From contig LWTL01000121.1 in assembly GCA_002101235.1 (NCBI GenBank), forward strand, positions 1 to 64,000: 64,000 nucleotides of DNA, written 5' to 3'. This document shows, in pieces, positions 1 to 64,000 of this stretch (its first letter is position 1; every line of letters starts with the position of its first letter). A model generated the notes under the pieces. It saw only the letters and a list, made by a program, of their open reading frames with translations, had not been told where the DNA came from and did not search any database. Source of the stretch: Cycloclasticus sp. symbiont of Bathymodiolus heckerae (GTDB lineage Bacteria > Pseudomonadota > Gammaproteobacteria > Methylococcales > Cycloclasticaceae). The translations under genes were made by a program, and so were the position numbers.

Positions 1-118
1 AATATATAATCGGGTACTACAGCCAAGTCAGGCCTCATCAACATAACAATGGCTTATCGCCAAATGTTGCGGAGAAAAACTACTGGGCTGAATACAAAAC
101 TGTGGCCAACTTAACTTG
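1..118 (+). mobile_element. IS3-family transposase, C-terminal tail (remnant or IS edge)
   Basis: The reading frame starting at base 3 translates to a tail with YYSQVRPHQHNNGLSP and then WAEYKTVANLT. This is the usual C-terminus of IS3-family OrfB integrases (the RPH..N.GLSP motif after the DDE core). The frame has no stop at its natural end and runs on to a TAG at 135-137 inside sequence that belongs to dinB, so the transposase end and dinB are directly joined. The element begins outside the window, so I cannot say whether it is complete. The exact right edge is uncertain by about 10 bases. Confidence 0.7.
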
Positions 119-661
119 CCACTACACTATGGCGTAGGCCCCGTTACCGAAAATAAAATGCACCATTTAGGTATTAAAGTAGGCGCTGATTTACGGCAAA
201 AAAGCCTAATAGAATTAACATCCCATTTTGGCAAATCTGGCGATTACTACTACCATATTGCTCGTGGTGTAGATCACCGCCCTGTTCGTAGCACCCGCGT
301 ACGTAAGTCATTAGGGAAAGAAACAACCTTTAAACAGGACATTACCAATACCGACGAACTTATAAGCAACCTTAACCTGCTGGCAGAGACTGTTTTTGCT
401 AACTTACAAACCAACAGCCTTATCCCAAAAACGATTACCTTAAAAATAAAATACGCTGACTTCCAAACCGCCACCCGCGCGCATAGCAGCCAAAGCCATA
501 TAACCGAACTATCTCAAATAAAAACGCTTATCCCAGAGCTTTTATCGCGCACGAACGCAGGTAAACAGGGTGTTCGTCTTATTGATATAACTGCCAGTAA
601 TTTTGCACAAAAAAAAGCCCTTAAAAAAGGGCTTCAATTTGATTTGCCGTTAGGTTTTTAA
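119..661 (+). pseudogene. dinB: dinB 3' fragment (DNA polymerase IV), truncated by an IS element
   Basis: About 180 residues match the C-terminal half of Y-family DNA polymerase IV: a helix-hairpin-helix piece (YGVGPVTENKMHHLGI), the linker with RKSLGKETTF, and the little-finger domain to a normal end. The palm and finger domains with the catalytic acidic residues are missing, replaced upstream by transposase sequence. A TTG at 116-118 could formally serve as a start, but it sits at the junction and has no ribosome site, so I treat this as a dead gene. The fragment cannot encode an active translesion polymerase. An intact copy elsewhere cannot be excluded. Confidence 0.8.
606..634 (-). terminator. 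Intrinsic terminator of the methanethiol methyltransferase gene, inside the dinB end
   Basis: On the minus strand an 8-bp perfect stem (AAGCCCTT / AAGGGCTT) is followed by a run of eight T. It lies 30-55 bases past the stop of the minus-strand gene that ends at 663. It overlaps the last codons of the dinB fragment, where the A run encodes lysines. The tract on the other strand is only TTCAATTT, so it should work mainly for the minus strand. Confidence 0.7.
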
Positions 662-662
662 C

Positions 663-1385
663 TTAATAAACCTTTGGAATCATTTTTGATGTGCGCTTTT
701 GATAATCCACATAATCTTGTCCTAAGGCTTTAGCTAAACCTTTTTCTTCAAAGTGAACCCCTATAAACACATAAACGCTCATACCTATTGAAAACACTAA
801 GTGCCCAACCGTCATTGTTGGTAGCGCCCAAAAAGCAATCATAATGCCCAGCATCATAGGGTGGCGAATCCAGCGATACACCAACTTTTCAGAAAACGTA
901 ACATGAGTGTAGGTTTTTTTAACGAAGAACAACCATGTTTGGCGCAGGCCGAACAAATCAAAGTGGTCGGTTAAGAATGTTGCTGCAAAAATAAGCACCC
1001 AACCAAATGCAAATAAGCCCCATAGGATGTTAACGGCCATTGGGTTTTCTACTTGCCAAATAATGCCTTCCATTGGTTGCCAGTAATACATAAACACAGC
1101 CAATGTAATAGCGGACACTAATACATAGGTACTGCGCTCTACATGGTGAGGAACAACTGAAACGATCATGTCTTTAAACCAACCACGCGCCATAACACTG
1201 TGTTGTATGCCCCACATTAGAATTAAACCAATGTTTATCATTAATGCATAGTCTGAATACACGTCCATTTCTGTTGAAACAGTTATGGGTAAAAAGATGT
1301 CGCCCACAAAACCCATAAAATAAACAAAAACCGCAAAAAACAATAAATAACTAACCGCTCCGTAAAGCATGACTAATGCCCGCAT
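663..1385 (-). CDS. mddA: Methanethiol S-methyltransferase (MddA type)
   Basis: A 240-residue integral membrane protein with about six hydrophobic segments, of the NnrU/ICMT-like membrane methyltransferase superfamily. The pattern HSVMAR (near residue 62), VERSTYV, FDLFGLRQ, then RHPMMLG and FEEKGLAKALG fits the subgroup named methanethiol S-methyltransferase, which uses S-adenosylmethionine to turn methanethiol into dimethyl sulfide. The assignment is strengthened by context: the methanethiol oxidase gene lies about 1.2 kb away beyond a regulator. The alternative is a plain NnrU-like protein of unknown substrate. No heme or metal motif is expected. Its transcript ends at a hairpin within dinB. 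Confidence 0.75.
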   Translation of the reverse strand: MRALVMLYGAVSYLLFFAVFVYFMGFVGDIFLPITVSTEMDVYSDYALMINIGLILMWGIQHSVMARGWFKDMIVSVVPHHVERSTYVLVSAITLAVFMYYWQPMEGIIWQVENPMAVNILWGLFAFGWVLIFAATFLTDHFDLFGLRQTWLFFVKKTYTHVTFSEKLVYRWIRHPMMLGIMIAFWALPTMTVGHLVFSIGMSVYVFIGVHFEEKGLAKALGQDYVDYQKRTSKMIPKVY

Positions 1386-1434
1386 AACTTTCCCCTTCTT
1401 ATCATTAAACTAATTTTTCGACCACGAATACTAT

Positions 1435-1464
1435 CAGACACAGACACAGACACAGACACAGACA
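1435..1464. repeat. Five tandem copies of CAGACA
   Basis: Five exact head-to-tail copies of the hexamer CAGACA occupy the 110-base gap between the end of the GlxA-type regulator gene and the start of mddA. Such arrays change copy number by slippage. Here the array is non-coding and upstream of mddA on its strand, so it could affect the promoter or leader spacing; this is inference. Confidence 0.9.
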
Positions 1465-1495
1465 CAAAGTTCAACACAGTAGAATAATCAGTCTA

Positions 1496-2515
1496 TTATT
1501 TTCGTAAGACTTTTTTTGTATCACACGTTCCAGCAAAGCTTTTACGGAAATCATGCGCTGTCATACCTGTTTTACGTTTAAATAAGCGTCTAAAGTAGCT
1601 TCCATCCATCAAGCCAACACACTGCGCAACTTTTTGTACAGTGGAAGACGCTGTTAGCAATAATTTTTTTGCCGTATCAATCCGTTCATTTTGAATATAC
1701 TCATTCGGCGTCTGTTTGGTTGCTAATGTAAAACGTCTTTTAAACGTTCTTTCTGGCAAACCAGAGCCCTGAGTTGCCTTCCTTAGCAAATATTCAGCCG
1801 CTAAGTTGTTCTCAATCCACTCCTGAGCCTCCCTTATAACTTGGTCTTCATGCTCAACAGTACTTTTAAGCAGTTTATACGGCCGCTGCCCTTCTTGATG
1901 GGAGTTTAAAAGGAAGAATTGCTCAATATACTTTGCAGTATCAATGCTTGAGTATTTCTCTACCAAATAGACCACAAGGTCTTGCCACGAGGTTGCCCCG
2001 CCCGCACAAATAATATTATCTTGTTCAGTAATAATTTTATCGCTGTGTACATCAACAGCTGGAAATTGTTCTTGCATTGCATCTGCAAACGCCCAATGCG
2101 TCGTCGATACTTTCCCATCTAACAAGCCTGTTTCCGCTATTAAAAAAGCACCTGCACAAACACTGGCAATGACCGCTCCTTTTTTATGATGATGAATCAG
2201 CCAGTCTTTTAACTCTGGGTATTTTGTTAAAAATGGCTCGTCAATGAACTCAATAGAAGGGATGAGAATTAAATCTGTTGTCTCAACCTCTTCTAACGAT
2301 TTTTGGCACTCTATCGTTAAACCGCTGTAACAACATAGAGGCCCCTTTCTTATACCAACAATCGAAGTATCCGTTACAAAAGCGGTTGATGCTGGTCTCA
2401 TTTGCTGGCTACAGACTCCGGCTGTAGAAAAAATATCATATGGCCCCGCTAGGGTGTAAACCATCGTTTCTTCAATGGCGAGTATAGAAATGGTTATATT
2501 TGGCATAAATAGCAC
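1496..2515 (-). CDS. GlxA-type transcriptional regulator (DJ-1/PfpI domain plus AraC HTH)
   Basis: A 339-residue protein with an N-terminal class I glutamine amidotransferase-like (DJ-1/PfpI) domain, roughly residues 5-190, and a C-terminal AraC/XylS double helix-turn-helix, roughly 230-330 (GLPERTFKRRF and YFRRLFKRKTGM are visible). The nucleophile-elbow cysteine is present (SVCAGAF, Cys120). The start shown is GTG; an ATG three codons in is equally possible, since neither has a clear ribosome site. The gene is divergent from the methanethiol oxidase gene with only 79 bases between them, and is followed by mddA on the same strand. It is therefore the obvious candidate regulator of both. The effector is unknown. 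Confidence 0.85.
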   Translation of the reverse strand: MLFMPNITISILAIEETMVYTLAGPYDIFSTAGVCSQQMRPASTAFVTDTSIVGIRKGPLCCYSGLTIECQKSLEEVETTDLILIPSIEFIDEPFLTKYPELKDWLIHHHKKGAVIASVCAGAFLIAETGLLDGKVSTTHWAFADAMQEQFPAVDVHSDKIITEQDNIICAGGATSWQDLVVYLVEKYSSIDTAKYIEQFFLLNSHQEGQRPYKLLKSTVEHEDQVIREAQEWIENNLAAEYLLRKATQGSGLPERTFKRRFTLATKQTPNEYIQNERIDTAKKLLLTASSTVQKVAQCVGLMDGSYFRRLFKRKTGMTAHDFRKSFAGTCDTKKVLRK

Positions 2516-2519
2516 GCTT

Positions 2520-2545
2520 TTGTCATATATCGACCTTACTATAAT
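2520..2545 (+). promoter_or_regulatory. Candidate sigma-70 promoter for mtoX
   Basis: A perfect TATAAT at 2540-2545 lies about 50 bases before the mtoX ATG, inside the 79-base divergent region. A TTGTCA at 2520-2525 resembles a -35 box, but the spacing is only 14 bases, so activation by the adjacent AraC-type regulator would make sense. A purine-rich GAGGTTGAG at about 2584-2592 provides the ribosome site. Confidence 0.45.
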
Positions 2546-2594
2546 GTATTTCTACGCCCAGAATAGAGCTTCAATAAAAATATGAGGTTGAGAA

Positions 2595-3989
2595 ATGATA
2601 TCCACACAAACTTTTACACGACTGGGCAAAAGCCTTAAAGGTGTAATGTTAGGTTCTGCTGTTGCTTTTAGCATCGGTATGGCGGCATTACCCCAACAAG
2701 CACAAGCTGATGAAACTTGCATGTCACCTTACATGGCTAAAATTGTTGGCCAAGAAGACTATGTTTATGTATGGACGCTAGGCGCTGTTGGCGTTGGCGA
2801 CGAGCAAGACAAACTAGTAACTATTGCAGCAAACCCTAGTGATAAAGACTATGGCAACGTTATTAACAGTATTTCTGTTGGTGGCCGCAACGAAGCACAT
2901 CACTCTGGCTTTACTGATGACCGTAAATACCTTTGGGCTGGCGGTTTAGACACAAACAAAATCTTTATTTTTGATGTCCACACAAACCCATCAAAACCAA
3001 CTTTACACAAAACAATCGAAAACTTTGTAGCTGACAGTGGCGGCGTTGTAGGCCCTCATACAACATATGCTATGCCTGGCAGTATGATGATCAGTGGCTT
3101 ATCTAATAATAAAGATCACGGCGGTCGTACTGCATTGGTTGAATATACAAACGCTGGCGATTTTGTTGCAACACATTGGATGCCAACAGATGAAAATCTA
3201 AATGGTGCTAAAAAATCGGGGCAATTTGCTGACGGTTACGGTTATGACATTCGCGTACTTCCACGCCGCAACATGATGGTTACATCATCGTTCACTGGCT
3301 GGAATAACTACATGATGGATTTTGGCAAACTAGTCGGTGATGCTGAAGCAATGAAACGCATGGGTAACACCGTTGTAATTTGGGACTTGCACACAAAACA
3401 ACCTAAAAAAATATTAGATGTACCAGGTGCACCGTTAGAGCTTCGCTGCGCATGGGGAGCAGATAAGAACTATTGCTTCACAACAACTGCGTTAACATCA
3501 AGAATTTGGTTAATTTACGAAGATGACAAAGGCGAATGGCAAGCAAAAGATGTTGCTGCAATTGGCGACGCATCTAAAATTCCACTTCCTGTTGATATCT
3601 CTATTTCAAGCAATGACCAAACATTGTGGGTAAATACCTTTATGGATGGCAAAACACGCCAGTTTGATATTTCAAACCCACATGCACCAAAACAAGTCTT
3701 TGAACAAGTTATTGGTAAGCAAGTAAACATGGTTTCTTCAAGCTGGGATGGCACACGCTTGTACTACACCTCATCTTTACTCGCTAACTGGGATAAAAAA
3801 GGCGAAAACCAAGACCAGTACCTTCGCGCTTTTGATTGGGATGGCAAAAAATTAACTCCAACCTTCGATTTGGATTTCATTAAATTAGGTTTGGGATTCC
3901 CTCACCAAATGCGTTTTGGTTCAAATGCTCTGTATGCAAAAGCACCTTCAAAAAGTGTCGACGCTATCATCGCATCACTGTCTAAATAA
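2595..3989 (+). CDS. mtoX: Methanethiol oxidase, SBP56/selenium-binding-protein family
   Basis: A 464-residue periplasmic protein. A twin-lysine N-region, a hydrophobic core and an AQA cleavage site after residue 38 give a Sec signal peptide. The mature part is a seven-bladed beta-propeller-like sequence of the SBP56 family; family landmarks include VGPHTTYAMPG, GYDIRVLPRRNMM, PLPVDISISSND, TRQFDISNPHAPK and GFPHQMRFG. Bacterial SBP56 proteins of this type are copper-dependent methanethiol oxidases that convert methanethiol plus O2 to formaldehyde, H2S and H2O2. The following SCO1 and MauG-like genes are the known neighbours of characterised mtoX genes. Despite the family name, there is no sign of selenocysteine. 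A strong terminator follows, so mtoX is probably transcribed more than the genes behind it. Confidence 0.88.
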   Translation: MISTQTFTRLGKSLKGVMLGSAVAFSIGMAALPQQAQADETCMSPYMAKIVGQEDYVYVWTLGAVGVGDEQDKLVTIAANPSDKDYGNVINSISVGGRNEAHHSGFTDDRKYLWAGGLDTNKIFIFDVHTNPSKPTLHKTIENFVADSGGVVGPHTTYAMPGSMMISGLSNNKDHGGRTALVEYTNAGDFVATHWMPTDENLNGAKKSGQFADGYGYDIRVLPRRNMMVTSSFTGWNNYMMDFGKLVGDAEAMKRMGNTVVIWDLHTKQPKKILDVPGAPLELRCAWGADKNYCFTTTALTSRIWLIYEDDKGEWQAKDVAAIGDASKIPLPVDISISSNDQTLWVNTFMDGKTRQFDISNPHAPKQVFEQVIGKQVNMVSSSWDGTRLYYTSSLLANWDKKGENQDQYLRAFDWDGKKLTPTFDLDFIKLGLGFPHQMRFGSNALYAKAPSKSVDAIIASLSK

Positions 3990-4002
3990 ATACTTGTTAT
4001 GC

Positions 4003-4031
4003 AAAGGGCTGCCTTCGGGTAGCCCTTTTTT
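4003..4031 (+). terminator. Intrinsic terminator after mtoX
   Basis: An AAGGGCTGCC / GGTAGCCCTT stem with a UUCG tetraloop, followed by a T run. It sits 13 bases after the mtoX stop and just before the SCO1 gene, so it probably attenuates readthrough rather than ending the operon, because no clear promoter is visible before SCO1. Confidence 0.85.
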
Positions 4032-4045
4032 ATTCGGTCACACTT

Positions 4046-4735
4046 ATGAAAATAAAAACACTCTTACTCTTATCCATCGCTTTTCTTTCACTCAATGCTT
4101 TTGCTGACAGTGACAAGAAGAACTCTCAAACACTCGATGCGCCTATTTTATTAGCCCCAGGCTACGGCCCGTTAACATTTGAAGCCCCAAAAGCCGGCAG
4201 CTACACGCTGCCTATTTATGGCGAAGCAAGCGATGGGAAGGTTATTAATAGCCTTGGCTCACACAAAACACTCGATGAGTTAATGGGCGACAAAGTCGTG
4301 TTACTTAGCTTTATCTACGTGACGTGTAACGATGTGAACGGCTGTCCTTTATCAACATCAGTCTTTTACAAAATTAAACGGCGCTTGGCCAAAGCAGGGC
4401 TTAAAGATGACTTACGCCTTATTACGCTTAGTTTTAACCCAAAACACGACACGCCAGATGTTATGGCCAACTATGCCAAATCCTTAGAAACAAAACAAAC
4501 CGATTGGCGTTTTTTAACCACCGCCTCTCAAAAAGAATTACGACCTATTCTGGAGGGTTACAACCAAACCATTCAGCAAGAGTATAGTGACGACGGGGAA
4601 TCAACAGGCACTTTTTCACATACCCTCCGTGTGTACTTAATTGATAAGCATAAAAAAATTAGAAAAATATACAGCGTTAGATTTTTACACCCCGATATTT
4701 TAATTAATGATGTGAAGACACTCACGTTAGAATAA
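4046..4735 (+). CDS. SCO1/SenC-family copper chaperone linked to methanethiol oxidase
   Basis: A 229-residue exported protein with a Sec signal peptide (cleavage near residue 20) and a thioredoxin-fold SCO domain. Copper ligands expected in SCO proteins are two cysteines and a distal histidine. Here they are Cys94 and Cys100 (TCNDVNGCP) and His192 (FSHTLRVYLID). The cysteine spacing is CX5C rather than the classical CX3C. The likely role is to deliver copper to the periplasmic methanethiol oxidase, since the two genes travel together in other bacteria. The stop is five bases before the next gene, so it is co-transcribed with the MauG-like gene. Confidence 0.85.
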   Translation: MKIKTLLLLSIAFLSLNAFADSDKKNSQTLDAPILLAPGYGPLTFEAPKAGSYTLPIYGEASDGKVINSLGSHKTLDELMGDKVVLLSFIYVTCNDVNGCPLSTSVFYKIKRRLAKAGLKDDLRLITLSFNPKHDTPDVMANYAKSLETKQTDWRFLTTASQKELRPILEGYNQTIQQEYSDDGESTGTFSHTLRVYLIDKHKKIRKIYSVRFLHPDILINDVKTLTLE

Positions 4736-4740
4736 GGTTT

Positions 4741-5997
4741 ATGAAAAATAGCCGTCTTTTTCTTTCACTCCTTATCGTTTCCTTAGGCTGCATTGCCGAC
4801 AGTAAAAACGCCAGCCCTAGCTTGCACGGCGCGGGAGACGATAAAACAGGTTACGACACCAAGAGTTATACGACCAATAGCAAGGCGCTCACCACCCGTG
4901 TCGGCAAAGAGGCGGATTTAATAGCCTTCATCAAACAGCCACCCCTTGGTTTGCCACCTACCCCCGTTCCAAGTAACAACCCCATCACTGTCGAAAAAAT
5001 CGCTCTGGGGCGTAAGCTCTTTTTCGATCGTCGGTTATCACTTAATGGCACGTTCTCCTGCGCTATGTGCCATGTGCCCGAGCAAGGCTTTAGCCATAAC
5101 GAGCTAGCAACAGCGGTTGGCATAGAGGGCCGTTCTGGCCGTAGAAATAGCCCGACTATTTTTAATGTCGCTTATGCTAAAACACTCTTTCATGACGGGC
5201 GTGACGACAATCTAGAGGAACAAATTTGGGGTCCTCTATTGGCGCATAATGAAATGGGCAATCCCTCCGTCGCCAACGTCTTGCGAAAAATTCGCTCACT
5301 CAGCGATTACCACGGTCTGTTTGAAAGCACTTTCAACAAACCGCTTAGCATGGAAACCTTAGGCATGGCCTTTGCCAGCTATCAGCGTAGTTTAAATTCG
5401 GCCAATAGCCCGTTTGACCAATGGCACTTTGGCCATAACGATACGGCTGTTAACGCATCTGTAAAACGGGGCTTTCAATTATTTAAAGGCAAAGCAAACT
5501 GCATTGCTTGCCATAATGTTAGTAAAAATAGCGCGCTGTTTACCGATCATAAACTGCATAACACTGGGCATGGTTACCAGATTTCCATGCACCAACGCCC
5601 GAAGAAACAAAAAATTCTTATCGCACCTGGGCAATATATTGAAATTGATTCTGACCTATTCGGTTCTGTTTCCGAAAAGAAACCCAACGATGTTGGCTTA
5701 TACGAAATAACCGAAGACCCTAAAGACCGCTGGAAATACAAAACGCCAACATTAAGAAATGTTGCCTTAACAGCGCCCTATATGCACGATGGCGCGTTTA
5801 AAACACTGGAAGAAGTCATCAGTTTTTATAACCAAGGCGGTGTACAAAATATAGATTTAGACCATCTCATGAAACCACTTGGCTTAAACTCTTCTGAAAA
5901 AACAGACTTACTCGCTTTTTTAAATAGCCTGACGGGTTCAAACGTAGACGAATTGATTTCCGACGCATTTGCTGCACCCGTTGGCGATACTCAATAA
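4741..5997 (+). CDS. MauG-like dihaem cytochrome c peroxidase family protein
   Basis: A 418-residue exported protein with an N-terminal hydrophobic signal and two haem-binding motifs, CAMCH at 107-111 and CIACH at 254-258. That is the two-domain layout of bacterial dihaem peroxidases and MauG. Conserved TPTLRNVALTAPYMHDG and the final FLNSLTG helix region are present. MauG proteins catalyse post-translational oxidation of protein residues. Next to mtoX this protein is thought either to mature the oxidase or to deal with its H2O2 product; the sequence does not decide between them. It follows the SCO1 gene by five bases and the GTTT before its ATG gives only a weak ribosome site. Confidence 0.82.
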   Translation: MKNSRLFLSLLIVSLGCIADSKNASPSLHGAGDDKTGYDTKSYTTNSKALTTRVGKEADLIAFIKQPPLGLPPTPVPSNNPITVEKIALGRKLFFDRRLSLNGTFSCAMCHVPEQGFSHNELATAVGIEGRSGRRNSPTIFNVAYAKTLFHDGRDDNLEEQIWGPLLAHNEMGNPSVANVLRKIRSLSDYHGLFESTFNKPLSMETLGMAFASYQRSLNSANSPFDQWHFGHNDTAVNASVKRGFQLFKGKANCIACHNVSKNSALFTDHKLHNTGHGYQISMHQRPKKQKILIAPGQYIEIDSDLFGSVSEKKPNDVGLYEITEDPKDRWKYKTPTLRNVALTAPYMHDGAFKTLEEVISFYNQGGVQNIDLDHLMKPLGLNSSEKTDLLAFLNSLTGSNVDELISDAFAAPVGDTQ

Positions 5998-6017
5998 AAC
6001 AAATACCCATACATTAA

Positions 6018-7136
<1,119 letters not shown>

Positions 7137-7157
7137 CGTCTATTACTCATTATCACC

Positions 7158-8009
7158 ATGCAAACACTCGAATTAATAAGCCAAAACAAAAGCGCCGGCG
7201 GCAATGTCTGCTTTTATAAGCATGCCTCTTCTACCTGCCAGACAGATATGCGTTTTTCTATCTTCTTACCGCCACAAGCACTCGAAGAGCCGAATAAAAA
7301 ACGCCCCGTACTCTTTTGGCTATCAGGCTTAACCTGCACTGAAGAAAACTTTATGGCGAAAGCTGGCGCACAAACACTGGCTGCTGAACTTGGGATTATT
7401 ATCGTTGCACCCGATACCAGCCCGCGTGGATTAAACCTACCTGGGGAAGATGACAGCTGGGACTTTGGCTCTGGCGCAGGCTTTTACATCAACGCAACAC
7501 AAGAACCATGGCAAGCCAGCTATCAAATGGAAGACTATATTGCCCATGAGCTTTATGCCTTAGTATCTGAAAACTTTCCTGCTGATATGAACAAAGTAGG
7601 CATCTTCGGCCATTCCATGGGTGGACATGGCGCGATAACGCTGGCTTTCAAATACCCCGATAAATACCAGTCCGTTTCTGCCTTCTCACCCATTTGCGCG
7701 CCCAGCCAATGCGCATGGGGAATAAAAGCATTTACAGGGTATTTAGGCGACAATAGCGAGATTTGGCAGCAACATGACGCTCACCATCTTATTAAAAACA
7801 CAGCAACACGCCTACCCTTACTTATTGACCAAGGCAGCGCTGATAACTTCCTGCAAGAGCAATTACTTCCTGAACGCTTAATTGAAGCATCGAAAAGTGT
7901 TAACTACCCACTTAACTATCGCCTACAAGCCGGTTATGACCACAGCTATTATTTTATAGCGACTTTTATGGCTGATCATTTACAGCATCATGCTGAACAG
8001 TTAGGCTAG
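7158..8009 (+). CDS. fghA: S-formylglutathione hydrolase
   Basis: A 283-residue alpha/beta hydrolase of the esterase D family that splits S-formylglutathione into formate and glutathione. It has the LSGLTCTEENF block near residue 55, the nucleophile elbow GHSMGG (Ser153), and a late Asp (DQGSADNFL) and His (YDHSYYF) completing the triad. It follows the dehydrogenase by 21 bases and is clearly the second step of the same pathway. No formate dehydrogenase is in the window. Confidence 0.95.
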   Translation: MQTLELISQNKSAGGNVCFYKHASSTCQTDMRFSIFLPPQALEEPNKKRPVLFWLSGLTCTEENFMAKAGAQTLAAELGIIIVAPDTSPRGLNLPGEDDSWDFGSGAGFYINATQEPWQASYQMEDYIAHELYALVSENFPADMNKVGIFGHSMGGHGAITLAFKYPDKYQSVSAFSPICAPSQCAWGIKAFTGYLGDNSEIWQQHDAHHLIKNTATRLPLLIDQGSADNFLQEQLLPERLIEASKSVNYPLNYRLQAGYDHSYYFIATFMADHLQHHAEQLG

Positions 8010-8032
8010 CATCACCGCCTTTAATAAAAATT

Positions 8033-8596
8033 ATGACTATGTCCAGCACCTTAGAAAAAACACTTCAGCTTATTGATAATGCCAATGCCGACGACCCAAA
8101 AAATGGGGTTGAAATACTGTATTCACAGCGCATGCTAGAAACACTTAACGCATTTGATGCGGCTGCTTCAGAGCCGTTAACGTTAGCCTGCTACGCACAA
8201 CATGTTTGCCGCTGGAAACTTATTCGTAAAGACTACCCACAAGGTTTAGACGGCTATTTAAAATGGCGAACAGACCTCGCCAAACTACACGCTGAAGTTC
8301 TGCGTGAAGCAATGGAACAAAGCGGCTACACCCCTGATGATATAAAGCGCGCCGCCAGCATTATTCAAAAAAGAAAGCTGAAAGCCGACCCCGAAGTACA
8401 AACAATGGAAGACGTATCCTGCTTAGTCTTTTTAAACCATTACTTTGATGCTTTTGCTGCCAAACATGCCGATGAAAAAATTATCGACATCGTGCAAAAA
8501 ACTTGGGGGAAAATGTCAGAAAAAGGACACCAAGCTGCGCTTAAACTTGAACTCGCCCCCCATTTACAAGCATTGGTTGCAAAAGCATTAGCTTAG
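8033..8596 (+). CDS. DUF4202 family protein
   Basis: A 187-residue soluble protein that I assign to DUF4202 from the block HVCRWKLIRKDYPQGLDGYLKWRTDLAKLHAE region (around residues 58-90), which has several conserved His, Arg and Asp residues suggesting a helical metal-binding fold. The biochemical function is unknown. It is tightly spaced after fghA (23 bases) and before an exported metallo-hydrolase, so it is expressed with the methanethiol/formaldehyde genes and may act in the same pathway; this is inference from position only. Confidence 0.7.
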   Translation: MTMSSTLEKTLQLIDNANADDPKNGVEILYSQRMLETLNAFDAAASEPLTLACYAQHVCRWKLIRKDYPQGLDGYLKWRTDLAKLHAEVLREAMEQSGYTPDDIKRAASIIQKRKLKADPEVQTMEDVSCLVFLNHYFDAFAAKHADEKIIDIVQKTWGKMSEKGHQAALKLELAPHLQALVAKALA

Positions 8597-8643
8597 CCAA
8601 CACTCACAAAGCACTTTTTATTACTCAATAAAGGAGCCAGACT

Positions 8644-9558
8644 ATGCGTTCATTAACTGCACTAACTTCTCTACTATTACTTACTCTTTTTAGTGGCTTA
8701 GCGGCCGCAGGCTTTTTAGATCAAGACTTTTCTAAAATCACCTTAAAAACCACGCATGTTCGCGGCAATATTTATATGCTCGAAGGTGTTGGCGGCTTTG
8801 CAGGTGGCAACATTGGTGTTTCTGCTGGTAAAGACGGTATATTGTTGGTCGATGATCAACTGAGCCCTATGTCTGCAAAAATTAACACTGCATTAGCGGA
8901 TATTAATACCGGCAAACTTCGCTTTATTTTAAATACGCACTGGCACGGTGACCATACGGGTAACAATGCTCATTTTTCTGAGCATGCCACCATCATTTCC
9001 CATGCCAACGTTAGAAAGCGTTTAATGGCTGAGCAAAACAACTTTTTTGGAAAGTCACCCGCTTCACCGAAAGAAGCATGGCCGCTTATTACCTTTGAAC
9101 ATGCCGTTAACATTCATTTTAACGGCGATGATATTCAGCTAATGCATTACCCACACGGACATACCGATGGCGATGCCGTTGTGTATTTTCCCAACAGTAA
9201 AGTAGCGCATTTAGGTGACCACTTCTTTAATGGTGTATTCCCTTTTGTGGATATTGATACCGGTGGTAATGCCTTTAGCTTAACGCGTAACATCAAAAAA
9301 ATTATTGAAACATTACCGGCAGATACCTTAATTATTCCTGGGCACGGCGAATTGTCTGACATGGCGGGGCTAAAGGCTTATTACACCATGCTAAAAGCAA
9401 CCACCCAGTATGTGCAGCTACAAGCTGCTGAAGGCGAATCGTTAGAAGACATTCAATTTGGCGGCCTACCAAGCGATTGGACGGACTGGGGCGGCGGATT
9501 TATAAATGCTGAGCACTGGATAAAAATAATCTATCGAAGCTTGCCGCAAAAGCATTAA
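8644..9558 (+). CDS. Exported metallo-beta-lactamase-fold hydrolase
   Basis: A 304-residue protein with a Sec signal peptide (cleavage near residue 22, LAAAGF) and an MBL fold. Metal ligands: HWHGDH at 99-104 (HxHxDH), a histidine in the HGHTDGD stretch near 173, an Asp in HLGDHF, and a His in IPGHGE. This gives a complete two-metal site. The substrate is not recognisable: the family includes thiolesterases, persulfide dioxygenases, quinoprotein-associated hydrolases and cyclase-like proteins. The ribosome site AAGGAG before its ATG is strong. It is the last gene of the mtoX run. Confidence 0.8.
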   Translation: MRSLTALTSLLLLTLFSGLAAAGFLDQDFSKITLKTTHVRGNIYMLEGVGGFAGGNIGVSAGKDGILLVDDQLSPMSAKINTALADINTGKLRFILNTHWHGDHTGNNAHFSEHATIISHANVRKRLMAEQNNFFGKSPASPKEAWPLITFEHAVNIHFNGDDIQLMHYPHGHTDGDAVVYFPNSKVAHLGDHFFNGVFPFVDIDTGGNAFSLTRNIKKIIETLPADTLIIPGHGELSDMAGLKAYYTMLKATTQYVQLQAAEGESLEDIQFGGLPSDWTDWGGGFINAEHWIKIIYRSLPQKH

Positions 9559-9560
9559 AC

Positions 9561-9712
9561 CCTACTGACAGCGCAGTAGAACTCGGCTGGAGTTCCCCAT
9601 TCATAACAATTTACGCGGTTATGTTCAGTAGTTTAATGTCTACGGCGAAAGCTTGCTCGACTATAACAACCATACCAACAGCATCGGCTTTGGCATTCAA
9701 CTCAGCGACTGA
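9561..9712 (+). pseudogene. pldA: Remnant of pldA (outer membrane phospholipase A), last ~50 codons
   Basis: Three pieces of the PldA C-terminus are readable after the MBL gene. They are AVELGWSSP (9573-9599), then after a frame change NNLRGYVQ followed by an in-frame TAG, then FNVYGESLLDYN and IGFGIQLSD ending at a TGA (9710-9712). The stretch GYGESLIDYN close to the end is characteristic of this outer-membrane beta-barrel enzyme. The gene has lost its 5' part, one frame and one codon, so it is dead. Its presence shows that sequence was deleted at the right edge of the methanethiol island. Confidence 0.75.
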
Positions 9713-9733
9713 CTTATAACGCCAGCCACTTAC

Positions 9734-9756
9734 CGAATCTTTTTCTCAGGTATAAT
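9734..9756 (+). promoter_or_regulatory. Candidate promoter of msrB
   Basis: A perfect TATAAT at 9751-9756 lies 28 bases before the msrB ATG, with AAGG as ribosome site. The -35 region is not convincing. Confidence 0.35.
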
Positions 9757-9783
9757 TTTTATAAGATAATTTAAGGCAATAAC

Positions 9784-10164
9784 ATGAATGACAGCACCTG
9801 GAAAAATAAGTTAACCGACGATGAGTACCGTATTTGCCGTCAAAAGGGCACAGAGCCAGCCTTTTCAGGCTGTTATGAAAGCAGTAAAGCGGCCGGTATA
9901 TACCACTGCAAGTGCTGTCACACCCCTTTGTTTGAATCCGATAAAAAATATGATTCGGGCAGCGGCTGGCCAAGCTTTTGGAAGCCAATCGAACCAAATA
10001 CTATTAAAGAAAATAGAGATGACGCTCACGGCATGGTCCGCGTTGAAATTGTCTGCTCAACTTGCGACTGTCACTTAGGGCACGTTTTTAAAGATGGGCC
10101 ACAGCCTACCGGCCTTCGCTATTGCATTAACTCAGCATCACTCACACTTGAGACAACAAAATAA
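9784..10164 (+). CDS. msrB: Peptide-methionine (R)-S-oxide reductase
   Basis: A 126-residue cytosolic protein-repair enzyme that reduces methionine-R-sulfoxide. The zinc-binding pairs Cys42/Cys45 (HCKCC) and Cys91/Cys94 (CSTCD), the SGSGWPSF block and the catalytic Cys114 ([11 protein letters not shown]) are all present. Length is normal for a single-domain MsrB. Its stop is followed after one base by the aminopeptidase ATG, so the two are translated from one message. Confidence 0.95.
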
Positions 10165-10165
10165 T

Positions 10166-11461
10166 ATGCTATCTGCTCAACAACATACTCGTGCATTATT
10201 AGACTATATTGATGCCAGCCCAAGTCCTTGGCACGCTGTTCAAACAACGGTTAACACCTTGCTTCAGGCCAACTTTAGTGAACTGCATGAAGGCGACGCT
10301 TGGGCTCTTGCTCCTAATGGCCGTTATTACGTCATTCGTGATGATTCATCCATCATTGCGTTTACTGTTGGGAACGATTTAACAGAAAATGGTTTTAGAT
10401 TGATTGGCGCACATACTGATTCGCCGGGGCTTCGTGTAAAACCAAAGCCCAACAGTAAAGTTGGTGATTTTAACCGCGTGGGCGTAGAAGTATACGGCGG
10501 CCCTATTTTAGCTACCTTTACTGATCGCGATTTAAGCCTTGCTGGGCGGGTCTATGTGCAAAAAGATGCCCAACTATCATCTCACCTAGTTCACTTTAAT
10601 AAACCATTCTTACGCCTACCGAACCTCGCCATTCACATGAACTCGAAGGTTAATACGGACGGTTTAAAATTAAACAAACAAACCGAGTTACCATTGTTAC
10701 TGTCTGTCGCTAATGACCAACTAAGCAGTCAGCCTAATATGGTCGAGCTATTAGCTAAAGAGCTGGATGTTAATACTGCTGATATAGCAGCTTGGGAATT
10801 GCAATCATGCGACACACAGGCGGGTGCAATTTATGGCGTGAATGATGAGTTCTACGCCAATAGCCAGCTTGATAATTTAGCATCGTGCCACGCAAGCCTT
10901 AGCGCCCTTGTTTCTAGGCCATCACTCAACGCGCAACAGTTTAATGTCTGTGCTTTTTTCGACCATGAAGAAATAGGCAGTAATAGCCATAAAGGTGCCG
11001 ATGGCTGCTTTTTATCGGATGTGCTTGAGCGCGTTGCCTACTCACTAAAGGTAAGTTCTGAAGATTATAAACGTGCTTTGTCTAACAGCTTTTTAATCAG
11101 CGCCGACATGGCTCACGCCTATCACCCTAATTTTCCAGATGCGTACGAACCTGAGCACAAAGTATTGGTTAATCAGGGTCCGGTTATAAAAGTAAACGCC
11201 AATATTCGCTATGCTTCAAACAGCGCTTCGCAAGCGCGGTTTATACAGCTTTGCACTCAGGCAGATGTGCCGTATCAACAATATTCTCACCGAACTGACA
11301 TTGGTTGCGGCAGCACCATCGGGCCGATGACATCCGCCAAATTAGGCATTAACACCGTGGATGTTGGTTGCCCCATGTGGGCTATGCACAGTATTCGCGA
11401 AAGCGCAGGCGTGCTAGATCACCAATACATAACACGTGTTTTTACACAGTTTTTTGCATAA
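10166..11461 (+). CDS. apeB: M18 family aminopeptidase
   Basis: A 431-residue zinc aminopeptidase (aspartyl aminopeptidase-like). I choose the ATG at 10166, one base after the msrB stop, because the longer upstream frame would lie inside msrB. M18 landmarks: GAHTDSPGLRVKP (His83, Asp85), the LDNLASC block, DHEEIGS, and the late HRTDIGCGSTIGPM and MHSIRE motifs holding the remaining metal ligands. It cleaves N-terminal residues from peptides in the cytosol. It converges with the nnrS remnant, nine bases away. Confidence 0.92.
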   Translation: MLSAQQHTRALLDYIDASPSPWHAVQTTVNTLLQANFSELHEGDAWALAPNGRYYVIRDDSSIIAFTVGNDLTENGFRLIGAHTDSPGLRVKPKPNSKVGDFNRVGVEVYGGPILATFTDRDLSLAGRVYVQKDAQLSSHLVHFNKPFLRLPNLAIHMNSKVNTDGLKLNKQTELPLLLSVANDQLSSQPNMVELLAKELDVNTADIAAWELQSCDTQAGAIYGVNDEFYANSQLDNLASCHASLSALVSRPSLNAQQFNVCAFFDHEEIGSNSHKGADGCFLSDVLERVAYSLKVSSEDYKRALSNSFLISADMAHAYHPNFPDAYEPEHKVLVNQGPVIKVNANIRYASNSASQARFIQLCTQADVPYQQYSHRTDIGCGSTIGPMTSAKLGINTVDVGCPMWAMHSIRESAGVLDHQYITRVFTQFFA

Positions 11462-11470
11462 GCCTTCCGC

Positions 11471-12650
11471 TTAGCCAAACCGCCCATCTATGCGCTTTTT
11501 AAGCAAAATGGGCGCATAGGTAACAACAAATATTAAGAAGGACAAGCTCCACAATATTTGCGCTATAAAGATCCAATCAACATAATTTTCTACTGATAGC
11601 ATGGGCATAATAACGCGGAATACGAAGCTAATAACCAATAGGATAAAGACTCCGTTTAACACCTTAGGTGGCTCATTAATGTTTCGCCCCGTATGCCCAA
11701 GGCTTACTCGTGTCATGAATGATAAGCTCATCAAGCCCAAGCCAAACGCAAAGGCGTGAATATCAAGGTAGGGCATCATCCACACATAAGCAGATAAGAA
11801 TTTAAGGCCAAAGCCTAGCGCTAAGAAACAATATGCCACATAAATACTCCAAAGCAGCGACTTTTTCCAGATGCCTTTGTTGTACCACCAGTACGCTCTT
11901 GTTGCATGAACAACAAACAGCATGCCCGCTACCGTATTGCTAATAGGGGAGCTAAAAAAAACCTCGCTGACCATAAATACCACGAACAAAAGCAATGATA
12001 ATAAATCAACAATCTTTGAGTTTCTCGGCCCTTCTTTCAAGCCAAGGGACTTTGTAATAAAGAAAGGTAAGAGCCGGCGACTCATCATAAACAGTAAAGA
12101 AATGATGAGATAAAAGCCTAAATATAAGCCGTATCTTTGCCCGTTATCAACGATATCGAACAGCCCTAAGTAGTAAAGAATATGCGCTACAGCCATAAAG
12201 AAAATTTTGCTAACAATCGCCATGTTCTTCCACAGTTTTGCTTTAACAACGGGGTATGCAATAGCCGTCGTTGCTAACAATAAGAAACTCACATCAATAA
12301 TCGCATGGTAACCAAGGTATTGCGCATCCACCACAATAAGGAATCGGCCTGCAACCCAGACCAGCACTAGCCCCAACAATGGCTTGCCGTACAGTGTTTG
12401 TACGGCCCGACCAGTTTTTAGATGCCGTGAGTAAGAAGCCAATAATCACAGCGGCGGAATACCCAAAAATCATTTCATGTGCGTGCCAGTCCATCGGCGT
12501 CGTGTTTTCAATCGAGAGCATGCCTTGATGAACAAAAAGCCATAACAACATCAAAATAGCGCCTGATAGTCCCGCAATAAAGAAAAAAGGACGAAAACCT
12601 AATCGAAGTGAAGCCGGCGTGTGGGTATTGTTTTGATTCAAGTTAGCCAT
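11471..12650 (-). pseudogene. nnrS: NnrS family haem-copper membrane protein, frameshifted
   Basis: Two overlapping minus-strand frames together make one NnrS. The first 118-codon frame from the ATG at 12650 carries RLGFRPFFF and DWHAHEMIFGYSAAVI, the typical start. The second ends at 11471 and carries the rest from YGKPLLGLVLVWVAGR onward, with about ten more membrane segments. The frames must be joined around 12385-12412, where one base is in excess (total length is 3n+1 for a normal ~393-residue product). NnrS proteins protect against nitric-oxide-related stress and contain haem and copper. Either the gene is broken or the sequence has an indel error. Gene content around gives no denitrification context. 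Confidence 0.8.
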
Positions 12651-12750
12651 ATTAATTTGACTGGATATGCCCTTCTTTAAATAACCTACACAACATTCGC
12701 TATTAAACTCTCACCCTTCTACTTAATGAACGAACAGGCACAGGTTTATT

Positions 12751-13206
12751 TTAAATCCAACGCCTAACGCTTTGGCAGAATTGCGCATATTCTTCTCCAA
12801 ATTTTTCGCTCAGGATTCTCTCTTCCACACTGATCTGGAAACGATTCATATACAGCACATAAAAAATTAGGAAAACCACATTGAGCGGTGAACCTAGCCA
12901 AATCAACCAGGCTGTAAGGAAAATAAAATTCCCTACGTACATTGGATTCCTTGTATATCTATAAATACCACTCGTTACTAAAGCCGTAGCCTTGTTTGGC
13001 TTAATTGGATTTACCGTTGTTCTAGCCCACATAAATAACCATAGCGCGCAAGCATCAACCAACAGACCCAAGGCGGCAAGCCACAGGCAAATAGTCAATT
13101 TGTTTTCAAGCTCAAAGGTAATAACATTCAATGGCTCTTGGCACCCCCACATCGACGCAGCCATGATTAGTGCAAGCACAGGAGGTGGAATTTTTAACTC
13201 TATCAT
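12751..13206 (-). CDS. Isoprenylcysteine carboxyl methyltransferase-like membrane protein
   Basis: A 151-residue protein with about four membrane helices and the C-terminal ICMT/PEMT signature: SGIYRYTRNPMYVG, then a conserved Glu (SVEERILSEKFGEEYAQF). Such small bacterial proteins methylate unknown small molecules or lipids with S-adenosylmethionine. It is distinct from the MddA-type protein at 663-1385, being shorter and lacking the FDLFGLRQ block. It stands alone between nnrS and glmS. Confidence 0.8.
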   Translation of the reverse strand: MIELKIPPPVLALIMAASMWGCQEPLNVITFELENKLTICLWLAALGLLVDACALWLFMWARTTVNPIKPNKATALVTSGIYRYTRNPMYVGNFIFLTAWLIWLGSPLNVVFLIFYVLYMNRFQISVEERILSEKFGEEYAQFCQSVRRWI

Positions 13207-13296
13207 TTTATCTTTAAATTTTTTTCGTTCGAATTAAATCAGATAGCCAATAAGCCAAATAGTTCAACACCTTGAGGCTTTCCATTTTATGATTGT

Positions 13297-15126
13297 TTAT
13301 TCCACCGTAACAGACTTCGCCAAGTTTCTTGGCTGGTCGACATCCGTACCTTTAATAACGGCCACATGATAAGACAGTAACTGCAATGGGACGGTATAAA
13401 CAATTGGAGAAATTACATCATCTATTTCTGACACACGGATAATGCTCAAGCCTTCTGCTGCTTCAAATGGGGCTTTTTTATCTGCAAACACAAAAAGCTT
13501 TCCACCGCGCGCTTGAACCTCTTGCAGGTTCGATTTTAATTTCTCTAATAAATCATTATTAGGCGCTACAGCTACAATCGGCATATGTTCATCCACCAAG
13601 GCCAATGGCCCATGTTTTAGCTCACCTGCGGGGTACGCTTCTGCATGAATATAGGAAATTTCTTTTAGCTTAAGCGCCCCTTCCATGGCGACTGGATACT
13701 GCTCGCCACGGCCTAAAAATAAGACGTTATGCGCATGCTCAAACTGTTCAGCAAACTTTATGATTGCTGGTTCCAATCGTAAAACTTCAGCTACTTTTTC
13801 AGGCAACACTTCCAATTGGCGAATAATATTCGTTTCTTGCTTTTTGGTTAACAAGTTATGTTTACCTAACGCCACGACTAACAATAAAAGTGCTGTTAAT
13901 TGCGTTGTAAACGCTTTTGTTGACGCCACGCCAATTTCAGGCCCCGCTCTTGTCATTAGATGCCATTCAGACGCCCTTATAAGCGAGCTCTCTGGCACAT
14001 TACAAATTGTAAGCGTATGTGCGTACCCTAGGCCTTTTGATATCTCTAGCGCAGCAAGCGTGTCAGCTGTTTCGCCTGATTGTGAAATAGTCACAAACAA
14101 GGTCTTTTTATTCACAATATGCGGGCGGTATCTAAATTCACTCGCCACTTCAATATGGCAGGGAATACCTGCTAATGATTCGAACCAATACTTTGCTACA
14201 ACACCTGCGTGATAACTGGTTCCACAAGCAACAATTTGAATTTCTTCTATGCTTTTGAACGCTTCGCTTGCTTCTTCTCCAAAACAGCTCTCCAAGATAT
14301 GTCCATCGCCAATTCGCCCATCGATGGTTTTTTTAAGTACCGCTGCTTGTTCAAATATTTCTTTTTGCATGTAGTGACGGTAACGGCCTAAACCAATATT
14401 ATCCGCTTTCAGCTCTGTTTCATTGATGGGTCGAGTTACTTCTTTACCCGCTTCATCGTAAATGGTGACACCGTCCAATGTGATGTCTGCAACATCACCA
14501 TCTTCTAAGTAAATGAATTTTGATGCTTCGCCTAATAAAGCAAAAACATCTGAGGCTATAAAATATTCGCTATCGCCTAAACCAATCACTAAAGGGCTGC
14601 CCTTCCGTGCTGCAATCAAACGGTTGTTATTGCCTTGAGACAAAACGCCCAGTGCATAAGCACCATCTAGCTTTTGAATGCTATTTTGCACTGCTGTTAA
14701 TAAATCATCCGATGCTTTTAACTCATCATGTACCAAGTGAACAATAACTTCTGTGTCCGTTTCAGAGTCAAATTCATGACCTAGCTCAATTTGTTGCTTA
14801 CGCAATAATTCATGGTTTTCTATGATGCCATTATGTACAAGTGCAACATTATCACAAACATGCGGATGCGCATTAGCTTGAGAAGGCACACCGTGGGTAG
14901 CCCAGCGCGTATGAGATATTCCACAAAAACCTGTTAATGGCTCATCAACAATTAGCTGCTCTAGGTTTTTAACCTTTCCCTGCGTACGCCTACGTTGTAT
15001 ACCGCCCTTGTCGTCAATAACCGCGACACCCGCTGAGTCATAACCCCTGTATTCCAGCCTCTGAAGACCTTGTACTAATACATCTGTAATATCTCTTTTT
15101 GCCAACGCACCTACAATTCCACACAT
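13297..15126 (-). CDS. glmS: Glutamine-fructose-6-phosphate aminotransferase (isomerising)
   Basis: 609 residues, full length. The N-terminal Ntn glutaminase starts MCGIVGA with Cys as the nucleophile after Met removal. Two SIS isomerase domains follow (TISQSGETADT, GRGEQYPVAMEGALKLKE) and the usual end LAKSVTVE. It makes glucosamine-6-phosphate for peptidoglycan and LPS. One base separates it from glmU upstream, so the pair is co-transcribed. No glmS ribozyme is expected or seen in this group. Confidence 0.98.
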   Translation of the reverse strand: MCGIVGALAKRDITDVLVQGLQRLEYRGYDSAGVAVIDDKGGIQRRRTQGKVKNLEQLIVDEPLTGFCGISHTRWATHGVPSQANAHPHVCDNVALVHNGIIENHELLRKQQIELGHEFDSETDTEVIVHLVHDELKASDDLLTAVQNSIQKLDGAYALGVLSQGNNNRLIAARKGSPLVIGLGDSEYFIASDVFALLGEASKFIYLEDGDVADITLDGVTIYDEAGKEVTRPINETELKADNIGLGRYRHYMQKEIFEQAAVLKKTIDGRIGDGHILESCFGEEASEAFKSIEEIQIVACGTSYHAGVVAKYWFESLAGIPCHIEVASEFRYRPHIVNKKTLFVTISQSGETADTLAALEISKGLGYAHTLTICNVPESSLIRASEWHLMTRAGPEIGVASTKAFTTQLTALLLLVVALGKHNLLTKKQETNIIRQLEVLPEKVAEVLRLEPAIIKFAEQFEHAHNVLFLGRGEQYPVAMEGALKLKEISYIHAEAYPAGELKHGPLALVDEHMPIVAVAPNNDLLEKLKSNLQEVQARGGKLFVFADKKAPFEAAEGLSIIRVSEIDDVISPIVYTVPLQLLSYHVAVIKGTDVDQPRNLAKSVTVE

Positions 15127-15127
15127 A

Positions 15128-16498
15128 TCAGTCCTTTGTTGGCTTTTTCCAGCCTTTTAATGTCATTTGTTTTGAGCGTGAAAGCGTTAACGCATGCTCT
15201 GGTGCTTCTTTTGTTAGCGTTGTTCCCGCACCAATCGACGCCCCTTTCCTAACCGTTACTGGCGCGACTAACTGAGTACCTGAGCCTATAAACACGTCGT
15301 CTTCAATAACTGTTTTAAACTTATTCACACCATCATAATTACAAGTAATCGTTCCAGCACCAATATTAACTTTGCTACCTATTTCCGCATCACCGATATA
15401 ACTTAAATGACTTATTTTAGAGCCTTCGCCTACATTGCTTTTCTTAATCTCGACGAAGTTACCTACATGAGCACTGTCAGCTAAAACAGTTCCCGGTCTA
15501 ATTCGAGCAAATGGGCCAACAGTACAATTGGAACCAATAACACAATTTTCTAATACGCTGTTTGGTTTGATATGTGCATTTTTGTGAATAATCGTATCCG
15601 TAATAATACTATTGGCACCAATAACCACGTTTTCACCTAGTTCGACATGTCCTTCAAAAATCACATTGCAGTCAATATAAACATCAAGCCCTTTTAAAAC
15701 CAAATTCCCACGAACATCAATTCTAGAAGCATCACCTAATATCGCTCCTTCATCCATCAACCACTCAGCCGTTTCATTTTGAAAATGACGCTCTAACTTG
15801 TTCAGTTGTGATTTTGAATTAACGCCTTGCACCTCTTCTTCACATTGTGGGTGCACTGCTTTAATCGAAACACCATCGTTAACAGCCATCTCGATAATGT
15901 CTGTTAAATAATACTCATTTTGTGCGTTGTCGCTTTTAAGTGCAGATAACCATTTAACTAAAAGGCCTCCGTTAACAGCCATTATGCCCGTATTTACTTC
16001 GGCTATTTCAAGCTCTAATACAGTTGCGTCTTTTTGTTCAACAATTTTTTGGATACCGCTTTCGCTTCGTACAATTCGGCCGTAGCCTGTTGGGTTTTCA
16101 AGGTTTACGGTCAAAAGCGACATGCTTGTTTTATCAACTCCACTAACCATCTTCGCCAGTGTGCTTTTTTTAATTAGAGGAACATCACCGTATAAAATTA
16201 AAACAGTATCGTCGTCTTTAACCTCATCTATACCTTGCTGTACGGCATGACCTGTTCCTAGTTGTTCGGCCTGTTCCACCCAAGAGATGTCAAAAGGCGC
16301 TAATGATTCTTTAACTTGCTCACCATCATGCCCAAATACAACAATTACTTCGCCATCTAGGTCTTCAACCGACTCCACAGCTCGTTGTAACATAGGTTTA
16401 CCCGCAATTTTATGTAGCACCTTCGCCCTATTTGAGCCCATCCTTGTGCCTTTCCCGGCAGCTAGTATTATTGTTTTAATATCCATTTGATGTTTCAT
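15128..16498 (-). CDS. glmU: Bifunctional UDP-GlcNAc pyrophosphorylase / glucosamine-1-P acetyltransferase
   Basis: 456 residues. An N-terminal nucleotidyltransferase (LAAGKGTRMGSNRAKVLH) is followed by a left-handed beta-helix of hexapeptide repeats from about residue 250 with the acetyltransferase site (KKSNVGEGSKISHLSYIGD). It carries out the last two steps to UDP-GlcNAc. An ATG four codons downstream (MDIKTIILAAG) is a possible alternative start and matches many homologues better. It follows the atp operon and its terminator, in the order also known from E. coli. Confidence 0.97.
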   Translation of the reverse strand: MKHQMDIKTIILAAGKGTRMGSNRAKVLHKIAGKPMLQRAVESVEDLDGEVIVVFGHDGEQVKESLAPFDISWVEQAEQLGTGHAVQQGIDEVKDDDTVLILYGDVPLIKKSTLAKMVSGVDKTSMSLLTVNLENPTGYGRIVRSESGIQKIVEQKDATVLELEIAEVNTGIMAVNGGLLVKWLSALKSDNAQNEYYLTDIIEMAVNDGVSIKAVHPQCEEEVQGVNSKSQLNKLERHFQNETAEWLMDEGAILGDASRIDVRGNLVLKGLDVYIDCNVIFEGHVELGENVVIGANSIITDTIIHKNAHIKPNSVLENCVIGSNCTVGPFARIRPGTVLADSAHVGNFVEIKKSNVGEGSKISHLSYIGDAEIGSKVNIGAGTITCNYDGVNKFKTVIEDDVFIGSGTQLVAPVTVRKGASIGAGTTLTKEAPEHALTLSRSKQMTLKGWKKPTKD

Positions 16499-16588
16499 TA
16501 TTCTAATAAATTAGTTTATACCTAAATCCCTTTTTTTATAAGCTTTTCAATATCATCTAAGCTCATCAAAATTGTTAAAAAAATTCAT

Positions 16589-16616
16589 AAAAAAAACCCG
16601 CCATAAGGCGGGTTTG
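16589..16616 (-). terminator. Intrinsic terminator of the atp operon
   Basis: Minus-strand stem AAACCCGCC / GGCGGGTTT with a 4-base loop and a following run of eight T, 20 bases past the atpC stop. Confidence 0.9.
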
Positions 16617-16635
16617 ATACTATTAGCTTGCGCTA

Positions 16636-17052
16636 TTAACGAGTTTTTCGTAATCGGCTAATCGCTTGTAACTGCGCTGCCGCTTCTGCTAATTCTGCTT
16701 GTGCTTTTGCAAAATCAATATTTGCTGACTTATCTGCTAATGCATCTTCCGCTTTTTTCTTAGCCGCTAGTGCTTTAGCTTCATCTAGATCATCCGCACG
16801 AATAGCTGTATCTGATAGTACAGTCACTATATGTGGCTGCACTTCCAATATGCCGCCTGAAACAAAAAAGCTAAGCTCTTCGGTTCCAGTATCCAAACGA
16901 ACTTCGCCAGCTTTTAAACGCGTCACAAGCTGTGTATGACGAGGAGCAATGCCAACTTCACCCATCAGAGCAGGTGCATAGACCATTTCTACTAAACCAG
17001 AATAGATTTCTTCTTCCGCACTTACAATGTCGACATGTATCGTCATGCTCAT
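16636..17052 (-). CDS. atpC: ATP synthase F1 epsilon subunit
   Basis: 138 residues: an N-terminal beta-sandwich ([27 protein letters not shown]) and a C-terminal helical hairpin rich in Ala/Glu that regulates ATP hydrolysis. Last gene of the operon; a terminator follows. Translation could also start at Met3. Confidence 0.96.
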
Positions 17053-17068
17053 ATCAGTACCTTTTTAA

Positions 17069-18460
<1,392 letters not shown>

Positions 18461-18544
18461 TCAATAGTCTTTAATTTAAATTTGTTATGGTCACTGACCA
18501 TAAATCTTAATGAAGCAAATGCTTCTTTATTGCTTAATTCGGCT

Positions 18545-19408
18545 TTATACCGCTGCTGCGCCAGCAACAATTTCCGATAGTTCTTGTGTGATAGATGCTT
18601 GTCTTGCTTTGTTATAAATCAACTGCAATTCATCAATCAACTCGCCGGCATTATCCGACGCGCTTTTCATAGCAACCATACGAGCAGCTTGCTCACACGC
18701 ATTGTTTTCTAGCACACCTTGATAAACCAATGACTCAATATAGCGAATCAATAATTGATCTAATACATCTTGAGCATCTGGTTCATAGATATAGTCCCAA
18801 TGATGCGTAAGCTGGTCATCTAACTCTTCAGCAACGACTGGCAATAACTGCATTATTTCCGGTGACTGAGTCATCGTATTAACGTAGTCATTATGCGCAA
18901 TGTAAAAACGATCAATATTGCCTTCGTCATATTCATTAAGCATGCCTTTTACAACACCGATAATGTCTTCTAACGAGGGGGATTCACCTAAGTGAGTAAC
19001 CGAACCGTTTACATTACCACCTAAGCGTCCCAAAAAGCCTTCACCTTTTGAGCCAATAGATGCCATTACAACTTCTATGCCTTCATCATCCCAAACTTTA
19101 AGTTGTTTAACGAACTTACGGAATAGGTTTGAGTTTAAGCCACCACATAAACCACGGTCACTACTTACAAGAAGAACACCAACTCGTTTAACATCTCTTT
19201 CTGCTAAATATGGATGCTTATATTCCGAACGGGCTTGCGCCAAATGTCGGATTACTTGCGCCATTTTTTTAGCGTAAGGACGAGCCGCTAAAACACGCTC
19301 TTGTGTTTTGCGCATTTTACTTGCAGCAACCATTTCCATCGCGCGTGTAATTTTTTGCGTACTTTGTACACTTGCGATTTTGGTTTTTATCTCTTTGCCG
19401 ACTGCCAT
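18545..19408 (-). CDS. atpG: ATP synthase F1 gamma subunit
   Basis: 287 residues with the N-terminal helix ([26 protein letters not shown]), the [10 protein letters not shown] block and the C-terminal [15 protein letters not shown] region forming the central coiled-coil stalk. The 93-base gap to atpD is larger than other gaps in the operon but holds no clear hairpin. Confidence 0.98.
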
Positions 19409-19417
19409 AGTCTTACC

Positions 19418-20959
19418 CTACCAAGCTTGTGTTTTTACAAACGCTTCAATAGAAGACCTTAGTTTTGCAATGATGTCATCGTTGTAGTTGCCTTCTGGAC
19501 CGATTGAAGCAACTAAATCTGCTTCTTCTCTTTCCATATAGGCATGTAAAGCGGCTTCAAAATCAAGCACTTTATCTACGGCGACAGCATCAATAAAACC
19601 TTCGTTTGCAGCAAACAATGAAATAGCCATTTGCGGAACACTTAATGGCGCATATTGGTTCTGCTTCATTAATTCTGTCACACGAATACCACGATCAATT
19701 TGTGCTTTTGTTGCTTCATCTAAGTCAGATGCAAACTGAGCAAACGCCGCTAGTTCACGATATTGAGCCAAATCAAGACGCGTACCACCACCGAGTTTCT
19801 TAACCGCTTTTGTTTGTGCAGCACCACCCACTCGTGATACTGATAAACCAGCATTCACAGCAGGGCGGATACCCGCGTTAAACAAATCAGTTTCTAAGAA
19901 GATCTGGCCATCTGTAATAGAAATAACGTTTGTTGGTACGAAAGCTGATACGTCACCCGCTTGCGTTTCAATAATTGGTAACGCTGTTAATGAACCTGTT
20001 TTACCTTTTACTTTCCCGCCGGTTAGTTTTTCAACTTCATCAACATTAATTCGAGCAGCACGCTCTAATAATCTTGAGTGGATGTAGAAAACATCACCAG
20101 GATACGCTTCACGACCTGGAGGACGACGAAGTAATAACGAAATTTGACGGTAAGCCCAGGCTTGTTTTGTTAAATCATCATAAACAATTAACGCATCTTC
20201 GCCTTTGTCACGGAAGTATTCACCCATTGCACAACCTGCATAAGGTGCAATAAATTGTAGTGCTGGTGAGTCAGCCGCGCCAGCATTCACAACAATGGTA
20301 TGTTCCATTGCGCCATGCTCTTCAAGCTTTCTTACAACGTTTGCAATAGATGATTGCTTTTGACCAATCGCAACGTAAATACATTTAATGCCTTTACCTT
20401 TTTGGTTGATAATCGCATCAATCGCAATCGCTGTTTTACCTGTTTGTCTATCACCAATGATCAACTCACGTTGGCCACGGCCTAGAGGAATCATGGCATC
20501 GATTGACTTAAGGCCAGTTTGCACTGGCTCATCAACTGATTGGCGAGTAATAACGCCTGGGGCGATACGCTCAACAGGTGAAGATGATTCAGCGTCAATT
20601 GCGCCTTTACCATCAATAGGAGCACCCAGAGCATCAACAACACGACCCAGTAATGCTTCGCCTGTTGGTACTTCTAGAATACGGCCTGTACATTTTACGC
20701 TGTCACCTTCTGAAAGGTGTAAGTAAGAACCCATGATAACAACACCCACGGAATCTCTTTCTAAGTTTAACGCCATACCGTAAGTTCCGCCTGGGAACTC
20801 TAGCATTTCGCCCTGCATGGCATCAGACAAGCCATGAACACGCGCAATACCGTCTGTTAAAGAAACGATAGTGCCTTCTGTTTTAGCTTCTACGTCTGCA
20901 TCGAAATTTTCGATTTTTTTCTTGATAAGATCACTTATCTCGGATGGATTTAATTGCAT
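19418..20959 (-). CDS. atpA: ATP synthase F1 alpha subunit
   Basis: 513 residues. Nucleotide-binding P-loop GDRQTGKTA near 170, and the [10 protein letters not shown] block. It forms the F1 head with beta; its sites bind nucleotide but do not turn over. Nine bases separate it from atpG. Confidence 0.98.
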
Positions 20960-20973
20960 GGTTTTTACCTTCG

Positions 20974-21507
20974 CTATTTTAACTGTTTAGCCAGTTGTTG
21001 AATTTGCCCGCTAACCGAGCCATCAATTACTTTATCGCCTGCACGAATAATCATGCCGCCAATTAAGCTTGAATCGTCTTCAACACTCACTTTTACTTGT
21101 TTACCAAATGCGGTAGACAACGATTTTACTAATTCTTTTTGATCACTTGCTGACATCGGGAACGCTGATGTAATGTCTACATTCAACTCGCCGCTTTTCA
21201 GAGCCTTTTTAATTTCATATTGCTCTTGGATCTCAGACACTAATTGCAAACGATCGTTTTTAATTAGTAGCTTAATAAGGTTTAAGCCTTCTTCATCCAA
21301 TTGACCCTTAGAAATATCAAGCATCGCTTCTTCAAGCATTGCGTTTGATACCTTTGGATTATCTGCAAATTTTGTAATCAACTCATCTGACATCACCAGC
21401 TTTAGAAACTCTAATGCGTCTGACCATTTATCAATTGCACCTTTTTCTTCAGCCATCAAAAAAACAGCTTCAGCATATGGTCTTGCTAGTGCTGCTGATT
21501 CTGCCAT
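20974..21507 (-). CDS. atpH: ATP synthase F1 delta subunit
   Basis: 177 residues, OSCP/delta family: ARPYAEAVF at the N-terminus and the [23 protein letters not shown] block at the C-terminus. It joins the F1 head to the peripheral stalk. Its ATG shares a base with the atpF stop, so it is translationally coupled. Confidence 0.97.
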
Positions 21508-21986
21508 TATGCTGCGCCCAACTGACTACTAACATCTGTAATCAATTTCTTGTGCTTCTTAACATCAATTTCGCTTTTGATAATCTGCTCAGCTGCCGAG
21601 ATAACAAGTGTAGAAACCTGCTTACGCAATTCTTCTTTCGCGCTTGCAATTTCTTGCTCAATTTCTGCTTCAGCACCTAGTTTAACTTTAGCAGCTTCCT
21701 CTACAGCTTTACCTTTAGCTTCTTCAACCATTTCTCCAGCACGTACATTCGCTAGATTAATAATATCAGATGCTTCACTGCGCGCTTCTTGAATGACTTC
21801 GACAGCCTTTTTCTCGGCTAATTCTTGTTCTTTCTGTCCACGTTCACCAGCGGCTAAGCCTTCAGCAATTTTCTTTGCACGTTCATCCATAGCAGCCATA
21901 AGAGGCGGCCATACATATTTCATGCAGAACCAAACAAACATCATAAATGCGATTGTTTGGCCTATTAAAGTTGCATTAATATTCAT
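21507..21986 (-). CDS. atpF: ATP synthase F0 b subunit
   Basis: 159 residues: one N-terminal membrane helix ([24 protein letters not shown]) followed by a long charged helix forming the peripheral stalk. Typical length. Confidence 0.97.
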
Positions 21987-22020
21987 TATTAAACCTTAAG
22001 TTAGGGTTAATGTTCGTTTA

Positions 22021-22266
<246 letters not shown>

Positions 22267-22293
22267 CTATTGAGTTTTTCTAAAATTAAAAAT

Positions 22294-23127
<834 letters not shown>

Positions 23128-23132
23128 CTAAG

Positions 23133-23492
23133 TTAGTCTTTTACTCTAAATCCACCAATCATAAAACCGACTTGGCCTGAAATTAATCCTATTACCATGG
23201 ATACTGGACCAAACTTCAGCCACATAAAACCCATACTAAAAAGCGCGATGGCAATAAAAAGCCGCTCAATCACGCCTAAATATATGTATAAACTTCCCCG
23301 CTGACTACCTTCACGCACCTTACTAACCGCTTGATTTATTCTGCAAGCCATAACAATCGACGTTGCAACTGTTATAAAGCCGCCATACAAGACACCTTTT
23401 AAATCAAGCTCCAAATATATAGTCTTTATTATCGTTCCGACAATAATGACCAGCGCTATTTGATAACCAACTATTACTACTTGGGCCTTCAT
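23133..23492 (-). CDS. atpI: ATP synthase accessory protein I
   Basis: 119 residues with four hydrophobic segments, AtpI/UncI family by position and topology. It is first in the operon and is thought to help assemble the c ring; conservation in this family is low. A promoter lies directly upstream. Confidence 0.85.
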   Translation of the reverse strand: MKAQVVIVGYQIALVIIVGTIIKTIYLELDLKGVLYGGFITVATSIVMACRINQAVSKVREGSQRGSLYIYLGVIERLFIAIALFSMGFMWLKFGPVSMVIGLISGQVGFMIGGFRVKD

Positions 23493-23522
23493 TCTTCTTC
23501 TTTTAGCCCATCAATCTGCACG

Positions 23523-23551
23523 ATTATAAATTTGTTGCAGTGCACAGTCAA
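23523..23551 (-). promoter_or_regulatory. Sigma-70 promoter of the atp operon
   Basis: Minus strand: TTGACT (23551-23546), a 17-base spacer and TATAAT (23528-23523). This is near-consensus, about 30 bases before the atpI ATG and directly after the parB stop. Confidence 0.8.
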
Positions 23552-23553
23552 GT

Positions 23554-24405
23554 CTATTTAAAATGTTCCAATACACCATCTAACTCATCTAGCGATGAAT
23601 AATGAATAACTATTTTGCCAACGCCCCTCCCAGAGTGACTGATATCAACTTTCGCGCCTAACCGCTCCGAGATGCTTTGCTGTAGCCTTTCAACATCAGG
23701 GTCTTTCATTTTTATTATCGTTTTTTTATCTTTATTTTTTAGCGCTTGCTTCACCAATGCCTCTGTTGCCCGCACGGACAACCCACGACTAACTACTTTA
23801 TTGGCCGCCATCAGTTGCTGACCTTCCTCTAACGCCAAAAGGGCCCGGCCATGGCCCATGTCAATCTTTCCAGCCCTAAGCAACTCTTTTGCTCCAACGC
23901 ATAACTCTAACAAACGGAGGAGGTTGCTTACTGCTACCCGAGAACGGCCCACGGCATCAGCAGCTTGTTGATGCGTCATATCAAATTCATTAATTAAACG
24001 CTGTAACGCTTCGGACTCATCCAACGTATTGAGGTCTTCTCGTTGGATATTCTCTATTAACGAAATAGCAATAGCCGCACGATCATCCACGTCCTTAATA
24101 ACAACAGTTACATCTTGCAAGCCTGCTAACTGCGCTGCTCGCCAACGGCGCTCACCCGCCAGGATTTCATAATGATTATCACCAATAGGGCGAACGACTA
24201 TTGGCTGAATAATACCCTGCGCGCTGATAGAGTCCGCTAGCTCTTGCAAAGGTATAGGATCAAACTCTGTCCTTGGCTGATATTTACCTCGCTGCAACAA
24301 ATCAATCGGCAGCGTACTTGCTTCATTTTTACTGCTATCACTGACCTTTGATTGACCCAGTAATGCATCTAGCCCTCTGCCTAAACCTCTTTTCTTTATT
24401 GCCAT
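23554..24405 (-). CDS. parB: Chromosome partitioning protein ParB
   Basis: 283 residues: N-terminal KKRGLGRGLDALLG, the ParB/Spo0J CTPase fold with GERRWRAAQLAG and the ENIQREDLN motif, then a HTH (THQQAADAVGRSRVAVSNLLRLL) that binds parS, and a dimerisation tail. Candidate parS sites lie 19 kb away in recF (42526-42541 and 43147-43162). Ten bases separate it from parA. Confidence 0.97.
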   Translation of the reverse strand: MAIKKRGLGRGLDALLGQSKVSDSSKNEASTLPIDLLQRGKYQPRTEFDPIPLQELADSISAQGIIQPIVVRPIGDNHYEILAGERRWRAAQLAGLQDVTVVIKDVDDRAAIAISLIENIQREDLNTLDESEALQRLINEFDMTHQQAADAVGRSRVAVSNLLRLLELCVGAKELLRAGKIDMGHGRALLALEEGQQLMAANKVVSRGLSVRATEALVKQALKNKDKKTIIKMKDPDVERLQQSISERLGAKVDISHSGRGVGKIVIHYSSLDELDGVLEHFK

Positions 24406-24415
24406 TTATTAAACC

Positions 24416-25180
24416 CTAATAATATTTTTTATCTAGCTCGCGCGCTAAATCCATATACGCTTGTGCGCCGCGCGAATTTTTATCATACAGAATCGCCGGC
24501 AACCCAAAACTTGGCGCCTCAGCAAGCCGAATATTCCTTGGCACCACCGTTTCAAACACTCTATCTGAAAAATGCGCCGTTAATTGTTCGCTAACATCGC
24601 GCGTCAAACGACTTCGACCATCAAACATAGTTCTGAGCAAACCTTCCAAACTAAGCCCTTTGTTCACCGTCTCTTGCACTTGCTTCAACGTATCCATTAA
24701 TGACGACAATCCTTCAAGGGCAAAATATTCACACTGCATCGGCACCAAGACACTATCCGCAGCAACCAATGCATTAATCGTTAACATGTTCATTGAAGGA
24801 GGGCAGTCAATAAAAATATAATCGTAATTTTCAACAAGCAACAATAGCGCACTTTTCAACCGACTTTCACGGCTATCGACCTCTAACAAATGAACCTCAG
24901 CGCCGGCAAGATCCATATTACTTGGCAACAAATCGTGCTTAATAACTTCTGAACTCACTACCGCTTTCACAGGGTCGCAACCCTCTAACAATACGTCGTA
25001 ACAAGAAAGCTCCACATCGGCTTTATCAACCCCGCAACCCATTGTCGCATTGCCTTGTGGATCCATGTCCACCAATAAAACACGCCGGCCCAATTCCGCA
25101 ACCGACGCCGCCAAGTTGATACTCGTTGTCGTTTTGCCTACTCCGCCTTTTTGATTAGCAATTGCTATTATTCTTGCCAC
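24416..25180 (-). CDS. parA: Chromosome partitioning ATPase ParA
   Basis: 254 residues, deviant Walker A KGGVGKTT near residue 11, Asp in LLVDMDPQGN and IFIDCPPS. It drives segregation of ParB-parS complexes on the nucleoid. It sits in the standard order mnmG-rsmG-parA-parB. Confidence 0.97.
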   Translation of the reverse strand: MARIIAIANQKGGVGKTTTSINLAASVAELGRRVLLVDMDPQGNATMGCGVDKADVELSCYDVLLEGCDPVKAVVSSEVIKHDLLPSNMDLAGAEVHLLEVDSRESRLKSALLLLVENYDYIFIDCPPSMNMLTINALVAADSVLVPMQCEYFALEGLSSLMDTLKQVQETVNKGLSLEGLLRTMFDGRSRLTRDVSEQLTAHFSDRVFETVVPRNIRLAEAPSFGLPAILYDKNSRGAQAYMDLARELDKKYY

Positions 25181-25212
25181 TAAAACTATCCTTTATCTCT
25201 CACAGCCAACCC

Positions 25213-25836
25213 TTAAACGGCTCTGTAAATCACTAAATTTCGCGTTGCTTCAAGCTCAGGAACAAGTAACGATTCCACGCTTTCAAACTCAAAGCCTTCA
25301 TGTTCTAACGCATCCGTTTCTTTTGCTTTCATCGCTAATAATTTCCCACCATCGTTTAATAGATGACGTGTTTTTGTTAACAGCTCCGGCATTGATGTAA
25401 ATGCTCGGGCAGTTACCGTATCAAATTTTTCCTCTGGCTGATACTCCTCTACACGTTCATGTAACGGCTTAACATTGTCCAAGCCCAACTCAATACACGC
25501 TTGCTGAATAAAACGCGTTTTTTTAGAATTGCTGTCTAATAAACCAAATTGCATATCCAGTCTTGCAATGGCTAAAGGAACACCTGGAAGGCCTGCACCC
25601 GTACCTACATCGATACATCGCTCTCCATGTAAAAAGGGCAGAACAGCCAAACTGTCCAACAGATGTAAGATCACCATCTGTTTTGGGTCTCTAATTGCCG
25701 ATAAGTTATATACGCGATTCCACTTCAGCATCATGCTCAAAAAAGCCATCAGTTTCTCAACCGCCACTTCTGGCAATTCTATTGCCATATCTTTCAGCCC
25801 ACCCTGTAACTGCAAGTGGTGCGATTCATCAAACAT
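25213..25836 (-). CDS. rsmG: 16S rRNA (guanine-527-N7)-methyltransferase
   Basis: 207 residues with the SAM-binding motif DVGTGAGLPGVPLA and the GidB-family LKWNRVYNLSAIRDP block. It methylates G527 of 16S rRNA. Five bases follow the mnmG stop. Confidence 0.96.
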   Translation of the reverse strand: MFDESHHLQLQGGLKDMAIELPEVAVEKLMAFLSMMLKWNRVYNLSAIRDPKQMVILHLLDSLAVLPFLHGERCIDVGTGAGLPGVPLAIARLDMQFGLLDSNSKKTRFIQQACIELGLDNVKPLHERVEEYQPEEKFDTVTARAFTSMPELLTKTRHLLNDGGKLLAMKAKETDALEHEGFEFESVESLLVPELEATRNLVIYRAV

Positions 25837-25841
25837 AGTAT

Positions 25842-27716
25842 TTACACGCTTTTTTTCTTTAAATGAACCAGCAATAGCGAAATAGCTGCTGGCGTTACAC
25901 CTTGAATCCGTCCCGCCTGACCGAGCGTTTCCGGCTTGTGTCGCCCCAGCTTCTCAACCACTTCAGACGACAAACCTTTCACTTGCTCATAATCCATACC
26001 ATTTGATAACGCAAAACCTTCGTATCGCAAAGAACGCTCTATTTCAGTCTTCTGTCGCTCAATGTAGCCTGCGTATTTTGCTTGAATTTCTACCTGCTCT
26101 CTTACCAATGGATCTTCCACCAAACTCTCAAAGCCCGTCAATTCAGCAATATGCTTGTATTTCACTTCTGGACGCCGCAATAAATCCAGTAAGTTCGCTT
26201 CGCGCTGCAAAGGCTTCTTTAAAAACGTATCCGCCTGCTCTGTTGCCACTGTTTTAGGTCGAATCCACGCCGCTTTTAAACGTGTTTGCTCTTTTTCAAC
26301 CGCCTCGCTTTTTATGCTAAAGGCTTGCCACTGCTCTTCGCTAACCAAACCCATGTTGTAACCGATTTCAGTTAACCTTAAATCGGCATTATCTTCTCTT
26401 AATAAGAGGCGGTATTCCGCCCGACTGGTAAACATGCGGTAAGGCTCTAACGTACCATTGGTTACCAAATCATCAATCATTACACCAATATATGCCTCAT
26501 CGCGGCGCGGACACCACGGCTCTAAGTCTTTCGACTGGCGCGCAGCATTTAAGCCCGCTATTAAACCTTGCGCAGCGGCTTCTTCGTAACCGGTTGTGCC
26601 ATTAATTTGCCCCGCAAAAAACAAACCGGGCATGTGCTTTGTTTCTAACGATGATTTAAGACCTGTCGGGTCAAAAAAATCATACTCAATCGCATAACCT
26701 GGACGAACAATATGGGCGTTTTCAAACCCTTTAATCGTTTGAATAAACGCATACTGGATATCAAATGGCAAACTGGTTGAAATGCCGTTTGGGTACACTT
26801 CTGTCGTTGTTAAACCTTCGGGCTCTACAAAAATCTGATGCGAATCTTTATCCGAAAAGCGCATCACCTTATCTTCAATCGACGGGCAGTAACGCGGGCC
26901 AACGCCTTCAATAACACCTGTATACATTGGCGAGCGGTCTAAGCCAGAACGAATAATATCGTGGCCTTGCTCGCTAGTTCGGGTTATATAACAACTGATT
27001 TGACGAGGGTGATCAGCCACCGAACCCATAAATGAAAATACGGGCAACGGCGTGTCGCCTGGCTGTTCTTCCATCACGCTAAAATCAATCGTCCGCGCAT
27101 CCAGTCTTGGCGGTGTACCTGTTTTTAATCGATCAACGGCAAAGGGCAGGGCGCGTAACCGTTCTGATAATGCATTCGATGGCGCATCACCGGCTCGTCC
27201 GCCTTCATAATTTTCTAAACCAATGTGAATTCTGCCGCCCAAAAACGTGCCGACCGTTAACACAACGGTGGGCGCCATAAAGGTCAGCCCCATTTGCGTC
27301 AACACGCCAACTACCTTATTATTTTCAACAACAAGATCCGATACCATTTGTTGAAATAAACTGAGGTTCGGCTGGTTTTCTAAGGTTTCTCGTACCGCGT
27401 GTTTATACAACACTCGATCAGCTTGCGCGCGTGTTGCACGTACTGCGGGGCCTTTACTAGAATTTAACGTACGAAACTGTATGCCGGCTTTGTCAGTCGC
27501 TTTCGCCATAACGCCGCCCAAAGCATCCACCTCTTTTACAAGATGCCCTTTGCCAATACCGCCAATCGCAGGATTGCAACTCATTTGCCCTAGCGTTTCA
27601 ATATTCTGTGTCAGTAATAGCGTGTTTGCGCCTGTACGTGCAGCCGCAAGCGCAGCTTCTGTGCCAGCATGGCCACCACCGACAATGATCACATCAAACC
27701 TTTTAGGATGTTGCAT
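25842..27716 (-). CDS. mnmG: tRNA uridine-5-carboxymethylaminomethyl modification enzyme MnmG
   Basis: 624 residues, the FAD protein that works with MnmE (encoded at 35555-36907) on wobble U34. FAD motif [18 protein letters not shown] at the start, the [14 protein letters not shown] catalytic Cys block, and the C-terminal tRNA/MnmE-binding helices. In many relatives mnmE lies next door; here about 8 kb of accessory genes separates them. Confidence 0.97.
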
Positions 27717-27850
27717 AACTCGAACTATTAGATATAAGCCGTTGATTTTAACATTTTTCCAACTGTTTAGTTATCACGTTAAAAGCGTATTTAAAATCTA
27801 TTTGCTAGAATGCGTTAACTTACCCCGCAAACTTTCACTCTTCCTATCTT

Positions 27851-28761
27851 ATGCATAAACCAATCCACGCCTTCTTAGAGCAAGCCAATTCAATTATTTT
27901 AGGTAAAGAAAAGTCATAAAACTGGCCTTAGCCTGCGTGTTATCTAAAGGCCACCTTCTTATTGAAGACGTCCCCGGAGTAGGGAAGACAACTCTTGCGC
28001 ACACCTTCGCAACACTGCTTGGTCTTGGCTTTCAGCGCATTCAATTTACCAGTGATCTATTGCCCGCTGACATTATTGGCTCAAGTATTTTTGACCGAGA
28101 CAACAATAGCTTTGATTTTCACAGTGGCCCCATTTTCTCTAACTTTATATTGGCAGATGAAATCAACCGCGCCACACCTAAAACCCAAAGCGCTTTATTA
28201 GAGGCCATGGAAGAGCGCCAAGTGACTGTTGAAAAAACCACCTATCCGATGGCAAACCCCTTTATTGTTATTGCTACACAAAACCCTGGGCATCAAGTTG
28301 GTACATTCCCTTTACCCGAGTCCCAATTAGATCGATTTCTAATGCGCTTATCTATTGGTTACCCTGACGCATCTTTCGAGAAGCAGTTATTGAACGGTAC
28401 GGATATTCACTCAAAACTTGAAGCCAGCCAATCCATTATTTCTGCAGAACAACTTACCGCGCTACAACAGCACGCCTCCAATACCCATACTGCTGAACCA
28501 TTAATCGAATACATACAGGCGCTACTTCAATTTTCACGAACATCACCGCTGTTCTCGCAAGGCCTATCGCCACGAGCAGGTATTGCTTTAGTACGCTCAG
28601 CAAAAGCATGGGCATTTATAGACGGGCGCGAGGATGTTTACCCCGAAGATATTCAAGCGGTCCTACCCAGTGTTGTCGAGCATCGGCTTGCTTTACAAAA
28701 TGGCTTAATATCGGGCGACAACGCTTCAACTGCACTATTAACCGGCGTTGCTATCCCCTGA
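27851..28761 (+). pseudogene. MoxR-family AAA+ ATPase with an apparent frameshift near its start
   Basis: The ATG at 27851 opens MHKPIHAFLEQANSIILGKEK, the normal MoxR N-terminus, and then meets a TAA at 27917. One base out of frame, from 27916, the expected IKLALACVLSKGHLLIEDVPG continues to the end at 28761 with Walker A GVGKTT, Walker B ILADEINRATPKTQSALLEAMEE and sensor ATQNP. A single missing base near 27912-27916 explains it. A GTG at 27937 could start a protein lacking the first ~28 residues but has no ribosome site. MoxR ATPases act as chaperones in metal or complex insertion and usually precede DUF58 and transglutaminase genes, which here occur 3 kb downstream. Confidence 0.75.
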
Positions 28762-28781
28762 GTTTAGAATAAGTTTTTCGC

Positions 28782-29102
28782 TTAACTAGCCGCTGCAGGA
28801 ATACAAATATTGCCGTTAACGAGGCTAACGGGATACGTTTTAATCGGTGTGACACACGGTGCCGCTGTTGCTTCACCTGTTTTAATGCAAAATGCCCCAC
28901 CATGAAACGGGCACTCTATATCTGACCCATCTTGGTAACCGTCTGTTAACACTGCCATGCCGTGGGTACATAAATTATCCGTAACAAAATACTCTCCATC
29001 GTATTCATACACCGCTAACATCGGAAAGTTCTCGGGTGAAACAGAAATAGGCGTTTCTTCTTTCACGTCACCTGTTGCACATAAAATTATTAGATCACTC
29101 AT
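28782..29102 (-). CDS. Rieske [2Fe-2S] ferredoxin of a ring-hydroxylating dioxygenase system
   Basis: 106 residues, a soluble Rieske ferredoxin. Cluster ligands are CTHG (Cys45, His47) and CPFHGG (Cys64, His67). It resembles the small ferredoxins (BphA3/PhnA3 type) that pass electrons to the terminal oxygenase in aromatic hydrocarbon degradation. It lies 20 bases behind the matching reductase. No oxygenase alpha or beta subunit is in the window, so the partner must be elsewhere. NirD of nitrite reductase is a distant alternative, not supported by neighbours. Confidence 0.85.
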   Translation of the reverse strand: MSDLIILCATGDVKEETPISVSPENFPMLAVYEYDGEYFVTDNLCTHGMAVLTDGYQDGSDIECPFHGGAFCIKTGEATAAPCVTPIKTYPVSLVNGNICIPAAAS

Positions 29103-29122
29103 TGTTTTCTCTTATTAATTAT

Positions 29123-30142
29123 TCAGTAAAATCTGTCGTAATGTATTTGCTCAAGAGGCACTTTATACTCCATCGCCAGCATCCGCGTTAACGCATCTGT
29201 CATTGGTGGCGGCCCACAAATATAAAACTCATGCTCTGTTAGTGTGTTCGCTAACTTTTTCTCCAACAATTCATGAACAAAACCAACATCGCCTGTCCAC
29301 AATTCTTTTTTCGCTATATCCGCATCCGACACCGCATTAAAACTAATAATCCGTTCGAATAAATCATTATCAGCTGATAACAAATCTGGCGTACAAATAT
29401 CATCCGGTGTTCGACCACCGTAAAAAAGATATATTTTCCGATGATCTAGGCCTGTCTCTTCCACAGCCGCCTTAAGAATCGCCATCTCTGGCGATAAACC
29501 AGAACCGCCAGCGACGCAGACAATATCACGCGTTATGTTTGGTTTCAAATACGCTAAGCCGTAGGGACCATCTAATATCACCTTATCTCCAACAGAAGCA
29601 TGATCAAAGAGTAGGGTGCTGGCCTTACCGTTCGGTATATTCTTTATAATAAAGTGCCACTCATGAGCATCATTCGCCAAATTACTCATTGAATATCCAC
29701 GCGAACCTTCAATCCCCGGAAGATCCAACAAAGCAAACTGACCCGCTTTAAACTTGGCATCAGCTTCTGTCTTAAAACAGAACTTTGCCATATCATCGGT
29801 AATACGTTCAATTTTATACAAGCGCGCAATACTTCTAACGGGAGCAATTTCTTGCGAATCCGCTGACTTTAAACGTACTTTAATATCGCAATCTGTCGTT
29901 GGTACACACTGACAGGCCAATTGTCGACCTTTCAATACATCCCGAGTCGATAAGCCTGGCGCACCATCCCAAAGATTCGTCACACTACCGCTCATCACTT
30001 CAATTTTACAACTGCCGCAACCACCAGAATTACATTCATAAGGAAAATGAATGCCCGCGCGTAATGCCGCGCGTAAAAGCGTATCACCTTCGGCACAGTC
30101 AAACCCAACCCCATGGTTCGTTGTTATCTTATAGCTCATCAC
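29123..30142 (-). CDS. Ferredoxin reductase of a ring-hydroxylating dioxygenase (plant-type 2Fe-2S plus FAD/NAD)
   Basis: 339 residues in three domains. The N-terminal plant-type [2Fe-2S] domain has CNSGGCGSCK and LACQC (four Cys ligands). The FAD-binding barrel has RGYSMSN near 145, and the NAD domain has GGSGLSPEMA and CGPPPM. The layout matches NahAa/NdoR and PhnA4-type reductases, which take electrons from NAD(P)H and pass them to the Rieske ferredoxin. With the next gene it makes a complete electron-transfer chain for an aromatic dioxygenase. The pair is on the opposite strand to, and inside, a MoxR-DUF58-transglutaminase set, so it looks inserted. Confidence 0.88.
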   Translation of the reverse strand: MMSYKITTNHGVGFDCAEGDTLLRAALRAGIHFPYECNSGGCGSCKIEVMSGSVTNLWDGAPGLSTRDVLKGRQLACQCVPTTDCDIKVRLKSADSQEIAPVRSIARLYKIERITDDMAKFCFKTEADAKFKAGQFALLDLPGIEGSRGYSMSNLANDAHEWHFIIKNIPNGKASTLLFDHASVGDKVILDGPYGLAYLKPNITRDIVCVAGGSGLSPEMAILKAAVEETGLDHRKIYLFYGGRTPDDICTPDLLSADNDLFERIISFNAVSDADIAKKELWTGDVGFVHELLEKKLANTLTEHEFYICGPPPMTDALTRMLAMEYKVPLEQIHYDRFY

Positions 30143-30275
30143 TTACACGTCTTTATAAATAGTTACGTCAACAAAATACATTCTATCTTTTTCACCATTG
30201 AAAGTTAAACCCGCTCAGTCTATTGTATTTACACACTTAAAAGCATTTGTAACACACCATCACAGGAGCCTTACT

Positions 30276-30932
30276 ATGAAATATTCCTTCATCGCAGCCA
30301 CTTTATCTTTATTCATTAGCACATGCGCAACTGCTGATATGCAGTCTGATATTATGAGTATTAAACATAACTGGGCTATTGCCACATACCAAACTGCCAA
30401 CGACAAACAAGAAGCCGCTTTTGAGAAACTACTACAACAAAGCACTAACGCCACCCATGCCTATAAAAGCAAGGCTGAGCCAAAAATTTGGATGGCGATC
30501 ACCCTCAGTACAACTGCTGATGTTATCGGGGGTTTTAGCGCTCTAGGAAAGGTAAAACAAGCACGGGCCTTATTGGACGAAGCCGAAGCTATTTTGCAAC
30601 ACGCCCACCCTGAAAACATCCACTCTCTTAAAGAGTCCATTTATGTTTCTTTAGGCGCTCTTTACTACAACGTTCCGGGATGGCCTATTGGTTTTGGAGA
30701 CGACGATAAAGCAAATGAATATTTAAAAAAAGCACTCGCTACAAACCCTAGTGGCATTGACCCTAATTACTTTTATGGCTCTTTCTTGCTGGAACAAGGC
30801 CGTGCAAAAAACGCTATCAAGTATTTCAATAAAGCCCTTTTAGCGCCCGCCAGAGTAAAGCGCCCACTTGCTGACAAAGGAAGAAAAGAAGAAGTTTCCA
30901 TAAAGTTAGCCGAGGCTAAGCGATCACTTTGA
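30276..30932 (+). CDS. Exported TPR-type protein of unknown function
   Basis: I choose the ATG at 30276, preceded by CAGGAG, giving 218 residues. The N-terminus MKYSFIAATLSLFISTCATA is a signal peptide with cleavage near residue 20. The remainder is helical with tetratricopeptide-like repeats, clearest at KANEYLKKALATNP and AIKYFNKALLAP. No catalytic motif is visible. Its stop overlaps the TTG start of the next gene, so they are coupled. Confidence 0.8.
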   Translation: MKYSFIAATLSLFISTCATADMQSDIMSIKHNWAIATYQTANDKQEAAFEKLLQQSTNATHAYKSKAEPKIWMAITLSTTADVIGGFSALGKVKQARALLDEAEAILQHAHPENIHSLKESIYVSLGALYYNVPGWPIGFGDDDKANEYLKKALATNPSGIDPNYFYGSFLLEQGRAKNAIKYFNKALLAPARVKRPLADKGRKEEVSIKLAEAKRSL

Positions 30933-31591
30933 AACCACTCTTTTTTACAGAAAAAACATTTGGCTTTTTAGAGCAATTAAGTGCAAACAATAATCGTACT
31001 TGGTTTAACGATCACAAAGCTGAATACGAAAAACTTGTGCGTAACCCAGCACTAAGGTTTATTGATGAGGTCCGCCCTCATATTTTAGAACAGTCCCCTC
31101 ACTTCACTGCCCGTAGCAAAAAAACGGGCGGGGCGCTCATGCGCGTTTATCGTGACATTCGCTTTAGCCACGATAAAACACCATACAAAACCAACATTGG
31201 CATACAATTTCGTCATCGTGTTGCTAAAGACGCTCACGCACCCAAGTTTTATCTAAATATTTCACCACACACGTGCTACTTAGGCGCCGGTGCTTGGCGC
31301 CCACATAGCGCTGCTTTAAGTAAAATTAGAGAAATGATCAGCGATAACCCTGGCGCATGGAAAAAGATCACCACAGATAAAACTTGTTGCCAGCACTTTC
31401 AGCTTGCCGGTGAATCGTTAAAAACCTACCCAATGATTCATGACTTAAAGCGCAAAGACTTTATTGCTATTCACCCTCTAAACCGCGACGATATTTTAAA
31501 CGGGCACCTTATTGATACTCTCGTCAGTCGTTACAAGGAAACGAATGATTTTATGGATTATTTATGCACAGCCCTCGATTTACCCTATTAA
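30929..31591 (+). CDS. DUF2461 (TIGR02453) family protein
   Basis: 220 residues beginning with TTG that overlaps the preceding TGA by 4 bases. Family marks: NNRTWFNDHKAEYE, GGALMRVYRDIRFSHDKTPYKTN, and FYLNISPHTCYLGAGAWRP. Function unknown; soluble and widespread in bacteria. Translation from TTG here depends on coupling with the upstream gene. Confidence 0.85.
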   Translation: MKPLFFTEKTFGFLEQLSANNNRTWFNDHKAEYEKLVRNPALRFIDEVRPHILEQSPHFTARSKKTGGALMRVYRDIRFSHDKTPYKTNIGIQFRHRVAKDAHAPKFYLNISPHTCYLGAGAWRPHSAALSKIREMISDNPGAWKKITTDKTCCQHFQLAGESLKTYPMIHDLKRKDFIAIHPLNRDDILNGHLIDTLVSRYKETNDFMDYLCTALDLPY

Positions 31592-31595
31592 CACA

Positions 31596-32552
31596 ATGTC
31601 TCTTACTCTTTCACAACGGCTATCCTTAAAACGTTTTACAAAAGGCGAGGAGGCCCACGCCGGAAGCATTACATTAAATCACCGACGTATTTTCATACTC
31701 CCCAGTAAAGGCGGACTGGCACTCGCAATGGTTATATTACTGATGCTCGTTGCCTCTATTAACTACAACAACAGCATGGGGTTTGTTTTCACTTTTCTCT
31801 TAGCGGCAGTCTCCCAAGCGTCCACCTTATATAGTTTTAGAAACTTATCAGGGCTTAATGTTTCTTTGGCTAAAGCACCTCCTTGTTATGCTGGCTCCAT
31901 GGGCCATATTAAGCTGTATATTACAGAGAACAACAACCGCAACCGCTGGACCATTCACGCTAGTCATCTGCATAAGCAAACCAATTTTGACTTAGTCGGC
32001 GATACCTCTTTGCTTGTTAACCTACCCGTTAAATTAAAAACTCGTGGCTGGTATTCACCAAAGACCATCACCTTATCTACACAATTTCCCTTTGGTTTTT
32101 TTAGGGCTTGGTCCCCGTTGCGTTTTAACGAGCCCATTTTAGTTTACCCAAGCCCTATAGACTTCGAGACAACGTTATCTATTTCTCAAGACAGCGACCA
32201 CCTCGATGGCTCCTCAAGCCCACTCACGGGTACCGATGATTTTGCCGGTCTAAAGCCTTATCAACAAGGCGAAAACTACCGGCATATCAACTGGAAGGCG
32301 TTGGCTGCCGAAAAGGGCTTCTACAGCAACGTATTCAGTGCTGAACAATCCACCCAAACGTGGCTAGATTGGCAGGCTTGTACACAACTTAGTATTGAAG
32401 ATAAATTATCACAGCTGTGCTTTTGGGTTCTTCGGTGTGAAAAGAAAGGAACAGAATATGGCCTGCGCCTGCCCAAAATTGAACTAACACCTAACCACGG
32501 TGCCCGTCATCAACACGCTTGCTTGAAAGCACTGGCATTGTATGGAAGCTAG
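31596..32552 (+). CDS. DUF58 domain protein
   Basis: 318 residues from the ATG at 31596, which lies five bases after the previous stop; a longer upstream frame would run inside the DUF2461 gene. Two hydrophobic segments near residues 40-80 are followed by the DUF58 domain with DDFAGLKPYQQGENYRHINWKALA. Usually partnered with MoxR and transglutaminase-like proteins; the role is thought to be in assembly at the cell envelope. Overlaps the next gene by 11 bases. Confidence 0.88.
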   Translation: MSLTLSQRLSLKRFTKGEEAHAGSITLNHRRIFILPSKGGLALAMVILLMLVASINYNNSMGFVFTFLLAAVSQASTLYSFRNLSGLNVSLAKAPPCYAGSMGHIKLYITENNNRNRWTIHASHLHKQTNFDLVGDTSLLVNLPVKLKTRGWYSPKTITLSTQFPFGFFRAWSPLRFNEPILVYPSPIDFETTLSISQDSDHLDGSSSPLTGTDDFAGLKPYQQGENYRHINWKALAAEKGFYSNVFSAEQSTQTWLDWQACTQLSIEDKLSQLCFWVLRCEKKGTEYGLRLPKIELTPNHGARHQHACLKALALYGS

Positions 32553-34536
32553 CACCATCAAATCACAACCTTTACAGCCTGTACTGGTCTACCTATTAGT
32601 GGCCATTGGCATGCTCTTAATAGCCCCACATATAGGTGAACTTAACCCATCCTTCATTGCCATTGGGATCTCCTTACTTATTTGGCGCGCCTTAACTGTA
32701 AAATTACCGACCCTTTTGCCTGTTAAATTTATTTTACTTCCTCTTTCAATCGGCTTAACTTTTTTTGTTTTTAAAACTTTTGGCATGTCTTTAGGCCGTG
32801 ATGCCAGTAGTAGCTTACTGATTGTATTAATCGGTTTGAAACTTTTAGAAAGTAAAACCGCGCGTGATGCCCAAGCTGTTATTTATATGTGCTTTTTTAT
32901 GCTCATCACACCTTTCCTGTTCGACCAACGGATCGAGTTAGCTATTTATGGCTTAATCATTTTCTTTATGCTGCTATTTGCGCTGGTACTTAATAACACG
33001 CATACCGCTTCATTCAAAAACCCTCCTTTGCTACGCTTATCCGGCTTTATCTTGCTGCAATCTATCCCTCTCATGCTACTTTTCTTTGTGTTATTTCCAC
33101 GTATGATCGGCCCGCTATGGGCCATGCCAAATCAACAATCAGCCATTAGCGGCATCAGTGACACCATTAGCCCCGGCTCAGTTTCAAACTTGGCCTTATC
33201 CGATGAAACCGCCTTCCGAGTACGCTTTCACGGAAAACCACCAGAACAAAAACAGCTGTATTGGCGTGGCCCTGTATTTTGGGATACTGATGGCTTCGCT
33301 TGGACACATGTTTTACCTACGCCTGTTAATAACGACACAAAACCTACAACAGTCCCTGATACATCATATCAATACACGCTAATGATGGAGCCCCATCAAC
33401 AGCGTTGGTTATATGGGTTAGACACGCCAATTTCCGCACCGAGAAACGTACAGATCACTAATGATCAACAACTTATTCTAAAAAATAAATTAGACAGAAA
33501 CCTTTCTTTTGATATCACTTCATCAAACAATCACCCTCGTCTTGAACTTTCTAAAAATGCTAAAGAACGAGCATTACAACTACCAAAAAATATTGATAGC
33601 CGTGTTACTGCACTAGCCACTCAATGGAAAAACACCAACCCAGATCCATCCGATATTATTCGCCAAGCTCTTAGTTTTTATAATGCCGAATTTTATTACA
33701 CGCTCAACCCGCCATCACTGAGTAAAAATCCCGTTGCTGAATTTTTATTTGATACAAAACGAGGGTTTTGTGGCCACTTTGCCACCAGCTTCGCCACACT
33801 CATGCGAGCAGCTGACATTCCCGCTCGATTAGTTGGTGGTTACCAAGGCGGCATCTATAATTCGGTTGGTGATTTTTACACCATCCGACAAGCCGACGCG
33901 CATGTGTGGGTAGAGGTTTGGTTAGAAGAGGGTGGTTGGACTCGCGTTGACCCAACAGCCGCCATTGCACCTAATCGTATCGAGCACAGTATCGATGTGT
34001 CCCAACAACAACTTAATCGCAATATTACTTTTTTACTATCACCATCTGAAGGGCTGGAGAAATGGGCTCAGCACGTTAAATGGATGGTTAATAGCATCGA
34101 CTATTACTGGCAAAGCGCTGTGCTCGCCTACGGCCCAGAAAAACAGCTCGAGTTCCTTTCCAATTTTGGCATTATAGATTGGTCAGATATGATTTTATGG
34201 CTATCGATTCTTAGTGGTGTTTTTGTTTTAGCTGCTGTATCAACCTTGTTTATACCCCATCAAAACAAAGACCCCGTACAAAAAGGCTATTTAAGGCTGT
34301 GTAGAAAACTATCGAAAATAACCGAAGAGAAAAAACCCTACGAAACAACCAGTGACTATATTGATCGCGTTATAACGGCCAAGCCCACTCTTACCTCGGA
34401 GCTCAATATAATTAAAACGTTATATTTAAAAACCCGTTACGGTAGCGATAATCAACAAGCTTTTTTAAAGGCTATAAAACAACTACATATTAGTAATACG
34501 CCTGCCTTCTTCTATACCCGCACCATCCATCGCTAG
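32542..34536 (+). CDS. DUF3488 / transglutaminase-like membrane protein
   Basis: 664 residues. An N-terminal block of about six membrane helices (DUF3488, to residue ~190) is followed by a periplasmic transglutaminase core with the triad Cys (RGFCGHFATSF), His (ADAHVWVEVW) and Asp (WTRVDPTAA), then a last membrane helix near 555 and a cytosolic tail (DUF4129-like). This is the third member of the moxR-DUF58-transglutaminase set. Substrate unknown; a protease or amidase-like role in the periplasm is likely. Confidence 0.9.
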   Translation: MEASTIKSQPLQPVLVYLLVAIGMLLIAPHIGELNPSFIAIGISLLIWRALTVKLPTLLPVKFILLPLSIGLTFFVFKTFGMSLGRDASSSLLIVLIGLKLLESKTARDAQAVIYMCFFMLITPFLFDQRIELAIYGLIIFFMLLFALVLNNTHTASFKNPPLLRLSGFILLQSIPLMLLFFVLFPRMIGPLWAMPNQQSAISGISDTISPGSVSNLALSDETAFRVRFHGKPPEQKQLYWRGPVFWDTDGFAWTHVLPTPVNNDTKPTTVPDTSYQYTLMMEPHQQRWLYGLDTPISAPRNVQITNDQQLILKNKLDRNLSFDITSSNNHPRLELSKNAKERALQLPKNIDSRVTALATQWKNTNPDPSDIIRQALSFYNAEFYYTLNPPSLSKNPVAEFLFDTKRGFCGHFATSFATLMRAADIPARLVGGYQGGIYNSVGDFYTIRQADAHVWVEVWLEEGGWTRVDPTAAIAPNRIEHSIDVSQQQLNRNITFLLSPSEGLEKWAQHVKWMVNSIDYYWQSAVLAYGPEKQLEFLSNFGIIDWSDMILWLSILSGVFVLAAVSTLFIPHQNKDPVQKGYLRLCRKLSKITEEKKPYETTSDYIDRVITAKPTLTSELNIIKTLYLKTRYGSDNQQAFLKAIKQLHISNTPAFFYTRTIHR

Positions 34537-34555
34537 CCTTGTGCTATTTTTCACA

Positions 34556-34732
34556 TCATCTTACATAGTGCTGCTCAACATACTGAGAAATTTTACTGCG
34601 TTTAGCATTATAAAAAGTATTATCTACGTACGAGCTAACAATCGCGCCTGGGAACTGAAATATTGACGGCACATGGCTTGCCCCATTGCTTACGTACTCA
34701 TTTAAAAACACTGCAGTAATGAGTAAACACAA
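34556..34732 (-). CDS. Possible small ORF, 58 codons, TTG start
   Basis: Between the transglutaminase gene and the RRM gene, the minus strand has an open frame from a TTG at 34732 to a TGA at 34558-34556. The translation starts hydrophobic (MCLLITAVFLNEYV) and continues with ordinary-looking composition (SIFQFPGAIVSSYVDNTFYN). I do not recognise it. It may be a small protein, or the surviving tail of a lost gene. No good ribosome site is visible. Confidence 0.3.
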   Translation of the reverse strand: MCLLITAVFLNEYVSNGASHVPSIFQFPGAIVSSYVDNTFYNAKRSKISQYVEQHYVR

Positions 34733-34745
34733 CTATTTAACTTTT

Positions 34746-34994
34746 TTATAACGTTTTATCTTCCGCTTTTTTAACGCGTATTTTATTGTTACCAATGGTT
34801 TTATTATTTAGCTTTTTGATCGCTATTTTTGCCTCACCTGATTTTGGCATTTCAATAAAGCCAAAGCCTTTAGACTCTCCACTTTCTTTATCCATCACCA
34901 AATTACACGATTGAACCGTGCCCAGTGCCTCAAACAAGTCCTTTAGCTGCTCTTCAGTCGTTAATCGATCTAAGTTACGTATTAATAATTTCAT
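34746..34994 (-). CDS. RRM-type RNA-binding protein
   Basis: 82 residues, a single RNA recognition motif: RNP2-like LLIRNLD at the start and RNP1 KGFGFIEM near residue 42. Small stand-alone RRM proteins occur in many gammaproteobacteria and cyanobacteria, often cold-induced; the RNA targets are unknown. Confidence 0.88.
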   Translation of the reverse strand: MKLLIRNLDRLTTEEQLKDLFEALGTVQSCNLVMDKESGESKGFGFIEMPKSGEAKIAIKKLNNKTIGNNKIRVKKAEDKTL

Positions 34995-35065
34995 AGATAT
35001 TCCAAGTGGATTAAATAATGCTGAATTGTAAACCCTAACAGCAAAATAACGTGTCGCTATCGTCG

Positions 35066-35503
35066 TTATTTTTTTAACGCATTGTTATCACACTCTAACG
35101 ATACAGCCCTCTTAAAACTATATTGCATATGGGCTTTCGAGCCATGATGAAGGTATTTTGTATAATTCTGAGGGCTGTATTCCTTAGTAAACTCAACACT
35201 AATCGTCTGCGCAATACATAATCGAGATGAAATAATTATTTTTTTAATTAAAAGAATTTTATCGACAGATAGATCAGGGCCATTTCCGTTATACCCCATT
35301 TCGTTATACCAACTAAAATAGTTGTTTTTCTGCTCCCAAAAAGAAACTACTTCGTCTTGTTTATTTAAAAAGGTGAATTTAATATCCTGACTTTCACCCT
35401 TTACGTCTATCTCTAAACGGGTGTGTTTTGTTAAAGGTATATTGCAATACGCTATTGTCAGCACCAAAAGAAATATAAATAACCGCTTTAAATATTTCAT
35501 CAA
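35066..35503 (-). CDS. Exported hypothetical protein
   Basis: 145 residues. A hydrophobic N-terminus (LFIFLLVLTIAYC) looks like a signal or a single anchor. The rest is polar with several aromatic residues and three Cys in the mature part. I recognise no family. Its codon use looks ordinary and it keeps a full open frame, so it is probably real. Confidence 0.55.
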   Translation of the reverse strand: MMKYLKRLFIFLLVLTIAYCNIPLTKHTRLEIDVKGESQDIKFTFLNKQDEVVSFWEQKNNYFSWYNEMGYNGNGPDLSVDKILLIKKIIISSRLCIAQTISVEFTKEYSPQNYTKYLHHGSKAHMQYSFKRAVSLECDNNALKK

Positions 35504-35554
35504 TTTAAGCTCTGCTTAATGGAATCAATTATCCCTGTAATAAAACAATGCCTT

Positions 35555-36907
35555 TTATTTGCCTATACAAAAGGATGAGAATATTTCACCAAGCAAGTCA
35601 TCTGGTGTCATCTTACCGGTAATTTCTGACAGGGCATGTTGAGCAAGTCGTAGGTCTTCTGCGAATAGTTCACCGGCTTGGTAGCTAAGTAATTGCTCTA
35701 TGCCATCGTTTAAAAAGTCATTCGCTCTGCCTAATGCATCTAAATGGCGGCGGCGCGCGAGGAAGATGTTTTTCTCTTCCGGGTTAAACCCCATGCGTTC
35801 TTTTAAGTGCTCGGTTAGCAAGGAAAGGCCGAGCCGTTTTTTTGCTGACAGTTTAATTTCTGTTTGCTGATGGGCGGTTTGAATGCCTTCTTTTGCGCCC
35901 GTTATATCTATTTTGTTAAACACAATGGTGACTGGTATTGAGGAGGGGATATCGTTTAACAAGGTGTGGTGGTCTTGTGTTTGTGACTCTTGGTCGTCTA
36001 CAACGAATAGCACTTGGTCAGCAGTTGATATGGCTTGCTTGGCTCTTTTTACGCCTTCTTGCTCGATAATATCGCTGGTTTCGCGTAGACCTGCAGTATC
36101 TATAATATGCACGGGCATACCGTCTATTTGTATTTGTTCTTTTAGTACGTCGCGTGTTGTACCGGCTACCTCGGTTACGATGGCTGTTTCTCGCTGTGCG
36201 AGTGCGTTCATTAAGCTTGATTTACCGGCATTGGGTTTGCCTGCTAATACAACGGTCATCCCATCGCGGAGCAGGGTGCCTTGCTTGGCTGTTTGCGACA
36301 GTGTTTTAAACGATTTTTTTAGTGTGCTGATGAGTTTTTTAAGTTCTTCGCCGCCTAAAAAATCAATGTCTTCATCGCTAAAATCAATGGCTGACTCTAC
36401 GTATAAGCGTAGGTGCGTTAGCTGTTTTTGCAGGTCGTTAATATGTTTTGAGAAGTCGCCCTGTAATGATCGCTGAGCAGATGTTGCCGCAGCGGCTGTA
36501 CCTGCATCAATGATGTCGGCAACAGCTTCTGCTTGGGCTAGATCTAGTTTGTTATTTAGGAAAGCGCGCTGTGTAAATTCACCGGGTTCTGCAAGCCGCG
36601 CCCCTAGAGTCACGATTCTTTTTAGTAGCATATCTAAAACAACTGGGCCACCGTGACCTTGCAGTTCTAAGGTGTCTTCCCCGGTATACGACGCGGGGCC
36701 TTTGAAAAACAGCGCTATACCGCTGTCTATTGTTGTGCCGTCGTGTTCTTTAAAGTTTTTTAAACACGCTTTTCTTGGGGTGATTTGTTCACCCAACAGT
36801 GCTGAGCAAATTTTTTGAGTCTGTGAGCCACTAATTCGTATGATGCCAATGCCACCACGGCCACTCGCTGTTGCAACGGCGGCGATGGTGTCATTGTCTA
36901 TACTCAT
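35555..36907 (-). CDS. mnmE: tRNA modification GTPase MnmE
   Basis: 450 residues: N-terminal tetrahydrofolate-binding domain, then a G domain with P-loop GKPNAGKSS, DTAGLR and NKID, inserted in a helical domain, and the diagnostic C-terminal CIGK. Partner of MnmG for wobble uridine modification. Nine bases after yidC. Confidence 0.97.
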   Translation of the reverse strand: MSIDNDTIAAVATASGRGGIGIIRISGSQTQKICSALLGEQITPRKACLKNFKEHDGTTIDSGIALFFKGPASYTGEDTLELQGHGGPVVLDMLLKRIVTLGARLAEPGEFTQRAFLNNKLDLAQAEAVADIIDAGTAAAATSAQRSLQGDFSKHINDLQKQLTHLRLYVESAIDFSDEDIDFLGGEELKKLISTLKKSFKTLSQTAKQGTLLRDGMTVVLAGKPNAGKSSLMNALAQRETAIVTEVAGTTRDVLKEQIQIDGMPVHIIDTAGLRETSDIIEQEGVKRAKQAISTADQVLFVVDDQESQTQDHHTLLNDIPSSIPVTIVFNKIDITGAKEGIQTAHQQTEIKLSAKKRLGLSLLTEHLKERMGFNPEEKNIFLARRRHLDALGRANDFLNDGIEQLLSYQAGELFAEDLRLAQHALSEITGKMTPDDLLGEIFSSFCIGK

Positions 36908-36916
36908 AGGGTTAGC

Positions 36917-38554
36917 TTAGCTGTTTTTTTCAGCCTCTATCCTTTTTTGAATAATGGTTTGCTGCGCAATGGTCAGTAAATTATTCACGATCCAATACAG
37001 TACTAAACCTGCAGGGAAGAACGCGAACATGCCTGTGAATAAAATCGGCAACATTTGCATTACTTTTTGTTGAACAGGATCAACTGGCGCTGGATTTAAA
37101 CGTTGTTGGAAAAACATGGTAATACCGTAAATAACCGGCAAAATGAAATACGGATCGGATGCTGAAATATTATCAATCCATAAAGCAAAAGGCGCTTGTC
37201 TTAATTCCACACTTTCTAGCAATGTCCAATACAGAGAAATAAAGACCGGAATTTGAACAAGAATAGGCAAACAACCGCCTAATGGGTTGATTTTTTCTGT
37301 TTTGTACAACTCCATCATGGCTTGGTTAAGCTGCTGCTTATCATCACCATAGCGTTCTTTTAAAGCAACAATTCTTGGCTGAACAAGTTTCATTCTTGCC
37401 ATAGACTTATAGCCTTTTTCTGACAACTTGAAGAAAAGTGCTTTAATACTGAACGTTACCATAATAATGGCAACACCCCAGTTTCCAACAAAGTCATAAA
37501 AGAAGCTTAACAACCAGAAAATAGGCTCAGCAATAATGGTCAGTTTTCCATAATCAACCATTAACTCTAAACCGGGTGCAACAGAACTTAATTGATCCTG
37601 AAGCTTAGGCCCTGCAAATAAAACAGAGTGTATCGTTTTTGTTTCACCTGCTGGTACTGTTTTTGTTGGGGAATAAGCACCAATAACATATAAACCACCC
37701 TCAAGTGATTTTGTATAATAGTTGTATTGATTTTCTTTCTCAGGCACCCAAGCTACACCAAAGTAGTGTTGAATCATTCCTGCCCAACCACCTGTTGTGG
37801 CTATTTTCAGATCCTCGTCTTCCATATCTGAAAAATCTATTTTTTGATACTTGTCTTCATCGGTATACAGCACGCCGCCTGTATAAGTATGAATAAGTGA
37901 ATTTGCTGATTTCTCAGCATACTCATTACGCTTGACTTGTACGTACTCTCTACCTGACCAGCCGGCTTGACTGTTGTTTTCAACGCGTGTTTCTACATCA
38001 ACTTTATAACTACCTTGAGTGAAAACATATGTTTTAGTAACAGTCACTCCGCTCCCATCTGCCCAAGATAAAGGAACCCTTAACTCACTGCCTGTTAACG
38101 TATACTCATGCTGCAAGGCACTCCAAATCGCATGATGATTTGGGCTATCGCCATTTTGCGAAATCAAACCAGACTCCACAACAAATATCTTAGGGTCTTC
38201 ACTGTTTAGCAAGTGAACCAGCTCTTCTTCACCTTTTGTTTCAGGGTAATTCAATAACTCTAGCTGGCCAATGCTCCCACCTAATGTACTGATTTGAAGC
38301 TTATACACATCCGTCACAACCGTGATCGTTTCACCTTCTACACGAGTACTAGTTTTACTTTCTAAACCATCAACTCCTCTCGTTAATTGTAAGGAGCTCG
38401 GCTTAGGAACATCACCTGGTTGAGCCGGCTGACCGCCAACACTCGCTTCCACAGGCATGCTTTGAGGAAGAACATAGTCTTTTTGCCATGCTTGCCAAAT
38501 AAGAACAGATATAAAAGCTAATGCTGCAAAAAGTAAGGTTCTTTGATTATCCAT
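36917..38554 (-). CDS. yidC: Membrane protein insertase YidC
   Basis: 545 residues: an N-terminal membrane anchor, a large periplasmic beta domain (about 50-340), then five membrane helices with the conserved inner-groove Arg region ([21 protein letters not shown]) and the NPLGGCLP segment. Inserts inner-membrane proteins, including F0 c. Overlaps yidD by 8 bases. Confidence 0.97.
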
Positions 38555-38777
38555 GGTTTTTTTCTGATATTGGTAAAGGGTCTACACCGCCTTTGCAAAA
38601 GGGCTGACAACGTAGAAGTCTTTTAATGGTTAAGTAAAAAGCTTTTATAACGCCATATTCCTGAAAGGCTTGAAGAGCGTACTCTGAACAACTTGGGTAA
38701 AAACGGCAGGTTCTTGGAAGCATTGGGCTAATAAAATAACGATAAAAACGAATAAGGGAAATAAATACTTTATTCAT
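38547..38777 (-). CDS. yidD: Membrane protein insertion efficiency factor YidD
   Basis: 76 residues with [24 protein letters not shown] and the later [17 protein letters not shown], the classic YidD pattern. Sits between rnpA and yidC as in most proteobacteria; two bases after the rnpA stop. Confidence 0.95.
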
Positions 38778-38779
38778 TT

Positions 38780-39136
38780 TTAACTAAATTTCACCCAGTG
38801 TCGCTGTATGGACAAAGCAAGCTCTTGCTTATTAGCTTGAGCTGCTTTATTTCTACATAGAACAACAAAGCTATAATTTGATAAATTACTTTTTTGTTGT
38901 CTAAACGATTCTCTAATAACTCGTTTTATACAGTTTCGTTTTGTCGCTTTTCTAACACTTTTCTTTGCTATAGCTAAGCCAAGCTTGGCTCTACTATCAT
39001 TTTCTTTTTTCGCTAAAACAGTAAAAAAATCATCCGTGCTTCGTTTCGCTCCTTTAAAAACCTGGGCGTACTGTGAAGCACTGTTTAGCCTGTCTTCTTT
39101 TGAAAAAGACTGGCTAGATTTTAATGTGCGACTGAT
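38780..39136 (-). CDS. rnpA: Ribonuclease P protein component, no canonical start codon
   Basis: The frame ending at TAA 38782-38780 encodes Rnp[37 protein letters not shown] and the basic RNR-like block [11 protein letters not shown]. The frame is open upstream into rpmH but contains no ATG, GTG or TTG before a stop. An ATC at 39136 gives 118 residues, the usual length (start read as [11 protein letters not shown]), with purine-rich AGAG about nine bases before it; a CTG at 39187 gives 135. The ATC start makes rnpA overlap the rpmH end by 16 bases, so coupling is likely. The coordinate is my best guess; the gene itself is certain. Confidence 0.85.
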
Positions 39137-39261
39137 AAACGAACTCTGCCTTTCGCGCGTCTTGCGTTAAGAATTTTACGGCCAGATTTAGTTGCCATTC
39201 TTGCTCTAAAGCCGTGTGTTCTAGCTCTTTTTAAGTTACTTGGTTGGAATGTTCTTTTCAT
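39121..39261 (-). CDS. rpmH: 50S ribosomal protein L34
   Basis: 46 residues, [18 protein letters not shown] at the start and [13 protein letters not shown] at the end: an unmistakable L34. It is short and so easily missed. It overlaps the presumed rnpA start. Confidence 0.98.
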
Positions 39262-39434
39262 GATGAAATGTCCTAATTAATGCCTAGTTTAAAAATATAC
39301 GAAAAAAAACCAATGTAGGCCGCTGTTTTCTTTCGAGAAAAAGACTGCGCAGATTACTTTTTTTAACCCAAAAAGTCAATGTTTATATATGCCGGCCCTC
39401 TACTCTTTCTTCCTCTTGTTTCTTTCTTTTCCTG

Positions 39435-39443
39435 TGGATAACT
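39435..39443 (-). promoter_or_regulatory. DnaA box upstream of dnaA
   Basis: A perfect DnaA box (TTATCCACA on the minus strand) lies 60 bases before the dnaA GTG in the 241-base rpmH-dnaA gap. Likely used for dnaA autoregulation. The rest of this gap (39262-39502) is AT-rich and holds the opposed promoters of rpmH and dnaA; I see no gene in it. Confidence 0.75.
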
Positions 39444-39502
39444 TTTGTTTTAAAGTATATCCTTACTCACTGCTTTCTAAAACTTTATTAATAAGGATTA
39501 TT

Positions 39503-40828
39503 GTGTCAACACTCTGGGATAAATGCTTACAACGTCTTGAAGAGAACATTCCACCTCAACAGGTTAATACCTGGATTCGCCCCCTACAAGCACAAAATAA
39601 TGATGGTGATTTGTTTTTATTTGCTCCTAATAAATTTGTTTTAGATTGGGTTTCCGATAACTACCTTGATGATATCTCAAACATTATCAACCAGTTAACT
39701 AAACATAAATCTCAAGTATCTCTAAAAATAGGAAGCTCAAAAGCCCCAAGTTTAACGCCTCTAAAAAAGAGCGCGCCCTCTAATAAAAAAGCGCCTAGAG
39801 CTCAAATAAATCATAATTTAAATACTGCTTTTACCTTTGATTCTTTTGTCGTTGGGAAGTCTAACGAGCTCGCTAAAGCTGCCTCTATCCAAGTCTCAGA
39901 AAACCCAGGAAGTGCTTACAACCCTCTTTTTATTTACGGAGGAGTTGGTTTAGGTAAAACCCATTTAATGCATTCTATTGGTAATCAGATAATAAAAGAA
40001 AACAAGTATGCAAAGGTTAGCTTTTTATCTTCTGAGCGCTTTGTATCAGAAATGGTTCGGTCTTTACAAAACAACACTATTAATGACTTTAAAAACCACT
40101 ATCGTTCTTTAGACCTCCTTTTAATTGATGATATTCAATTTTTTGCTAAAAAAGAGCGCTCTCAAGAAGAGTTTTTTCACACTTTCAACACATTAATAGA
40201 AAACAACAAACAAATTGTTTTAACCTGTGACTGTTACCCAAAAGAAATCAATGGCCTAGAAGAGCGTCTTAAGTCGCGGTTTGGATGGGGTTTACCTATA
40301 GCCGTTGAACCTCCAGATTTAGAAACCCGCGTTGCCATTTTAAAAAGCAAGGCCGCTCTTAGTGGCGTTGACCTAGCTGATGAAGTTGCTTTCTTCATGG
40401 GCCACCGTATTAAATCCAATGTGCGTGAACTCGAAGGCGCTCTACGGCGCGTACTAGCAAACGCAAATTTCACGGGTCAACCCATTACCTTAGACTTTAC
40501 AAAAGAAGCTCTACGAGACCTCATTGCTCTTCAAAACAAACGAATCAGTATTGATAACATTCAAAAGACCGTTGCTGAATACTACAAAATAAGAATGTCA
40601 GACCTCCTTTCAGCTAAACGAACTCGCTCAATAGCAAGACCTAGACAAGTTGCTATGGCCCTTTCAAAAGAACTCACGAACTACAGTTTGCCAGAAATTG
40701 GTAGTCAATTTGGTGGCCGGGACCATACAACAGTTTTACACGCTACCCGGAAAATAAAAGAATTACGGAGTTCTGATCAAAAAATAGACGAAGATTATAT
40801 AAACCTGTTAAGAACCCTCTCTCATTAA
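39503..40828 (+). CDS. dnaA: Chromosomal replication initiator DnaA
   Basis: 441 residues from the GTG at 39503, which has AAGGA upstream and begins [17 protein letters not shown] like other DnaA proteins; the longer frame to 39389 is not supported. AAA+ domain with P-loop [13 protein letters not shown] and LLIDDIQFF, and the C-terminal DnaA-box-binding HTH ending with [15 protein letters not shown]. Confidence 0.97.
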
Positions 40829-40996
40829 AAGGTTTAAGTTGTGGATAAAATGAGTGATATAGTTACAAACAAATTACCCACAAGCTATTTGTTTGTTAAC
40901 AACAAGATTAAAACAGTATAACTCGTTGATTTTAAAGCTAAAAAACAGCTTATCAACTGAATTTAAGCCCTTAATAACTATAATAAGTATTTAAAA
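40829..40996. other. Putative oriC (dnaA-dnaN intergenic region)
   Basis: 168 AT-rich bases with a perfect DnaA box on the minus strand at 40840-40848, a one-mismatch box TTACCCACA at 40874-40882 and a weaker TTATCAACT at 40950-40958. There is also an A/T-rich tract towards dnaN. Gene direction changes at dnaA, from mostly minus to the left to mostly plus to the right, as expected at an origin. The box number is low, so part of the origin could lie in the rpmH-dnaA gap. Confidence 0.6.
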
Positions 40997-42097
40997 ATGA
41001 AATTAAATATTAATAAAGAAGATATATTAAACCCGTTACAAAAAGTTTTTGGTGTTATTGAGCGAAGGCAAACACTTCCTATTTTATCAAACGTTTTTTT
41101 TTCAATAAGTAACGGTTACTTAAATTTAATAGGTACTGACCTTGAAGTTCAAGTTGGTTCTACTTCAAAGACAGAGTGTAACGAATGTTTTAAAACAACA
41201 ATTCCCGCAAGGAAATTATTAGATATTTGTCGCTCTCTTCCTGATGGGGCTGTAATTAATTTAACCTTTAATGAAAACACCTTAATAATTAAATCAGGTA
41301 AAAGCCGGTTTACATTAAGAACATTAGCAGCAGATGAGTATCCATTATTTGATGAGTCAAACTATATTCATGAAATTAGTATTGAACAAAAGGTTTTATC
41401 TAAAGCGTTTAGTAAAACTATTTTTTGCATGGCGCAACAAGACGTTAGATATTACTTAAATGGGTTAATGATGGAGATTGTTGAAGGTGAGCTTCAAACC
41501 GTTGCTTCAGATGGACATCGATTAGCATTATCTAAAAACACAATTGAGAACGAAAGCCAGTCAATAAGTCAGGTTATTATTCCAAGAAAAGCAGCTCAAG
41601 AACTACTTAAATTAGTAGAAAAAGAAGAAGGCTCTGTTGATATAAAATTTGCTAAAAACAGTATTAAATTCACATTAGGTGATATTCAATTAAACGCAAA
41701 ACTGATTGATGGACGTTTCCCAGATTTTAAAAATGTTGTGCCCGATGAAAGTAAGCATAACCTGATGGTGAATAAACAAGTATTCAAATCAGCTCTTTCA
41801 CGTGTTTCAATATTATCGAATGAGAAATATAAAGGTATTCGTTTAGACCTATCACCACAATTAATGACAATTAATGCAAACAACCCAGAACAAGACGAAG
41901 CAGAAGAAGAGGTTGTTGTCGATTATACAGGGGATGAAATTAGCATGGGCTTTAACTCAAGTTACCTAATGGACGCACTTAACGTTATTGAATCCGAAGA
42001 AATAAAAGTATCGTTTACAGATACAAACAGCAGTTGCTTGCTGGAAAACCCTAGCGACAAAAGTAGTCGTTTTATTATTATGCCTATGCGCATATAA
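40997..42097 (+). CDS. dnaN: DNA polymerase III beta subunit (sliding clamp)
   Basis: 366 residues, three repeated clamp domains; QKVFGVIERRQTLPILSNV at the start and the C-terminal FIIMPMRI are typical. No good ribosome site is seen directly before the ATG. Confidence 0.97.
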   Translation: MKLNINKEDILNPLQKVFGVIERRQTLPILSNVFFSISNGYLNLIGTDLEVQVGSTSKTECNECFKTTIPARKLLDICRSLPDGAVINLTFNENTLIIKSGKSRFTLRTLAADEYPLFDESNYIHEISIEQKVLSKAFSKTIFCMAQQDVRYYLNGLMMEIVEGELQTVASDGHRLALSKNTIENESQSISQVIIPRKAAQELLKLVEKEEGSVDIKFAKNSIKFTLGDIQLNAKLIDGRFPDFKNVVPDESKHNLMVNKQVFKSALSRVSILSNEKYKGIRLDLSPQLMTINANNPEQDEAEEEVVVDYTGDEISMGFNSSYLMDALNVIESEEIKVSFTDTNSSCLLENPSDKSSRFIIMPMRI

Positions 42098-42110
42098 CGT
42101 AGCTGAACAG

Positions 42111-43178
42111 TTGTCTTTAGTAGATATCCAGATTCAGGATGTAAGGAATATAAACAGAATTCATTTTCAGCCGTCGGCTGGCTTAAATATTATTGTTGGG
42201 CCTAATGGAAGTGGAAAGACATCGTTATTAGAATCTCTTTATATTTTAAGTAGAGCTAGATCCTTTAGAACCCAAAATATTAATAAGGTTTTATCGCACG
42301 GAAAGAGCAAGTTAATTGTTTTTTCAAAACTTGATGATGGTGAAACGATAAAAAAAATAGCGATACAAAAAAACAAAGTAGAAACCGTTATTAGAATAAA
42401 CGGTAAGACAGAAAAAAAAGCGTCTGAATTATCTAAGCATCTCCATACACATTTAATACGGCCGGAATCTCAAGCCTTGCTTGAGGGTGGTTCTACAGGA
42501 AGACGCTCATTTATTGATTTGGGTGTGTTCCACGTGAAACATTCATTCCTTGAAGCTTTAAAGAACTACAACCTTTGCTTAAAAAACAGGAATAAGCTGT
42601 TAAAGCAAAAGGAATTTAAGACGTTACCTGTATGGGGTAATAAGCTTGCTGAATACGGTATAATAATCACAACCGAAAGAAGCGCTTATGTAGAGCGTTT
42701 TGAGCTAGAATTGAACCCTATTGTAAAAATCTTAATTGGCGATGTTGAGGTTGATGTTAAGTATACAAATGGTTGGCTTGATAAAGTGACTTTGCCTGAA
42801 GCTTTAGAACGCTCTCTTGAAAAAGATAAGCGCTATGGTTATACGACAACAGGTGCACACAAAGCGGATCTCAAGATTTTTATAGACGGTAACGCCGCGC
42901 AAGATTATTTATCGAGAGGGCGGATGAAGCTCTTGGTGATAGCGATGTATTTGGCGCAGATTAAATTAATGGGCCAAATTGAATTGAAATCAGTTTGTGT
43001 TTTACTTGATGACTTGGCGGCTGAGCTGGACGTTAAAAGTTTTAGAAAGGTAATGTTGTTTCTTGTATCGTTAGGTATTCAGGTTTTTGTAACAACAACC
43101 AATGAAAAAGCCTTTTTGGGGTTTATTGGAAAAGGTGATGCTAAATTGTTTCACGTGAAACACGGCGCTATATTTTGA
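42111..43178 (+). CDS. recF: DNA replication and repair protein RecF
   Basis: 355 residues from a TTG start 13 bases after dnaN; the first residues SLVDIQIQDVRNI fit RecF. P-loop GPNGSGKTS, an ABC-type signature (YLSRGRMKLL) and the Walker B LLDDLAAELD. An SMC-like ATPase that loads RecA at gaps. Two ParB-site sequences are embedded in its coding frame, both encoding FHVKH. Confidence 0.96.
   Translation: MSLVDIQIQDVRNINRIHFQPSAGLNIIVGPNGSGKTSLLESLYILSRARSFRTQNINKVLSHGKSKLIVFSKLDDGETIKKIAIQKNKVETVIRINGKTEKKASELSKHLHTHLIRPESQALLEGGSTGRRSFIDLGVFHVKHSFLEALKNYNLCLKNRNKLLKQKEFKTLPVWGNKLAEYGIIITTERSAYVERFELELNPIVKILIGDVEVDVKYTNGWLDKVTLPEALERSLEKDKRYGYTTTGAHKADLKIFIDGNAAQDYLSRGRMKLLVIAMYLAQIKLMGQIELKSVCVLLDDLAAELDVKSFRKVMLFLVSLGIQVFVTTTNEKAFLGFIGKGDAKLFHVKHGAIF
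42526..42541. promoter_or_regulatory. parS: parS-like site 1 (one mismatch)
   Basis: TGTTCCACGTGAAACA differs by one base from the bacterial consensus TGTTTCACGTGAAACA. Lies within recF, 1.5 kb from oriC. Confidence 0.75.
43147..43162. promoter_or_regulatory. parS: parS site 2 (perfect)
   Basis: Exact match to the 16-bp palindromic parS consensus TGTTTCACGTGAAACA, near the end of recF. It should be bound by the ParB encoded at 23554-24405. Confidence 0.9.
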
Positions 43179-43191
43179 AAAGGAAAGTTAA

Positions 43192-45606
<2,415 letters not shown>

Positions 45607-45622
45607 TTAAAAAATCGGTTTT

Positions 45623-45986
45623 ATGGAAAATAAAAATATATTAGAGGGTGAAGGTATTTCCGTTACGGAAACGCACATCATAGTTAATAAAAAGAAAACG
45701 TTAATAAGTGATATTGACTCGGTTTTTATTGGCGAGCAAAACCCAGCTAAAAGCAGAGGCTTTGCTTTAATAGCTATTGGTGTTGTTTTAATTGTTTTTA
45801 CTGGTCGCTGGTTTTATGCGGGTGGCTTTTTAGCCGTATTAGCCGGGATTGTTTCTTTTTTTGATTCAAGAAGGAAGTATACGGTTTTTCTAAAAAAACA
45901 ACAACGATGTTCCCGTTGCTGTTAGTTACGAATTAAAGCGAATTAAAGAAATAAATGTGCTTTTAAAGGAAAAAGCGACCGCCTGA
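45623..45986 (+). pseudogene. Small membrane protein (DUF6232-like), frameshifted at an A7 run
   Basis: The ATG frame gives ~95 good residues: a beta-rich N-terminus (VTETHIIVNKKKTLISDIDSV), two hydrophobic segments (FALIAIGVVLIVF, AGGFLAVLAGIVSFF) and RRKYTVFLK. It then ends abruptly in QQRCSRCC and a stop. In the next frame the protein clearly continues: NNDVPVAVSYELKRIKEINVLLKEKA, ending at 45986. The switch falls on a run of seven A (45892-45898), so one extra A explains it. The family assignment to DUF6232 is tentative and its function is unknown. Confidence 0.65.
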
Positions 45987-45994
45987 GGTTTGTT

Positions 45995-46744
45995 TTAAGG
46001 GCTTTTGTTGGATATAGCGTCCATCTGGCCTTCTATCCAGTTTTCCACTTTCTGGTTAAGCTCTCTGGCAGAAAAAGCGTTGCTATCGATCATTTCTCCA
46101 ATTTTCACCTGGATTGTTCCAGGGTATTTTATAAACGCCTTTCTTCTCCAAAATTCACCGGCATTGTGAGCGACAGGAATAACTGGGTAACCAGATTTTT
46201 CAGCGAGCAGCGCGCCACCAATCATATATTTTGTTTTTTCACCTGGAGCGGTGCGGGTTCCCTCTGGGAATATCACAACCCAACGGCCAGACTCCAAACG
46301 CTGAGTCCCTTGTTTAATAATTTGCCTAAACGACTTGCTCTTTTTAGAACGATCAATCGCAATAGGCTGAATAAGAGCAAGCGCCCAACCAAATAATGGA
46401 ATCCACAGCAGTTCTCGCTTTAAAACCCAGCATTGTTCTGGAAACATTACTTGAAGGGCAAAAGTTTCCCAAGCAGATTGGTGTTTACAAAAAATAATGC
46501 CATTTCCTTTTATATTTTCAGCACCGGTTACTTCATAATCTAAGTTGCAAATAACCTTTAGCCCTTTAATGACAAGTTTTGCCCAACTACTTGATATAGC
46601 ATATCGAACGCTATAAGAAAAAGGAAAAGATAGTAGAACTAACGGTGCAAAAACAAGTAATGTAAGTACTTGAAATATAAAGAATAAAACAGATCTAAAA
46701 CCAAGAATAAAGAGGTTATGAGAGGAGATGTTTTGTTGCGTCAT
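45995..46744 (-). CDS. 1-acyl-sn-glycerol-3-phosphate acyltransferase-like (PlsC family)
   Basis: 249 residues with N-terminal membrane helices and the acyltransferase motifs KHQSAWE (the HX4E form rather than HX4D) near residue 82 and FPEGTR near 155. It likely makes phosphatidic acid in the inner membrane. Overlaps gmhB by 29 bases. Confidence 0.9.
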   Translation of the reverse strand: MTQQNISSHNLFILGFRSVLFFIFQVLTLLVFAPLVLLSFPFSYSVRYAISSSWAKLVIKGLKVICNLDYEVTGAENIKGNGIIFCKHQSAWETFALQVMFPEQCWVLKRELLWIPLFGWALALIQPIAIDRSKKSKSFRQIIKQGTQRLESGRWVVIFPEGTRTAPGEKTKYMIGGALLAEKSGYPVIPVAHNAGEFWRRKAFIKYPGTIQVKIGEMIDSNAFSARELNQKVENWIEGQMDAISNKSP

Positions 46745-47261
46745 AAAGCGTCTCGAAAGTAGGGTGTGGTAAGTGAGGGTTTTGTAATTGTGTTTTTTTG
46801 CCTTTGCCCGTTAAAACAAGAATAGGTTGAGAACCTACCGTAACAGCAGCTTGTAAATCTCGCAAACTATCGCCAACGACAATAGCCTTAGTGAGATCTA
46901 TACAGTATTTTTTGGCAAGGGATGTAAAAAGCCCTGGTTTTGGTTTTCGACAACTGCAGTCGTCTTCAGGGGAGTGAGGGCAAAAAGCTATACCGGCAAT
47001 TTCGCCACCAGCCTGATGGATTAATGACAGCATTTTTTTATGCATATCATTAAGGATGTTTTCACTATAGTAACCGCGGCCAATACCGGATTGGTTGGTG
47101 GCTACAAAAACACGGTGACCAGCCTTATGCAGCATAGCGATAGCTTGAATACTACCGTCTATTGGCAGCCATTCATTGACACTTTTCACATAAGCGTCGC
47201 TATCAAGGTTTATAACGCCGTCTCGATCTAAAATAATATCAATAGGCGATTTTTTATCCAA
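46716..47261 (-). CDS. gmhB: D-glycero-beta-D-manno-heptose-1,7-bisphosphate 7-phosphatase
   Basis: 181 residues, HAD superfamily: DRDGVINLDS at the start (first Asp pair), TNQSGIGRG, the zinc-binding CPHSPEDDCSCRKP and VGDSLRDLQA. Part of LPS heptose synthesis. In many gammaproteobacteria it lies between glyS and plsC, as here. Confidence 0.94.
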   Translation of the reverse strand: MDKKSPIDIILDRDGVINLDSDAYVKSVNEWLPIDGSIQAIAMLHKAGHRVFVATNQSGIGRGYYSENILNDMHKKMLSLIHQAGGEIAGIAFCPHSPEDDCSCRKPKPGLFTSLAKKYCIDLTKAIVVGDSLRDLQAAVTVGSQPILVLTGKGKKTQLQNPHLPHPTFETLYDATKHLLS

Positions 47262-47272
47262 GTAAATAAACC

Positions 47273-49339
47273 TTATATCCTTGAAATATCAGCTATTTTT
47301 ATAAAGTTAGCGTGAATATTTGAAAGCAACGCTAAACGAGAGTGTTTAACTTTTTCATCATCAGCCATGATGAAAATATGCTCAAAAAATGAATCAATAG
47401 GTTCTTTTAAGGTCGACAATACTTTTAGTGCTTCGATGTATTGGTTTTGTTCGATAAGCGGAGTGACCAGTTTTTCAATAGCTTGTAATTGTTGGTGTAA
47501 AACAATTTCTTGGCTCTCTGTGAGTAGAGCGGGGTTAAAGTGTTCAGAAACATTTTTTGGGGCTTTCTTTAAAAGATTTTGAATACGCTTATTTGCTTCA
47601 CCTAAACTGGCAGCTTCCGTGAGCAAAGAGAACTCATTAACAGCTTGAAGCCTGCTCATGAAATCAACTGGTTCTGTGCAATCAACAGACGTAACAGCAA
47701 CAAATTGCTCAGGGGTAAATCCTTTCGCTAAACAATAACCTTTTAAGCGATCAAGCATGAAGGTGATAACCTGCTTTGTGGTGCTATCTTCGTCGAAATC
47801 ATGGTTAAATTGTTGACAAGATAGCTTAACAAGATCTTTAAGATCGAGTTTTATATCGTGTTCAATAATGATTCTTAAAACGCCTAAAGCTGCACGACGA
47901 AGTGCAAAGGGGTCTTTATCACCCGTTGGTAATAGGCCGATACTGAAGATGCCGACCAATGTATCTAACTTGTCCGATAAGGCTAAAATTTGACCTGTTT
48001 GACTGTCAGGTAGAGCGCCGCCAGACTGTTTGGGTAAATATTGCTCTTGTAATGCTGTGGCTACTTCTTCAGGTTCGTTATTTTCAGCGGCATAATAGCG
48101 ACCAATAACGCCTTGTAAGCTGGCAAACTCGCCAACCATATCGGTTACTAAATCAGTTTTGCTAAGTTTGGCTGCACGTGAGGCGAATTCAATATTATAG
48201 CCCAACTGTTTAGCAAGCTCGCATGATAGGCGGTCAATGCGGCGTGTTTTATCGCCAACAGAGCCTAGTTTATGCTGGAAAACAACGTTATCAAGTGTGG
48301 AAATGCGGTCAGCCAGCGTGTTTTTCATATCTTGTTGCCAGAAGAATTCAGCATCCGATAAGCGAGGGCTAATAACACGTTCATTACCATGGCTAACAGA
48401 AGCAGGGTTGCTGCTTTCAATGTTACTGATAGTAATGAAATAGGGTAGTAATTCACCGTTACTGTCTAATACGGGGAAGTACTTTTGATTGATTTGCATC
48501 GTGGTGATCAACACTTCTTTAGGTAATGCTAAAAAGTGTTGATCAAAACCACCCGTTACGGCGATGGGGTATTCTACTAAAGCGGTAATTTCATCCAATA
48601 AACTGGGGTCAATATGCGCCAGTCCACCAACCGCTTTAGCGGCTTCTATAGCTTGCTTTTCGATGAGGGTTTTACGCTCTTCAAAGCTAGCAATAACATA
48701 TGCTTTAGCGAGTTGTTGATTATAGTCATTAGCTGAGCTAATAGTGATAGAAGCCGGCGAGTGAAAGCGGTGACCAAACGATGTATTTGATGCGTCTAAA
48801 CCGAAAAACTGACAGTTGATAACGTCTGACCCAAACAAAAGAGTCACCCAATGAACAGGGCGTACAAACGTATTGTTTGAATCACCCCAACGCATACGTT
48901 TTGCGATAGGCAAGCGGTTTAATGATTTTTCAATAATAGCTGGAATTAATGACTCAGCTAATTGGCCTTGCTCAAGTTTTTTATAAGATAACCACTCGCC
49001 TTTGTCTGTTTTAAGAGTGCCTAAATCGCTAAATTCAGCACCACAACCGCGGGCAAACCCTTGAGCCGCTTTACTTGGATTGCCTTCTTTATCATAGGCT
49101 GCGGCAACCGCTGGGCCACGTTTCTCAACGACTTCATCTGCTTGAGAGGCTTGCACACCTTCAATCCAAACAGCTAAACGACGTGGTGTCGCGTAAACGT
49201 GTGTTGTGCCGAAGCCCAAGTTCGCTTCGTCCAAGCCGTTGCAAATACCACTTAATAAATGATCGCGCAATGTTGTTAGGGTCGTTGGCGGTAGCTCTTC
49301 ACAGCCGAGTTCAAAAAATAAGTCTTTTGAGTCACTCAT
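47273..49339 (-). CDS. glyS: Glycine-tRNA ligase beta subunit
   Basis: 688 residues of the bacterial heterotetrameric type: [12 protein letters not shown] at the N-terminus, the HD-like middle domain and a C-terminal anticodon-binding DALR region. Overlaps glyQ by four bases (ATGA). Confidence 0.97.
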
Positions 49340-50256
49340 GATGCCGGCTCCTGTGTTTTTAACATGGGAAAGCCCAGTTCTTCACGAGAAGCGAGGTAGG
49401 TTTCAGCCACCATTTTAGACAGTGTACGAACGCGTAAAATAAAACGTTGCCGCTCAGTAACAGAAATAGCGTGGCGCGCATCCAATAAATTAAAGATGTG
49501 TGATGCTTTTAATACTTGCTCGTAAGCAGGTAATGGCAGGTTCTTTTCAATCAATAACTCACATGCCGTTTCGCAATCGTCAAATTGTTTAAACATGACG
49601 TCGGTGTTTACGTGGTCAAAATTATAAGCCGACTGTTCTACTTCATTTTGGTGAAACACATCGCCGTAAGTGACCGCGCCGTTTTCAGTATTTGCCCAAA
49701 CCAAGTCGTAAACACTTTCTACACCTTGAATATACATGGCTATACGTTCAAGCCCGTAGGTGATTTCGCCGCTAACAGGGCGGCAATCGAGCCCGCCAAC
49801 TTGTTGAAAGTAGGTAAACTGCGTTACTTCCATACCGTTTAGCCACACTTCCCAACCTAAACCCCAGGCGCCAAGTGTGGGCGATTCCCAGTTATCTTCA
49901 ACAAATCGGATGTCATGCTCAAGCATATCAATGCCTAAGTGACTTAATGAATTAAGGTATAAATCCTGAATGTCAGTCGGTGATGGCTTTATAAGCACTT
50001 GAAATTGATAGTAATGCTGTAAGCGATTAGGGTTTTCACCAAAGCGGCCATCGGTTGGGCGGCGAGAAGGCTGTACATAAGCTGTTGCCCAAGGCTCGGG
50101 GCCAATCGCCCGTAAAAAAGTAGCGGGGTGAAAAGTGCCAGCGCCGACTTCAATGTCTAAAGGCTGGAGAATAACGCAGCCCTGTTCAGCCCAGTATTCT
50201 TGCAACGCAAGGATAAGGCCCTGAAATGTTTGGAGGTCTTGTTTTGATTTTGACAC
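49336..50256 (-). CDS. glyQ: Glycine-tRNA ligase alpha subunit
   Basis: 306 residues; class II aminoacyl-tRNA synthetase core with [15 protein letters not shown] and the [18 protein letters not shown] block. Catalytic half of GlyRS. Confidence 0.98.
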
Positions 50257-50367
50257 GCTGAAATTGACCGTAATTTAAATAAACGAGAAGTATATCTAAT
50301 AAGGCTACATATATCATTAAAAGCCTATCCGGTATAATCCTACTAATTAACGTATTTATTGAGAATT

Positions 50368-51411
50368 ATGACAAAGCAAAGAAAAGCAGTCGCGCTTATT
50401 TCGGGTGGCTTAGATTCGCTATTAGCAGCAAAGGTTATGCTTGAACAAGGCATTCACGTAGAAGGTATAAATTTTTACACAGGTTTTTGTGTGGAAGGGC
50501 ATACGCATGCTATTCGCAAAAAAGATAAAGTAAAACCTAAAAGAAACAACGCCTTATGGAGCGCGGAAACATTGGGTATAAAGCTTCATATTATTGATGT
50601 TATTGAAGAATATAAGGATGTTTTGATAAACCCAAAGCATGGTTATGGTCAAAATATGAACCCGTGTTTAGATTGTAAAGTCTTTATGGTGGGTAAGGCC
50701 AAAGAGTGGGCGGATGAAAACGGCTTTGACTTTATTATTACCGGTGAAGTAATTGGCCAGCGCCCAATGTCACAACGACGCGAAACGATGCCGATTATTT
50801 CTGCTGAGTCGGGAGCGGATGATCGTTTGTTGAGACCATTATGCGCACAAAATTTACCAGAAACATTGCCTGAGCGAGAAGGTTGGGTAAACCGCGATGA
50901 ATTGTTCGACTTTAGTGGGCGTACACGTAAGCCACAAATGGCATTGGCTGAAAAGTTTGGTTTTGATGATTATGCTCAACCTGCTGGAGGCTGTTGTTTT
51001 TTAACAGACAAAGCGTATTCAGTGAAACTAACTGATTTATGGGCATCTCGCGGTAATAAGGAATATGAAATTGATGACATTATGTTGTTAAAAGTAGGCC
51101 GTCACTTTCGACCTAAGCCGCATTTTAAATTAATTGTGGCGCGTGAAGAAGGTGAAAATAATTTCTTACAAGGTTATAAAAAGCAATTTATTACCTTAAG
51201 AACCATGAGCCATAAAGGGCCATTAACGTTGTTAGATGGAACAGCAAGTGATGACGATTTAGAGCTTGCCGCAAAAATTGTGGCACGCTTTAGTCAGGGT
51301 CGTGATGCGGAAGAGGTGGACGTGGAAGTGTCAGATAAAAACGGCGTTGCAAAAAACATCACTATTAAACCCTTTTTACCTGATGAAATTAATGAAGCGT
51401 GGCGGGTATGA
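50368..51411 (+). CDS. PP-loop ATPase, MnmA/ThiI-like tRNA thiolation protein
   Basis: 347 residues from the ATG at 50368, preceded by GAGA; a TTG three codons earlier is less likely. PP-loop ATP-pyrophosphatase motif SGGLDSLLAA at the start, then CLDCKVFM near residue 105 and GGCC near 210 as possible catalytic or metal-binding cysteines. Homologues are often labelled tRNA 2-thiouridylase-like, but this is not canonical MnmA. The next gene, a TusA-like sulfur carrier, overlaps its stop by four bases, which suggests sulfur insertion into an RNA or small molecule. A perfect TATAAT at 50333-50338 may be its -10 box. Confidence 0.75.
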   Translation: MTKQRKAVALISGGLDSLLAAKVMLEQGIHVEGINFYTGFCVEGHTHAIRKKDKVKPKRNNALWSAETLGIKLHIIDVIEEYKDVLINPKHGYGQNMNPCLDCKVFMVGKAKEWADENGFDFIITGEVIGQRPMSQRRETMPIISAESGADDRLLRPLCAQNLPETLPEREGWVNRDELFDFSGRTRKPQMALAEKFGFDDYAQPAGGCCFLTDKAYSVKLTDLWASRGNKEYEIDDIMLLKVGRHFRPKPHFKLIVAREEGENNFLQGYKKQFITLRTMSHKGPLTLLDGTASDDDLELAAKIVARFSQGRDAEEVDVEVSDKNGVAKNITIKPFLPDEINEAWRV

Positions 51412-51632
51412 TTGAGCTAGATGCGCGTCGTTTAATGTGTCCGATGCCGGTTATTAAAACGCAAAATATCATTAAAACGTTGTCACCGGGTGATAACGTG
51501 CGGGTAACGTGTACAGACCCAGGTGTTATGCAAGATATTCCAGCGTGGTGCCGAATTAATGGGCATATAGTGTTAAAAACGGAAGAAATTGACTACGAAT
51601 TTATACTGACAATTGAAGTTGGGAGCGACTAA
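51408..51632 (+). CDS. TusA/SirA-family sulfur carrier
   Basis: 74 residues; MIELDARRLMCPMPVIKT holds the single conserved Cys-Pro of the TusA fold that carries persulfide sulfur. Starts at an ATGA overlap with the PP-loop gene, so translation is coupled. Confidence 0.85.
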   Translation: MIELDARRLMCPMPVIKTQNIIKTLSPGDNVRVTCTDPGVMQDIPAWCRINGHIVLKTEEIDYEFILTIEVGSD

Positions 51633-51637
51633 TTATT

Positions 51638-52780
51638 GTGACAGTGATTTCTGGCAGTGAGGCTTTAGAAGCTAAAAAGAAAGTGACCGTTATTGGTGGC
51701 GTGGTTAACCTTGTTTTATCAATATTTAAGATTGGTTTTGGTTGGCTGGGGCAGTCTCATGCGCTTATTGCCGATGGTTTTCACTCGTTGTCTGATCTGT
51801 TAACTGATGGGCTTGTATATTATGCGTCACATCACGGTAGCCAAGAAGCAGATGAAGAGCACCCTTATGGCCATGCTCGGTTTGAAACATTAGCAACGGT
51901 TATTCTAGGGGCATTATTAATAGCGGTTGCCGGGGCGATCTTGTGGGATGCTGCGACACGTTTCTTTAGTGATCAAACATTAACGCATGGCTGGTTGATT
52001 ATAGCGGTGGCGTTTGCTTCGGTATTGTCTAAAGAAGTGATGTTTCATTTAACGATGCGTACGGCAAATGAAACAAACTCTGAATTGTTAAAAGCGAATG
52101 CATGGCATCATCGAAGCGATGCTATTTCTTCACTGGTTGTGCTGCTTGGTGTCGGGCTTGAAATGGCCGGGTTTAAATACTTTGACTCAATCGCGGCCAT
52201 TATTGTGGGCTTGATGGTGGTGAAAATTGGCTTTGACCTGGTGTTGGATGCGAGTAAGGAGCTTGTTGATACCGCTTTAGACGCGGATCAAGTGGAAAAG
52301 ATCAAGCGGGTTATTCTTGGAATCAGTGGCGTAGAAGAATTGCACTTTTTGCGAACAAGAAAAATGGGTAATGCCGCTTTTGTAGATGTGCATATTATTG
52401 TTGAGCCGATGATTAGTGTGTCGGAAGGGCATTTAATTAGTGAAACTGTTCGTTTGTCGTTAATGACCGAGGTTGAAAATGTGGGCGAGGTGATGGTACA
52501 CATTGACCCAGAAGATGATGAAGTTGCATCGCCCAGTAGTACATTACCGCTTAGAAAATTACTCTTGACTCAATTTAATGAAGCATGGCAAGGGCTTGAG
52601 GGTAAAGATCACGTAAAGCATATTAACTTGCACTACCTTGGCGGAAAAGTTGTGGTAGAGATTAATTTACCGATGAATTTATTTAAGAGCGTAGAGCATG
52701 CGAAGGAAACAGCGGCGCTGTATAAAAATAAAACGTTAGTGGTTCCAGTGGTTACGAAGGTATCTGTTTTATTTTCGTAA
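51638..52780 (+). CDS. Cation diffusion facilitator metal transporter
   Basis: 380 residues from GTG. Six membrane helices with the metal site ADGFHSLSD in helix 2 and the HHRSDAISS in helix 5, plus HPYGHARFET in the loop; a C-terminal cytosolic ferredoxin-like domain of about 170 residues is longer than in FieF. Exports Zn, Fe or similar divalent metals; which one cannot be told. Five bases after the TusA-like gene. Confidence 0.9.
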   Translation: MTVISGSEALEAKKKVTVIGGVVNLVLSIFKIGFGWLGQSHALIADGFHSLSDLLTDGLVYYASHHGSQEADEEHPYGHARFETLATVILGALLIAVAGAILWDAATRFFSDQTLTHGWLIIAVAFASVLSKEVMFHLTMRTANETNSELLKANAWHHRSDAISSLVVLLGVGLEMAGFKYFDSIAAIIVGLMVVKIGFDLVLDASKELVDTALDADQVEKIKRVILGISGVEELHFLRTRKMGNAAFVDVHIIVEPMISVSEGHLISETVRLSLMTEVENVGEVMVHIDPEDDEVASPSSTLPLRKLLLTQFNEAWQGLEGKDHVKHINLHYLGGKVVVEINLPMNLFKSVEHAKETAALYKNKTLVVPVVTKVSVLFS

Positions 52781-52782
52781 AC

Positions 52783-52797
52783 GCACAATAATGGTGC
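52783..52797. promoter_or_regulatory. NtrC-like binding site upstream of glnA
   Basis: GCACAATAATGGTGC resembles the NtrC dyad (GCACCAnnnTGGTGC type) with one imperfect arm. It lies about 100 bases before the sigma-54 promoter, normal for an enhancer. A TTTTGGTGCG half-site follows near 52820. Confidence 0.65.
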
Positions 52798-52881
52798 GGG
52801 CTTAAATATAATTGAGTTATTTTGGTGCGATTAGACGATAATTAGAGGCTTAAAGCCCTAGTTTATAAAGGGGTTATATTT

Positions 52882-52897
52882 TGGCACAATATGTGCA
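52882..52897 (+). promoter_or_regulatory. Sigma-54 promoter of glnA
   Basis: TGGCACAATATGTGCA has the GG and GC dinucleotides exactly 10 bases apart, as required for RpoN promoters. It is about 50 bases before the glnA ATG, which has AGGAG. Confidence 0.8.
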
Positions 52898-52945
52898 AAA
52901 ATTGCTGAGCTAACTATTTTAATAAACAAAACTTTAGGAGTAATC

Positions 52946-54355
52946 ATGTCAGCACAAGATGTATTAGATCTAATCAAAGAAAAAGAAGTGACCTTTGTCG
53001 ACTTCCGCTTTGTTGATACCATTGGTAAAGAGCAACACGTAACGGTTCCATCTCACACGATTAATGACGATGTTTTTGTAGACGGTAAAATGTTTGATGG
53101 TTCATCAATTGCTGGCTGGAAAGGTATTAACGAATCTGACATGATTTTAATGCCAGACCCATCAACTGCAGTTTTAGACCCGTTTTTTGATGATGTAACA
53201 CTTATCTTGCGTTGCACGGTTGTTGAGCCGTCTGACATGTCTGGCTACGAAAGAGACCCTCGCTCAATTGCTCAAAGAGCAGAAGAGTATCTACAATCAA
53301 CAGGTATTGGTGATACTGCATACTTTGGTCCAGAAAATGAATTCTTCGTATTTGACGGTGTTCGTTGGGGCACTGATATGTCAGGCACGTTCTTCGAAAT
53401 TGATTCTGAAGAAGCGGGTTGGAACTCAGATAAAGACTACGAAAGTGGCAACATGGGTCACCGTCCTGGCGTAAAAGGTGGTTACTTCCCAGTTCCTCCT
53501 GTTGATTCTCTTCATGATATGCGTGCAGCAATGTGTTTAACACTTGAAGAAATGGGCCAAGAAACAGAAGTTCATCACCATGAAGTTGCAACAGCTGGCC
53601 AATGTGAAATTGGTACGGTTTTCAACACACTCGTGAAAAAAGCGGACGAAGTGTTAGAGCTTAAATATGTAGTGCAAAACGTTGCACATGCTTATGGCAA
53701 AACAGCTACCTTTATGCCTAAGCCAATCGTTGGTGATAACGGTAATGGTATGCACGTTCACCAATCTATCTTTAAAGATGGCAAAGCATTATTTGCTGGC
53801 GATTTGTATGGTGGTTTGTCTGAAACTGCTTTGCATTACATCGGCGGTATTGTTAAGCATGCTAAAGCAATCAACGCATTTGCAAATGCATCAACAAACA
53901 GCTACAAGCGTTTGGTACCAGGCTTTGAAGCACCAGTTATGTTGGCTTACTCAGCACGTAACCGTTCTGCTTCTATTCGCATTCCTTTCGTTGCAAACCC
54001 TAAAGGACGTCGTATTGAAGTTCGTTTTGCTGATTCAACAGCTAACCCATACCTTTGCTTTGCAGCGATGTTAATGGCTGGCCTTGATGGTATCAAAAAC
54101 AAAATTGATCCAGGCGAAGCAATGGATAAAGATTTGTATGACTTACCACCAGAAGAAGAAGCAAAAATTCCACAAGTAGCTAAATCATTTGATGAAGCGT
54201 TAGATGCGTTAAATGAAGATCGTGCGTTCTTAACAGAAGGCGGCGTGTTCACAGACGACATGATTGATGCTTATATTGATCTTAAAATGGGAGAAGTGAC
54301 TCGTTTACGCATGAGCACTCACCCTGTTGAGTTTGATATGTATTACAGCTTGTAA
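52946..54355 (+). CDS. glnA: Glutamine synthetase type I
   Basis: 469 residues. Beta-grasp domain, FDGSSIAGW, the metal-binding [16 protein letters not shown], and [13 protein letters not shown]. The adenylylation Tyr lies in DLYDLPPEE near residue 397, so activity is likely controlled by GlnE. Its transcription is expected to depend on RpoN and the NtrC encoded at 56161-57573. Confidence 0.98.
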
Positions 54356-54376
54356 GAAGCAGTAAAATCGAGAAAG

Positions 54377-54402
54377 ACCCCGCGTTTGCGGGGTTTTTTT
54401 TG
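54377..54402 (+). terminator. Intrinsic terminator after glnA
   Basis: ACCCCGC / GCGGGGT stem with a TTT loop and a run of eight T, 21 bases after the glnA stop. Confidence 0.92.
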
Positions 54403-54459
54403 CATAAAATTCATGAAGTATGGTCATATAGTAAAAGGTAGTTGTAAAAAGGAGGAAGT

Positions 54460-54961
54460 ATGAAGTTAATTCTTATTTTTTTAAGTCTGTTTGTAACAAG
54501 CTATGTTCAAGCAGATGTATATAAATATATTAATAAGCAAGGAAAAACAGCTTATTCTGACAAGCCTATACAGGGCTCAGAGAAAATTGTCGTGCCACCC
54601 GTGATGACATATCAAGCGCCTGCTATCCCTAAAACAAATGGGCCGGTAGTAGCAGATGAAAAAACTCCAAAGATAGAACGGGTTCCTTACCAAATTCTTG
54701 AAATAATAAGTCCAGTAGCAGAAGGTACGGTGAGGAGCAATCAGGGTATCGTTAAGGTAAGTTACACGTTAACACCAAGCCTACAGAAAGGTGATGAGTT
54801 AGTGTTGTTTGTTGACGGTAAGGAGCAGCTGGGCCTAACGCTGGCGGGGGTTTGAAAGAGGCGCGCATGTTTTACTATTACAAGTTTATGATATAAACGG
54901 TGAAGTACAAATCACCAGTTCAAGTATAACGTTTTATCTTCAACGTCAATCTAAGCTCTAG
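54460..54961 (+). pseudogene. DUF4124-domain exported protein, frameshifted at a G5 run
   Basis: The ATG frame (good AGGAGG ribosome site) gives a signal peptide (cleavage near VQA), the DUF4124 domain DVYKYINKQGKTAYSDKP and a second beta domain, then stops after LAGV at 54855. One frame over, the domain goes on naturally: FERGAHVLLLQVYD, GEVQITSSSITFYLQRQSKL, to TAG 54959-54961. Removing one G from GGGGG at 54846-54850 restores the frame. Proteins like this often sit between glnA and ntrB in gammaproteobacteria; function unknown. Confidence 0.75.
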
Positions 54962-54994
54962 CTTTCAATAATAGTAACGATTAGTTAAATGGAC

Positions 54995-55018
54995 ACGCAC
55001 CATAATGGTGCGTATAAT
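54995..55018 (+). promoter_or_regulatory. NtrC operator overlapping the ntrB -10 box
   Basis: A 19-base near-perfect inverted repeat ACGCACCATAATGGTGCGT (54995-55013) is followed without gap by a TATAAT (55013-55018). The site matches the NtrC dyad better than the glnA one. An NtrC dimer here would cover the ntrBC promoter and repress it, as in enteric bacteria. Confidence 0.75.
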
Positions 55019-55103
55019 ATTCATTCACTGAGTGCTGACCCTCTAACATATTTAGTATAGGGGGTTACATCACAGTGGCTTATTAATTGCTAGTTAGGCA
55101 AGA

Positions 55104-56168
55104 ATGGAAAAACAAACCCACAAATTAAATACCGTGATGGAGCAGCTCTCTACGGGCATCCTATTATTTGATGAAAATAACACGTTGGTTTGTATGAATA
55201 ATGCGGCTCAAGAGTTGCTAGATATTAGTGAGCGTAAAGGGCTGGGGACAAAAGCAAAAAAATTATTTGAGGCGTCAAGTACCGATATCGTTAAAGACTT
55301 AGAGCGTTGTCGCGAAATAGGATCGAATGTTACGCAGCACTTAGTTTCCATTAGTTGCCCAACCACAGTGAAAAAAAATATCAGCATATCGATGACACCT
55401 TTACTGGTAGAAAATTATGGGGAGGTTCTTGTAGAAATGGTTGATTTTAATCATTATTTACAAATTAATCATGATGAAAAGCTGCTGTCCCAAAATGAAT
55501 TAGCGACGGATATGTTGCGAGGTCTAGCGCATGAAATAAAGAATCCGCTGGGTGGTATTAGAGGGGCGGCGCAACTACTTTCTAAAGAGTTGGGCTCGGA
55601 GTATTCGGATTATATTCATGTTATTACGGAAGAAGCTGATCGTTTAACAAAGCTTGTTGATAGGATGTTAGGCTCGTCAGAACTTCCAAATCATCAAGAG
55701 CTTAATATTCATATTATTATGGAAAGGGTACGTCAGTTGGTAGAAGCTGAAGTGAGTGACAATATAACAATTCGCTCGGATTATGATCCCAGTATTCCAG
55801 AAATAATGGCAGACCAAGACCAGCTTATTCAAGCACTATTGAATATAGTTCGTAACGCAGCGCAAGCATTACAAGAGGGTGGAACGATCATTCTGAAAAC
55901 ACGTATACACCGTAACTTTGGTATAGGGGAAGAAACGCATAAGTTAGCGGTGAAGATTGATGTTGAGGATGATGGTCCAGGTATTCCAGTAGATATGCAA
56001 ACGAAGATTTTTTACCCTATGGTGACGGGTAGAACCGAGGGAACTGGTTTGGGTCTTTCTATTGCACAAGCAAATGTACAGCGGCATAACGGCATTATTG
56101 AAGTGAGTAGCACGCCGGGTCGAACTGTATTTTCAACAATATTACCGTTAGAGAAAAAACATGGATGA
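55104..56168 (+). CDS. ntrB: Nitrogen regulation sensor histidine kinase NtrB
   Basis: 354 residues, soluble: PAS domain (about 10-120), HisKA with phospho-acceptor His in GLAHEIKNPLGGIRGAAQLL, and HATPase with NIVRNAAQAL, DDGPGIP and TEGTGLGLSIAQ. Overlaps ntrC by 8 bases. It phosphorylates NtrC when nitrogen is short, under control of a PII protein not in the window. Confidence 0.96.
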   Translation: MEKQTHKLNTVMEQLSTGILLFDENNTLVCMNNAAQELLDISERKGLGTKAKKLFEASSTDIVKDLERCREIGSNVTQHLVSISCPTTVKKNISISMTPLLVENYGEVLVEMVDFNHYLQINHDEKLLSQNELATDMLRGLAHEIKNPLGGIRGAAQLLSKELGSEYSDYIHVITEEADRLTKLVDRMLGSSELPNHQELNIHIIMERVRQLVEAEVSDNITIRSDYDPSIPEIMADQDQLIQALLNIVRNAAQALQEGGTIILKTRIHRNFGIGEETHKLAVKIDVEDDGPGIPVDMQTKIFYPMVTGRTEGTGLGLSIAQANVQRHNGIIEVSSTPGRTVFSTILPLEKKHG

Positions 56169-57573
56169 TAAAATTTCAGTATGGGTTGTTGATGATGACC
56201 GGTCTATACGTTGGGTGCTGGAAACTGCGTTAAAACGGGAAGGCTTTAATGTAACAAGTTTTGCCAGTGCGGATAGTATTGTTGGCTTGTTGCATAAAGA
56301 GATGCCGGATGTCTTGTTGACGGACATCCGTATGCCCGGTAAAAGTGGTATTGAGCTACTAGCTGAGATACAAGAGCAATTCCCAAATTTACCCGTTATT
56401 GTGATGACGGCACATTCTGACATGGATAGTGCGGTATCTGCATATGATGGTGGAGCTTTTGAATACTTACCTAAACCGTTTGATGTTGATGAGGTTGTGA
56501 GTCAAGTGGAGCGAGCTTATGCACATAATAAGCATAAAGTTGGCGAAGAGAAAAAGTCAGAGTTAGAAGAGGCGAGTACATCGGGAATTATAGGCAGCGC
56601 GCCAGCGATGCAAACCGTTTTTAGAGCAATCGGTCGACTATCAAAATCTAATATCACAGTGATGGTGAATGGTGAATCTGGCACAGGTAAAGAGCTAGTA
56701 GCAAAGGCACTTCACCAGCATAGCTTAAGGAAGGATAAACCTTTTATTGCGTTAAATATGGCAGCTATTCCAAAAGATTTATTGGAGTCTGAACTGTTTG
56801 GGCATGAAAAAGGGGCTTTTACAGGGGCAACGGCTCGACGCAAAGGGCGTTTTGAACAAGCGGATGGCGGCACATTATTTTTAGATGAAATAGGTGATAT
56901 GCCGGCAGATATGCAAACGCGTTTATTGCGTGTTTTGTCGGATGGCGAATTCTTTTCCGTGGGTGGGCACCAGCCTATCAACGTCGACGTTAGAATTATT
57001 GCGGCTACCCATCAGGGTTTAGAGAAACTAGTTGAAGAAAAACGATTTAGAGAAGACCTGTTTCATCGTTTAAACGTTGTGCGTATAAAGATACCGCCGC
57101 TTAGAGAGCGTCGCGAGGATATTCCGCTATTACTCAACCACTTTTTAGCTAAAGCAGCAAAAGAGTTAGGGGATGAAACAAAGGTGTTAAATAGTGAGGC
57201 GATGAGCTATTTATCCTCTTTACCGTGGTCAGGTAACGTACGCCAACTTGAAAATACATGTCATTTGTTAACGGCTATGTGCCCAAGTAATACCGTTCAG
57301 TTAGGCGACTTGCCAGAAGAATTAAGAGTTCAAGCTGAATCGCTAAAGGCGCAATTAGTAGAAGGAGGTTGGCTTGAGGCGGCTAAGGTCGATATTACTC
57401 GACGTTTATCGGAAGGCGAAGTCGATATTGCAAAACGAGTGATCGCTTCCCTTGAAAAAGTCTTAATTTTGCAAGCGCTTGAGGTGACGAAGGGGCGCAG
57501 GCAGGAGGCGGCTAAGCTATTGGGCCTTGGGCGTAATACACTAACAAGAAAGATAAAAGACTTTAGCGTTTAG
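56161..57573 (+). CDS. ntrC: Nitrogen regulation response regulator NtrC
   Basis: 470 residues: receiver with acidic pair (WVVDDDRS) and phospho-acceptor Asp (LLTDIRMPG), sigma-54 AAA+ domain with GESGTGKE and the sigma-contact loop GAFTGA, then a Fis-type HTH (RQEAAKLLGLGRNTLTRKI). Activates the RpoN promoter before glnA. Confidence 0.97.
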   Translation: MDDKISVWVVDDDRSIRWVLETALKREGFNVTSFASADSIVGLLHKEMPDVLLTDIRMPGKSGIELLAEIQEQFPNLPVIVMTAHSDMDSAVSAYDGGAFEYLPKPFDVDEVVSQVERAYAHNKHKVGEEKKSELEEASTSGIIGSAPAMQTVFRAIGRLSKSNITVMVNGESGTGKELVAKALHQHSLRKDKPFIALNMAAIPKDLLESELFGHEKGAFTGATARRKGRFEQADGGTLFLDEIGDMPADMQTRLLRVLSDGEFFSVGGHQPINVDVRIIAATHQGLEKLVEEKRFREDLFHRLNVVRIKIPPLRERREDIPLLLNHFLAKAAKELGDETKVLNSEAMSYLSSLPWSGNVRQLENTCHLLTAMCPSNTVQLGDLPEELRVQAESLKAQLVEGGWLEAAKVDITRRLSEGEVDIAKRVIASLEKVLILQALEVTKGRRQEAAKLLGLGRNTLTRKIKDFSV

Positions 57574-57586
57574 TCGGCGTTAGTGA

Positions 57587-58516
57587 CTAATAGTCAAGGC
57601 TACCGATTAATTCAGATAAATGATTAAGTTGGTGTTGGTCCAAATAATCAGCAATACCATCGTTAATTTTCTTGCTTAAAAGAGGGTCGTAAAAAAGGCC
57701 CGTTCCTAAACCAATTGCGCTGGCCCCGGCAATAATAAACTCAAGTGCATCGTTAACGGTGGTAATGCCACCTTGCCCAATGATGGGTATCTTGTGAGCT
57801 TTACAGACTTGGTATACTTGGTGAACTTTTAGTAATGCAATGGGCTTAATGGCAGGGCCAGATAAGCCGCCTTGAACATTACCAATAATCGGAGTTCTGG
57901 TTTTTGTGTCAATGGCCATGCCCATCAATGTATTAATAACGGAAAAGGCATCGCTACCCGCTTCAATACAGCGACGTGCATTTTCAGCAATATTGGTTTG
58001 ATTAGGTGATAGCTTAGTAATAATGGGTTTTTTGGTAACGGATCGACAGGCCTCAACAACACGTGCGGACATATCGGGGTCATTGCCAAATGTGACACCG
58101 CCCTCTTTAACGTTAGGGCAGGAGATGTTGATTTCTATCGCGTCAATAGGCGATTGATCAAATAAGCGCGTCACTTCCATATATTCTTCAATGGTTGATC
58201 CAGAAACGTTGGCGATAAAGCGTGTTTCATTGAAGTCTAGCGTTGGCAAAATATCGTTAACGACCTTATCGGCTCCCGGGTTTTGTAGACCGATAGCGTT
58301 GAGCATGCCAGAAGGTGTTTCATAAACTCGATGGGTGGGGTTGCCTGGACGTGCTTCTAGAGTTGTACCTTTTAAGCAAACGGCGCCAATGTCTAGGTGG
58401 GAAAACCCTTCTACACGCGTGTATTCTTGGCCAAATCCAACGCAGCCAGATAATAAGATAACAGGTGTTTGGAAGCGCATACCACAGAAATAAGAGGCTA
58501 GTTTTGGATGAAGCAT
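57587..58516 (-). CDS. pyrD: Dihydroorotate dehydrogenase, class 1B-like catalytic subunit
   Basis: 309 residues, FMN TIM barrel: the active-site Cys in NISCPNVK near residue 130, KLSPN, GGLSGPAIKP and the FMN-phosphate loop QGGITTVNDALEFIIAGASAIGLGT. Cys as base and the soluble N-terminus mark class 1, most like the NAD-linked 1B form. Most gammaproteobacteria use the membrane class 2 enzyme. The usual partner PyrK (FAD/2Fe-2S) is not adjacent. Opposite strand to ntrC and trmL. Confidence 0.85.
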   Translation of the reverse strand: MLHPKLASYFCGMRFQTPVILLSGCVGFGQEYTRVEGFSHLDIGAVCLKGTTLEARPGNPTHRVYETPSGMLNAIGLQNPGADKVVNDILPTLDFNETRFIANVSGSTIEEYMEVTRLFDQSPIDAIEINISCPNVKEGGVTFGNDPDMSARVVEACRSVTKKPIITKLSPNQTNIAENARRCIEAGSDAFSVINTLMGMAIDTKTRTPIIGNVQGGLSGPAIKPIALLKVHQVYQVCKAHKIPIIGQGGITTVNDALEFIIAGASAIGLGTGLFYDPLLSKKINDGIADYLDQHQLNHLSELIGSLDY

Positions 58517-58577
58517 TTGATCGTTGATAGTGAGATAATGAGTAAATTATACCAGTTAACGTAATGCCTATATCATC

Positions 58578-59036
58578 ATGATTCATGTCGTTTTGTTTGA
58601 ACCAGAAATCCCACCTAATACCGGTAATGTGATGCGCTTGTGTGCGAATACGGGTGTGCGGTTAAATCTTATACACCCGCTTGGGTTCGAAATTAATGAT
58701 AAGCAGTTAAGGCGAGCAGGTATGGATTACCGAGATACCGCGGATGTAAAAGAATATCAAAATTTTGAAGAATTTCTTAATACTGAAAAACCAAATCGCG
58801 TGTTTGGTTTCTCACGTTTTGCAAAAAGTAATTATGCGCAAGTACGTTATAAAAGGGGTGATGCCTTAGTATTTGGGCCAGAAACGCGAGGGTTGCCGAA
58901 AGAGTTGATAGGGTCACTACCTGAAGAGCAACGCATTCTTATTCCAATGAAAGACGGCAATAGAAGTCTTAACTTATCAAACTCCGTTGCTGTTGCCGTG
59001 TACGAAGCATGGCGGCAACATGATTTTGAGTGGTAG
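58578..59036 (+). CDS. trmL: tRNA (cytidine/uridine-34-2'-O)-methyltransferase
   Basis: 152 residues, SPOUT family with trefoil knot: EPEIPPNTGNVMRLCANTG at the start, FGPETRGLP, and LNLSNSVAVAVYEAWRQ at the end. Typical TrmL length. Methylates the wobble position of leucine tRNAs. Confidence 0.95.
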   Translation: MIHVVLFEPEIPPNTGNVMRLCANTGVRLNLIHPLGFEINDKQLRRAGMDYRDTADVKEYQNFEEFLNTEKPNRVFGFSRFAKSNYAQVRYKRGDALVFGPETRGLPKELIGSLPEEQRILIPMKDGNRSLNLSNSVAVAVYEAWRQHDFEW

Positions 59037-59048
59037 TTTAAAAGGCTT

Positions 59049-60059
59049 TTACCCTTGTTGAGGGGCTACGTGCTGGGCTCGAGTTAATAAATATCGAACA
59101 GCGACACTTGGAGAGGTGCCCTCAAAAAGAATTTTATATACTTGAATACAAATGGGCATATCAAGCGAATGTTTTTCGCAAATAGTTTGCACTTCACGAG
59201 CTGCGTGAATGCCTTCCACTTCTTGTCCAATGTTATTCTTTGCTTCAGCAATACTTTTACCTTGGCCTAACTGTAAGCCAAGACGACGATTACGGGACTT
59301 GTCATCCGTACAGGTTAAAACAAGGTCGCCTACGCCGGCTAATCCAAGAAATGAGCTTTCAGAGCAATCATATATATGACCAAGCTGAACCATTTCAGTT
59401 AAGCCAAGGGTAATGAGAGCAGCGCGCGCATTTGCGCCATATCCTAGGCCATCAGAAATTCCGGCCGCAATGGCGAGTATGTTTTTCATTGAGCCGCCAA
59501 TTTCCGCACTGGCAATATTATCGCTAGGGAAGGTTAAAAAATTAGGCGCTCTCAAGGTGTTTGCAACGCGAGTGGCTACGCGAATATCTGGCGAGGCAAC
59601 GACTACAGCGGTGGGTAGGTTTTCAGCGACTTCCAGAGCAAAGCTAGGGCCAGATATTAGAGCCATCTGGGTGTCTGCTCCCAATGTTTCTATAACGACT
59701 TCGTGCGCTAATAAACCAGTATCGGTCTCAAAACCCTTGGTGATCCACGTGATGATGCTATCGGTTGAGAGGTGTGGCTGACACTTTAGCAACGTTTCTC
59801 TAAAAGCATGGCTAGGCACGGCAACCATAATGAAAGTATGTTCTGCGATGGTTTTCTCTAAATTATCACTGAGTGTGAGAGTTTTTGGAAAATTAGTACC
59901 CGGAAGAAATTGAACATTACTTTGGTCCTGCTGTAGTTTTTCAACATGTATAGGGTCGTGACCCCACAAGGTGATGTGATGACCAGAACGTGCCATCATA
60001 ATAGCCATAGCAGTGCCCCATGAGCCAGCGCCAAGTACCGCTATTTTCTCAGGAGTCAT
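59049..60059 (-). CDS. gpsA: Glycerol-3-phosphate dehydrogenase [NAD(P)+]
   Basis: 336 residues: Rossmann GAGSWGTAMA, the catalytic Lys region (GSMKNILAIAAGI) and GLAGVGDLVLTCT. Makes glycerol-3-phosphate for phospholipids. Downstream of secB, 11 bases apart. Confidence 0.96.
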   Translation of the reverse strand: MTPEKIAVLGAGSWGTAMAIMMARSGHHITLWGHDPIHVEKLQQDQSNVQFLPGTNFPKTLTLSDNLEKTIAEHTFIMVAVPSHAFRETLLKCQPHLSTDSIITWITKGFETDTGLLAHEVVIETLGADTQMALISGPSFALEVAENLPTAVVVASPDIRVATRVANTLRAPNFLTFPSDNIASAEIGGSMKNILAIAAGISDGLGYGANARAALITLGLTEMVQLGHIYDCSESSFLGLAGVGDLVLTCTDDKSRNRRLGLQLGQGKSIAEAKNNIGQEVEGIHAAREVQTICEKHSLDMPICIQVYKILFEGTSPSVAVRYLLTRAQHVAPQQG

Positions 60060-60070
60060 GATTAAATTTC

Positions 60071-60532
60071 TTAGTTTGCTTTTGTGGTGTCGTTTTGCTG
60101 AACGTGTTGTGCATAAAGTGCGTCAAAATTAACGGGGTTCAACAACATGGGAGGGAACCCACCTTTGGTGACGATTTCAGATACGACTTCGCGAAGATAG
60201 GGGAATAAAACACTGGGGCAGAAGCTACCCAGTAGAGGGCCCATTTCAGCATCAGGAAAACCTTTAGCGCTAAAAATACCGATCTGTGTTGCTTCGACTA
60301 AGTATGCGGTTTTTTCGTTATTTTTAACGGTTACAGTGACTGTAATAGACACTTCAAATAGGTCTTGAGGCGCTTTTTTTGCATTGCTATTTAGGTTGAT
60401 ATCAACTGTTGGAGCCCATTTTTCAGTAAAGATAATGGGTGCATTAGGGGATTCAAAAGAAAGATCTTTTATAAAAAGTTTTTGAATAGAAAATTGTTTT
60501 TCGGGTGTTGATGTAGGTTCTGTTGAGGCCAT
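60071..60532 (-). CDS. secB: Protein-export chaperone SecB
   Basis: 153 residues with QKLFIKDLSFESPNAP at the start and the FCPSVLFPYLREVVS helix region. Keeps preproteins unfolded for SecA. Confidence 0.96.
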   Translation of the reverse strand: MASTEPTSTPEKQFSIQKLFIKDLSFESPNAPIIFTEKWAPTVDINLNSNAKKAPQDLFEVSITVTVTVKNNEKTAYLVEATQIGIFSAKGFPDAEMGPLLGSFCPSVLFPYLREVVSEIVTKGGFPPMLLNPVNFDALYAQHVQQNDTTKAN

Positions 60533-60555
60533 GTGATTTCCTAGCGATTAAGTTT

Positions 60556-60981
60556 TTATTTTTTAACGAGTGGCATTTTGGCATCTTCCCAAGACTGGAC
60601 GCCACCACTTAAGGCATATAAGTCGGTAAAGCCTTGTTTGCTTAAAATTTTACACGCTTCATCCGAGCGCATGCCAGATTTGCAGTAAAAAAGCAGAGGC
60701 CGCCCATCGTATTTTTTAAGCTTATCGGCGCTGTCTTTTATATCCGGTAGAGGAATCAAAATAGCATCGCTAATATGGCCGCTTTTGAATTCGCTTTTAT
60801 TCCGCGTATCAATAATTACGGCGTCTTCGCGGTTAATTAAGCCAATAGCCTCAGGTGGAGATATGAGCTTATATTTACGGGTAATATCACTGAAAATAGT
60901 TTGTATTAATAAAATAATGACAATGAAAAGTCCAATGAAAAGAATGCTGTGGTTGCTTATAAATTCAAAATAAATATTCAT
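60556..60981 (-). CDS. Membrane-anchored rhodanese-like protein
   Basis: 141 residues: one N-terminal membrane helix (about 8-27), then a rhodanese domain with active-site loop CKSGMRS near residue 105. It probably handles persulfide sulfur on the cytoplasmic side of the membrane. It lies upstream of secB in the position found in many relatives; grxC, often between them, is absent. The 181-base gap to gpmI (60982-61162) shows no gene. Confidence 0.9.
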   Translation of the reverse strand: MNIYFEFISNHSILFIGLFIVIILLIQTIFSDITRKYKLISPPEAIGLINREDAVIIDTRNKSEFKSGHISDAILIPLPDIKDSADKLKKYDGRPLLFYCKSGMRSDEACKILSKQGFTDLYALSGGVQSWEDAKMPLVKK

Positions 60982-61162
60982 CTTGGGTGAGTTCTAAGTG
61001 GTTAAATTAATTGTAAAAAGAATGGTATTTCACGGTGCTAAAAATCAGATGGCTGAATGCTTTCGCTATTGCTGCCATAGTTTATACATTAATAGAGTAA
61101 CTATCGTAAAATAACGACTTTATATGCGTGCATTATAGCAAGCAAATTACGGAGATAACGTT

Positions 61163-62716
61163 TTGAAACAACATTTAGCGAAGCGCCCCATTGTTTTGAT
61201 GATTTTGGATGGTTTTGGTTATTCACAGGCAAACGAATTTAATGCGATTAATGCGGCGAATACGCCTACTTGGGATAAGCTATGGGCAACGCGCCCCAAG
61301 GCATTATTGGATTGCTCGGGATCAGCGGTGGGCTTGCCTGATCGCCAAATGGGAAATTCTGAAGTAGGGCACTTGCACTTAGGCGCTGGGCGCTTATTGG
61401 CGCAGACGTTTACTCAATTGAACGAAGAAGTTAAGTCGGGTGACTTTAAAAAGAATACTGTTCTTTGTGATGTTGTTGCCGATGTTATTGACCAAGGAAA
61501 GGCGTTGCACGTAGTTGGGTTATTATCTCCTGGCGGCGTGCACAGCCATGAAGAACATATTCAAGCAATGCTAGAAATGGCGGCTGAAAAAGGCGTTAAG
61601 AAGCTATATTTGCATGCGATTTTAGATGGACGCGATACGCCGCCGCAAAGTGCACAAGCTTCGTTAGAAAAAATGGATGCGCTGTTTGAGCGATTAGGCG
61701 TGGGAAAAACAGCATCAATAATCGGCCGTTTTTATGCAATGGATAGAGATAACCGATGGGACCGTGTTCAACCCGCATACGATTTGTTAACACAAGGGAT
61801 GTCAGACTTTGTAGCCAGTAGCGCGATTAATGGCTTATTGTCATCTTACCAACGTAATGAATTTGATGAGTTTGTGTTGCCTACTCTTATTCAAGGTGAT
61901 GGTGAAGAAGCTATTAAAATATGCGATGGTGATAGCCTCGTCTTTATGAATTTTAGATCGGATAGGACGCGGGAATTAACGCGGGCATTTACAGAACAAG
62001 ACTTTGATGAGTTTGCTCGTGCAACAGTACCTAACTTGAATCAATTTGTTTGTTTAACGAAATATCATGCAGATTTTGATCTGCCCGTCGCTTACCCTCC
62101 AACATCAGTTGAAAACGGTTTTGGGGAAGTATTGGCGAAAAAAGGGCTGAAGCAACTGCGGATTGCGGAAACAGAGAAGTATGCTCATGTAACCTTCTTT
62201 TTTAATGGTGGTGTGGATGAACCTAATGAAGGTGAAGATCGCGTATTAGTCCCTTCGCCGAATGTGAAAACATACGATTTGCAACCAGAAATGAGTGCGC
62301 CGGAGTTAACGGATAAGCTTATTGAGGCCATTGAATCGGGCAAATACGACGCGATTATTACCAATTATGCTAATTGCGACATGGTCGGCCATACCGGTAA
62401 TTTTGATGCAGCAGTTAAGGCGGTAGAGACTATTGATGCCTGTATAGCGCGATTAGTTGAAGCGCTTGAAAAGGCTGGCGGTGAAGTGTTTATCACCGCT
62501 GATCATGGTAATGCAGAACAAATGACAGATCCTGCTACAGGTCAAACACATACAGCGCATACGACAAACCCTGTGCCTTTTGTTTACGTTGGCCGTGAGG
62601 CAACGCTTGAAAGTACTGGTGATTTAGCGGATGTGGCGCCAACGTTATTAGCAGCCATGGGTCTTAGCCCTTCAGATGAGATGAGTGGTCATAGTTTGTT
62701 ACACCTAGAGACATAA
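61163..62716 (+). CDS. gpmI: 2,3-bisphosphoglycerate-independent phosphoglycerate mutase
   Basis: 517 residues from TTG (GGAGATAAC upstream). Alkaline-phosphatase-like fold with LMILDGFG, the catalytic Ser in MGNSEVGH, DGRDTPP, FRSDRTREL and the later metal site TADHGNAEQM. Manganese-dependent glycolytic enzyme. Confidence 0.96.
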   Translation: MKQHLAKRPIVLMILDGFGYSQANEFNAINAANTPTWDKLWATRPKALLDCSGSAVGLPDRQMGNSEVGHLHLGAGRLLAQTFTQLNEEVKSGDFKKNTVLCDVVADVIDQGKALHVVGLLSPGGVHSHEEHIQAMLEMAAEKGVKKLYLHAILDGRDTPPQSAQASLEKMDALFERLGVGKTASIIGRFYAMDRDNRWDRVQPAYDLLTQGMSDFVASSAINGLLSSYQRNEFDEFVLPTLIQGDGEEAIKICDGDSLVFMNFRSDRTRELTRAFTEQDFDEFARATVPNLNQFVCLTKYHADFDLPVAYPPTSVENGFGEVLAKKGLKQLRIAETEKYAHVTFFFNGGVDEPNEGEDRVLVPSPNVKTYDLQPEMSAPELTDKLIEAIESGKYDAIITNYANCDMVGHTGNFDAAVKAVETIDACIARLVEALEKAGGEVFITADHGNAEQMTDPATGQTHTAHTTNPVPFVYVGREATLESTGDLADVAPTLLAAMGLSPSDEMSGHSLLHLET

Positions 62717-62759
62717 AAGGCGATTGTTCCATTTTTTGAAAAAGAGACGAAAAGGCTTA

Positions 62760-63908
62760 ATGAGAAAAGCAGTAATTATGGTTTTGTTATTATTGCCAAC
62801 GCTTATGATGGCGTCGCCAGAAAGTGAGAAAAAGAAACAACTGAACGTGTTGCGCGAGCGTATGCAGCGTGTTGAAAAAACAATTTCTTTGTCGCAGTTA
62901 TCGCAATCGAAAGAAGAAAAGGCGTTAAAAAAGGTTGATAAAGCATTAAGCGAATCAACGAAGAAGCTTCATTTTTTGAATAAAAAGCTTTCGGATACTC
63001 AGCAAAAAATAAAACGGCTTCAGCAGCAGCAAGTTGAATTAAAAGAAGGGATAAAAGAACAAAAAAACCTATTAGGTGAGCAACTAAAATCAGCTTACTT
63101 TATGGGCAAGCAACAACGCGTAAAGTTATTGTTAAACCAGCAAGACCCTGATCGCATGAGCAGAATTATGCAATATTATGACTATTTCAATCAAGCTCGG
63201 ATAAAAAGTGTTCAAACGCTAGAAGAAGATATTCAGCAGCTAAGTTTGTTGGAGGCGGCGTTAGCCGATAAACGGCGAGATTTAGCGTCGTTTGTTGAGG
63301 CGAAGCGTGCAGAAAATAAGAAGCTAGTAGAGTCTAAAAAAGTACGAAAAACAGTATTAGCGCAATTACACAAAAAGATAACAAATTCTTCGCAAGAACT
63401 TGCTGAGCTAAAAGAGAATGAAAAGCGTTTAACTAGCTTGTTAGCGAGTATTCGCCAAGCGATTAACGACATTCCGATTTTAGACCAGAAAAACAAACCA
63501 TTTCATCGTTTAAAAGGCAAAATGAACTGGCCGGTCAAAGGGCGGATACGCAATAGGTTTGGGAGCGCTCGAAAATCAGGGAGTTACGATGGCGTAGTGA
63601 TTTCTGCAAGCGAAGGCACGACCATTCGGTCTATATCACATGGTAGAGTAGTTTATGCTGATTGGTTGCGTGGTTATGGCCTATTAATTATTGTGGACCA
63701 TGGTTCGAAGTACATGAGTTTGTATGCGTTCAATGAAGGTTTGTACAAAGAAGTGGGTGATTGGGTTGAAGTGGGTGAAACGATAGCAACGGTCGGTGTG
63801 AGTGGCGGGCAGCAAAAAGCCGGTTTATACTTCAGCATTAGAAAAAATGGAAAGCCAGTGAATCCGGTTCATTGGTGTCGGGCGGCTAAAAAAGGTCGCG
63901 TCGGATAA
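62760..63908 (+). CDS. envC: Murein hydrolase activator EnvC
   Basis: 382 residues from the ATG at 62760 (AAAAGG before it); a TTG at 62724 would add 12 residues but spoils the signal peptide. Signal peptide to about MMASP, a long coiled coil (30-265), then a LytM/M23 domain. The usual catalytic HxH is replaced (LYAFNE), so it is a degenerate peptidase, as in EnvC, which activates amidases at septation. Standard position after gpmI. Confidence 0.93.
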   Translation: MRKAVIMVLLLLPTLMMASPESEKKKQLNVLRERMQRVEKTISLSQLSQSKEEKALKKVDKALSESTKKLHFLNKKLSDTQQKIKRLQQQQVELKEGIKEQKNLLGEQLKSAYFMGKQQRVKLLLNQQDPDRMSRIMQYYDYFNQARIKSVQTLEEDIQQLSLLEAALADKRRDLASFVEAKRAENKKLVESKKVRKTVLAQLHKKITNSSQELAELKENEKRLTSLLASIRQAINDIPILDQKNKPFHRLKGKMNWPVKGRIRNRFGSARKSGSYDGVVISASEGTTIRSISHGRVVYADWLRGYGLLIIVDHGSKYMSLYAFNEGLYKEVGDWVEVGETIATVGVSGGQQKAGLYFSIRKNGKPVNPVHWCRAAKKGRVG

Positions 63909-63928
63909 TAAAAGTAGATGGAGAGAAT

Positions 63929-64000
63929 ATGAATTTTTTACGTAAAACGTTGCCTGTGTTACTCGTTGGTGCTGCATTGGGTGTCATGCTGAGCGTTGGC
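63929..64000 (+). CDS. Start of an exported protein, probably C-terminal processing peptidase (partial)
   Basis: 24 codons to the window edge: MNFLRKTLPVLLVGAALGVM looks like a signal peptide; GGAGAG precedes the ATG. In many gammaproteobacteria the gene after envC is the S41 peptidase ctpA; that identity is inferred from position only. Confidence 0.5.
   Translation, partial: MNFLRKTLPVLLVGAALGVMLSVG

Follow-up and report, generated by a model that had tools for sequence, protein, structure and literature searches.

Gene Organization and the Two Sites in recF

The window, i.e., the whole stretch of 64,000 nucleotides of the Cycloclasticus symbiont genome that was analysed, contains the gene order dnaA-dnaN-recF-gyrB on the plus strand. 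The dnaA gene (39389-40828, TIGR00362) is followed by dnaN (40997-42097, TIGR00663), recF (42111-43178, TTG start; TIGR00611, 324 bits), and gyrB (43192-45606, GTG start; NF011501). The gap between dnaA and dnaN (40829-40996) harbors a perfect DnaA box at 40840-40848 on the minus strand and a box with one mismatch at 40874-40882 on the plus strand, which marks the neighborhood of the replication origin, the exact origin being putative.

The recF gene carries two 16-bp palindromes that match the parS consensus TGTTYCACGTGRAACA. Site 1 (42526-42541, TGTTCCACGTGAAACA) is read through the codons GTG TTC CAC GTG AAA CAT at 42525-42542 as VFHVKH, and is orthologous in position to parS1 of Pseudomonas aeruginosa. 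Site 2 (43147-43162, TGTTTCACGTGAAACA), a perfect palindrome, is read through TTG TTT CAC GTG AAA CAC at 43146-43163 as LFHVKH near the RecF C-terminus, and is orthologous in position to P. aeruginosa parS2. Re-reading of the sequence confirms the sites, coordinates, frame, and peptides given in the original prediction, which was wrong, however, in calling site 1 near-perfect, since it is a normal variant of parS. The starts of the two sites are separated by 621 bp, a multiple of three, and both are thus read in the one recF frame, as had been pointed out. This is true but carries little weight as evidence, because one of the three frames of the palindrome TGTTTCACGTGAAACA, frame 1, runs into a stop (TGT TTC ACG TGA), leaving two open frames and a probability of 1/2 that the two sites share one by chance. 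Measured from the dnaA start, the sites lie ca. 3.1 and 3.8 kb downstream, the origin-proximal location expected of parS, with the origin position itself putative. By eye, a possible weak promoter of gyrB, TTGTTT-17-TATATT, can be made out at 43146-43174, where it overlaps site 2; the promoter scan did not report it.

A scan of the window at up to three mismatches gave three matches against 0.32 expected, only two of which are real. These two are also the only matches to the consensus with zero or one mismatch in the whole genome, which comprises 2.13 Mb on 123 contigs and is rated 100% complete; two further matches, at two mismatches, are degenerate. The scan for additional sites that had been proposed thus yields no third one at this threshold, and both recognized parS sites of the symbiont are therefore in recF.

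The partner proteins are encoded on the minus strand at 23554-25180, 17-19 kb from the sites. The parB product (23554-24405; TIGR00180, 175.8 bits) aligns with solved ParB relatives, and the adjoining parA (24416-25180) has matches to the ParA/MinD family that are below the equivalog cut-offs. ParB and Noc proteins are told apart by positions 173, 179, 184, and 201 in Caulobacter numbering (PMC7383237), at which the window ParB, as read from the alignment, has R, L, E, and G. These reading residues are of the parS type, with Arg173 and Gly201 and without the Noc-type lysine at 179 or 184.

Conservation in the Genus and the Order

Among 17 other genomes of the genus, a recF match was found in 14, and in all 14 parS occurs nowhere but in recF. 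Both sites are present with the 621-bp spacing in 13 of these; in the remaining one (G009), site 1 is lost, the peptide is changed to FHQKH, and a single parS is left. One genus from another family of the order (g4) also has both sites at the same places. Six other Methylococcales (L033, L034, L039, L043, L049, and L052) resemble the window in keeping the site 2 parS in recF but differ from it in the loss of site 1, where FHV is replaced by residues such as FND, and in having a second parS 38 bp downstream of site 2, beyond the end of recF. In these Methylococcales the extra parS restores the number of sites to two.

Codon Constraint across the Gammaproteobacteria

The class was sampled with 229 gammaproteobacterial genomes, mostly one or two per family, and ParB was detected in 213 of them. 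The site 1 motif DWGxFHV[KE] is present in 104 genomes, with the parS core intact in 100 of these. The codons that matter for parS are almost invariant in the 104: all 104 have a codon ending in TG for x and one ending in A for Lys/Glu, and 102 each use CAC for His and GTG for Val. The neighboring codons of the same genes vary freely (Asp is GAT in 76 and GAC in 28, all four Gly codons occur, at 28/38/21/17, and Phe is divided between TTT, 46, and TTC, 58), and synonymous sites are therefore otherwise saturated. The Phe codon is free because parS accepts both pyrimidines. At site 2, nearly all motif matches likewise have the parS codons.

Among the named loci, parS-compatible codons are found at site 1 in 45 of 47, where local codon usage would predict 0.8, and at site 2 in 63 of 82, where it would predict 4.7. 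In a ranking of 191 recF columns by the excess of one codon, the top place is taken by the Val codon of site 2 (z = 15.0) and the next by that of site 1 (z = 10.2). The 22 highest columns also include the x codon of site 1 and, from both sites, the His and the Glu/Lys codons. These z values should not be read as probabilities, since the sampled genomes lack independence and the pattern searches favor genes with the peptide. The joint constraint of RecF coding and ParB site that had been proposed is thus strongly supported by the codon conservation. A further column, 461 of the recF alignment (the Ile immediately after site 2), has ATA in 32 of 57 genes versus 9.4 expected, possibly owing to some other signal here, such as an overlapping gyrB promoter.

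Different Behavior of the Two Peptides

The two sites differ in what happens to the peptide when parS is lost. At site 1 of 131 recF genes, parS and FHV are both kept in 49 and both lost in 79, and FHV persists without parS in 3, whereas the corresponding numbers at site 2 are 89, 8, and 34. FHV is thus retained after parS loss in 3 of 82 genes at site 1 and in 34 of 42 at site 2 (Fisher p = 2e-19, uncorrected for relatedness); a few of the site 2 assignments are affected by the motif parser (e.g., L103), which leaves the contrast between the sites unchanged. The losses at site 1 span 11 clades, and in 9 of the 11 the listed example also lacks FHV. E. coli RecF reads CFHNEP at this position, and FND or FHSEP is present there in relatives that have their parS elsewhere. 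As FHV vanishes along with parS at site 1, the amino acids there follow the DNA site, and the need to keep it appears, from these comparisons, to have dictated some RecF residues across the Gammaproteobacteria.

At site 2, FHV outlives parS, often with a parS-breaking CAT codon, and RecF therefore needs this peptide anyway. Vibrio and Shewanella keep MFHVE[HQ] there with CAT, although ParB is present, and most of them have an exact parS elsewhere in the genome, outside recF, so that placement in recF is not a requirement. The original prediction expected FHVKH only where parS is kept, which holds for site 1 but fails for site 2. It also regarded FHV[K/E]H on parS-breaking codons as speaking against ParB binding; this combination does occur at site 2 of Vibrio and Shewanella, and ParB loading in the symbiont is not thereby refuted. 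Instead, it shows a separate protein-level constraint at site 2.

The codons of the broken sites are themselves not free. At site 2 of Vibrio, Shewanella, and E. coli (L040, L051, L061, L111, and others), there is hardly any departure from GTG, mostly together with GAA, despite the CAT or ACC that breaks parS. In the 19 named loci where site 2 is broken by CAT (the variant of the parS 16-mer being TGTTTCATGTGGAACA), Val is GTG in 19 of 19 compared to 5.6 expected, and in E. coli, where Thr has replaced His, GTG GAA is preserved. E. coli is not known to have a chromosomal ParABS. One Shewanella-like genome (L131) has GTT instead of GTG. Binding to a full parS does not explain the fixed GTG in the CAT-broken loci and in E. 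coli, nor does it explain site 2 of Pantoea coffeiphila (L101), in whose genome no ParB was detected and yet an intact TGTTCCACGTGGAACA is present at site 2 of recF.

The right half retained at these broken copies of site 2, GTGGAAC, is a half-parS on the other strand, and such half-sites are bound by P. aeruginosa ParB (PMC7022226). Half-parS binding is a possible reason for the fixed GTG, but for V. cholerae no half-site binding is reported (PMC7022226).

A few lineages deserve mention in connection with the presence of ParB. In family f35, one genome (G087) has ParB and an intact site 2, and its relative of 1.0 Mb (G232) has no ParB match and a site 2 pattern match with a broken parS (CACGTAAAACG). 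In the order of G092 (family f40), ParB was matched in 0 of 43 genomes and the site 2 pattern in one; this order provides no internal positive control and is left out of the argument. A group of Enterobacterales with intact site 2 (G505 and others) was considered as ParB-lacking enterobacteria and rejected, since these genomes are Aeromonas-like and their named relatives have ParB, and they therefore provide no counter-example.

Proposed Function and Alternatives

We consider it highly probable (roughly 0.92) that this bacterium uses the two 16-mers as its chromosomal centromere (parS), at which ParB would load. The sites, their uniqueness, their conservation, the codon constraint, the gene neighborhood, and the parS-type ParB are observed here. 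ParB binding and loading at both sites in the symbiont are inferred by analogy, as binding at the orthologous sites, spreading, and the role in segregation come from experiments on P. aeruginosa (PMC4368675, PMC5521831). In the proposed mechanism, ParB would load on both parS, clamp, and slide onto the flanking DNA, and ParA would move the newly copied origin. The sites would be located in recF because a recF-borne parS is an old gammaproteobacterial arrangement. Selection for ParB binding would hold the third-base choices in CAC, GTG, RAA, and xTG and, at site 1, also the RecF residues FHV[K/E], whereas at site 2 FHV[K/E] would also be wanted by RecF or by some other signal, the peptide there surviving the loss of parS.

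An alternative scenario is that RecF needs the FHV[K/E]H peptides for its own function and that the resemblance to parS is a by-product of codon use. The site 2 peptide, kept in parS-lost genes across Vibrio and Shewanella, is what such a scenario would give, but the codon choice goes far beyond local usage, the site 1 peptide is gone together with parS in 79 of 82 genes, and the two sites are the sole parS of a genome that has ParB. A constraint from the protein only is thus rejected for site 1 and partly true for site 2, and as an account of both sites it is very unlikely. Another possibility is that the main role of ParB binding at the sites is control of the dnaA-dnaN-recF-gyrB operon, and not that of a centromere. 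In P. aeruginosa, an excess of ParB does lower the expression of genes in the vicinity of parS1-4, but removal of ParB or of parS1-4 causes no rise in expression of the genes beside the intragenic parS1 and parS2 (PMC5521831). In addition, the symbiont has no other parS to serve segregation, and operon control as the main role is very unlikely. Chance matches, finally, have only the short length of the sites in their favor; the 2.1 Mb contain two exact matches, which both fall in recF close to dnaA and have the same codons conserved throughout the class. This leaves chance the least credible option, and the window and genome scans refute it as the origin of both sites.

Returning to the centromere, a joint reading that we favor with some reservation is that the recF centromere is ancestral in the Gammaproteobacteria, that the DNA requirement of ParB wrote the RecF residues at site 1, and that a further DNA-level signal, GTGGAAC, is held at the broken site 2. 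The locus offers a clear natural example of bases that have served a centromere and a protein together over a very long time, in which paired lineages that keep or lose the DNA site separate the residues held for the protein from those held for the DNA. A genome with its entire recognized centromere in one coding gene is also a simple system for the coexistence of transcription and ParB loading.

Comparison with Known Systems

The closest known system is that of P. aeruginosa, which likewise has two parS inside recF, close to dnaA. Its parS1 and parS2 are known to lie within recF (PMC5521831) and to be bound by ParB, and any one of parS1-4 is enough for segregation (PMC4368675). The two sites were inactivated there by synonymous changes designed to leave the protein unaltered, GTG becoming GTa in parS1 and the TG being left in parS2 (PMC4368675), a pattern that fits the same pair of RecF motifs, with VFHVEP for parS1 and MFHVEH for parS2. 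These peptides occur at the window's two RecF positions in L091, the Pseudomonas relative used for the comparison in place of PAO1, and the P. aeruginosa parS1 sequence, TGTTCCACGTGGAACC, is that found at site 1 of L091. The systems differ in the arms, GTGGAAC in P. aeruginosa and GTGAAAC in the window, which places Glu in RecF of the former and Lys in that of the latter. They differ also in number, as P. aeruginosa has another two sites of high affinity, located outside recF, plus six weaker ones, while the symbiont genome has only two, both in recF.

Since parS1 and parS2 of P. aeruginosa were already known in recF, of which the original prediction was unaware, the window adds one more example to an established arrangement. 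The new elements are the class-wide codon constraint of parS in recF, on which we found no paper, and the contrast between site 1 and site 2, which we did not find described, in a literature search that covered subscription journals poorly. Compared to the chromosomal ParABS systems of B. subtilis, Caulobacter, and others, the parS consensus, the ParB reading residues, and the location of parS near the origin are alike; the host gene, here recF, is what differs from B. subtilis and Caulobacter.
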